From positions 1 to 40,579 of the forward strand of contig JAJRYV010000033.1 in assembly GCA_024275575.1 (NCBI GenBank): DNA of 40,579 bases, read 5' to 3'. A model generated the notes under the pieces. It ran no database searches and was not told where the DNA came from. It worked only from the letters and a program-made list of their open reading frames with translations. Positions 1 through 40,579 of this stretch are shown here, one piece after another (positions within the stretch are counted from its first letter, which is position 1; each line of letters begins with the position of its first letter). A program made the position numbers and the translations under genes. The DNA comes from a bacterium (GTDB lineage: Bacteria > Zhuqueibacterota > Zhuqueibacteria > Zhuqueibacterales > Geothermadaptataceae).

Positions 1-12
1 ATGTCGTACATC

Positions 13-65
13 GCACCTTCGGCGCTCGGGTTCCGTCCCCGGATTGCCCTATCCTCCGAAGGTGC
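13..65. repeat. Inverted repeat / hairpin near the left edge
   Basis: Two perfect 10-nt arms, GCACCTTCGG (13-22) and CCGAAGGTGC (56-65), flank a GC-rich 33-nt loop. The surroundings are AT-rich and contain no convincing gene up to the yaaA remnant at 264. It could be the edge of a dispersed GC-rich element like the one at about 30.0 kb, since both contain the words TATCCTC and CGAAGGT, or simply a terminator-like or structured RNA hairpin. There is no T-run directly after either arm. The function is unknown. Confidence 0.5.
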
Positions 66-263
66 ATTAAACTAATAAATCGAAGGAATACATGTCAAGG
101 TGCTAAGTTATGAATGTACCATTTCGTGTGAGGCAGAACACAGCACCTATACTTGCAAGTAGTGAATCATTACTTGATTTTGCAGGAAAGCAAGCAAATA
201 AAAATTGAATCCACAATTATATAAAGATGTTAATCTCTATACTTTGAAATTTATGCAAACGCA

Positions 264-1015
264 ATGAAAATAATCCTATCCCCTGCCAAAACGATGGCAC
301 ATTGAGAAAACAGTGCTGTTTTAAATCTGAATCTGAGCAAACCCCGATTTGCCTCGGAAGCGCAAGAACTGAATACGGTTTTAAAATCAAAAACAAAACC
401 CAGCTCAAACAGCTCTTCAAAACCAGCGATGCAGTGACCGATAAATGCCATCGGCAAATTCACGACTTCAATTCAACCGAAACAGAAGCTGCGCTTTTTG
501 CTTTCCGCGGCGAAGTTTTTAAAGCGCTGGCGCCTGAGGATTTCACGGGGAAAGAACTGGCTTTTGCCAATGCGCACATGCACATTCTTTCCGGATTATA
601 CGGCATTCTCAAAGCCCTCGACGGCATCAAAATCTACCGCTTCGATTTCAACACCCCATTGAAATTGACGGACAGCAGCAGCCTGAAAAAATTCTGGCAG
701 GATAAAATAATCACATACTTCAAGCAACTGCTTGTGGAGCAGGAAACAATTCTCAACCTCGCTTCTGCGGAATACAGCTATGTGCTCACAAGCAGTCATT
801 TAAAAAATCGATTGATCACGCTGGGGTTCAGGGAGAAAAAACAGGGAAAGTTCACAAACACCTCTGTTTTTTCAAAGCAGGCGCGCGGTTTTTTTTGCCG
901 GGAAGTGATCAAAAAACGAATTTCCAATCCGCAGGAACTCAAAGAATGCACAGTGGCGGGATATTCTTTTCAGAAAAATTTATCGAATGAAAATGTGTGG
1001 TTTTTCGTACGGTAA
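264..1015 (+). pseudogene. yaaA: Broken YaaA-family (peroxide stress / DUF328) gene
   Basis: YaaA proteins bind DNA and limit free iron and oxidative damage under peroxide stress. The family N-terminus MKIILSPAKTM is encoded from an ATG at 264, but a TGA at 303-305 stops that frame after 13 codons. The same frame then continues with a family-like stretch (KPRFASEAQEL) up to about 385. From there the homology passes into another frame (from about 385-398, in an A-rich run) that ends at TAA 1013-1015. The second frame carries typical YaaA blocks: a TSDAV.D...IHDF region, AFRGEVF, HILSGLYGILKALD, INLAS-like NLASAEY and a C-terminal FSKQARG. The gene therefore has one nonsense codon and one frameshift. 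A TTG at 302 would open the second frame, but such a protein would lack the conserved N-terminus. It is on the opposite strand to its neighbour menG and convergent with it. Sequencing error is possible, but two lesions make decay more likely. Confidence 0.8.
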
Positions 1016-1071
1016 TAAAGAGATAACTCAACCCCATTTGCAATATTCTCCACCCCATTCTGTCCACAAAT

Positions 1072-1794
1072 TCACCGCACCACACCCGAATGCAGCGCAA
1101 CTGTTCCCATATTTAACAAGCGATATTCCACCGGCTGCATGCCAATTTTTTCCATACGGGATTTTAATTCATCGGCAGTGAGAAATATATCGACGGATTT
1201 GGGCAGATAGGTGTAGGCCTGGCGATCGCGTGCCACGAACCCACCGATTAGCGGCACAATCTTGTGAAAATACAATCGGTAAAACGGTTGCAGCAGCGGT
1301 TTGTCGAACGGCGTAATTTCGAGGATGGCCACACGCCCACCGGGGCGCACGACGCGCACCATTTCTGCGATAAAACGGTCGATATCCGTGACATTGCGCA
1401 TAACAAATCCGCTCACGGCAGCATCAAAAACACCATCGCTGAACGGCAATGCTGTGCCGTCGGCAGCGGCAAAGACCAGATTATGCCGGCCGTTTTTTTT
1501 CTGCATTCCGATGCGTGTCATTTCGATGCTGAAATCGGCAGCGACCACGAGTTGCGGCTCTCGTTTTAAAGCATCGAAAGCCAGGTCGCCGGTACCGCAG
1601 CCCAGGTCCAGCAATCTGCCGCCACGCTCGAGCCCGGTGACGGCAATGGCCAGCTTGCGCCAGCGCACATCCTGACCGAAAGTCATCAGACGGTTCATCA
1701 CATCATATTTTGTAGAAATGCGGTCGAACATATCGCGAACGAAACGAGCTTTATCGTCAGGATTTTCAAATCGTGCTATATTTTTGGGATTCAT
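1072..1794 (-). CDS. menG: Demethylmenaquinone methyltransferase (UbiE/MenG family)
   Basis: SAM-dependent C-methyltransferase that makes the last step of menaquinone (or a matching step of ubiquinone) synthesis, at the cytoplasmic face of the membrane. The 240-residue length is normal for the family. The N-terminal block VRDMFDRISTKYDVMNRLMTFG (given in part: FDRISTKYDVMNRL) is a family signature. SAM-binding motif I is LLDLGCGTGD at residues 61-70. The later SGFVMRNVTD and VRPGGRVAILEI blocks match motifs II and III. Translation starts at ATG 1794 and ends with TGA at 1072. I see no strong Shine-Dalgarno sequence upstream. It is separated from the sigma-like gene by about 75 bp, so it could be the last gene of that transcript. 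Gene content elsewhere does not show which quinone is used. MenG is preferred because FCB-type bacteria mostly use menaquinone. Confidence 0.93.
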   Translation of the reverse strand: MNPKNIARFENPDDKARFVRDMFDRISTKYDVMNRLMTFGQDVRWRKLAIAVTGLERGGRLLDLGCGTGDLAFDALKREPQLVVAADFSIEMTRIGMQKKNGRHNLVFAAADGTALPFSDGVFDAAVSGFVMRNVTDIDRFIAEMVRVVRPGGRVAILEITPFDKPLLQPFYRLYFHKIVPLIGGFVARDRQAYTYLPKSVDIFLTADELKSRMEKIGMQPVEYRLLNMGTVALHSGVVR

Positions 1795-1869
1795 ATTTTA
1801 TTAGCGTTGAGGTTCAAATCAGGGTTGAGTAAGGAAAACTTCCCGGTTTCCTAAAATAGTTTTACGGAG

Positions 1870-3390
1870 TTATTTTTCACCGTTTTGCAAAATATTGCCT
1901 GTGCGTGCCGCCTGCAATTCCCGGCGCAACGAATCGAGTTTGACGGTATAGGCGGAATCACCAAAAAATGACACCAGGATTTGATCGTATTGCTCAAACC
2001 AGGCCACCGCATCGGCGAGATGCAAAGCATCGGCGCTTGAATCTGCAGCCTGCACATAAAGCCCGGCCAAATGCTGGATGATATGCGGGAAATACAAACT
2101 CGAATCTGCAGTGATCTCAAAAAAGTTTTCCCACAGTTTTATTCTGCTGCCAATGGAGCCGGCCATTTCCTGCTTGCGCATGGTCGTGACAAATGGATTC
2201 AGAACCCGGGGGGCGCGCAACGAGATCGTCATCGCAGCGGAGGCTTCTTTCCTTGGCTGTTGCAGTTTACGCACCTGAACATCAAAATCAGAAGCCGGTG
2301 GTTTCACCGGTTGGCGTCTTTTTGAGCGATCGACCGCCGCTGTCTTTTTATTTTTTGCAGGCGTTTTCTTCGTTTTAAGACTATCGACGATAAAAGCGTT
2401 TTGTTCATTCGCCGTCTCTAACATGAGTGCCATCATTGCATTTTGTGTAAAAAATCCGGCGAGGTTTTCTTTGGCAAAATTGCGATTAAATTTCCACACA
2501 AACAGGGAGAGGGCAAACAGGGCGAGAGCAAAAGTGGTGCGCAAAAAGGGACGCCATCCGGATTTTTTATGCACGGTAAATTCTCCGCCATACGAACTGG
2601 TTTTTGCCTCTTTGTGCAGCTTTAACAACAATTTTCGCTGGCGTGTTTCAAAAGCACATTCATCACAAGTTTCCCGGGCAAGAGAGTTTCGCAGCAATGT
2701 ATCACATTTCTGAATCAATGCGATAAACTGCTGCATGTCTTTTGATTTTAGCACTTTTTTACAGATTTTCGGGGCAAATTCTCCCAGTGTGGTCAAAGCC
2801 GGGTGGGCAAATAAAACCTCCTGATCAGCGCGACTGATACTTCCAGGCGGATCGATGATTCTCTTTTTCTGCAAACTGCGAAAAAAAGCGCGCCGCGCCG
2901 CCGCCAATTGTGGTAATATTTCGGGCAACCGCTGCCGCAGTATCTCTGCAATGGTGGCGTAATCCATTTTGCCAAGGACGAGAAAATGCAAGGCGATTCG
3001 TTGCTGCAACGGTAATTTGTGATAGAAATTCAGCACATATTGATCAGGGTTGCGACTGATTCTTTTGCGATTTTTTTTCCTTTTCGGGTTTTCTTCCGCC
3101 AAAGCAACTTCTTCGAAAATCAACCGGCCTAAAATCGGAATAAATTCCCGGTGGCTGTCGAGACGATGACGAATTTCCAAAAAATGGCCATAAGCACGCA
3201 GCAGAATATCATCGATATCCAGCTTGTCGCCAGTGAGGCGCAGCAGGAAATTAAAAAAATAGGCATAGGTTTGATGTACCAGATCATCAAGCGCCTGGAA
3301 ATCATCATTTTGCAGACGCACCAGCAAGAGCCGTTGTTCCTGGCGGGAAATCAGGTTGTCGATATTTTGATCTTCTGTTATTATAGTCAT
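1870..3390 (-). CDS. Sigma-70-like protein with a C-terminal membrane anchor (novel architecture)
   Basis: Not a standard family. Counting from ATG 3390 (506 aa), residues about 28-95 read like ECF sigma region 2 (NDDFQALDDLVHQTYAYFFN, then LTGDKLDIDDILLRAYGHFL). A basic stretch follows at 101-110 (NPKRKKNRKR). Residues about 115-172 read like region 4 (LPLQQRIALHFLV, then YATIAEILRQRL with helix-turn-helix spacing). A Cys pair CDEC lies at 242-245. A basic patch and a single hydrophobic segment (about 283-299, FALALFALSLFVW) predict N-in/C-out topology. The last 200 residues are Lys/Pro-rich and then helical. An in-frame GTG at 3429 would add 13 residues. The ATG is preferred but neither start has a clear ribosome site. 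The gene follows the large TPR gene by 47 bp or less. It may be a membrane-tethered sigma factor or a degenerate sigma/anti-sigma fusion. The function is inferred from pattern only. Confidence 0.6.
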   Translation of the reverse strand: MTIITEDQNIDNLISRQEQRLLLVRLQNDDFQALDDLVHQTYAYFFNFLLRLTGDKLDIDDILLRAYGHFLEIRHRLDSHREFIPILGRLIFEEVALAEENPKRKKNRKRISRNPDQYVLNFYHKLPLQQRIALHFLVLGKMDYATIAEILRQRLPEILPQLAAARRAFFRSLQKKRIIDPPGSISRADQEVLFAHPALTTLGEFAPKICKKVLKSKDMQQFIALIQKCDTLLRNSLARETCDECAFETRQRKLLLKLHKEAKTSSYGGEFTVHKKSGWRPFLRTTFALALFALSLFVWKFNRNFAKENLAGFFTQNAMMALMLETANEQNAFIVDSLKTKKTPAKNKKTAAVDRSKRRQPVKPPASDFDVQVRKLQQPRKEASAAMTISLRAPRVLNPFVTTMRKQEMAGSIGSRIKLWENFFEITADSSLYFPHIIQHLAGLYVQAADSSADALHLADAVAWFEQYDQILVSFFGDSAYTVKLDSLRRELQAARTGNILQNGEK

Positions 3391-3437
3391 TATTTGTCTG
3401 TTTTCGCTGACCTGGAAGCCGATTTGCACAATTGCAT

Positions 3438-6400
3438 TTATGCCGTCACAGCCTGTGGTTTATCACGCAAATTTAATCCGGTATTGCCATTTTTCTTCAT
3501 AGCGGCATCGATTTCTTTAATACGTTTTTTGGCAGAGCGGCCGAAAACGCTGGCTTCACCTTCGAGGCGGCGAACGAGATCGAAAAGCGCGCGCGCTTTG
3601 GGTAAATTCTCCAGCCGCAAATAGCAATCGCCTGCTTTAAATAATGCGGTCGTGCGCCAGTTTTGTTTGGTTTTGGGTACGAAATATTTCATTTTCAGGA
3701 ATTCCGCGGCAGCCTGTTCATAGCGCTGTAAATTGTAATAGGAATCTCCGAGAAAGAACAATATTTCCGCTTTATTTTCGCCATGGGCCAGGGGTAACAG
3801 GCGGCGGTAAACAGCAATCGCCTGTTCATAATCCTGCTTGTCGCGGTAGAGAGTGGCGATCTTTAACCGGTAATCAAATTCGCGCTCATCGTTGGGGAAA
3901 TATTTGATAAAATATCGCGCATAGGAAATCGCCGCATCCGACAATCCGATATTGCCGTACAAATCGATGAGCTTGATCAGCACAGCTTTATATTTTTCAT
4001 CGACAAGCGTATCAGAGATGACGAAATTATAGGCGGTGATGGCGGATTGCCACATTTTTTGCGTTTGATAAAAATCACCGAGTTGGATATGCACCTCGCG
4101 CAAAAACGGGTCGCCGCTATATTTTTGTGGTAATTGCTTGAGAATTTCCAATCCTTCATCTGTTTTGTTGCGAATCAGGTAAGAACGCGCCAGACCAAAT
4201 TCGCCCCGTACCGCAAAAGTAGTCTTTTTTAAATCCTTGCGCAAGTTTTTAAAGACCTTTTCCGCCTTTTTAAAATTTTTATCGCGAATATATGCCTCAC
4301 CGAGTTCATATTGAATATCACCGTAAAAAGATTCATGGCTGGGAAATTTTTTGCGGAAAATTTTCAATTCATTGGCCACGCTTTGAATTTTTCCCCGCCG
4401 CAATTGAGCCAGGACAGCGAGGTAAGTCGCTTCAGCTTCGAGTTCGTTTGCTGTTGTTTCCGCCATCGCCCGCAGCGCGATTTCACGGGCGCGAACGTAA
4501 CGATGCTCGTCAAACTCCAGCCGTGCCAGGGCGATGCGCACCTTGCCGGCGAGCGGGTCTTTTTTATATCGAGCGAGAAAATTCTGGTAATATTCACGCG
4601 CCAGTCGGACAAATTTCTGCTCAGCAGTTATTTCAGCGAGTTGAAAAAGCACCTGCGGCGCACGCGCATCAAGCTGGTACTTTTTCAAAAATTGCAGCAT
4701 CAAGTTCGATGCAGCCAGTCGATCCGCCATTTTCACGGCATTCTGCGCTTTTAGAAATGAAATATCGGCGGCAAGGCCATCGCCATATGGGAAAATATCC
4801 CAATTGTCGTTTTGATCAATATACTGCAGCCAGCGCAGCACGCCGGGGTAATCATCCCGGGAAAACGCTATTCGTGCCAGCAAATAATTGGCCTGCGCTA
4901 TGGAGACGCTGTAAAAATAGCGTTTGCGAAAATCCTGCAACAGCTTGCTTGCGGCTTCATTTTTTCCAAGCTGCATATAAAGATAAGCCTGGGAGAGTTT
5001 GCCCTGTGCCACCGTCGGTCCGGCCATGGTGAAATCGATTTTTTCGAAGGCAGCGAGAGCGCCTGTCGTATCTCCGATGGCCAGCGCCAGTCGGGCTTGC
5101 AGATTGAGTGCTGTTGAGTTTCCCGAGGCTACGTTTGCAGCAAAATTTTGTACACGCTGCTGCAAGCGGGCAACAGCAAGGCTGTCGGTTTTGTCGATGT
5201 GGTTTATTCTGTCGTGTAAAACCATTTGATGCAGCGCGGTGAATGCTGCATCGTTTTGATATTTTCGTGAAATGGAATCGAGCTGTGCCGGAATTTCTGT
5301 CAGCACGTTTTGCTGCAAAATAATGGCGAGCATGCGGTCTTTCTCACGCCGTTCCGTCTCCTCTTCCCAGCTTGCACCCGGCCATTGCAGCAGCAGGTGG
5401 GTCGAATCGAAAAGGGCAAATTCGTCACTCTCATCCTGCAATAGCGCGATGTTGGCGCGGGCAAAATAGCACTGAGCCAAAAGCTGGGCGGCGGCACTGC
5501 GCATTTTTTCTTCTTCATCATTCTGCAAGATGGGCCAGAGCACTGCGGTCGCCTGTGTCCATGATTGCAGCGCCACCAGTTTCCGCGCTTTCTGCAGGCG
5601 ATCATTTTGCGATTCTTGCAGAGCGGCCGAAAGCAATGCCGTCAAATCGGGTTTGCGGTATTTTTCGATCAGCGTTATGTGTCTTCTCGCGATGGGATAT
5701 TGTTCACTCGCCGGATATAATTTGACCAGGCGGCGCCATTCATCCAGCGCCATGCTCCAGTTTTGTTTTTTTTCATAGCACCGTGCCAGGCGGAATTGTA
5801 CTTCATCAATTTGCGGATTGTGCGGAAAGTTGCTGATAAAACGGCTGTAAGTGCGGATGGCGAATGGTGTATCATCGAGCAAGTTCAGATAAACATCGCC
5901 CTCAAGCTGCAAGATACGGGCATGCAAAATTTGTCCCGGATTCTTCTCCCGAGCCCGGCGCAAGCTTGTTAAAGCTACCTCCGCATTTCCCTGACGATAG
6001 GCCGCTCTTGCTGCCTGATAGTGGATTTGGGCGACAAGGGAATCCGGCAATGCCGGTTTGTTTGCGAGGGCTTTTTCATAAGCGGCAAAAGCGGCAGTAT
6101 AGTTTTCCAGCTTTTCATGGATACGACCAAGAGTTAGATAACGTCGGTAGCCGAGTTCGGCAAAACGCAATGCCGCTTCGGTGGTTTCAAAAGCAGCCTG
6201 ATTTTGACCATCCTGCAGCAGCAATCCGGCTTTTGTCACCTGGGCGACGGCAGCGAGTGAATCATTTTTTCCGTTCATTGCCTGCGTCAGCCGGGCAAAA
6301 GCTTTCTTGCGTTCACCGATGAGAAATAAAATATCCGCTGATTCGATCTGCGCCATGAGAGCCGCTTGGGAATTTTTATAGCTGCTGAGCACATTATCGT

Positions 6401-7121
6401 AAACAGTGAGCGCTTTTTTCAATTGACCGAGAGATTTGTGCAAACGGGCTTTTACCAGCCAGACCTGTGCGCCGGCGAGCGCCTGGGGGAATTCCCGTAA
6501 AAACTGATCAGCGATGCGAAATGCCCGCTGCGTTTCTCCGGAAGCGATAAAATCATAGAGTAGCGCCTGCTGCGCCGCAGCCTTTTCAGAGACATTGCCG
6601 GGGTAGAGATCGATGGTTTCGAAGAGCAACTTGCGGCCACGCTCTCTTTTTCCCAGTTTCAGATTGAGTTTACCGGCCTGCAGCATGGCGCTGCAAGCAT
6701 TTTCAGCATCTGAGGAAAAGCGGGCATAAAGTTCGAAAAACTCTGCTGCGGAAGCGAAATTCTCCTCTGCCGCATAACAGCGGGCGATCTGAAAATAAGC
6801 GTCACGGGCGAAAGGCGAATAGGGGAATTTGACATTCAACCGTTCGTAGCTCGTGCGTGCTTCGGGGAACTGCCCCAATTCCTGGTAGCTCTCCGCAATT
6901 CGGCGCATGGCTTCCGCCAGCCGTTTTTCTGCGGGATATTTTTTTACGAACAGTTGAAACTGTACGATCGCGAGCTCGGGGTAATTGTCGCGCAGCAGTT
7001 TGTTGGCATAGGCAAATTCATCGTTGATCACGGTTTCATCGACGACCTGTGCGTGGGAAAGAAACGGGATGAACAGAAGAATGGGGATGAAAAAAACTTT
7101 ATAAAATTTGCAGATTTGCAT
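3438..7121 (-). CDS. Large exported TPR-repeat protein
   Basis: A 1227-residue protein when started at ATG 7121. That start gives a clean signal peptide ([17 protein letters not shown] then PFLSHAQ), whereas the longer open frame upstream to 7202 would bury it. The rest is almost entirely helical tetratricopeptide repeats of the YbgF/BamD-like type. Typical repeat words include FPEARTSYERLNVKFPYSPF, FVKKYP, YEKALANKP and YEQAIAVYRRLLPLAHG, spread from the N-terminus to about residue 1190. It is likely a periplasmic scaffold or assembly factor. No enzymatic motif is seen. Its first 23 bp overlap the 3' end of the uvrD frame (TAA at 7099-7101), so translation is probably coupled. The downstream sigma-like gene follows within 50 bp. 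Similar giant TPR proteins are common in Calditrichota/Ignavibacteria-type genomes, which is general knowledge and was not checked here. Confidence 0.85.
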   Translation of the reverse strand: MQICKFYKVFFIPILLFIPFLSHAQVVDETVINDEFAYANKLLRDNYPELAIVQFQLFVKKYPAEKRLAEAMRRIAESYQELGQFPEARTSYERLNVKFPYSPFARDAYFQIARCYAAEENFASAAEFFELYARFSSDAENACSAMLQAGKLNLKLGKRERGRKLLFETIDLYPGNVSEKAAAQQALLYDFIASGETQRAFRIADQFLREFPQALAGAQVWLVKARLHKSLGQLKKALTVYDNVLSSYKNSQAALMAQIESADILFLIGERKKAFARLTQAMNGKNDSLAAVAQVTKAGLLLQDGQNQAAFETTEAALRFAELGYRRYLTLGRIHEKLENYTAAFAAYEKALANKPALPDSLVAQIHYQAARAAYRQGNAEVALTSLRRAREKNPGQILHARILQLEGDVYLNLLDDTPFAIRTYSRFISNFPHNPQIDEVQFRLARCYEKKQNWSMALDEWRRLVKLYPASEQYPIARRHITLIEKYRKPDLTALLSAALQESQNDRLQKARKLVALQSWTQATAVLWPILQNDEEEKMRSAAAQLLAQCYFARANIALLQDESDEFALFDSTHLLLQWPGASWEEETERREKDRMLAIILQQNVLTEIPAQLDSISRKYQNDAAFTALHQMVLHDRINHIDKTDSLAVARLQQRVQNFAANVASGNSTALNLQARLALAIGDTTGALAAFEKIDFTMAGPTVAQGKLSQAYLYMQLGKNEAASKLLQDFRKRYFYSVSIAQANYLLARIAFSRDDYPGVLRWLQYIDQNDNWDIFPYGDGLAADISFLKAQNAVKMADRLAASNLMLQFLKKYQLDARAPQVLFQLAEITAEQKFVRLAREYYQNFLARYKKDPLAGKVRIALARLEFDEHRYVRAREIALRAMAETTANELEAEATYLAVLAQLRRGKIQSVANELKIFRKKFPSHESFYGDIQYELGEAYIRDKNFKKAEKVFKNLRKDLKKTTFAVRGEFGLARSYLIRNKTDEGLEILKQLPQKYSGDPFLREVHIQLGDFYQTQKMWQSAITAYNFVISDTLVDEKYKAVLIKLIDLYGNIGLSDAAISYARYFIKYFPNDEREFDYRLKIATLYRDKQDYEQAIAVYRRLLPLAHGENKAEILFFLGDSYYNLQRYEQAAAEFLKMKYFVPKTKQNWRTTALFKAGDCYLRLENLPKARALFDLVRRLEGEASVFGRSAKKRIKEIDAAMKKNGNTGLNLRDKPQAVTA

Positions 7122-9309
7122 ATTGCACCATGAGTGTTCTGGGTTCTCCGGATTTAAATTGCACGACGACCCGTGTTTTGCCGCCCGATCCGGCGACTGC
7201 ACGAATCACGCCGGGGCCGTATTGCGCATGTTGCACCCGCATACCTTTGCTGAGTGATAGATTTTCCTGTGTCATATTTTCGTAATCCGGCATAATTTGC
7301 GCATGTGCCTCCGGCCGTTTCTGTTGTAAATTTCGTTGCGGCCGGCGGCGGCTGTAAGCATGAAACATCGTCTGGTGTTCAATAAGCGATTGATCGAGCT
7401 CGCGCAGAAATCGTGAGGGCACGCTGTTGCTGCGTTCCCCGAAACGCCGGCGGAAAGTGCAGAAAGACAGGTAGAGTTTTTCCTGCGCCCGCGTCGCACC
7501 GACATAAAACAGACGGCGCTCTTCTTCCAGGTCATCCCTGTTTTCGGTGCTGCGCGCAAGGGGAAACAAGCCATCCTCGCACCCGGCGATAAAAATCACC
7601 GGATATTCCAGTCCTTTCGCCGCATGCAAAGTCATCAGGGTGACGGTTTTTTCCTTTTCATCCAGGCTGTCGATATCGGTGATCAACGAGACTTCTTCGA
7701 GGAAGGTATCGAGCGTGGCCTCGACATTGCGCTCAAAATGTTCACGAATTCCATTGACCAATTCCCGAATATTATCGAGACGCGAGAGTGATTCCGGGGT
7801 GTTTTCGTCCTGAAAAACCTGCGGCAAGCCACTTTCTTCAATTAACGAGCGCACGAACTCAACCGGCGGAACTTCGTCTTTTGTTTCGATAAATTTGTTC
7901 ATCATCCGGTAAAACTGGCACGTGCTGTTGCGCGCCCGTGTGCTCAAACCGGGAATTTCATCAGCAAATTGGAGCACTTCAAACAGGGTGCATGTTTTCA
8001 TCAGGGCATATTCACTCAACTTCTGCAGCGTCGTTTCGCCGATCGCACGTTTGGGTACGTTGATGATACGCCGCAAACTGATGGAATCCAGGGGATTCAT
8101 CACCACGCGCAAATAGGCGAGCGCATCTTTGATTTCCCTACGTTCATAAAACCGCAACCCGCCGACGACGACGTATGGCAGGCCGTTGCGGCGCAAACCA
8201 TCTTCCAGCGCTCGGCTCTGGGAATTTGTGCGATAGAGGATGGCGACATTATTCAACTGAATCGCCGATTCATCCATCTCAGCCTTGAGCTTCTGCACCA
8301 CGAATTCAGCCTCTTCATACTCGGTTCCACTTTCCAGCAACTGGATTTTGGCGCCGGGTTCCCTCTCTGTCCATAATTCTTTTTCATGGCGGCCGTTATT
8401 GTTGACGATGACGCTATGCGCAGCCGCGAGAATATTCTTCGTCGAACGGTAATTCTGCTCCAGCCGAAACACCTGGGCGCCGGCAAATGTTTGGTTAAAA
8501 TCAAGGATATTGCGCAGATCGGCGCCGCGCCAGCGGTAGATCGATTGATCATCATCTCCGACAACGAAAATATTGCGATTAATCGAGGTCAACATTTTTA
8601 ACAATTCGAACTGTGCGCGGTTGGTATCCTGAAATTCATCGACAAGTACGTATTCGAGCCGGTGCGTATACTCTTGCAGGACTTCGGGGAATTCCTGGAA
8701 CAGCACCACCGGCATCATCAGCAGGTCGTCGAAATCTACAGCATTATTTTTCCGCAGAAATTTAAGATAACGCTTGTAAACTTCCGCCGCAACCTCTTCC
8801 ACTTCACCGGCAGCCATCTGTGCATATTGTTCCGGCCCGACAAAGGCATTTTTTGCATTACTGATAAAATAATGGATAGCCTTCGGCTTAAAGCGTTCAT
8901 GGTTGATCTTCAGTTCATCGAGAATAATTTTGATGCATCCGAGCTGATCCTGTGAATCATAAATATTAAAATTGCGCTGCATTCCCAGTTTATCCGCCTG
9001 ACGCCGTAAAATGCGCGCCCCCAGGCTGTGAAAGGTGCCGATCCATGAATCCCGGCCCAGACCGATGCCGAAAGCGCCGAGACGCTACTTCATCTCACCT
9101 GCCGCTTTATTGGTAAAAGTCATCGCCATGATTTGTGAGGCGAAAAACTTCCCCTCTCCGATGAGCCAGGCGATGCGATAGGTGAGCACCCGGGTTTTGC
9201 CGCTGCCGGCGCCGGCCAAAACCAGCACCGGCCCGGTTTCCGCGGTCACCGCGGCGTATTGCGCCGGATTGAGTTTTACTAATAACTTATCCAGTTGATC
9301 GTTTGCCAA
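7099..9309 (-). CDS. UvrD/PcrA-type ATP-dependent DNA helicase, interrupted by an in-frame TAG
   Basis: Superfamily 1A 3'-5' helicase of repair and replication. The whole frame from TTG 9309 to TAA 7099 gives about 735 residues, the normal PcrA/UvrD length. Motif Ia/Walker A ([10 protein letters not shown]) and [10 protein letters not shown] lie in the first 74 codons. After the TAG at 9085-9087 the same frame continues with [26 protein letters not shown] (motif II), [13 protein letters not shown] (motif III), [11 protein letters not shown]-like [15 protein letters not shown] and the [12 protein letters not shown] block. The C-terminus has the Tudor-like end typical of PcrA. The residue replaced by TAG is normally Glu (EMKER), so one GAG-to-TAG change explains it. 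The TTG start is fixed by GGAGG (9314-9318) inside the end of mltG. If TAG is real and not suppressed, a downstream fragment could start only at an internal codon such as 8982, without Walker A. Confidence 0.9.
9085..9087 (-). other. In-frame amber codon inside the uvrD frame
   Basis: On the minus strand the reading is ...GGT GAG ATG AAG TAG CGT CTC GGC... There is no frame change and family homology runs through on both sides. It splits the helicase into codons 1-74, which hold the Walker A motif, and the remainder. Confidence 0.9.
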
Positions 9310-10344
9310 TTATCCTCCGTTCGCCGCTTTTTTTTGCCGCGCCACGCGGCGGCGTACTTTATCAAATTCCCGTTTCGCCCGATTATGCTGCTTTAAAGTC
9401 CTGCTGAAAACATGGGAGCCATCACCCTTTGCGACAAAATAGATGTATGGCACGTCGGCAGGATTCAGCGCTGCGGCAATTGCCGTACTTCCCGGATTAT
9501 TGATCGGGCCGGGCGGCAAGCCATAATATTTATAAGTATTGTATGGCGAATCAATGCGCAGATCCCGGTTCAGCAGCCGGCGCGGCCCGTCCGGAATGAT
9601 GTACTGAATTGTCGGATCGGCCTGCAGGCGAATGTGTTTTTTCAATCTATTGTGATAAACTCCAGCGATGATCGCGGCCTCCTGCGGCAGAACCGCTTCA
9701 CCTTCGACAATCGAAGCGAGAATAATCATTTCATGCAACGAATACCCCAACGCCGCTGCTTTTTCCGCCGCATCCGCCGGTAGTTTTTTGAAAAACTGCC
9801 GAATTAAAATCTTCGCCGCTTCAACCGGAGTAATCCCCCAATAAAACCTGTAAGTCTCCGGAAAAAGATAACCTTCCAGACTGTTGGCTGCGATATTATT
9901 CGCAGCGGCAAAAGTGCTGTCGAAAACCAGGCGCATAAATTCACTGGAGTCGATTTTAACCCGGGCAGCCAAAATGCCGGCGATTTGCCGGGCGGTACTG
10001 CCTTCGGGAATGGTGACTTTTTCCTCCACTTGCCGGCTGCGATGCAGTAAACGCAGTAATTCGAGGTTATTCATCGTCGGCAGCAGGACGAATCTTCCCG
10101 CCTGCACTTTTGTATCATAGCCGCTGATTTTTGCCGCTAACTGAAAAACATTTTTGTTTTGAATAGCGCCGGCATTATATAAAATCTGTGCGATGCGTTT
10201 GATGCCGGCACCTTTGGGGATATGCACAGTGACGCTGCCATTGTAACAGGGTTTAAAAAAAATCGTGTAACCGGCAAAAGCCACGGCAAAAATACCAAAG
10301 ACGAGAAAATACCTGATTTTTTTTTTCATCGGTGCGCGATCCAT
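9310..10344 (-). CDS. mltG: Endolytic murein transglycosylase MltG (YceG-like)
   Basis: Inner-membrane lytic transglycosylase that cuts nascent peptidoglycan glycan strands and so sets their length. The 344-residue protein has an N-terminal membrane anchor (about residues 8-26, IRYFLVFGIFAVAFAGYTIF), a LysM-like/N-terminal region with VTVHIPKGAG and VTIPEGSTARQIA, then the YceG catalytic core. That core shows the expected LEGYLFPETYRF, IILASIVEGEAVLPQEAAII (catalytic Glu in the IVExEA block), VYHNRLKK..RLQADPTIQY and YNTYKYYGLPPGPINNPG. Start at 10344 (MDRAPMKKK) or at the second ATG, 10329, directly before the basic n-region; the second has a GGATGG about 12 nt upstream and cannot be excluded. 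The gene ends with TAA at 9310, overlapping the ribosome-binding site of the helicase gene. Confidence 0.95.
   Translation of the reverse strand: MDRAPMKKKIRYFLVFGIFAVAFAGYTIFFKPCYNGSVTVHIPKGAGIKRIAQILYNAGAIQNKNVFQLAAKISGYDTKVQAGRFVLLPTMNNLELLRLLHRSRQVEEKVTIPEGSTARQIAGILAARVKIDSSEFMRLVFDSTFAAANNIAANSLEGYLFPETYRFYWGITPVEAAKILIRQFFKKLPADAAEKAAALGYSLHEMIILASIVEGEAVLPQEAAIIAGVYHNRLKKHIRLQADPTIQYIIPDGPRRLLNRDLRIDSPYNTYKYYGLPPGPINNPGSTAIAAALNPADVPYIYFVAKGDGSHVFSRTLKQHNRAKREFDKVRRRVARQKKAANGG
9314..9318 (-). promoter_or_regulatory. Ribosome-binding site that fixes the TTG start of uvrD
   Basis: GGAGG sits 4 nt before TTG 9309, within the last codons of mltG (GGA GGA TAA TTG). There is no nearby ATG in frame. 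This implies coupled translation of mltG and the helicase. Confidence 0.75.
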
Positions 10345-10468
10345 CCTGATTCGGGCGTAATAAATTTATGAAAGCGAGTTGTCGTCAAATTATAAAAACC
10401 GGCGTTACCGGCTTGAAAAAAATATTCCTGAACGGTTAAAAGAAAAAAGCTTTACAACCCAATTTCAA

Positions 10469-11134
10469 TTACTCCTTTTGCGAAAAAAGTGCAAATCCGG
10501 GGGAAAATTTATACATATAAAGTCCTGCGGCAGTCATTGCCAGCAGATACATCAGCAGAAATGTCAATTTGATCACGCCGGAAGTTGAAGTGCCGATGGG
10601 ATTTTCCGGGTGCAAAACCAGTTTCACGCGCGCTTCAGAGCAGAACATAAAAAGCGCGATGGTCATCACCAGGACGCCGGCCTGGCGCGGTGATTTGATC
10701 CAGCGAGCAGCCAGCAGAACAGTGACTGAAAAAACAATGATGAGCAGGGCAAAAACATACCGGGGTTCGGCAAAAAACATATCACCCCAATTGGCGATTG
10801 CGGCAAACATGCTCACTACTGTTCCGATGGCATAAAATGCTGCGGATACCCATCCTGCGGTGAGCAGGAGCTGAAAATATTTTTCGCGGCCGGTGAGAAA
10901 CAAAAGCAAACCGATGAGCGAGGTCAGGATCAGGCCGCTTTTGCCGGCCAAAATGAGCGCGACGTGAACATAAACATAAAGAATTCCGGTACCGAGGCTG
11001 CTTTCCCGCGGCGCAAACCACAGGATGATGAGACCGGCTAACATGATTGCAAGCAAGGCCGGCCAGATGCGAAATCTATTCTTTTCTGTTAAAATTTTCA
11101 ACTCCGAAGGGCTCTTTTTGTTTATAATTATCAA
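10469..11134 (-). CDS. Divergent CcmC/CcsA-like membrane protein (cytochrome c assembly family)
   Basis: A 221-residue polytopic protein with about six hydrophobic segments. Blocks such as ILYVYVHVALILAGKSGLIL, GTVVSMFAAIANWGDMFFAEPR and RVKLVLHPENPIGTS follow the order of CcmC haem-handling proteins (HVP.AW, W..WDPR, LHP). The diagnostic tryptophan-rich WGxWWxWD motif is reduced to NWGDMFFAEPR, so haem binding is doubtful. The start is TTG 11134, whose TTGA overlaps the TGA stop of the CPBP gene by 4 nt, so the two are surely translated in sequence. No other ccm or ccs genes are visible in the window. It could instead be an unrelated multi-pass protein, so the family call is moderate. Confidence 0.5.
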   Translation of the reverse strand: MIIINKKSPSELKILTEKNRFRIWPALLAIMLAGLIILWFAPRESSLGTGILYVYVHVALILAGKSGLILTSLIGLLLFLTGREKYFQLLLTAGWVSAAFYAIGTVVSMFAAIANWGDMFFAEPRYVFALLIIVFSVTVLLAARWIKSPRQAGVLVMTIALFMFCSEARVKLVLHPENPIGTSTSGVIKLTFLLMYLLAMTAAGLYMYKFSPGFALFSQKE

Positions 11135-11850
11135 TGATTACCGCTTTGCAAAAAAAAGAAAAAGTCATAAAAAGCATGCGTATAAACAGCGACCGCCAGC
11201 CCGCGATGCACAAACAATAACCCCAGAATACAACCGGCGACAAATCTGAAAGTAAATGACGACCAGGTAAAGTATTCATAGGAGGCATAATGAAAAACAG
11301 AAAATATCACCGATGACACAAATACAGCCGTTGCAATTTGCAGCCATCTTTTCGACTGCATGAGCTGGCGCAGCAACAATAATAAAAATCCCAGCATGAT
11401 CAGGCGAAAAAGAATCTCTTCATAAACACCTGCAGAAACGGCCATCAGGATTTGCGGCAATAATTCTTTCAGCGGCTCGGCCAGTCCTGTCTGCAAGCGC
11501 AAAAGCTGGTTGGTGATAAACCGGGTCACAGAGCCCAGGAACGCAGCGTAAACCATGCTTTCGATAACCACGAGAAAAATCGCATAATAGCGCGGGAAAA
11601 CATAACCCGATTTGCGAGCGAAATAAATCGCAATACCGGTTGCAGTGATGTAAATGGACAACAAAATGATCGGATCATTCAACCCGAAGGCGGCAAAAAA
11701 ATCTTTGAGAAAAAGCTCGGCAGAATTGCGCACATCGAGAATCATCTCACGGTACTGCACTTTGACCATGATTTCATAAAAGACAATCAACGGTAAAATG
11801 GCCGGCATGCCGAATGCGAGAAATCTCGTCTTTTTAATATATCCAGTCAC
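11131..11850 (-). CDS. CPBP-family intramembrane metalloprotease (Rce1/CAAX-like)
   Basis: Multi-pass membrane protease of the ABI/CPBP family. All three signature motifs are present: EExxxR as YEEILFR at residues 143-149, FxxxH as FSVFH at 183-187, and HxxxD as HAFYD at 225-229. It has about 239 residues and eight hydrophobic segments. The GTG start at 11850 is used because no in-frame ATG precedes the first membrane helix. Only a weak purine run lies upstream. The stop overlaps the start of the CcmC-like gene. In bacteria such proteins mature peptides, modify membrane proteins or give self-immunity to bacteriocins. No peptide precursor is seen adjacent. Confidence 0.88.
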   Translation of the reverse strand: MTGYIKKTRFLAFGMPAILPLIVFYEIMVKVQYREMILDVRNSAELFLKDFFAAFGLNDPIILLSIYITATGIAIYFARKSGYVFPRYYAIFLVVIESMVYAAFLGSVTRFITNQLLRLQTGLAEPLKELLPQILMAVSAGVYEEILFRLIMLGFLLLLLRQLMQSKRWLQIATAVFVSSVIFSVFHYASYEYFTWSSFTFRFVAGCILGLLFVHRGLAVAVYTHAFYDFFFFLQSGNH

Positions 11851-12216
11851 GAACTACCGCCGAAAAATATTCTTTTTTTCGCCGCAGGGATAACCGCGAC
11901 TTTTAGTGTTTATGCCATCTCTGAGCATCTCGTATCTGACGAAAAAATGGCCTGAATAAGATCAGACCATTATCAAACAATTCACTGAATATAGAATTTT
12001 AGCAAACCTGAATATCAAGTCAGCAAATATAGAGATTCGCCGGTGAAATGTCAATACGTATTTGCCGGTTTGATTCCCTGGCCATTGCTGCATCGTTACG
12101 TTATTGTTGCGGCGCGTATCGGTTGATGAAAAACAAACCCGTATAAATCCTTGGGTCGATCAGTATGCCGGCCGAGGCTTTATTTTGCAGCCAGTCCCAG
12201 GCGAGTGAGTTTTCAT
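11851..12216. other. Intergenic region, 366 bp
   Basis: No start-bearing gene is seen. On the minus strand, 12101 to about 12238 is an open stretch of 46 codons that overlaps the end of the desulfhydrase gene in another frame. It reads like a protein tail (AWDWLQNKASAGILIDPRI ending at TAA 12101) but has no start codon and opens directly after a TAG. It may be a gene remnant. The rest is AT-rich, with no recognisable tRNA, riboswitch or terminator. Confidence 0.4.
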
Positions 12217-13203
12217 TTAAAAGAATAAATCCCGTTTCGGGAAAAGACTAAAAACTCCACCGGTATGCCAGAACAACACTTTTTTATCTATTGCAATATC
12301 ACCGCGGTGAATGAGGCTTTTCAGCGCAAAAAGGGCTTTCCCTGTATAAACCGGATCGACGAGCACACCTTCGAGGCGGGCAAGTTGTTTGATCACATCG
12401 ATTTCTTCCTGACTCGACAGTCCGTAACCTTTACCGACAAATCCATCGATAATTTTAATTCGATTATGCTGCCAGTCGAGATCGGGATAGTATCTCTTTT
12501 TAAATTCACTGGCGATCTGATCGACGACTTTGGTAAAAAATGGCGCATCATCGCAAACATTGACGCCCCAGATTTCGAAATTGACGTCAAGCAGTGTTGC
12601 ACCGATTTGCAAACCGGCATAAGTGCCGCCCGAACCCACAGCGCAAATCATCAGGTCGATGCGCAGGTCCGTTTCCTGTAATTGCTGCATCGTTTCATCT
12701 AGGGCGGCGACGTATCCCCAGGCGCCGAGAGCATTGGAGCCGCCCTCGGGAATGACGTAGGCGGTTTTTCCCTGCCGTCGGTAGTCGTGGGCGATTCCCG
12801 CCATGATATTTAAATTATCTGCGTACTCTTCCGGCGTCACATAAGTGATTTCGGCGTCCATCAGCAGGTCGATCATCAAATTGCCATCGCGGGCAACGGT
12901 GCGGCTGCCATTCAAAACAAGATGGCTTTTCATGCCCAGCTTTGCTGCAGCAACGGCGGTGGCACGTGCGTGGTTTGATTGAATTCCACCACAAGTGATC
13001 ACGACATCAGTTTGTTTTTTTTGCGCTTCAGCAAGTAAAAATTCCAATTTACGGATCTTGTTTCCCGAGACGCCGATGCCGGTGTAATCGTCGCGCTTCA
13101 TCCAGATTTTCGCTCCTTCAAAGGCGCTGGTCAACCGTTTCATCGGCTGAATGGGTGTCGGCAAATGGGCGAAACAAAGACGATCTGTATAGTTTATTTT
13201 CAT
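12217..13203 (-). CDS. D-cysteine desulfhydrase / ACC deaminase-like PLP enzyme
   Basis: Fold-type II PLP enzyme of the tryptophan-synthase-beta superfamily, like DcyD, which splits D-cysteine to pyruvate, sulfide and ammonia. It has 328 residues, the same as typical DcyD. The PLP Lys is expected at K49 in SGNKIRKLEFL. The substrate/phosphate region CGGIQSNHARATA follows at about 71-83, and the Gly-rich PLP phosphate cup is AVGSGGTYAG. The tail HTGGVFSLFP matches the family's HTGG motif. GGAG lies 9 nt upstream of ATG 13203. The gene follows a DegT aminotransferase by 24 bp, so the two form a likely operon. Substrate (D-cysteine, ACC or another D-amino acid) cannot be settled from sequence by eye. 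Confidence 0.88.
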   Translation of the reverse strand: MKINYTDRLCFAHLPTPIQPMKRLTSAFEGAKIWMKRDDYTGIGVSGNKIRKLEFLLAEAQKKQTDVVITCGGIQSNHARATAVAAAKLGMKSHLVLNGSRTVARDGNLMIDLLMDAEITYVTPEEYADNLNIMAGIAHDYRRQGKTAYVIPEGGSNALGAWGYVAALDETMQQLQETDLRIDLMICAVGSGGTYAGLQIGATLLDVNFEIWGVNVCDDAPFFTKVVDQIASEFKKRYYPDLDWQHNRIKIIDGFVGKGYGLSSQEEIDVIKQLARLEGVLVDPVYTGKALFALKSLIHRGDIAIDKKVLFWHTGGVFSLFPKRDLFF

Positions 13204-13227
13204 TTTTGTATCTCCACAAGGTGGGAA

Positions 13228-14451
13228 TTAGTAAAGCTCCTGCCGGTTCTCATATATTTTGACGATGGCATCACCAATCCGGTCCATTGTATTTTCGTCA
13301 TTTAAAAGCACAGCCTGCGGCAGCCATAGCGCTTGATCATAGCAAGCGCTGTGTGTATTTTTTAAATGCAAAGCACTGACGTCTATTCGTTCTTTGAGCA
13401 AATGTGTGAACGGGCCAAAACTTTTATTTTTAAAAATTGGTTGTTCATATAACGGGATTGAATAACCACCGCTGCAGGGCACACCTTCGCCGCGCAGCGC
13501 TTCGATAAATGCATTTTTACCGATTTCATCAAATGCAGCGCTATCGTAACGAAAAATAAACAGATGACAGGAATTCGCGGTAATGCGTTCATCGCTTTTC
13601 AGTGTGCTCAGGCCAGGAATTTCAGCAATGCGTTCATTCAAGCGGGCAACGGCAGTCTGGCGTTGCTGCAAATGTGCAGGATAGCGATCAAGCTGAGAGC
13701 GCAGGATTGCACCCTGAAATTCCGTCAGGCGCAAGTTGCTGCCAAGATGATAGTGTTCGTACCAGATACCGCCTTCCACACGGCCACAATTGACATAGCT
13801 GCGTGCTAGGTTCGCGTGTTCTTCATCGTTGGTAAGAATGATGCCGCCTTCTGCACAATTGATATTCTTTGAAGATTGAAAACTGAAGCAGCCGAAATCA
13901 CTCGCCGCGCCGACCTTTCTGCCGCGCCACGCCGAACCCCAGGCCTGCGCCGCATCCTCGATGACGAAGAGATCGTTTTTTCTCGCGATCTGGTTGATGG
14001 CGTCGAGATCAGCCGGGCGGCCGGCAAAATGCACAGGCATGATGGCCCGTGTTTTTTCGGTGATGGCTGCTTCGATCAAATTCGGGTCGATGTTGTAGGT
14101 TTTAGGATCGATATCGACAAAAACCGGCACCGCACCATTGATAAGGATCGCCGTTGCCGAGGCGACGAATGTATAAGCCGGCAAAATCACCTCATCCCCA
14201 GCCTGCAACCCCAGGGCACGCAGAGAAGATTCCAGCGCCGTCGTACCGCTGCTGCATGCGATGGCAAAATCAGCGTCCTGAAAGCGTGCGAACTCCTTCT
14301 CAAACTCAAATACTTCCTCACCATGCAGAGACCCCCATTTTCCACTTTCAAGAACACGTTGCAAAGCTTTCATCTCTTTTTCATCCCAAAGCGGCCAATC
14401 CACCAATGGATCAGTAAATATTTTCGCTCCCCCGTTTATCGCCAGTTTCAC
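13228..14451 (-). CDS. DegT/DnrJ/EryC1/StrS-family PLP aminotransferase
   Basis: Sugar-nucleotide or cyclitol aminotransferase family, fold-type I. The 407 residues contain ACSSGTTALESSLRALGL (cofactor phosphate contact), DEVILPAYTFVASATAI, the VIEDAAQAWG block with D166 for the pyridine nitrogen, and the PLP-lysine region SFQSSKNINCAEGG (K195). The C-terminal FIFRYD and GVPCSGGYSIPLYEQPIF blocks fit the AHBA-synthase/StrS-like side of the family. Start GTG 14451 has AAGGAAAT about 10 nt upstream. It probably acts on a keto-sugar or keto-cyclitol, but no sugar-nucleotide dehydratase or glycosyltransferase lies nearby. Together with the desulfhydrase it may be a small metabolic unit. Confidence 0.9.
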   Translation of the reverse strand: MKLAINGGAKIFTDPLVDWPLWDEKEMKALQRVLESGKWGSLHGEEVFEFEKEFARFQDADFAIACSSGTTALESSLRALGLQAGDEVILPAYTFVASATAILINGAVPVFVDIDPKTYNIDPNLIEAAITEKTRAIMPVHFAGRPADLDAINQIARKNDLFVIEDAAQAWGSAWRGRKVGAASDFGCFSFQSSKNINCAEGGIILTNDEEHANLARSYVNCGRVEGGIWYEHYHLGSNLRLTEFQGAILRSQLDRYPAHLQQRQTAVARLNERIAEIPGLSTLKSDERITANSCHLFIFRYDSAAFDEIGKNAFIEALRGEGVPCSGGYSIPLYEQPIFKNKSFGPFTHLLKERIDVSALHLKNTHSACYDQALWLPQAVLLNDENTMDRIGDAIVKIYENRQELY

Positions 14452-14482
14452 TTTTAATATTTCCTTTCAGAAGTCAGCAGTA

Positions 14483-15181
14483 TTAAAATTTATATTCTTC
14501 CCCGGTTTGCCGGATATCATCAGGTCGTTTTTGCAAAGGATGAAGTTTGAAACCGGCAACGATTTTTTCGATGGCCAATCGCTCCGCTTCGTATCCCGGG
14601 TTCGTCACCCGGGCGGAAATGATATAGCCCAGGCTATCGCGCACTACCGCTGTGATGATCCAGACATCTGTTCTCTCATCGTGTTGCGACTGCACGATAA
14701 AATATGCGGCTTCGTAGCGCCCCTCCTGCGTTGCTACAACATCCTGTAAAAATTGCAGATTATTGCCGCGCTGGCGTTTCAGAAAATCATTTCGCAAACG
14801 CCTGGCAAGTGCCAGTGCCGTAGGCAGGGATCGCAAACGCAAGGCAGCCACCTCAACGAGTGTATATTGGCTCGAATCAAGCTGATGCCGCAATTCTACC
14901 ACCGGCTGCGCGTTAGAAAAAATTGAATTTGTACTATCGTCTTCACCAAAAGAAGCCTGATCTGTCCGTTGTTCAATCTCCCAGGTTTTATCTGCTGCTT
15001 CAATTGAAAAACCCAGCCACGGGTGGTAAAACTCATTGCCGCGGATGATGGCATTGGGGTAATAACCTTCGGTGATCGATGTTTTTATCAGTCGTTTCAA
15101 GTTAAACAGAACAGCCAGGACGATGATCAGCGAAAATATGAGCAGGCCAATGTGTATTTTAAATTTTTGATCTGCGGTCAT
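14483..15181 (-). CDS. Membrane-anchored protein of unknown function
   Basis: Not recognised. The 232-residue protein has one N-terminal transmembrane segment (about 10-27, IGLLIFSLIIVLAVLFNL) followed by a soluble domain, presumably periplasmic. Visible features are YHPWLGFSIEAADKTWEIE, a Gln/Arg-rich middle and a C-terminal YEAERLAIEKIVAGFKL. The HPWLGFSI...W pattern and the late IVAGFKL helix resemble PsbP/DUF1795-like lipid-delivery folds in outline only. ATG 15181 is preceded by a purine stretch. It lies 31 bp downstream of nothing on its strand and about 77 bp before the M50 protease, with which it may be cotranscribed. Confidence 0.65.
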   Translation of the reverse strand: MTADQKFKIHIGLLIFSLIIVLAVLFNLKRLIKTSITEGYYPNAIIRGNEFYHPWLGFSIEAADKTWEIEQRTDQASFGEDDSTNSIFSNAQPVVELRHQLDSSQYTLVEVAALRLRSLPTALALARRLRNDFLKRQRGNNLQFLQDVVATQEGRYEAAYFIVQSQHDERTDVWIITAVVRDSLGYIISARVTNPGYEAERLAIEKIVAGFKLHPLQKRPDDIRQTGEEYKF

Positions 15182-15258
15182 TTCAATCTCAAATTATAAC
15201 TTCCGGATAATGCATGCTGTTTAAATTATAAAGAGGTAATCCGAAACCTGACCCGAGG

Positions 15259-16179
15259 TCAAATCAACACTATTGTAAATGGCATCGGTGTAAAAGATAA
15301 AAAGAACAAGAGAAATAATAACCAGGCAAGAATTTGGCGCTTCCAGCCCAGCGGTTCATAATCGTTTAAAGTTGCAGGGTGCTTATCGCCAACCATGATC
15401 AGAATGAGCACAAGCAATGCCCAGGGTTGATAAAAATGCACGCACAATAATGTAAATGCAGCGATGGATACAGGATAGATATAGCGTGTTTTAGCGCCGA
15501 ACAGGGCATAAATGACATGCCCGCCATCAAGCTGGCCGATGGGCAACAAATTGAGTGCCGTGACAAACAATCCGGCCCAGCCAGCATAGGCTAGCGGATG
15601 TAAAAGGATATCATAATGCGCTGGATTATCACCGATGACTAACCATGCAATCCCTTTGAAAAACAACGATTCACCGAGATAGAGGCCAGGCATCGTCGTT
15701 GCAGTTTCCGGCGTATATTGCGACATCGACAAGCCCCAGTAAAGAAAAGGGATGACGAGAATCAGACCGGCGATGGGGCCGCCGCCGCCAATATCAAACA
15801 ACATTTTACGGTTGGCCATTCTGCCTTGCATACGAATCACGGCGCCCATCGTGCCGAACGGATTGAATGGCGGCGGGATGGGGATGAAATAGGGCAAGGT
15901 TGCATACATGCCATATTTTTTACACATTAAGTAATGTCCCATTTCATGGCTGAAAAGAATGCTCATAATGCCGAAGCTGTACCATAGCCCGGCAACATAA
16001 GTTCCGTGAAGATAGACGCCGGCGGCAAAAGTCGAAACCAGGGTCATGAGAAACAGCCCGTAAATCATGCGACGGTTTTCACCGCTCAATAATTTTTGCA
16101 GAAAAATCTGCCGCCGGCTTGGCGGTTCAGGGTAGTGAGTCGTAAAGTTGTCAAATTGTTGCGCGTGCTCGGGTTCCAA
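15259..16179 (-). CDS. Site-2 protease family membrane metalloprotease (M50)
   Basis: Zinc protease that cuts within membrane helices in regulated intramembrane proteolysis. The metal site is HEMGH at residues 78-82 and the third ligand is in NLLPIGQLDGGH (D218). The loop between them contains PPFNPFGTMGAVIRM and DIGGGGPIAGLI, as in the minimal, PDZ-less site-2 proteases. Several hydrophobic helices cover the remaining length (306 aa). Start TTG 16179 has an AAAGG about 8 nt upstream. The gene lies between an anchored unknown and the SAM hydrolase. Candidate substrates in the window with N-in, single-span topology include the sigma-like fusion at 1870-3390, which is an inference. Confidence 0.92.
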   Translation of the reverse strand: MEPEHAQQFDNFTTHYPEPPSRRQIFLQKLLSGENRRMIYGLFLMTLVSTFAAGVYLHGTYVAGLWYSFGIMSILFSHEMGHYLMCKKYGMYATLPYFIPIPPPFNPFGTMGAVIRMQGRMANRKMLFDIGGGGPIAGLILVIPFLYWGLSMSQYTPETATTMPGLYLGESLFFKGIAWLVIGDNPAHYDILLHPLAYAGWAGLFVTALNLLPIGQLDGGHVIYALFGAKTRYIYPVSIAAFTLLCVHFYQPWALLVLILIMVGDKHPATLNDYEPLGWKRQILAWLLFLLFFLSFTPMPFTIVLI

Positions 16180-16208
16180 AGTGTATGCCTTTTGTTGTTA
16201 TCGATGAA

Positions 16209-16994
16209 TCATGACCAGGTAATGGTGATCGTTTCTTTTGCATAGGTTGGGAAATAGGTGTCGGCACGGCCATTGTTGACCGCAATTTCCAGATGATCAA
16301 AACTGTTGATAATTGCCAGTAGCTCACCGTGTTTTTTCACCGAATATGTTTGTGATAACCCACTGATTTTATGCAACCCGCAGGAAATCGTAAGTTTCAT
16401 ATCGGCCGGCAGATGCTCGCGGTGAATGTTCGTGATCAAATTCCCAAAATGATCACAATAAACAAATACGCCGTGGATTTCATTCCCGGTGATGACGGGC
16501 TGCTGCTGGTTCATTGCAGCCAATTCATCAGCATTGATTTCACTAAATGCATGTTCGATTTTCAAGCCTTCTGCAAGATGAGCTGCCAGAGGTGCGAAAA
16601 TATCACGTCCGTGAAATGTGCGCGAAATTTTCGCCTGCCAGAAATTTTCATCCGTTGCCCTGAAAAAACGTGTATTCGGCCAGCTTTTCAGAAAAGCCAG
16701 CAAGCCGTTATCCGGTGCAAGGAAAAATTGCCCGGCAGCGGCGGCGAGCAAAACCGCCCTGTCGCTGCCGACGTCAGGATCAACTACAGCGACATGGATT
16801 GTTGAAACAGGAAAATACGCCGAATGTGTCTCAAGTAAAAAAGCGGCGGCAAAAATATTTTGCGGCGGGATTTCATGGGTCAGATCGACGATGATGACAT
16901 TTGTTGTGCGCGACAAAATCACGCCATGCATGACGCCGGCATAACCATCCCTGTTGCCAAAATCTGTCGTTAGGGTAATAATTCTTTTTTGCAT
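16209..16994 (-). CDS. SAM hydroxide adenosyltransferase (DUF62 / chlorinase-fluorinase superfamily)
   Basis: Enzyme that hydrolyses S-adenosylmethionine to adenosine and methionine. The 261-residue protein starts with ITLTTDFGNRDGYAGVMHG (substrate Asp at D11) and carries the conserved Asp/Arg/His set in TFHGRDIFAP (H128, R130, D131), the hydroxide-activating triad of the hydrolase branch. The VVDPDVGS and LAPDNGLL blocks and the C-terminal VYCDHFGNLITNI match the family. It is not a halogenase, because those lack this Arg-His pairing. ATG 16994 has AGGA about 13 nt upstream. The TGA stop lies 30 bp before the M50 gene. Confidence 0.92.
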   Translation of the reverse strand: MQKRIITLTTDFGNRDGYAGVMHGVILSRTTNVIIVDLTHEIPPQNIFAAAFLLETHSAYFPVSTIHVAVVDPDVGSDRAVLLAAAAGQFFLAPDNGLLAFLKSWPNTRFFRATDENFWQAKISRTFHGRDIFAPLAAHLAEGLKIEHAFSEINADELAAMNQQQPVITGNEIHGVFVYCDHFGNLITNIHREHLPADMKLTISCGLHKISGLSQTYSVKKHGELLAIINSFDHLEIAVNNGRADTYFPTYAKETITITWS

Positions 16995-17019
16995 CGTTCT
17001 AATGCAGTCCTGAAAACTT

Positions 17020-18165
17020 TCATTTTAATCCGCAAACCATTAAATAAACATCATCGCGCTGAATACCGTGAGCAAAGGCTTTCATGCCGTCGAGAATGTG
17101 GTCTGACAGCTCGTCTGCAGCAAGGAAAACACCTGAGCGCAGCAAATCGATGAACCCCTCGACGCCCAGGGGCTGGCGTTTTCTGTTTTCGATTTCCAGC
17201 AGCCCGTCGGTGTAGAGAAAGAGTTTATCTTCAACTTCGATCACAGTTGCATTTTGTTTGAACATATTGTGCTGCATTTTTTCAAAACCGATGATCTGGT
17301 TCTGTGCTTCGAGATATTCGAAACGATTGTCTTCTTTGCGCCACAGCAGAACCGGCGGATGGGCGGCTCCGGCATAACGCAAAGAACCCGTATTGATATT
17401 TAAAGCGCAGGAAAACATCGTCAAAAACATACCGGTGCCTTCGAATGAATCGACGATAAAATCATTGAGATAGTATAAAATTGAGGCCGGTTCCAGTTGT
17501 TCGCGCACCAGTCGGCGGATTTCCATACAAATGCGATTCACCAGCAGGGCTGCCGCAATCCCGTGTCCGGTGACGTCGACAATGGTCAAATACACATCGC
17601 TTTCGTCATTATAATAAATATCGGAGAAATCCCCGCCGACACCGATCATCGGTGAGTGACGGATAGCCACATCAAATTTTTTATTGCAGATCTGCGTCGG
17701 CAGAATGCTCTTCTGAATTTGCTCCGCCAGTTGTAAATCCTGCTGGATGAGCTCGCGCTGTTCACGAATTTCTCTTTCCTTTACTTCTACCTGCTGACGC
17801 AAATCCTTGCGTTCCAGCGCCTGTTGTATTTTCAGACGAAACTCCTGAATGTCGATGGGTTTGGTTAAATAAACAAACGCCCCCAATTGCATGGCTTCAA
17901 CAGCAGCAGAGATGGAGCCAAATCCGGTGAGGATGACGACTTCAGTGAGCTTGTTTTTTTCCTTTGCTGCGTGCAAAACATCGATGCCACCGAGCCGCCC
18001 CATGTGCATATCGCTGATAACGAGATCAAAATCATTTTGCTGGATGATATCAATAGCTTCCTGTCCATTGATGGCGGTGATTACATTGTGGCTGGCTTTT
18101 CGCAGAATTTCTTGCAGCAGAACCCGAATTGGATGTTCGTCATCAACGATGAGGATTTCAGACAT
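17020..18165 (-). CDS. Response regulator with PP2C/SpoIIE phosphatase output
   Basis: A two-domain regulator of 381 residues. The receiver domain (1-120) has the acidic pair in IVDDE, phospho-acceptor D52 (VISDMHM), T80 and K102 (TKP). A heptad-rich linker (about 120-160) leads to a SpoIIE/PP2C domain with GVGGDFSD, TIVDVTGHGIAAALL, AGAAHPPVLLW, FLYTDGLLEIEN and RDDVYLMV, keeping the metal-binding Asp residues. Such proteins dephosphorylate a STAS anti-anti-sigma factor when the receiver is phosphorylated. It is the last gene of the partner-switching cassette, 25 bp after the GAF-SpoIIE gene. No partner histidine kinase is adjacent. Confidence 0.93.
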   Translation of the reverse strand: MSEILIVDDEHPIRVLLQEILRKASHNVITAINGQEAIDIIQQNDFDLVISDMHMGRLGGIDVLHAAKEKNKLTEVVILTGFGSISAAVEAMQLGAFVYLTKPIDIQEFRLKIQQALERKDLRQQVEVKEREIREQRELIQQDLQLAEQIQKSILPTQICNKKFDVAIRHSPMIGVGGDFSDIYYNDESDVYLTIVDVTGHGIAAALLVNRICMEIRRLVREQLEPASILYYLNDFIVDSFEGTGMFLTMFSCALNINTGSLRYAGAAHPPVLLWRKEDNRFEYLEAQNQIIGFEKMQHNMFKQNATVIEVEDKLFLYTDGLLEIENRKRQPLGVEGFIDLLRSGVFLAADELSDHILDGMKAFAHGIQRDDVYLMVCGLK

Positions 18166-18190
18166 TTAAAAAAATTTCTCTTCGGTACAA

Positions 18191-19957
18191 TTAAACGTTC
18201 GAATTGGTGAATCGCACGGTTAAAATAGTGATATCATCAGATTGTGGTGCTGAGCCGGTAAATTCCTTAACATCCTTTTCGAGACAAAACATGAGTTGTT
18301 CAGCGGATTTATCGATGTGCTTGCGAATGCTCTTTTCGATGCGAAATTCTTCGAATTCCTCATCCTTTTCGTTCATCGCTTCACTGACACCGTCAGTGAA
18401 TAAAATCAACAAATCCCCAGGTTGCAATGCAATAGTTTCTTGTTCATATGGCATATTCTTCATCATGCCGAGGATCAAACCGCCGGCCTCGAGCAGGCGC
18501 ACTTTTTCATCCGCGCACCCCCGCGGGAATAACATCGGAGGATTATGGCCGGCATTCACGTAAGTAAGCTCATTTTTGTCGAGATCGATAATCGCGACGA
18601 AAAAAGTTATGAACTTGTCCATATTGGTGTTGGCATGAATGATGTTGTTGATCCGCGCCACTTTTTCCGACAGCGTCCATTCAGTGTGGATTATCGCATG
18701 CAAACTGGCTTGAATATTGGCCATAAGCAATGCCGCCGGGACGCCTTTTCCGGAAACATCGGCAATGGTGATCGCCAACTGCTTTTCATCGATTTGAATA
18801 TAATCAAAATAATCGCCCCCAACCTGGCTGTGGGAATTGTTCATACCGGCGAATTCGTAGCCTGCGATCTGTGGTACGGCGTCCGGTAATAATTTGCGTT
18901 GAATTTCCCGGGCGATGGAAAGCTCCTCCTCGAGGCGCTGCTTTTCCAACGTTTCCTGGAACAGACGGGCATTCTCCAGTGAGACCATCGCTGCATTGCC
19001 CAGAGTCGATAAAAATTCGAGCTCATCATTACGATAAGAAGCCCGGTTCAGCCGCTCACCGATGAGAATGCAGGCTGATAATTCATCCTGACGAAACATC
19101 GGCACGAGAATTTTTACACCGAAAGACTGTAAGTATCCCGACAACTTTTTATCCGGCAAATCGCCCGCCCGCAATGCCTTTTTTCCCTCGGCAAGCAAGG
19201 CAAATGCTTTTTTATAATTATCTGTGCCAAGGTTTTCTTTTGCATCAAATCCCTTGCTGATGATAAAAGCCGGGGTTGCCGATTTATTGCATTCGACGAC
19301 GGCAATTTTCTGCGTCATCATCTCACCCATGATGGCGTATACCAAGATCGAAGCGATTTTATCAGGGTCAAAAGTGGTGTTCAACTCTTTGCCGATTTCA
19401 AAAATCGTTTTGAGATGCTGCACTTTTCTGTCGAGTTCGTTGTTTACATCTTGCAGCTCCCGGATGAATTTACTGTTCTCAATTGCCGGCGCCGCGAGGT
19501 TGGCAAATGAAGCGAGATATTCAAGTTCATCTCGGGTGAATTCCTGCTGGGTGATTTTACCGCCGAGTAAAATATAACCGACGATCACATTATTACTGAG
19601 AATCGGGCAGAGTAACTTCATCCCCAGGCTTTGTAGAAAAGCAAAGCTATCAAAATGGCTGATATCGGCAAGCAATTGTGGTTCGTGCAGCTTATCGGGG
19701 ATTGAAATATCTTTGCTGATATTATTCGCAGGGATGCCTTTGACGGTGGCGATGGAGAAAAGATTTTCTTCCTCTTTTTTAAGCAGGACGGCACCCTGGG
19801 TAATCATCATTCTGCCCATGGGTGTAAAAAGCAGCGTGTCGAGAATCGATTTTAAATTTAAAGAACTGTTCAGGGTTTTACTGAGTTCGAAAAGGCTTTG
19901 CAGCTCGACCAACCTTCGTTCGAAGGGTGCATCTTTATCATCCTGGCTACGTTTCAC
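18191..19957 (-). CDS. GAF-GAF-SpoIIE serine phosphatase (RsbU-like)
   Basis: 588 residues. Two GAF sensor domains (about 15-165 and 185-335), each with the usual tail helix of the LxxLANLAAPAIENSKF and LSTLGNAAMVSLENARLF type, are followed by a coiled helix (EKQRLEEELSIAREIQRKLL) and a complete SpoIIE/PP2C domain. The phosphatase shows HSQVGGDYFDY, TIADVSGKGVPAALLMA, YVNAGHNPPML, LLILFTDGVSEAMN and APQSDDITILTV. It probably dephosphorylates the STAS protein encoded at 20487-20831, triggered by a small ligand or stress signal through the GAF domains. Start is GTG 19957, with GAGGG close upstream. It lies 21 bp after the HATPase gene. Confidence 0.93.
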   Translation of the reverse strand: MKRSQDDKDAPFERRLVELQSLFELSKTLNSSLNLKSILDTLLFTPMGRMMITQGAVLLKKEEENLFSIATVKGIPANNISKDISIPDKLHEPQLLADISHFDSFAFLQSLGMKLLCPILSNNVIVGYILLGGKITQQEFTRDELEYLASFANLAAPAIENSKFIRELQDVNNELDRKVQHLKTIFEIGKELNTTFDPDKIASILVYAIMGEMMTQKIAVVECNKSATPAFIISKGFDAKENLGTDNYKKAFALLAEGKKALRAGDLPDKKLSGYLQSFGVKILVPMFRQDELSACILIGERLNRASYRNDELEFLSTLGNAAMVSLENARLFQETLEKQRLEEELSIAREIQRKLLPDAVPQIAGYEFAGMNNSHSQVGGDYFDYIQIDEKQLAITIADVSGKGVPAALLMANIQASLHAIIHTEWTLSEKVARINNIIHANTNMDKFITFFVAIIDLDKNELTYVNAGHNPPMLFPRGCADEKVRLLEAGGLILGMMKNMPYEQETIALQPGDLLILFTDGVSEAMNEKDEEFEEFRIEKSIRKHIDKSAEQLMFCLEKDVKEFTGSAPQSDDITILTVRFTNSNV

Positions 19958-19978
19958 CTTGCCCTCACATTTTGTTGA

Positions 19979-20410
19979 TTACTGCGGGATATATTTCACG
20001 AGCTGAACCTGATTCTTTTTGCCGGGTTCCATTTTAAAATCGACTTCATCCATGAGTGTTTGCATGAGATATATGCCGAGACCGCCAACACGCATTTCGG
20101 AGAGGTACTTTTTCATATCAGGTGTTTTTATTTTCTTCGGGCTGAAGCCCCGGCCCTTATCTGAAATAATAATTTTAAACTTTTTCGCATCTGTTTGCAC
20201 CATGACATCCAAAGGTTGCCTGTCGTCGCCTTGATAAGCATGCTTGACGACATTTGTGCATGCTTCATCCACTGCCAATTCGATCTGATTTATCTTTTCA
20301 TCATCGAAGCCGACACCCCGGGCAATATTGGTAACAAACTCCCGAATAAGCTCGAGATGGTTTGTGCTACTCGGCAACTTCAATTGATATTTTTTCACCT
20401 TACTTGCCAA
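19979..20410 (-). CDS. Anti-sigma regulatory factor / serine kinase (RsbW/SpoIIAB-like HATPase)
   Basis: A 143-residue GHKL ATPase. N-box ELAVDEACTNVVKHAY (E49, N53), G1 box DKGRGF (84-89) and G2 box GGLGIYLMQ (109-117) are intact. In partner switching such a kinase binds a sigma factor or another target and releases it by binding an unphosphorylated STAS protein, which it can also phosphorylate. Start TTG 20410 has AAGGCGG about 9 nt upstream. The STAS gene ends 76 bp before. The sigma factor it controls is not encoded next to it. Confidence 0.92.
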   Translation of the reverse strand: MASKVKKYQLKLPSSTNHLELIREFVTNIARGVGFDDEKINQIELAVDEACTNVVKHAYQGDDRQPLDVMVQTDAKKFKIIISDKGRGFSPKKIKTPDMKKYLSEMRVGGLGIYLMQTLMDEVDFKMEPGKKNQVQLVKYIPQ

Positions 20411-20486
20411 AACTTCACCGCCTTATTTTTCAGCAATAGTTACTCAGAAACCTGATCTGATCGATTAATTCATCACGGTAAAATTA

Positions 20487-20831
20487 TTAAGTAAACTTTT
20501 GCACGGCTTCTTCTTCTGTTCGAAAAATTTCGTATAACGCGGGAAAACCCAACAAATCAAACACCCGAAAAATCTTGCTCGACATGTTCGTGAGTTTGAT
20601 ATCACCGCCATTCTTGCGAATTTCTTCAATAAATCCCATGAAGACTCCCAAACCGGCACTGCTGATATACCCTAACTCCTGAAAATTGACGATGACCTTA
20701 TATTTTTCTTCACTGATGCATTTTTGCAGCTCAGATTCCAAATCCGGAGCAGTGTGCGCATCTAAAAATCCTTTCAGATGCAATGTGACAATTTCATTGT
20801 TTTCCATTAGAGCTATTTCAAAGCCACCCAT
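20487..20831 (-). CDS. STAS-domain anti-sigma factor antagonist (RsbV/SpoIIAA-like)
   Basis: A 114-residue single STAS domain. The phosphorylated serine region is GYISSAGLGV (S57/S58, most likely S58). The N-terminal VTLHLKGFLDAHTAPDLE is typical. It switches the HATPase kinase away from its target when unphosphorylated. An AAGGAGGT ribosome site (20838-20845) sits 6 nt before ATG 20831, the best in the cassette, so this protein is probably made in excess. It is the first gene of the cassette. Confidence 0.93.
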   Translation of the reverse strand: MGGFEIALMENNEIVTLHLKGFLDAHTAPDLESELQKCISEEKYKVIVNFQELGYISSAGLGVFMGFIEEIRKNGGDIKLTNMSSKIFRVFDLLGFPALYEIFRTEEEAVQKFT

Positions 20832-20837
20832 TCAGTT

Positions 20838-20845
20838 ACCTCCTT
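20838..20845 (-). promoter_or_regulatory. Strong ribosome-binding site of the STAS gene
   Basis: AAGGAGGT with a 6-nt spacer to ATG 20831, much stronger than those of the downstream cassette genes, which start at TTG, GTG and ATG. Confidence 0.7.
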
Positions 20846-21202
20846 ATTGAACATATAGGGCAAATGAATACAAAAGTTTCTTAAATATTCTAACCACAAT
20901 TTAAAGCTGACTGAAAGCGAAAAACCCCTCTTTTAAAGCCAGCTTAAATTTGTAAATATTTAATCCCCGGTGAAATCGATGCCGTTTCATGATTCCGAGT
21001 GATCATCTGCAGAAAATACAGTTTAATCAATAATCAAAACAGCAATAAAAAACAACCTATATTTCTATAATCTTTATAATTGAGTCCTGTTTATCACAAT
21101 GATTCAACCCAGGTGGACCCGGTGAGGATTTAGGCTCATCTGTGCACCTGTCAAGGTTTCCCGTATAAAAACGATGCCTGCCAGCCAGCAGCATTATTTT
21201 AC
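20846..21202. other. Intergenic region upstream of the partner-switching cassette
   Basis: It must hold the promoter of the minus-strand STAS cassette and the 3' end of the lipoprotein transcript. The part next to the STAS gene is AT-rich. I see no high-scoring promoter, tRNA or terminator with a T-run. No coding frame is convincing on either strand. Confidence 0.4.
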
Positions 21203-22456
21203 TCACCTGAATTGTTGCACGAGCATATTCGTAACAACGCCGTCTGCCTGGTTTTTACTCAGTACCGAACCCGTGTCCCCATCCAGTTCTGTTATCATGC
21301 CTGTGGCATCAGCGACAAAACAGTTCGAATTGTAAGGACTGACCGCCAGGGAACGCGCTTTGTCGAATCCTTCGATGACAAGCATTTCATCACCTTGCAG
21401 CGACAGCTTGACCACACGGGAGGATGTTTCTCCGGCTTGCAAATCGATACACCAGAGGGCGCCGCTTTTGTGATCAAGAGCGATTTGCTCAACAAGATTA
21501 AAGTGTGAATATTTTTTGGCGATCGCCAGCGTGTCGGTGGCGTTTTCAATCACGATGAGGTTGCCCAAATCACCGAGCCATAAGCGGTCATTGGGCTGGT
21601 CATAGGCCATCGGCAGAATTGATTCAAAGCCTGATTTTTTCTCAAGGATTTGTCCTTCATAGTTGAGCCGCACCAGGACACCACTGCCCACGACCGCAAG
21701 GAAGACGCTGTTTTTCTCAGTGTTCAACGCAATTTCCCGGGGAGCATCAAAAATGCTGATCTCATGTGCCTTCAAACCGGAGAGATCGAAACGTGCCACA
21801 GCATTGAAATTATAGCTCGTAACCCAAACAACATTGTCATCGATATCAAATGCGAAATCGGTTATACCGCGTAATGAGATAGCATTGCTGATAATCCTGC
21901 CGCCGCGATTTATCCGCTTCAAACGATTATCCCAGAAATCAGAAACCCATATCTCCTTGTTGAGCGTATCCACCGCGATATTCGAGGGTTCAAAAAAGCC
22001 ATCGACAGAGAGCACCTGATGCCGCCCATCATGGCTGTATTTTGTTACTTTACTGTTTTGCAAGTCAGTGACCCATAAAAATGTCGGCCCCGGCCGAACC
22101 TGCACCGCATCTGAAAGAATCGATTCAAAATCACCGGTGATGACCGAAATTTTATACCAGCGGTCTTTTTCAAATTCACAATCCGTATCCCAGTAGACAA
22201 ACAGAGATGGCAGCGCTGTTTTGATCTGCTGAAATGTCTGCTCGCCTTGCAGGCGCCGGTAAATCCTAAAACCCGTAGCGTTAGAAAAGCGCAGATGAGC
22301 CCATGAGACGCGAACTGAATCATTACTTGAATAGAGCACCGGTGCGGCGGGTCTACCCCCACTCTGTAGATTTTGAGGATCGAGCGGGTTGCTGCGTTCA
22401 CGTTTGTCACAGCCGAAAAGGAGAAGTGTGAGCAGAATAATATTTAGAAAATACAT
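21203..22456 (-). CDS. Lipoprotein with NHL/beta-propeller repeats
   Basis: 417 residues with a lipoprotein signal (MYFLNIILLTLLLFGC, Cys16 as acylation site) followed by NPLDPQN, a segment common just after the Cys in lipoproteins of FCB-type bacteria. Residues about 36-120 look like a fibronectin-III-type domain (VRVSWAHL, ATGFRIYRRL, YKISVITGD). The rest is a six-bladed propeller-like repeat (FLWVTDLQNSKVTKYSHDG, EIWVSDFWDNRLKRINRGG, VVWVTSYNFNAVARFD and so on). It is likely anchored in the outer membrane or periplasm and binds a ligand. It stands alone between two intergenic regions and is not in the partner-switching operon. Confidence 0.87.
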   Translation of the reverse strand: MYFLNIILLTLLLFGCDKRERSNPLDPQNLQSGGRPAAPVLYSSNDSVRVSWAHLRFSNATGFRIYRRLQGEQTFQQIKTALPSLFVYWDTDCEFEKDRWYKISVITGDFESILSDAVQVRPGPTFLWVTDLQNSKVTKYSHDGRHQVLSVDGFFEPSNIAVDTLNKEIWVSDFWDNRLKRINRGGRIISNAISLRGITDFAFDIDDNVVWVTSYNFNAVARFDLSGLKAHEISIFDAPREIALNTEKNSVFLAVVGSGVLVRLNYEGQILEKKSGFESILPMAYDQPNDRLWLGDLGNLIVIENATDTLAIAKKYSHFNLVEQIALDHKSGALWCIDLQAGETSSRVVKLSLQGDEMLVIEGFDKARSLAVSPYNSNCFVADATGMITELDGDTGSVLSKNQADGVVTNMLVQQFR

Positions 22457-22496
22457 GTGTTCCGAATTAAATTATTAAATAGTTCAGCTAATGTTG

Positions 22497-22526
22497 AAGA
22501 TAAGGAATCTTGAATTACCAAGTCAA
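22497..22526 (-). promoter_or_regulatory. Possible sigma-70-like promoter of the NHL lipoprotein gene
   Basis: Minus-strand TTGACT (22521-22526), an 18-nt spacer, and TATCTT (22497-22502), about 40 nt upstream of ATG 22456. The fit is partial. Confidence 0.3.
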
Positions 22527-22639
22527 GAAATATCAGGATTGTTTGCGGGTCGGCAGGTTATGGTTTGTTGCAATGCTGATGCTGGAGAGTTTATTTTTTA
22601 AGCGATGCACAAACTGAGTATTTTTGTCCCAAAATAACC

Positions 22640-22667
22640 TTGCAAATTGATTACTCACGACTATATT
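22640..22667 (+). promoter_or_regulatory. Possible promoter of the plus-strand island
   Basis: TTGCAA (22640-22645), a 16-nt spacer and TATATT (22662-22667) lie about 97 nt before the small ORF at 22764. It is the only reasonable -35/-10 pair I noticed in the 450-bp divergent region. Confidence 0.3.
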
Positions 22668-22763
22668 TATATCAGATTATTCATTTTTTTTGAATACAGT
22701 TTTAAAAAACACCAGCTTTGCGCCTTCACCCGGTCGTGTCTAATTCAGGAGGAAATACACAGG

Positions 22764-22880
22764 ATGCAAGTTATGAGCAAGATTATCAATACTAACCTCG
22801 CCTCAATAACATCATTTGCGGGGGGGGGGATTTCTCTGCTTTTTCCTTACCGTTTTCTTTGCAAAAATTTATCCCAATAA
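22764..22880 (+). CDS. Small ORF with a 10-G tract; possible leader or phase-variable peptide
   Basis: 38 codons from ATG 22764, preceded by AGGAGG at 22747-22752, so a translated ORF is plausible. The peptide begins MQVMSKIINTNLASITSFAG and then runs over a homopolymer of ten G (22820-22829). Loss of one G would move the frame to GFLCFFLTVFFAKIYPN, a hydrophobic segment, and carry it past the start of the next gene. Gain of one G gives another short end. Homopolymers of this length are typical of slipped-strand phase variation, or of sequencing error. Function is unknown. The IINTNLASI motif recalls flagellin N-termini but is too short to rely on. Confidence 0.4.
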   Translation: MQVMSKIINTNLASITSFAGGGISLLFPYRFLCKNLSQ

Positions 22881-22909
22881 GACCAATTATTTAATCAACT
22901 TTTTCATGC

Positions 22910-23695
22910 ATGGGGTCCGGCGGCATGGCAAATAGAAATGTAATTGTATACAGCCAAAATCTGCAACACAAGAACCTTAGCTCTCTGGGACAAAAGTGTA
23001 TTCCCTTGCATGATTACAGCCCGGATGGCGTTCCCTCAATATTTGTCGTGCAGCAGGACCAACTGCAAAACACCTATACAAAACTGCAACGAATCCAGTC
23101 TGCTTATCGGCCGGAAAGTTTAGTTATTAGTATTATACCGCCCAGTGAGAGAAGACCGGAAATCAGGCTGTCGGGAGTTCTTGCGGTAAAGCTGAGTTGC
23201 CCGGAAAGTCTGCACCACCTCGTTCTCATAGCCCTGGGTGAGTCGCCGCTATACTTTGATCCCGGTTGGTATTATGGGCTTGCCACAGCCGACGCAGCTT
23301 TGCTTGAAATTCGGCAATGGGTTGATGCACTGAAAATACAGAATAACCGGTCCGCGACAATTTCCCCCGATTACACCGTTGCATCTTTGGCTGCATATTT
23401 TAATTACAGCAGTAAAACAGCCTTGCGTTATTGCAAGAAATTATTCGATACAAAGCCCGGCGAGCTTCTGGCCCTGCGCCGGTTGTTTTTTCATCTAGCC
23501 CAGTGCATGAGACAAGAACAAATGCTCACAGAAAAACGGCGGGGTTTTTCACCGCTGCCTGAAGTTCCTGAAGGATTCCCACAATCTTTTAAAAGGAGGC
23601 TAGGTTTGACTTACACGGCTTTCCGGCATTTGGCGGAGAAGGAGCATTGGTTGGCGGTTTTGGGGAGGGTATTAAATGAGCAGGAGGAAACTTAA
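22910..23695 (+). CDS. AraC-like helix-turn-helix transcriptional regulator
   Basis: 261 residues. The last third resembles an AraC/XylS DNA-binding domain: YTVASLAAYFNYSSKTALRY (helix-turn-helix 1), KLFDTKPGELLALRRLFFHL (linker helix), then a less clear second element around QSFKRRLGLTYTAFRHLAEK. The N-terminal 150 residues form an alpha/beta-looking region I do not recognise, perhaps a ligand-binding or degenerate receiver domain. ATG 22910 is used, with an alternative at 22925 (MANRN). No good Shine-Dalgarno site is seen, which fits coupling to the small ORF upstream. It is first in the plus-strand block and may control the lipoprotein, outer-membrane and TonB genes that follow. Confidence 0.65.
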   Translation: MGSGGMANRNVIVYSQNLQHKNLSSLGQKCIPLHDYSPDGVPSIFVVQQDQLQNTYTKLQRIQSAYRPESLVISIIPPSERRPEIRLSGVLAVKLSCPESLHHLVLIALGESPLYFDPGWYYGLATADAALLEIRQWVDALKIQNNRSATISPDYTVASLAAYFNYSSKTALRYCKKLFDTKPGELLALRRLFFHLAQCMRQEQMLTEKRRGFSPLPEVPEGFPQSFKRRLGLTYTAFRHLAEKEHWLAVLGRVLNEQEET

Positions 23696-23721
23696 ATTGA
23701 AAGGAGGCCTATCGAACAAAG

Positions 23722-23772
23722 GTGGATAAGCGAACAATCCTGGAAATAAAAAAGCTTCAGCAACTCAAATAA
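23722..23772 (+). other. 16-codon stub resembling an IS21-type transposase N-terminus
   Basis: GTG 23722 opens MDKRTILEIKKLQQLK and stops at TAA 23770. The wording is close to the first residues of IstA/HTH-type transposases. The match is very short and the remainder of an element is not present, so it would be only a remnant. It overlaps the hairpin described below. Confidence 0.25.
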
Positions 23773-23783
23773 GCTACTGAAGC
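23746..23783 (-). terminator. Possible intrinsic terminator, minus-strand reading
   Basis: GCTTCAG (23754-23760) and CTGAAGC (23777-23783) form a 7-bp stem with a 16-nt loop, followed on the minus strand by TTTTTTAT (23746-23753). No minus-strand gene ends here, so it could block antisense transcription, or be only the remains of an element. Confidence 0.35.
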
Positions 23784-23927
23784 CGTAAAACTTAAAACGC
23801 AAATTAAGTATACATAAACTACGGCATTTATTCAAGAGTGAATTTGATAATTCTGAAGCTTTTCCGTATTTTTTGACATGTTCTAAATTCAAAATTGTTG
23901 TTGAATTACTAAAAAAGGAAAAGTAAA

Positions 23928-24953
23928 ATGCGATTCAACTTTAAAATACTCACTGTTTTCAGCTTGGCCGTTCTCGTTTTTATCGGCTGTGAAACGATGA
24001 TTAATGAAACTACGTTTGAAGAGGGAGCGATACCATCCGAACAAGCCTTGGCCAAGTCACAATTAAAAATTCCGAAAAAGTTAAAAACATTAGTTAAATT
24101 GATGGTTAAAGCAATCCGTGAAGATGATGTTCAGGAAAGATTGCATGAATTAATAGCAGATATCAAGACCAACGAAAAAATTATGGACCTGCCAGTGTGG
24201 TTACAGGAAAGCATAAATAACCGGACTGTCCTTTCGCGGATAGCTACAGAAGAATACCCGGAAGGAGCTATTTCAGATTTGTTAGCACAGATTGGATTTG
24301 ATTTGGATATTTATTTTCCCGTTGATGCACACCGCAAGAATTGGTACCAAAGAAGAAACGATCTTGTGATTGGCTTTGCTGACCCCAATGAAGAATGGGG
24401 GGCGATTACTGCATATCGTCTGAATGGAGAGCAAGTGACTCTTACTGCTGATGCTCCACCTGATTTTCCAGTGCTCATGATTAACCTGTGTGAGCACGTA
24501 GATGGGCACATGACAGAGCAAGTGCCGATTGATGATGGTGATGGCGGCGGTGGAGGTGGAGGCAGCGGCGGCGGTTCTCCTTGCTACGACGCTGCGGATG
24601 GATGTGAAGAGGAAAGGCAAGATGGTGCACGAATGATCTTATACAAAGTTAAGCAAACTGATTGTAACGAAGCGTGGAATTTGGGGGACCCTGAAATTTA
24701 TTATTCGGTAAAAAGCGGTAAAGGATATTCCAAGGAAAATGTTTCCCTTGGCGATAAATGGAATTGTTATTGGAAGTGGGGTGGCATATTCCATGACTAT
24801 GGATGGAAAAAAGTTAAAAAATATGACGCCCATTGGTACTGGTCTACTTATGGTGATTATATGGTTTACTTTTTTTATGAAGATGATGCCGGATGGGGCA
24901 CGACTAAGGTTAAAGCGAGTTATTATGATAAGGATACAGGCGTTAAAGTTTAG
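23928..24953 (+). CDS. Lipoprotein with a poly-Gly linker, frame broken by TAG near its C-terminus
   Basis: 341 residues to the TAG at 24951. Lipoprotein signal MRFNFKILTVFSLAVLVFIG with C21. An N-terminal helical region, then PVDAHRKNWYQRRNDLVIGF and APPDFPVLMINLCEH, then a glycine/serine linker (206-216), then a domain with GDPEIYYSV, SLGDKWNCYWKWGG and MVYFFYEDDAGWG. The order resembles DUF3103-type proteins in outline, with low confidence. The same frame runs on after TAG for 46 codons to TAA 25092-25094, with protein-like wording (LEFTIGTHDDKMGSENVHK and later GEIPYDTGEIKFIVDWDNN), so the original gene probably ended there. Base composition is more AT-rich than in neighbouring genes, which suggests transfer or fast evolution. 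Start ATG has AAGGA 9 nt before. Confidence 0.75.
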   Translation: MRFNFKILTVFSLAVLVFIGCETMINETTFEEGAIPSEQALAKSQLKIPKKLKTLVKLMVKAIREDDVQERLHELIADIKTNEKIMDLPVWLQESINNRTVLSRIATEEYPEGAISDLLAQIGFDLDIYFPVDAHRKNWYQRRNDLVIGFADPNEEWGAITAYRLNGEQVTLTADAPPDFPVLMINLCEHVDGHMTEQVPIDDGDGGGGGGGSGGGSPCYDAADGCEEERQDGARMILYKVKQTDCNEAWNLGDPEIYYSVKSGKGYSKENVSLGDKWNCYWKWGGIFHDYGWKKVKKYDAHWYWSTYGDYMVYFFYEDDAGWGTTKVKASYYDKDTGVKV

Positions 24954-25094
24954 CTCGAGTTTACAATAGGCACACATGATGATAAAATGGGATCAGAAAA
25001 TGTGCATAAAAATGATAATTATAAGGGAGTTGAAGGCGAAATTCCTTATGATACCGGCGAGATAAAATTTATCGTAGATTGGGATAATAACTAA
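24954..25094 (+). pseudogene. In-frame C-terminal continuation of the Gly-linker lipoprotein
   Basis: 46 open codons directly after the TAG, in the same frame, ending at TAA. They have a normal amino-acid mix with a beta-strand-like end (TGEIKFIVDWDNN). They would complete the C-terminal beta domain. Either a nonsense mutation removed them from the protein or TAG is partly read through. Confidence 0.5.
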
Positions 25095-25155
25095 GATTAA
25101 GCTTACGGGGGTGAAAAAGCGCCTCCTTAAGCTTATAAGAATTCGGGAAATAAAA

Positions 25156-25992
25156 ATGAAAAAAAACTTTGTACTTGTTTTCATTCTAACTGGTTTTATT
25201 CAAGCTCAAACTATTGCCACAGCACCTGCATGGATAGATGAGACCGATTTATTTGTACGGCCACATTACGAAATGAGCATCATTCAACATAGCGCTGCTG
25301 TTATCGATGGCTTACACTATTTAGGCAAACCAGTTTCAGGTAAGTTTACATTCTACAGCCAATTTGTTGGAATTGAGATTGGAGTCAGGAATTCCAGGCT
25401 GCAGCTTGCCTATGCCGCACAAATGACTGTTTTTAACAATGACTATCTATCGGAATTTAAATTGCAGTCCGGGAGAATCATCGACGAACCGGCACTTGAG
25501 ATGCTTAAACAAAATATTAGTCTTGAATATAGAGTGAATAAAACCTGGACGTTAATATTTAAATATCAGATTGTTAATGAGGTTATCTCAGGAGGCCATA
25601 ACCCTGATTCTTATGATAATTTTATTAGTGCAAATTTAATGAGATCAATGCTTTTTTTCTCAGTTCCGGTAGCTCTGAAATACAAAGGAGTTGACTTTTT
25701 TGCAGAACCAGGGTTTAGTTTACTGGGCAAAACACATAAGGGGAATAACTATACAGCTCAATTTTTACGCTACCAAAATCCGGATGAACCGTATCGACAG
25801 CTTTTAATTGAAGAGCCATTAATTTCCATTAGCAAATCACCACGTGCTGTTTTTTTTAAAGGCGGGATCGGGCTTAAACCCGCTGGTTTGTTCCCTCTAC
25901 GCTTATATTATAGTTTGATGAGGGATTCTGTAAAAGACAAGTACTCAGAGCTTCTTAACAGTCTAACTCTTGAACTCGGCATACCCTTTTAG
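25156..25992 (+). CDS. Outer-membrane-like protein, paralogue A of a tandem pair
   Basis: 278 residues from ATG 25156. This start gives a signal peptide (MKKNFVLVFILTGFIQAQ); a GTG at 25111 would add 15 charged residues in front of it. The mature part is beta-rich and ends in IPF, the aromatic C-terminus usual for outer-membrane barrels. Shared words with paralogue B are DExDLFVxPxxE, HSA, DGLxY, PVSG, YTAxFLxY and NSLxxE..IPF. I do not recognise the family. It stops with TAG at 25990, and there is no further stop before paralogue B starts. The mature protein may be a barrel or a surface partner of the TonB receptor downstream. Confidence 0.7.
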   Translation: MKKNFVLVFILTGFIQAQTIATAPAWIDETDLFVRPHYEMSIIQHSAAVIDGLHYLGKPVSGKFTFYSQFVGIEIGVRNSRLQLAYAAQMTVFNNDYLSEFKLQSGRIIDEPALEMLKQNISLEYRVNKTWTLIFKYQIVNEVISGGHNPDSYDNFISANLMRSMLFFSVPVALKYKGVDFFAEPGFSLLGKTHKGNNYTAQFLRYQNPDEPYRQLLIEEPLISISKSPRAVFFKGGIGLKPAGLFPLRLYYSLMRDSVKDKYSELLNSLTLELGIPF

Positions 25993-26076
25993 TTTAAAAT
26001 TGCATTATCATTTAAAGTTATATTCACTAATGCGGATCCAGATTTGGAATTTAAGAAATTGAAGGTGGCGCCAAAC

Positions 26077-26895
26077 ATGATACGTAAATCTTTGTTGTTT
26101 CTTTTCTGTTTGTCTTTCACAGAAATTCATGCTCAAAATTTAACATCAGGGCCTTTCGACGAAATTGATCTCTTTGTTCAACCGCGATTTGAATACTTTT
26201 CATTACGCCATTCCGCCCATATTCTCGATGGCTTGCCCTATGGCAATGAGCCGGTCTCAGGGGAATTAGATTTTCAACACCAACGAATGATTGGAGGTTT
26301 GATCGGTATTCGGGGCTTAAATTTCGAGTTAAGCTATTTGTATATGACGAGTTTAGCAGGCAATAGCAACAGCGCCTCAATTCGTTGGAAAAACGGCGGA
26401 ATATTCGGAAAGGAAACCATGAGCTATACAATGCACGATTTTTCAATACGCAAACAGATGCATGCAAGATATAGTCTGGGGTTGCGCTATCAAAAGCTAA
26501 GTGAAGGCATGAGCAGCGCCCAGTCTGGTTACCGAATCGGCACAGCTTTTCATGCCTGGCAAGCTCGAAAATTGTTCTACACCTTTCTGTCCGCAACAAA
26601 GAAGGTGAAGCCTTTCCTTTTCGATTTGGAAACCGGGGCGTCTCTTTGGGGCAGCCTGGAAAATGGAACATCTTATACTGCTCTTTTTTTGCACTATGCC
26701 GATGATTTGGAACGCTCGCAAGCGGCTGAAACAGAGCTTCCATTCAACGAACGCCCGTACTCTGTTTATACACGATTTGGTTTTCATTTTAGCTGGTTGC
26801 GAGTTTATTATCACTGGCGGATGGACCGGGTAAAAAATGCCTTCACCGAATATCGCAACAGTCTGCAAATTGAGTTTGCAATTCCATTTAACTAA
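26077..26895 (+). CDS. Outer-membrane-like protein, paralogue B of a tandem pair
   Basis: 272 residues from ATG 26077, chosen because AAGGTGG lies 8-9 nt upstream and a signal peptide (MIRKSLLFLFCLSFTEIHAQ) follows at once; the open frame begins earlier, at TTG 26044. It is similar to paralogue A over its length and ends AIPFN. The many alternating polar and aromatic residues (YSLGLRYQKL, LRVYYHWRM) fit a beta-barrel. A separate signal peptide shows that it is an independent protein and not a fused half. It lies 33 bp before the TonB receptor start. Confidence 0.72.
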   Translation: MIRKSLLFLFCLSFTEIHAQNLTSGPFDEIDLFVQPRFEYFSLRHSAHILDGLPYGNEPVSGELDFQHQRMIGGLIGIRGLNFELSYLYMTSLAGNSNSASIRWKNGGIFGKETMSYTMHDFSIRKQMHARYSLGLRYQKLSEGMSSAQSGYRIGTAFHAWQARKLFYTFLSATKKVKPFLFDLETGASLWGSLENGTSYTALFLHYADDLERSQAAETELPFNERPYSVYTRFGFHFSWLRVYYHWRMDRVKNAFTEYRNSLQIEFAIPFN

Positions 26896-26928
26896 AAAAC
26901 AACAACCGTGCAAGCTACCCCAAAAATT

Positions 26929-29166
26929 ATGAAAAAAATAGTCGGCTCGTTGTCTCCTCTTCTCTTTCTTTACTTGCTGATTTTCCCGGGAGCGCTATTC
27001 GCACAAAATGCAAAAGGAATTATTACAGGGCGAGTTGTTCAGGCAGAAACAAACAACCCCCTTGTTTCCGCCCACGTGCAAATCCTTCACACTTTTTTTG
27101 GCACTGCCACAGATGTTAACGGCCGCTTTCGAATAAACCTGCGGCCGGGCCAATATACCCTGCGTTTCGGTTATATTTCGCACTACTCTGCCGAGCGAAA
27201 AGTAACTTTGGTTGCCGGGGATTCTTTAAATATGACCATTTTTTTAACCGAAAGGGTCGAGCAGCTTGGCACGCTGACAGTCATGGCAGAACAACCTACC
27301 TCTTCCTCGCAATGGCGCATGACCGCCCGAACCATTAAAAACGCCCCGGCGCTGGCCGAACCGGATATCCTGCGCAGCGCCGCGCTTTTGCCCGGTGTGA
27401 TGAATGTCAATGATTGGACCACGAATTTAAACATTCGCGGCGGCGCTTCCGACCAAAATCGCTTCCTTCTCGACGGCGTCGAAATTTTTCAGCCGAGCCA
27501 TGTCCGCGGTTTATTCAGCGCCTTCAATGTGCATCTCATCGATCATCTAAATATTTACACTGCGGACTTCCCGGCAAAACACGGTGGACAGCTTAGCGGT
27601 CTGATCGATGCTTCAACGCTTGTTGCGGCAGACACAACCTTTTTTAGTGCAAATCTGGGGCTGACAAGCGGCTTGTTCGCCGCATCAAGAAATTTTGGCC
27701 CGCTCTCGGTTGTGCTCGGCGGCCGCCGAACCTGGCTGGATTTAGTCGTTTCCGATCCTGAAAAAGAGCTCGATTATAACTTCCATGATTTTAACTTGAA
27801 ATTAGGCTATGCGCTATCGAATTATACACAAATTGAAATTATGGGATTTGAAAATCGCGATGTGTTCGATCTCAAAACCGGCGATTTTTTTTGGGGAAAC
27901 CAAATGGGCGCTCTGCGCTTGCGGACAAAGACAGGCGCCTTTTCTCAGTCTTTTCTTTTATCCGGCATGAGGAATATCAAAGACGGCAATGAAAATGATA
28001 ACACGTCGTTCATAAAAAATACACTTGACAATCTTACCGTGCGCTATGACGTGCGCTGGGCAAGGAAACGCTTCAGCCTGGAAGCCGGCGCAATGCAGAA
28101 AAATACGAATCTGAAGTATAACTGGCTTCTCGATCCTGCGGCAGATGCCGCGCAATTATTTTCAATCGAGATCCCACAGAAATATGCGCTTAATTCCAAA
28201 TTACAGCTTTTCCGCGCCTATACAGGTTTACTCTACTTTATCTCGCCAAAATTATACGGTCGCTTTTTTCTACGCACGGCGTCGCCGCAAAATGATATAA
28301 CACGCTTGGAACCCGGCGTCACATTCTCATGGCAACTCAAGCAATCAATCGATATCTCCGCCAGTGTGCAGCGCAACCACCAATTTCTCGCAACCGGCTT
28401 TGAACCGGAGGAGTTTGCCTTGGGCAACTTGTATCATATTTTACCCAAGCCGATGCAGGCGGATATGACAACGATGGCGGGCGAATTCCAATTGAACCCG
28501 GCGTTGCTTTTTAAAACCGAAGCGTATTTTAAAAAATTCAATAGAATCGCTTTTCTCAAAGATGATAAAAACGCATTCCCCGGTTTTGACCGGGCGCACG
28601 GCCGCTCCTATGGCATTGAACTGTTTCTGCGCAAAGACAATGGCTGGCTGACCGGGCAAATATCTTGCGCCTGGCAGCACAATCGCATCACAATTGGCGA
28701 ACGCACGAAACGACCGCAATGGGACCGGCCGCTCGCTTTAAAAGGCACAGTCGGTCTGCGCTTGGGACGAACCTGGATTTTTTCCCTCGCTGCAGTTCAT
28801 TCCAGCGGCGCACTCTATCACCCTATCACCGGATGGTTTATGGCTGCCGGGCAACAGGAAAATTCCGGCGCCGCAACTCCTGATCATGAATTTTTCACAG
28901 AATATTACATTGAAAACCAAACCCAGGATGCACGCCTGCCTGCGTATTTTCGCCTGGATATAGCATTGCGAAAACACTATCAGTCTCGTTTTTTTGACTG
29001 GACGCTTTATGTGCAAGCGCAAAACCTCACTTTCCATCAAAATGGACTGCGTATCGATTGGCAAGACCGGTTCCGTTTAAAAAGTAATGCACCGCAAAAC
29101 AATGACGGTATCGATCTCGCCCTGCCGGTGCTGCCATCTGTTGGCATTGAATTCAGATTGAAATAA
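26929..29166 (+). CDS. TonB-dependent receptor with N-terminal carboxypeptidase-regulatory-like domain
   Basis: 745 residues from ATG 26929. This start gives a signal peptide (MKKIVGSLSPLLFLYLLIF to ALFAQ); a GTG at 26908 is also open. Residues about 25-110 form a CarboxypepD_reg-like beta-sandwich (GIITGRVVQAETNNPLVSAH, GTATDVNGRFRINLRPGQYT). A plug domain follows (DILRSAALLPGVMNVNDW, NIRGGASDQNRFLLDGVEIF, then NVHLIDHLNIYTADFPAKHG), then a beta-barrel with alternating motifs that ends VGIEFRLK. Receptors of this kind import large ligands with energy from TonB. No TonB/ExbBD genes are near. The pairing with a DUF4249-like lipoprotein is typical for FCB bacteria. Confidence 0.9.
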   Translation: MKKIVGSLSPLLFLYLLIFPGALFAQNAKGIITGRVVQAETNNPLVSAHVQILHTFFGTATDVNGRFRINLRPGQYTLRFGYISHYSAERKVTLVAGDSLNMTIFLTERVEQLGTLTVMAEQPTSSSQWRMTARTIKNAPALAEPDILRSAALLPGVMNVNDWTTNLNIRGGASDQNRFLLDGVEIFQPSHVRGLFSAFNVHLIDHLNIYTADFPAKHGGQLSGLIDASTLVAADTTFFSANLGLTSGLFAASRNFGPLSVVLGGRRTWLDLVVSDPEKELDYNFHDFNLKLGYALSNYTQIEIMGFENRDVFDLKTGDFFWGNQMGALRLRTKTGAFSQSFLLSGMRNIKDGNENDNTSFIKNTLDNLTVRYDVRWARKRFSLEAGAMQKNTNLKYNWLLDPAADAAQLFSIEIPQKYALNSKLQLFRAYTGLLYFISPKLYGRFFLRTASPQNDITRLEPGVTFSWQLKQSIDISASVQRNHQFLATGFEPEEFALGNLYHILPKPMQADMTTMAGEFQLNPALLFKTEAYFKKFNRIAFLKDDKNAFPGFDRAHGRSYGIELFLRKDNGWLTGQISCAWQHNRITIGERTKRPQWDRPLALKGTVGLRLGRTWIFSLAAVHSSGALYHPITGWFMAAGQQENSGAATPDHEFFTEYYIENQTQDARLPAYFRLDIALRKHYQSRFFDWTLYVQAQNLTFHQNGLRIDWQDRFRLKSNAPQNNDGIDLALPVLPSVGIEFRLK

Positions 29167-29176
29167 AGGAAATATC

Positions 29177-29935
29177 GTGGAATACCAGCGCTTCATACGT
29201 ATTGTACCATACATTAATAGAATAAAATTATACGGATTTTATCTTGCCTTATGTCTTGCTCTTTCCTGCAATTCGCAGGTCGATATTCCAACTTCCAGCG
29301 CTACTCCGATTACCGGCGAACTTGCCATTTCTCTAATTCTGCAGCCAGAAAAACAACGGCAGGCCGGTTTGCTTGCAAGTGTAGCTCCACCGGATGATTA
29401 TGAAAAAATTCCAACCTATGTTGACAGTGCTAATTTCAAAATTGGCGATACACTTTTTCATTGGATGCCTGCGGACTCGTTCTATGCGGATCGCGATTGC
29501 TGGCGCATTGATTATGATGCACAAAACTGCGGCAATTATTTCTCCGAAGGTCTGGATGTTCAATTCGGAGAAACATACGTTCTCACCATTGAGACCAGCA
29601 GCCAATCGATTTCCGGAAAGACAACCGTGCCTGGAGATTTTTCCCTCAGCATGCTTAACAACAAACTCTCCTGGACGGCCAGTGAGCATGCGACGGCGTA
29701 TCACGTATATGTTGCCGATCGGTGGGAACGCCTTTTTGAAGAGATAACAACCTTACAGGAGATTGATGTTGATTTGAGTTTGGATAACCCGGAAGAATGG
29801 AAAGCGACTGTCGTGGCTCTGGATACAAATTACTATAATTTTATAACCGAACAATCTTTACAGGCGGGAATTACCGGCGGATACGGTGTGTTCGGCAGTG
29901 CGGTCGTGCGTAGTATTGCTGTTGTGCTGCAATAA
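29177..29935 (+). CDS. DUF4249-like surface lipoprotein
   Basis: 252 residues. GTG 29177 has AAAGGA 7 nt upstream. A long n-region and a membrane stretch (YGFYLALCLALSC, Cys31) indicate a lipoprotein signal. The body has the order known from DUF4249 proteins: a first beta-rich segment, a GETYVLTIETSS block, KTTVP, a fibronectin-like LSWTASEHATAYHVYV, and a final GGYGVFGSAVV. It lies 10 bp after the TonB receptor, with which it should be co-expressed, and probably acts as its surface partner. Its ligand is unknown. Confidence 0.72.
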   Translation: MEYQRFIRIVPYINRIKLYGFYLALCLALSCNSQVDIPTSSATPITGELAISLILQPEKQRQAGLLASVAPPDDYEKIPTYVDSANFKIGDTLFHWMPADSFYADRDCWRIDYDAQNCGNYFSEGLDVQFGETYVLTIETSSQSISGKTTVPGDFSLSMLNNKLSWTASEHATAYHVYVADRWERLFEEITTLQEIDVDLSLDNPEEWKATVVALDTNYYNFITEQSLQAGITGGYGVFGSAVVRSIAVVLQ

Positions 29936-29967
29936 TTACGGCTATCTTTTGTTTGCAGGCACAAAAA

Positions 29968-30036
29968 ATATAAGTCGAAGGTATCCTCGCCGAGCGAGTG
30001 CGTGCGTGCGTCGGCGAGGACGCCTTCGGCCTATAT
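29968..30036. repeat. GC-rich imperfect inverted repeat
   Basis: Two 26-nt arms (29968-29993 and 30011-30036) match at 22 of 26 positions around a 17-nt loop with GTGC/CGTG repeats. The inner ten base pairs, TCCTCGCCGA with TCGGCGAGGA, are perfect. It lies 32 bp after the DUF4249-like gene. It could be a terminator-like structure or the end of a dispersed element. Confidence 0.7.
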
Positions 30037-30039
30037 TTC

Positions 30040-30190
30040 AGGTTTGCGGTCGGACTTCCGGGAATAACTCTGGAGCCCGGGAACCCACGCCTCGCAGGCT
30101 CTGCCTGCAGTTGCATCGCCGGCATTCTGTCGCTCTGGCGGCAGCGCCGCACTCCCTGCATTGCCGGCCTGGAGACCGGGAGCGAGTTTA
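30040..30190. repeat. GC-rich, palindromic segment (possible dispersed element)
   Basis: Composition jumps well above the surroundings. A perfect GCAGGC-TCT-GCCTGC hairpin lies at 30094-30108, with further stems using GCCGG and CCGGC around 30117-30165. It contains no convincing gene. Sequences of this type occur as dispersed intergenic elements in several uncultured bacterial lineages, which is background knowledge and was not searched. Together with the repeat at 29968 it fills the gap between the DUF4249-like gene and the convergent PAS/GAF gene. Confidence 0.5.
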
Positions 30191-30233
30191 GAGTTTATTT
30201 AAATTTTCCGGAGTTTGACAAAAATCCAAATAC

Positions 30234-32126
30234 TCAGGAAAATATCCGTTTCCAAAACCGCTGCGCTTTTTTTTCAGGTTTGGCAATGCGACCATTGGTT
30301 TCTGCTGCTTCGGCGGCCGTGGACTCTGATGTTTGCTGCTTTAACGCACGGCTGTAAATCACCCGATTGCTGATGCCGACCGCTATTTGTTTAGCAATGG
30401 TTTCGAGAATAGTGATGCTTTCAAGATCGAAAACCGGGATATTGCGCCGCTCACAAAGAATGATGGCGCCCATCATTTTCCCATGTATATCCGTAATCGG
30501 TGTGACGATAAGCCCCGCCCCGCTGGTCCCTTTCAACAGGTCCAAATCATTGTTCACACCAATATTCGCAAGCAGGTGCGATTTGCGAATGGTTTTCCCG
30601 GATTTCAAACAGGCAAGGAACTTGTCCTCATGCACTTTCTCCTCAGCAAGGGACAGTATCAGGTGCTTGTCATCGCTGGCGACGGCATAGAAGCCCAAAC
30701 TGCCGTCTTTTTTATCAAACAAGGCCAGGGCAGAGAGAAAGGCATCGAAACTAAACTTGATGGCCCAGGCCATTTCACGCATCAGCGAGCGCATCGGTAA
30801 TTGCAATTTAAAAATCGAACCGGTAACCAGGATTTGCTGCAATCGCCGCTCTCTTTTTTCCTGTTCTGCTTTTTCATGAAACGTTCGCAGGATGAGCGTA
30901 ATCAATAATGAGATAATGTCAAGTTGTTGCAACCGGCCGTCATTTTGTGCAAGTTCGGGTAATCCGGCGACTGCGATGCAGCCGATGGGAGTACTGTCGG
31001 GTTCGGCAAACGGCAGCAGAATACCGCCATCGAGGTCGAAACCGGGTGGCGTTTTTATGTGATTTGCCTTTGCGGAAAGGGTGAGATCATTCTCCACAGA
31101 AAAAAAATAAAGTTGAGCAGAATCATCTCGACGGGGAGCAAAAACGGTTATTTCATCTTTTTGCAATAGCGCCGCAACAGGCAACTCCGGCCCGCGAATA
31201 GCATCGGAGATAAACTTTCCCGAAGTTTTATTGTAACGCACCAGGGTCAATTGTTCACAATCGATCAGTTCGGTACATTTTTCTGCAATACTGCGAAAGA
31301 AAATTGGAAAAGTCATTTTATAATCAGCCTGCAGAAGGCCGGTCAATTTTTCTGCAAGTGTTTTGTTTTTTTCAGAGGAAAGCGTGGCCGGGCGGTAATT
31401 TGCCTGATAAAAAAAATCGCAACGCCAGCCTGTCGTCTCCTGCAAATGATTTCTGATACGATGAAAATGGACAACAAAAAATCTGGCTTCGCCCGCCTGA
31501 TTTCTAAAGCGGGTCTCCTGCAAGCTGTCATCATTTTCTGCTGATTCATCTGCCAGACACCTGTAGATTTCTTCCCGTGAATCAGCGTGAAACAGATCCG
31601 GCAATTTAAACCGGGTCAGGTCTTTTTGTGAAAATTCGAGCAATTTTTCAAGGGTTGATGAACACCGTTGAATCTTTAAATCGCTTCCCAATTCACACCA
31701 ACCGTTTTCAGGCAGGGGCATCATTTTCTGAAGAGGGGCAGAAAAACTGTTCAGATTGTTGTATTTTTTATAGATAAGATTTTGAATGAGATAGGGAAGC
31801 GCTGTTAAATAACCTGGGAGTTTGATGAGGATTTCCACGTGCCGATGTTTTTCCAGAAATTCATCATCAAGAGGGCTCTGCTCTTCGATGAGATAGAGCA
31901 CCGGAATGAATTGGGGAATGAAACGGAGGAGAATATCGATATCCGCTGCAGCAAACTTTTCCGGCTCGATAATCATAACATCATTTTGATGCTGACAAAA
32001 TTGCTGCAAAAATTCAGGAATATCAGCGCAGGAAACTGCGGCCATCTGCTCGCTGCTGTTCAATGCCGCATGGACGATTGCCCGTGATGAAGCCGAATTT
32101 GAAAGAAACAGGATTTGACTCTGCAT
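30234..32126 (-). CDS. Sensor protein: pseudo-receiver, PAS, two GAF domains, no output domain
   Basis: 630 residues. The first 125 look like a response-regulator fold, but the phospho-acceptor position reads DVMIIEPEKF, with Glu instead of Asp, so it is a degenerate receiver. A PAS-like segment (WCELGSDLKIQRCSSTLEKL, FRNQAGEARFFVVHF) covers about 140-250. Two GAF domains follow (about 265-415 and 430-600), the second with DKKDGSLGFYAVAS and GLIVTPITDIHGKMMGAIIL. The Ala/Lys-rich tail has no kinase, phosphatase or DNA-binding domain. It would have to work by binding a partner. GGAG lies 5 nt before ATG 32126. It is convergent with the plus-strand island. Confidence 0.75.
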   Translation of the reverse strand: MQSQILFLSNSASSRAIVHAALNSSEQMAAVSCADIPEFLQQFCQHQNDVMIIEPEKFAAADIDILLRFIPQFIPVLYLIEEQSPLDDEFLEKHRHVEILIKLPGYLTALPYLIQNLIYKKYNNLNSFSAPLQKMMPLPENGWCELGSDLKIQRCSSTLEKLLEFSQKDLTRFKLPDLFHADSREEIYRCLADESAENDDSLQETRFRNQAGEARFFVVHFHRIRNHLQETTGWRCDFFYQANYRPATLSSEKNKTLAEKLTGLLQADYKMTFPIFFRSIAEKCTELIDCEQLTLVRYNKTSGKFISDAIRGPELPVAALLQKDEITVFAPRRDDSAQLYFFSVENDLTLSAKANHIKTPPGFDLDGGILLPFAEPDSTPIGCIAVAGLPELAQNDGRLQQLDIISLLITLILRTFHEKAEQEKRERRLQQILVTGSIFKLQLPMRSLMREMAWAIKFSFDAFLSALALFDKKDGSLGFYAVASDDKHLILSLAEEKVHEDKFLACLKSGKTIRKSHLLANIGVNNDLDLLKGTSGAGLIVTPITDIHGKMMGAIILCERRNIPVFDLESITILETIAKQIAVGISNRVIYSRALKQQTSESTAAEAAETNGRIAKPEKKAQRFWKRIFS

Positions 32127-32447
32127 TTTACTCCAACTTAGATAAAATCAATCCTATGGCATTCACGGAAAAAAGCCACCTGATTTTCCGTTCAAAGGCA
32201 GCCAAACTCCAGCATTCATTCTGAGTTGTCATTAATTATCGGCAGGCACATTTGGCAAATCCAGCCTTTTGCCAAAGATAAAACTGAACGATTACCCAAG
32301 CTCGCCGTTCATCGTCCCGTGTCGTTTTTGATGAATGGCGATTGTCCTATAAACACTTAGCAGGCAAAAGTCAGGTCTGTGAAGGAATGTTAAACACACG
32401 ATAGTTTAATTCACTCTTTGCCCGAATCCAAACACTTTCTGACAAAC
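32127..32447. other. Intergenic region, 321 bp, with two hairpins
   Basis: It contains ACGGAAAA/TTTTCCGT (32165-32172 with 32184-32191) and an 11-nt imperfect repeat, CGCCGTTCATC with GATGAATGGCG (32303-32313 with 32330-32340, one mismatch). Neither has a T-run, so they are not clear terminators. No gene is seen on either strand. Confidence 0.45.
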
Positions 32448-33773
32448 TTACAATAATTCACGAGCTTTTTGTAAATGTTCACTGTCCGGGAACTCGTTGA
32501 GCAGCCGGGTTAACGCATCGCCGGCTTTATCGTTCTGCCCTAGTTCGATATAGCTGCGCCCGATCATCAGCAACGCATCGTCCTTTTTCAACGATTGCTC
32601 AGCAGCTAAAACGCGATCAAATGAAACGAGCGCACGAGTGAAATTGCCGGTCTGAAAGAAACATTCGCCTATCCAGTATTCGCAGTTGCTGACTAAAGCA
32701 TGGTTTGGGTATTTCGCCATCAAAGCCTGAAATTTATCGACGGCATCCTGATATCTGTGATTATAAAAAAGGTTAAGCGCTTCTTCGTAACCCGTAGAAA
32801 AACTGGAGATCCTATTCACCACGGTCTGATCGTAATTGTTTTCAACGATTAAAAAATCACTATCCGCTGTCAGGCTATTGTTTATCTCAGCAGTATGTTC
32901 AATAGTTTCACGCAGTGTTAAAATTTCATTTTCGCGCGAATCGATCGAGCCTTTTAATTCTTCAATGCGTGTTTTCAGGCGCGAATATTCCTGCATCGCC
33001 AGACTATTACCGCCATTTTGCGCGAGCTGAATATCATCCATTCCGGTGAGTTGTTTGAGCAAATGATTGTCGGCGCCGAGTTCGGCGTCAAAATCGCTGA
33101 CTATCATATTTTGATCACCGGGCAAATCTTCAATTTCGAGATTATCGCTGAAGGTCTCTTCTTCGATACCAGAGGTTTCCGTCTTCTTGCCTATGAACAA
33201 TGCCAGGCCGGTACGGATTGAAAAATAGGAATCCATTACCGTGTTTCCTCCCTGCAAATTGCCGTCGAGCCCATCACCGGTGGTATATTTAAAATCACCG
33301 GAAAGGCTCAAAGCGAATGTTTTGGAAAGATGCCAGCGCAAACCACCACCCAGGATGAATTCACCGTCAAAGTAGCGTTTGCCAGTCGTGCCGATCATCC
33401 CAAAATTAAACGCGCCCACACCTGCCTCAAGGAACGGGCGGAAACGGCCTTTATACATCAGATCAAAGCTGCCCATCAAGTCGAGATAGATGAGATTCGT
33501 GGTATATTTTTTCAGCGGGTTGCCGACCTTGATGGCCAGTTGGTTATAACCGCCTTCAATTCGATAGTTGAAACGGTTGGTGACATTGCGAAGATAATAG
33601 AGCCCAAAACCGGGGCCAAAGGGCGTAGAACGCGCTTCGCTGTATTGCTGACTGACTCCGAGATTTAAACCCATCCCAAGACCATGTGTGCCACTTAAAT
33701 CCTGCCCGGCTGCAGAGCTTGCGATGACCAGCAAAACGATCGTGAGTAAGATTGGGAGCGCCTTTTTTGACAT
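32448..33773 (-). CDS. Outer-membrane beta-barrel / coiled-coil / TPR fusion protein
   Basis: 441 residues. Signal peptide (to about 24), then a small barrel-like N-terminal domain (about 25-200) with alternating residues such as FGLYYLRNVTNRFNYRIEGG and FALSLSGDFKY. A charged coiled coil at about 265-310 (YSRLKTRIEELKGSIDSREN) is followed by CpoB/YbgF-like TPR repeats (EEALNLFYNHRYQDAVDKFQ, GECFFQTGNFTRALVSF) to the end. It probably ties the outer membrane to envelope assembly. A GGAGG ribosome site sits 7 nt before ATG 33773. The architecture is a fusion of two usually separate modules. Confidence 0.8.
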   Translation of the reverse strand: MSKKALPILLTIVLLVIASSAAGQDLSGTHGLGMGLNLGVSQQYSEARSTPFGPGFGLYYLRNVTNRFNYRIEGGYNQLAIKVGNPLKKYTTNLIYLDLMGSFDLMYKGRFRPFLEAGVGAFNFGMIGTTGKRYFDGEFILGGGLRWHLSKTFALSLSGDFKYTTGDGLDGNLQGGNTVMDSYFSIRTGLALFIGKKTETSGIEEETFSDNLEIEDLPGDQNMIVSDFDAELGADNHLLKQLTGMDDIQLAQNGGNSLAMQEYSRLKTRIEELKGSIDSRENEILTLRETIEHTAEINNSLTADSDFLIVENNYDQTVVNRISSFSTGYEEALNLFYNHRYQDAVDKFQALMAKYPNHALVSNCEYWIGECFFQTGNFTRALVSFDRVLAAEQSLKKDDALLMIGRSYIELGQNDKAGDALTRLLNEFPDSEHLQKARELL

Positions 33774-33889
33774 AGAAATCCTCCGACAGATGATGGCATC
33801 CCTGCCTGTTTGTTGTATAAAATCGTTGTCGAAATTTGTAAAAGCTGTTAAAATTGAATTGTTGAGCCGGCGGTAAAAACTTCCGGGGA

Positions 33890-34417
33890 TTAGTCAATTC
33901 CCAGATTTTTTTGCAACTCTTCCGGAATCACCTTGTAAATATTGATCTTTTCATCAGCATAGAGATTGTATGCTTCCACAAGTTCTTCGAGTTTGAACTT
34001 GTATTCAAGCATTTTTTCATCGGTGTCCTGGCCTGAGTCGATATCCTCACGAATTGATAAAATCATGTCGCCGATTTTATCGAAGTAAAAATTCAGCATG
34101 GATTGATTAATGAGGTTGTTAACAGAAGACTTCACATCTTTCTCTTTGTCAACGAGGGTTTTAAGGGTGTTTTTCAGATGGAACAGATTGAGGTCTTTGA
34201 CGAGAGCAGCGTCAACACCGAGGTAGATAAACAACGCCGGTTGTTTTTTGTAATACTCAGTTTTGACGGCGATATTAGTCAGCAAATATTGTTCAACAAT
34301 GACACGTTCCCCAAACGTCACTTTCCTGTGTGAAGCATAGCGTAATGAATTCGCATCCTTATTATACTCCACCCGGACCATCAAATCACCAAAAGAAAAA
34401 TAGAGCAGTTCTTTCAT
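33890..34417 (-). CDS. Cytoplasmic protein of unknown function
   Basis: Not recognised. 175 residues with no signal peptide or membrane segment, and rich in charged residues. A first part with beta-strand character (MKELLYFSFGDLMVRVEYNK and TNIAVKTEYYKKQPALFIYL) precedes a long helical, coiled-coil-prone region (about 85-165). ATG 34417 has only a weak purine run upstream. It is flanked by intergenic gaps of 116 and 181 bp and is probably expressed alone. Confidence 0.65.
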   Translation of the reverse strand: MKELLYFSFGDLMVRVEYNKDANSLRYASHRKVTFGERVIVEQYLLTNIAVKTEYYKKQPALFIYLGVDAALVKDLNLFHLKNTLKTLVDKEKDVKSSVNNLINQSMLNFYFDKIGDMILSIREDIDSGQDTDEKMLEYKFKLEELVEAYNLYADEKINIYKVIPEELQKNLGID

Positions 34418-34598
34418 TAAACCATCTTTCTACTGAAGTGTGTGCATCGATCGGTCAACTTTTCAATTTGCCGATAGAGACACAAAGATTATGCCATTGT
34501 CAAAGTTCTGTTTTAGTCAATTATTTTTATTGCAAATAGCTACTGTAATTCTGTATAGCGTTTTTTTGCCAGACTGTCCAATTGCGGGCAGTTGTTAA

Positions 34599-35714
34599 TT
34601 AACGAACACTTTTATGGCGCTGCCAGCCATTCTGTTGGATAAATTCGAAGGCATCGGCGATTAAATTCTCTTTTTCAACGATGACGATAATCATCTCTCC
34701 TATAGTTTTCGGCAGTGCAAAGCGCAACCTGTTATCCAATGCTTTTTTATCGTGTTTCATCGCTGTAAACAAATCAGCAAAACTGATTTCCGCGATCGAA
34801 GTCTGCAGTGGAATTTGTGCCAACAATTGCCGGATACGGTCAAATTCCTTTGGATTCAGCAATTCCAGTTGAACGGCCATAAATGCTTCCGCAAGCATGC
34901 CGAGCAGGACTGCCTCGCCATGTTTGATTCGCCGGTAACCGAACACCGTTTCGATGGCGTGGCCGATAGTATGTCCAAAATTAAGTATCGCCCGCACCCC
35001 GGATTCCCTCTCATCCTGTGCCACAATTTTCGCTTTTATTGCACAACATTGATAAACAGCAGCGGTGCAAATATCACTATCCAGTGCGAGCATCTGCTCT
35101 ATATTGGTCTCACAAAAATGAAAAAAATCACGACTGTAAATAATGCCATATTTAACAACTTCGGCCAGCCCGGAAATGACTTCAAGCTTTGGCAGTGATT
35201 TCAGCAGCGCAATATCGATCCACACGAGTTTAGGCTGATAAAACGCACCGATAGCATTTTTGCATAACGGATGATTAATGCCGGTTTTTCCACCAACACT
35301 GGAATCGACCTGCGCCAGTAATGAGGTGGGGATTTGCACAAAAGGCAGCCCGCGCATGAAAGAAGCAGCGGCAAAACCAGCGAGATCTCCGACAACACCG
35401 CCACCCAGCGCCAGAACCACCCAGTCACGGGAAACACCCAGCTTCAGCATTTTCGTCATCACTTCGGTAAATCGCTCGATACTTTTCGATTTCTCACCAG
35501 CCGGAACGATGATTTGCTGCAAGTGCAAACCGGCTTCTTCACAGCTATCGATCAGTTGTGCGCCATAGAGCACAAAGACATTTTTATCAGAGAGCAGGAT
35601 ATAGCGCCGTGCGGATAAAAACAGCTTCAGCATCTCCGGGAGTTTTGCCAGATTACCGCTTCCAACATAAATCGGATAACTGCGATCGGCCAGTTCGACT
35701 TTCAATGTTTTCAT
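34599..35714 (-). CDS. aroB: 3-dehydroquinate synthase
   Basis: Second enzyme of the shikimate pathway: converts DAHP to 3-dehydroquinate with NAD and a divalent metal. 371 residues. The NAD/metal-binding blocks are all visible: ALGGGVVGDLAGFAAASFMR, then VQIPTSLLAQVDSSVGGKTG, the Glu of the SGLAEVVKYG segment, and the metal His in LNFGHTIGHAIE and KHGEAVLLGM. ATG 35714 is the only start consistent with the N-terminus. The next gene upstream, for a TPR protein, lies 57 bp away. No other aro genes are near. Confidence 0.95.
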   Translation of the reverse strand: MKTLKVELADRSYPIYVGSGNLAKLPEMLKLFLSARRYILLSDKNVFVLYGAQLIDSCEEAGLHLQQIIVPAGEKSKSIERFTEVMTKMLKLGVSRDWVVLALGGGVVGDLAGFAAASFMRGLPFVQIPTSLLAQVDSSVGGKTGINHPLCKNAIGAFYQPKLVWIDIALLKSLPKLEVISGLAEVVKYGIIYSRDFFHFCETNIEQMLALDSDICTAAVYQCCAIKAKIVAQDERESGVRAILNFGHTIGHAIETVFGYRRIKHGEAVLLGMLAEAFMAVQLELLNPKEFDRIRQLLAQIPLQTSIAEISFADLFTAMKHDKKALDNRLRFALPKTIGEMIIVIVEKENLIADAFEFIQQNGWQRHKSVR

Positions 35715-35771
35715 ATTTTCGTTGGTGATCGTTAATTCGGGAATGGTCGCGCAAAAAAAATGAAGATTCTT

Positions 35772-37010
35772 TCAGACGCCGCCACTGCGATGTCCGGCAT
35801 TTTTTATTTTACCAATACGCACTGTAATTGCCTTTTTCTGCTGTGAAAAATCTTCAGATGCAATCTGCAAAAACCGTGTGTAATATTCAAGCGCTTTTTG
35901 GGGATTGCCCATCGATTCAAATATCAAACCACAGTTGAGGTTTGCTTCGGCCAGGCGCGGTTGAAATGACAGCGCACGGCGAAAACTCTGCAGCGCTTTG
36001 AACGATCGTCCGAGACGGGTAAAAACGATGCCGAGATTATTCCAGGCCATGGCATACCCGGGATTTAAACCCAGCGCATGCTGAAAACAGGACAGAGCAT
36101 TTTCGTATTTGCCGAGGCGCAAAAGTACGTTACCTTTGTTATACCACAGGCCAAAATTGCCGGGGCGGATTTTGGCTGCACGGTCAAAACTCAAAAAAGC
36201 TTCCTGCAACCGCCCCAGTTTGCTTTGGGTGATGCCGAGTAAAAACCAACAAGGGGAATAATTCGGCGCCAGCCGGCTCGTTAATTCAAGATATTCACCG
36301 GCTTTAAAATAATGACCAAGATGCTGGTAGATTTTTGCAAAACCAAATGCGATCTTGACATTTTCCTGTTCCATCGGCACAAGTTTTTGCAGGTAAAAAA
36401 GCGCCTCACGATAACGCCCAAGATCAGAATATGCCAGGGATTTATTAAATTGATATTCCCAAAATTGTTTCGCGGTATCAGCGGCAAACTCGAGAATTTT
36501 CAGTGCGGAATCAGGCTGATGATTTTCGAGATGCATAGCAGCCATATTCAATTGGGTGCAATCTGTTTCAAATAGCGAATACAGTCTCCTGATGTGCGTG
36601 TCAGCCTCCTGAACATTTTTTTGAACGAGCGCGTTCTTCATGCCGAACCAGACGGCTACCGCGTCTTCCCAGGATTTTTCGAACCCGTTATGCAGCATCG
36701 AAGCGATAAATGTTTTGTCTGAGACCACAAACTGGGCACGCCATTTCATACTGATGATGGCTGTAGCATCGAGAGCCTCCGACAGCTCATCAACGCGGTT
36801 TCTCCATAATTTACGCTCTGTTTGCAGTAGTGGAAGCGCCGCGAGGAAGACGCCAAACCCCGGACTCTTTTTTATGCCTCCGGCAAAACAGCACAATGCA
36901 GGAAAGGTGAAAACAATTGCCAGAAATTTAATATTTTGCAACCAGCTTCGCGTAAAACAAGACGGCTTCGCAGCCATGCATTTTTTTCTTCCGCCCAGTT
37001 CCATTTGCAA
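35772..37010 (-). CDS. TPR-repeat protein with N-terminal membrane or signal segment
   Basis: 412 residues from the first in-frame start (TTG 37010). ATG 37004 or ATG 36977 are also possible; the latter sits directly before FLAIVFTFPALCCFAGG, a signal or anchor stretch at about residues 30-45 of the longest form. The C-terminal half is a run of TPRs (LGRYREALFYLQKLVPMEQE, LGRLQEAFLSFDRAAKIRPG, LGKYENALSCFQHALGLNPG, MGNPQKALEYYTRFLQ). It is likely a periplasmic or membrane-bound scaffold. It may be in the same transcript as aroB. Confidence 0.8.
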   Translation of the reverse strand: MQMELGGRKKCMAAKPSCFTRSWLQNIKFLAIVFTFPALCCFAGGIKKSPGFGVFLAALPLLQTERKLWRNRVDELSEALDATAIISMKWRAQFVVSDKTFIASMLHNGFEKSWEDAVAVWFGMKNALVQKNVQEADTHIRRLYSLFETDCTQLNMAAMHLENHQPDSALKILEFAADTAKQFWEYQFNKSLAYSDLGRYREALFYLQKLVPMEQENVKIAFGFAKIYQHLGHYFKAGEYLELTSRLAPNYSPCWFLLGITQSKLGRLQEAFLSFDRAAKIRPGNFGLWYNKGNVLLRLGKYENALSCFQHALGLNPGYAMAWNNLGIVFTRLGRSFKALQSFRRALSFQPRLAEANLNCGLIFESMGNPQKALEYYTRFLQIASEDFSQQKKAITVRIGKIKNAGHRSGGV

Positions 37011-37170
37011 CCCATTATATTCTTTTAACGAGAAAAATTTGCTTTTAACATATCTTTGAGAGCGAAATCAACTCATCATAAATAATCGGTTTTAGAAACA
37101 AATTTATCAGCTTGTTAAAATGAATAAATATTGTGCAACCGGATTGACAATGAAGTAATGAAGATGGGAT

Positions 37171-37198
37171 AAAAAAAGCTCCTGAAACAGGAGCTTTT
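37171..37198 (-). terminator. Intrinsic terminator after the PspC gene
   Basis: An 11-bp perfect stem AAAAGCTCCTG (37174-37184) / CAGGAGCTTTT (37188-37198) with a 3-nt loop. On the minus strand it continues into a T-run. It lies 53 bp past the stop of the minus-strand PspC gene. Confidence 0.8.
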
Positions 37199-37250
37199 CC
37201 GGGGGATGATTTTCCGTGGCGCGCCTTTAATCGGCATTCCACCTTTTGAG

Positions 37251-37997
37251 TTAATCTGGTGTTAAACCGTTTTCTTCCGGGATTGCGATAATCAACACGA
37301 TGTACAACGCAATCGCGACAAAAAACGCAGTCGCAAAAGCCAGCAGGATATAAGCGATTCGGACAAACGCGACATCGACATTGAAATAATTAGCCAACCC
37401 ACCGCAAACACCGGCGATTTTCCGTTCGCTTACAGACCGGGTCAGTTTTAAATCATTGGCCGGCCGTTTAATCTTTTCGGAGATCATTCGTGATAAATCT
37501 CCTTTTTCATTGTCACGGTTCATCAACAGGTAAATTCCGAGTCCGAGAAAAAGGATGCTGAAGAGTATGCCAAAATCAAAATGATGGAAGAAGCGCCATG
37601 CGTTAAAATGCAGTGGGAAATTGTAATCATCAAGCAGAAGCAATGCGCCAAAAACGATCAATACAATACCGCCGATCAGTCCGGCGTTGGTATGCGCCTT
37701 TTCTGCCTGATTTTGATTTTTGGGCTGTTCATCAGGGTTCTCCGGAATGACAATCCAGGCAGCGATATAAGCGATAAGGCCGCTGCTGCCGATAAAAATC
37801 GCCAAAACAAAAATCACCCGCACCAAAACGAGATCGATATTAAAATAATCTGCAAAACCGCCGCAGACGCCTGCAATGACCCGGTCATATTGTGAACGGT
37901 ATATTTTTTTAACCGGCTCTTCTTTTTTCTGCTCCTGAGGTTCAACAGGAACGGCAGCAGTTTCCCGTTTTTTTTCTCCGTCTTTTTTCCTGGCCAC
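37251..37997 (-). CDS. Membrane protein with two PspC domains
   Basis: 248 residues. A charged, Lys/Glu-rich cytoplasmic N-terminus is followed by a PspC domain (about 32-95: YDRVIAGVCGGFADYFNID and a membrane helix), a middle pair of membrane segments (GLIGGIVLIVFGALLLL, GILFSILFLGLGIYLLM) and a second PspC domain (from about 183: RKIAGVCGGLANYFNVDVAF). PspC proteins act in envelope-stress responses. The tandem form is seen in several families, and here both copies keep AGVCGGxAxYF. GTG 37997 has AGGGA about 8 nt upstream. It is followed by the terminator at 37171-37198. Confidence 0.88.
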   Translation of the reverse strand: MARKKDGEKKRETAAVPVEPQEQKKEEPVKKIYRSQYDRVIAGVCGGFADYFNIDLVLVRVIFVLAIFIGSSGLIAYIAAWIVIPENPDEQPKNQNQAEKAHTNAGLIGGIVLIVFGALLLLDDYNFPLHFNAWRFFHHFDFGILFSILFLGLGIYLLMNRDNEKGDLSRMISEKIKRPANDLKLTRSVSERKIAGVCGGLANYFNVDVAFVRIAYILLAFATAFFVAIALYIVLIIAIPEENGLTPD

Positions 37998-38188
37998 GAT
38001 ACTTTCCCTCTGTGTTATTTATTCAGAATTTTATATCTCAATCATTGAACAAAAACGCATGCTACAGTGAATTGTTTCAGATGAATTTCAAAAAGTATGG
38101 CGTTAAGCGGAAGGAACGGTGTAAAGTTTTTGATGTTCAATATGTTGAAATATGAGGATGTCGCTCAAAAGAAAAAAGTGAATGCGAT

Positions 38189-38210
38189 GGGAAGGCAATA
38201 AGGCCTTCCC
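38189..38210 (-). terminator. Hairpin after the GWxTD gene
   Basis: GGGAAGGC (38189-38196) / GCCTTCCC (38203-38210), loop of 6 nt, 8 bp past the stop at 38218. On the minus strand a T-run follows only about 12 nt after the stem, so it is a weak terminator candidate. Confidence 0.45.
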
Positions 38211-38217
38211 CAAAAAA

Positions 38218-39927
38218 TCAGCGCAGCGAAAATGATTTGCTGATCATCTGCATTTTTTGCCCAATATTATCGCGAACGCGCACCCAGAGCGCATATTTGC
38301 CATTTTTCAACCGCGATAAGTTGAGCTGTACAAAAGCATTATCACGAGATTTGTTTCCTCTGCGCGGATCGGCAATCTGAATCAGTGTTTTTCCCCGATC
38401 AAAGGGATTCAGTTTTTTAAAAACTTTGCCCAAACCCTCGTCCTTCGCTTCTTTAACAATATAATCAATCTGATAATCTGTTTTGCCGTCAGCATCTTTC
38501 TTTAGTCCGTAAATTTCGAAATAGACGAACGGTGGACTATTTTTATCGAGTTGGAGAAATGGTGTCGGCTGAATAAACAAACCGTTACGCTCGACAATAT
38601 CAGGTGTAGTCGCCGCCACAGGCAGCGCTGTGGTGGAAATGTTTTCAGCAAAAAGAATTGAGCTCAAACCGAGGCTATCGGCAGGACGGATAATATGTTT
38701 CATGAACGTAGCCTGTTTGCCGAGCTGTTGGTTTTCAGCATTTGCAACTTCAGTGAAGATGTAAAAATCACCGGGGCGGAAATCAAAGATTTGCGCTGCA
38801 CAATTTTGCCGTTCTTTGGTTTTCCGCGAAAAAACAGCCATCGAATTTTTCTCGGCAAAAACATTGTAAAACGAATCACTCAAAACCGTGTTGAACTGCA
38901 AAGTAGCCTGCGAGTTTTTACCTTTGAAGTGAACAACCGAACGCTGCACCCCATAGGAGATGATGCACGTCTGTTTATCATTTTTATTCTCAAAATAGGA
39001 AATGCTGAGATCGAACGGCAAGTCCTGAAAATATGTACTCGTCGACGGTGGAATTTTCTTGTGGCGCTCCTCCATTTCAGCTTTGTATTTCTGTCCGAAG
39101 TCCATCAAAATTGAGCGCATTTCCGCTTCGCCTTTTTCATTCGCTGCAACGTTAAAGTTGAAACTGAAAGCCATCGCCTGTAAAGCTGGAGATATCGCTT
39201 TGCGCCGTTCGATTATTTTGCCGACAGCATTATACCACATAGACAATTCCAGCGTTTGCAAACCCTGATCAATTTGATAAGTAATTTGGTATCCATCGTT
39301 TCCTTCGATAAAATCAAACACAACTCTCGGCTCCAGGCGATAATAATACCAGGTTTCGAACTGTTCACGAAAACTCATGTCATCGTTGCCGACCATGGGC
39401 GTGCGCACGTCAAAATCCACCTGCGTATATTCACTGGGCAATTCAATGTAGCTCTCATCGGGTTTGCCATAGCGCACATAAACCCGGCCGCGGTCGTCAA
39501 AAGTACGCATACTGTTATTGCCGTACTGCTCGCGCGCATAAAGCAGGCGTTTATAATGCTCAAACAGGCGTTCATTGGCCAGCGTCGGTCGTGTCGGATC
39601 GCGCTGTTTCCAGAAATGGGCGATAAAGTCGGCACGTATTTTATTGTTTTTGAGCTGATACCAGATTTTATCCTCAGTCGGAGAAATGATTTCGAGAATA
39701 TCGACGTGCAAACGATCCAGCAGTCGTAAATTGTAATCGCTGGAATCACGCAGTGCGGCGAGGTTATGCAGGAAAAGCGCAGTACACTGGTGCACATTTT
39801 CACGGTTGAGAAAAATATTTTCCAGATAACCGGCTGCCGGTTTATTCTGTGCCCGGGCAAAATCATCCGGTGGTGAAACAAAAAAGGCGATAAAGACAAC
39901 AGTCCACCAGAAAGTTTTTGACTTCAA
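38218..39927 (-). CDS. GWxTD-domain exported protein
   Basis: 569 residues with a signal peptide (WWTVVFIAFFVSPPDDFARAQ). The family region is KIWYQLKNNKIRADFIAHFWKQRDPTRPT, cited in part as FIAHFWKQRDPT, and RVYVRYGKPDESYIELP. The GWxTD family is typical of Acidobacteria and several FCB candidate phyla, and its role is unknown. The C-terminal third is beta-rich. Start TTG 39927 is set by GGAGGT (39931-39936) only 3 nt upstream, with no ATG nearby. The TGA stop is followed by a hairpin. Confidence 0.85.
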   Translation of the reverse strand: MKSKTFWWTVVFIAFFVSPPDDFARAQNKPAAGYLENIFLNRENVHQCTALFLHNLAALRDSSDYNLRLLDRLHVDILEIISPTEDKIWYQLKNNKIRADFIAHFWKQRDPTRPTLANERLFEHYKRLLYAREQYGNNSMRTFDDRGRVYVRYGKPDESYIELPSEYTQVDFDVRTPMVGNDDMSFREQFETWYYYRLEPRVVFDFIEGNDGYQITYQIDQGLQTLELSMWYNAVGKIIERRKAISPALQAMAFSFNFNVAANEKGEAEMRSILMDFGQKYKAEMEERHKKIPPSTSTYFQDLPFDLSISYFENKNDKQTCIISYGVQRSVVHFKGKNSQATLQFNTVLSDSFYNVFAEKNSMAVFSRKTKERQNCAAQIFDFRPGDFYIFTEVANAENQQLGKQATFMKHIIRPADSLGLSSILFAENISTTALPVAATTPDIVERNGLFIQPTPFLQLDKNSPPFVYFEIYGLKKDADGKTDYQIDYIVKEAKDEGLGKVFKKLNPFDRGKTLIQIADPRRGNKSRDNAFVQLNLSRLKNGKYALWVRVRDNIGQKMQMISKSFSLR

Positions 39928-39930
39928 GTT

Positions 39931-39936
39931 ACCTCC
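39931..39936 (-). promoter_or_regulatory. Ribosome-binding site that fixes the TTG start of the GWxTD gene
   Basis: GGAGGT with a short spacer before TTG 39927. The signal peptide begins directly after it. Confidence 0.7.
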
Positions 39937-40140
39937 AAATTCAATATTTAAATACCATGATAATCAGGCTAATTTAACACATTCTGCAGTGAAGCCAAAG
40001 AAAGTTTTCGCAAAAATCAAATCCTTCCGCCGTCCTCGGTCTGAATGTTCCCCGCTTTTATTATCATTTTATCTGTTTGCTATTTTTATTCTTACACGTT
40101 AAAAGCGCATTATTTCGACGAAGCAAAATGAAGATGGTTC

Positions 40141-40178
40141 AAAAAAAAAGCCGGGCGATGTTTGCCTGCCCGGCTTTT
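40141..40178 (-). terminator. Strong intrinsic terminator after the DUF2892 gene
   Basis: AAAAGCCGGGC (40146-40156) / GCCCGGCTTTT (40168-40178), perfect, 11-nt loop, with a T-run on the minus strand (A-run 40141-40149). It lies 28 bp past the DUF2892 stop. Confidence 0.88.
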
Positions 40179-40205
40179 ATTGATCAATATTTCAGTGGAT
40201 TCCCT

Positions 40206-40412
40206 TTAACCGCGGACTTTTTTCAGAATGCTCATCATCGGGCACCAGTTTGAGAACCCGGACTGCAGCAGATTCACTCCGACAAAAAGGGTGAACCACA
40301 ACCAGTTCGCCGAAGCAAAAACCGCGTTTGCATCATTCTGAAAATGATACAACAAAACCGATAAAATGATAAAAAAACCGGCAATCAGGCGTAAAATTCT
40401 TTCATTAGTCAT
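40206..40412 (-). CDS. Small DUF2892 (YgaP-like) inner-membrane protein
   Basis: 68 residues with two hydrophobic segments (LIAGFFIILSVLLY and WLWFTLFVGVNLLQS) and the family tail SGFSNWCPMMSILKKV, which includes the conserved Cys-Pro. In YgaP this domain follows a rhodanese, and here it stands alone. ATG 40412 has a purine stretch upstream. It is followed by a strong terminator. Confidence 0.85.
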   Translation of the reverse strand: MTNERILRLIAGFFIILSVLLYHFQNDANAVFASANWLWFTLFVGVNLLQSGFSNWCPMMSILKKVRG

Positions 40413-40451
40413 AATCTGTCTCGCATTTTATTTTTGAATAACTTGTTCGAA

Positions 40452-40579
40452 TTAAAAAATATAGCGGGCGGTAAAGTTGATATTTGAATCATCTTTAAAT
40501 TGCCCGAACATCGTGTTGAGATAGTTTGGAAACATCCCGTCACGTATCGTGGATTCGTCATTGTTGTCACCGTATGCCC
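40452..40579 (-). CDS. C-terminal part of an outer-membrane-like protein (runs off the window)
   Basis: The last 42 codons of a minus-strand gene cut by the window end; the reading ends NINFTARYIF then TAA at 40452. The aromatic terminal Phe and FTARYIF strand pattern fit an outer-membrane barrel. The wording TIRDGMFPNYLN is seen before it. The family cannot be named from this piece. Confidence 0.6.
   Translation of the reverse strand, partial: AYGDNNDESTIRDGMFPNYLNTMFGQFKDDSNINFTARYIF

Follow-up and report, generated by a model that had tools for sequence, protein, structure and literature searches.

A predicted in-frame fusion of an ECF sigma factor and its membrane-bound anti-sigma factor, with a fold-conserving but degenerate sigma domain, in one genus of Calditrichaeota

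Sigma and anti-sigma roles are normally divided between two proteins. The open reading frame at positions 1870..3390 (minus strand; 506 aa, ATG at 3390) of a 40,579-nucleotide stretch of Calditrichaeota DNA (the window; contig JAJRYV010000033.1 of assembly GCA_024275575.1, a genome of 5.0 Mb) raises the question of how both could come to reside in one polypeptide, and of whether such a polypeptide still acts in transcription. Pfam assigns the whole ORF to no credible family, and NCBIfam returns only weak ECF sigma matches (best E 7e-4). The gene lies 47 bp after the gene for a 1254 aa TPR protein (3438..7202, minus strand; Pfam TPR; putative signal peptide, judged by eye) and 75 bp before ubiE (1072..1794, minus strand; Pfam Ubie_methyltran, 1.5e-54), a syntenic anchor that is also found in relatives within the family. 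Promoter- and terminator-like patterns around the gene are no commoner than in shuffled sequences.

Two other genes in the window appear interrupted. The uvrD/pcrA helicase gene (7099-8982 and 8983-9310, minus strand) has an in-frame stop near the N-terminus, and the portion that carries the ATP-binding loop precedes the stop; it is uninterrupted in the congeneric genome G001, and the interruption is either a real mutation or an assembly error. The gene for the peroxide stress protein YaaA (220-1015, plus strand) starts in a different frame from the rest of the gene and then meets a stop, a possible frameshift or assembly error; the G001 copy is intact at 250 aa.

By following the TPR gene through the class, we found that 15 genomes, spread over three families, have two separate genes downstream of it (for example L014:5054-5686 and 3888-5057), one for an ordinary ECF sigma factor and the other for an anti-sigma factor with a zinc finger; extra ORFs lie between in three of these 15 (G008, G012 and G013). 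In the sister genus g3 (G004 and G006), the sigma and anti-sigma genes overlap by 4 bp and fill the slot between the TPR gene and ubiE, which is the position of the single ORF in the window, and the g3 anti-sigma factor has one membrane span. The same single ORF is present in two congeneric Calditrichaeota MAGs (L017:6452-7951 and L018:661-2175, encoding 499 and 504 aa at 43-52% identity; the nearest relatives with the single ORF are the MAGs CLD2 and CLD5), as an initial annotation of the locus had suggested looking for. Its presence in three separate genomes rules out an assembly error as the origin of the fusion. In a search of 82 genomes from across the phylum, fusion is confined to these three, all of the window's genus. 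In genus g2 of the same family (G003 and G005; loci L053 and L054), both genes are missing and ubiE directly follows the TPR gene.

Profile-profile comparison with hhalign links both ends of the fused protein to the two-gene systems. Residues 17-173 of the three fused proteins align to the 15 two-gene sigma factors (97.4% probability, E 9.6e-12), and residues 387-493 align to the C-terminus of the two-gene anti-sigma factors (97.6%, E 2.6e-12). Because there is homology at both ends and two genes occupy the same slot in the sister genus, these comparisons show, at the level of genes and predicted proteins, that an ECF sigma gene was joined in frame to the overlapping gene for its cognate anti-sigma factor, a membrane-bound zinc-finger protein. 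The initial annotation, which had seen in the single polypeptide two roles usually held by two proteins, is borne out by this gene pair. With two genes in 15 genomes of three families and the fused form in a single genus, the two-gene arrangement is likely to be the ancestral state. Judged by gene content, one family thus displays all of two genes, fusion and loss.

In a tree of sigma domains, the fused proteins form a clade (support 100/100), and a branch with support of 97/93 places this clade on the side of G004/G006. The stem of this clade is 3.59 changes per site long, against 0.39 for G004/G006, and the tree tool warns that long branches meet, which makes the position of the clade less certain than the support values suggest. 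A profile search of the genome contigs with the single fused protein gave no match, and one with the three-sequence alignment recovered the two congeners only; plasmid and PHROG searches gave no match. The TPR gene itself was found in 39 of 40 relatives. At three loci in class members that have no sigma pair (L060, L061 and L063), the gene after the large TPR gene encodes a quinolinate phosphoribosyltransferase, and the TPR gene therefore does not need the sigma pair.

We predicted the structure of the cytosolic part (aa 1-275) with AlphaFold from an alignment that included sigma factors (pLDDT 87, pTM 0.80). The best match by VIA-align is SigW bound to RsiW (5wuq_A; Z 13.6, rmsd 2.7 over 154 residues), followed by CnrH/CnrY; a similar Z can be reached by chance for helical folds, but nearly every top-ranked match is a sigma factor, aligned over both domains in order. 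In a search with Foldseek alone, these chains again come out on top, though their E-values are modest (2.8e-3 at best). A full-length model built from the three fused sequences only (pLDDT 58) has the same first match (SigW, Z 13.4), so the fold result is independent of the ordinary homologues. The predicted model contains the sigma-2 and sigma-4 domains of an ECF factor: a sigma-2-like domain (aa 16-100; 3091..3345, minus strand) that aligns to the two-gene sigmas by hhalign and matches region 2 of SigW, CnrH and sigmaE, and a sigma-4-like helix-turn-helix (aa 115-175; 2866..3048, minus strand) identified by hhalign and structure match. The ECF-like region 2 and region-4-like part read from the sequence by the initial annotation, which had staked its interpretation on a structural match to sigma regions 2 and 4 and on a membrane helix, are therefore both recovered. 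Across the two domains, RNAP-bound sigmaE superposes on the model with an rmsd of 26. The predicted arrangement of sigma-2 and sigma-4 is closed, as in anti-sigma-bound SigW, although AlphaFold may favour a compact form regardless. PhyR/NepR complexes are also among the structural matches (Z 8-9).

Downstream of the cytosolic part, a single transmembrane helix is predicted at aa 281-299 (2494..2550, minus strand). Its Kyte-Doolittle hydropathy is 1.61, with 1.78 and 1.31 in the congeners and 1.60-2.09 in the anti-sigma relatives, and the full-length model places a helix at aa 280-306; hydropathy in all three species and the model agree with the one membrane span first proposed. The outer part of about 200 residues likewise appears in the full-length model, where it resolves into two pieces. 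A low-confidence spacer (aa 300-397; 2200..2493, minus strand; pLDDT mostly below 50) is the fastest changing part of the protein, with 24-36% identity over aa 280-385. It is followed by a helical periplasmic domain (aa 398-500, extending to about 505; 1891..2199, minus strand), homologous to the C-terminus of the two-gene anti-sigma factors and 63-73% identical within the genus. Structural matches of this domain to 14-3-3 or similar helical repeats were too weak to use (Z about 7). One transmembrane helix followed by an extracytoplasmic domain is also the layout of ZAS proteins.

Between the sigma-4-like domain and the membrane lies a cytosolic helical stretch (aa 187-267; 2590..2832, minus strand) in the position of the anti-sigma domain, modelled as helices with pLDDT of about 68-97 per ten-residue block. 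We infer from this position that the stretch between sigma-4 and the span descends from the anti-sigma domain; a profile comparison of aa 180-306 with the zinc anti-sigma domain gave nothing significant (9.8%). The histidine and both cysteines of the HxxxCxxC zinc motif are invariant in the two-gene anti-sigma factors, whereas the motif is missing from all three fused proteins. The CDEC motif that drew attention in the initial annotation is present (aa 242-245; 2656..2667, minus strand), but it is no conserved zinc site: both congeners lack it, which rules out a zinc-binding role. Sigma, anti-sigma, transmembrane and periplasmic parts are thus all found in one chain, the anti-sigma part by virtue of its position.

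Has the sigma domain kept its sequence as well as its fold? Pfam Sigma70_r2 and Sigma70_r4_2 do not match the fused protein of the window at E <= 10 or those of the congeners at E <= 1, although elsewhere in the window's own genome Sigma70_r2 has 20 matches; in the G004 orthologue, Pfam detects both regions, at 49.8 and 64.0 bits. With a profile of the two-gene sigma factors, scores are 267-311 bits for its own members (three two-gene sigmas that were in its training set), 97-164 bits for paralogous ECF factors and 29-44 bits for the fused proteins. At 34 positions the two-gene sigmas never vary; of these residues, 12, 11 and 15 remain in the respective fused proteins, seven of them in all three, and paralogous ECF factors retain 17-24. 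Region 2.2 DxxQ, the region 2.4 Asn and most of the region 4.2 GTVMSRLxRAR helix are lost or changed, and the replacements at lost positions often differ among the three species. In ECF sigma factors, these elements contact RNA polymerase and the promoter. No ordinary sigma copy was found to have moved elsewhere in the genome: the best ECF factor in G000 shares 37% identity with the sigma factor of G004, which is the paralogue level in other genomes and argues against a relocated orthologue.

Taken together, these comparisons show that the sigma domain has kept its predicted two-domain fold, while most residues that never vary in unfused orthologues are gone. Loss of consensus residues does not equal proven loss of function, as about a third of them remain, and a sigma factor with an altered promoter would also show changed residues. 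Of the membrane-tethered transcription factor first proposed, the tethered fusion holds; the transcription-factor role goes beyond the evidence, given that the invariant sigma residues are largely gone.

The fused protein is nonetheless maintained. Between the window and G001, pN is 0.16-0.45 and pS 0.69-0.80 across its parts; synonymous sites are saturated, which makes the dN/dS ratio unusable. Because pN is well below pS throughout, every part of the protein is under purifying selection, and an intact ORF in three species with such values argues that the architecture is not due to chance. New motifs are common to all three fused species, for example NIxNLISRQ and RLDSHxEFxPILGRxxFEE. Within the fused genus (g1), the sigma part is 47-52% identical and the periplasmic domain 63-72%. 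In two-gene pairs at comparable TPR divergence, the sigma factor is 64-68% identical and the periplasmic domain 40%. These identities show a reversal of constraint as read from protein divergence: the sigma part is best kept in the two-gene relatives, the periplasmic domain in the fused genus.

Membrane-anchored sigma/anti-sigma fusions are known from IutY, which Prc and RseP activate, and from ECF48, ECF52 and ECF53 (PMC8999054; PMC5411451; PMC5826349). The architecture is accordingly not new; the fused proteins described here differ in having lost the zinc site and most sigma determinants. IutY of Pseudomonas putida (ECF243) likewise carries a sigma domain, a membrane-bound anti-sigma part and a periplasmic domain in one polypeptide, but it is a sigma factor proven to work, which those two proteases release, and its anti-sigma part is of the cell-surface-signalling type. 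Our proteins instead have degenerate sigma residues, and their periplasmic part matches another anti-sigma family, a helical one. In Actinobacteria, ECF52 (SCO4117), ECF48 and ECF53 similarly join a sigma domain, an anti-sigma-like region, a transmembrane helix and a long extracytoplasmic extension in one chain. They belong to a different phylum and carry a zinc finger as well as a sigma domain that can be recognised, whereas the proteins described here have lost the zinc site and have no Pfam sigma match. In PhyR, an ECF fold in which the promoter and RNAP regions have degenerated binds and titrates an anti-sigma factor (PMC8103513). The degenerate ECF fold is shared with our proteins, but PhyR, a response regulator, also has a receiver domain, which Pfam does not find in the fused proteins, and they have a membrane anchor and a periplasmic domain instead. 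The TPR-linked pair of the Calditrichaeota relatives occupies the same slot in the genome and is orthologous to the fused protein at either end; it differs in consisting of two proteins with ordinary sigma motifs and an HxxxCxxC motif in the anti-sigma factor.

We consider the most likely mode of action, with a confidence somewhat above even, to be that of a retired, membrane-locked pseudo-sigma. After the fusion, as the comparisons show, the predicted sigma fold was kept while most invariant residues and the zinc site were lost, and selection moved to the periplasmic domain. The sigma-like domain would be packed against the helices that follow it in the closed, anti-sigma-bound arrangement; it would no longer initiate transcription and would serve as a structural or protein-binding module. 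Such intramolecular locking is suggested by the position of aa 187-267 and by the closed model. The periplasmic helical domain would do the selected work, perhaps with the neighbouring TPR protein, as its conservation and the gene order may indicate. That the pair was fused and then stripped of its transcription function, leaving the sigma fold as the internal partner of a selected periplasmic domain, strikes us as an evenly balanced proposition. The kept (predicted) fold and the purifying selection on it would also suit an active membrane-tethered sigma, altered but working, whose cytosolic part is freed by regulated proteolysis through site-1 and RseP-like site-2 proteases, as in IutY and as proposed for ECF52, both of which have the same domain order. 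The genome does encode RseP-like M50 proteases, but these are uninformative because every control genome has them. We hold a working sigma to be rather unlikely: its DxxQ, region 2.4 Asn and most of region 4.2 would have had to change, often differently in each species, Pfam fails to recognise it in a genome where many other region 2 domains are matched, and its sigma part evolves faster than its periplasmic part, the reverse of two-gene systems.

A degenerate sigma domain could instead act as a PhyR-like mimic that binds the anti-sigma factor belonging to a different ECF and, depending on the periplasmic signal, holds it or lets it go. PhyR itself provides the precedent (PMC8103513) and is represented among the structural matches, and the roughly 20 sigma-70 region 2 matches in the genome imply sigma factors whose anti-sigmas could be partners. 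We nevertheless judge a mimic improbable, as Pfam detects no receiver domain or other switch, a candidate partner was not identified, and the binding surface may not be free, being perhaps covered by the fused helices. The loss of both genes in sister genus g2, together with the disappearance of the sigma and zinc motifs, might also point to a pair that is being discarded in this family, with the fusion as an intermediate and its product a decaying remnant with no remaining role. Such decay is very hard to reconcile with intact ORFs of 499-506 codons in three species despite saturated synonymous change, with the low pN relative to pS, and with the strong identity of the periplasmic domain, and we give it little credence.

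To our knowledge, the origin of known sigma/anti-sigma fusions is usually only inferred. Here, unfused parents, fusion and loss all appear in one slot of one family, and selective weight moves from the transcription part to the periplasmic part. A protein should not be annotated as a transcription factor on a fold match alone. If the sigma domain is indeed silent, it would stand beside PhyR as another sigma fold kept for protein binding, and would be the first membrane-anchored case known to us.
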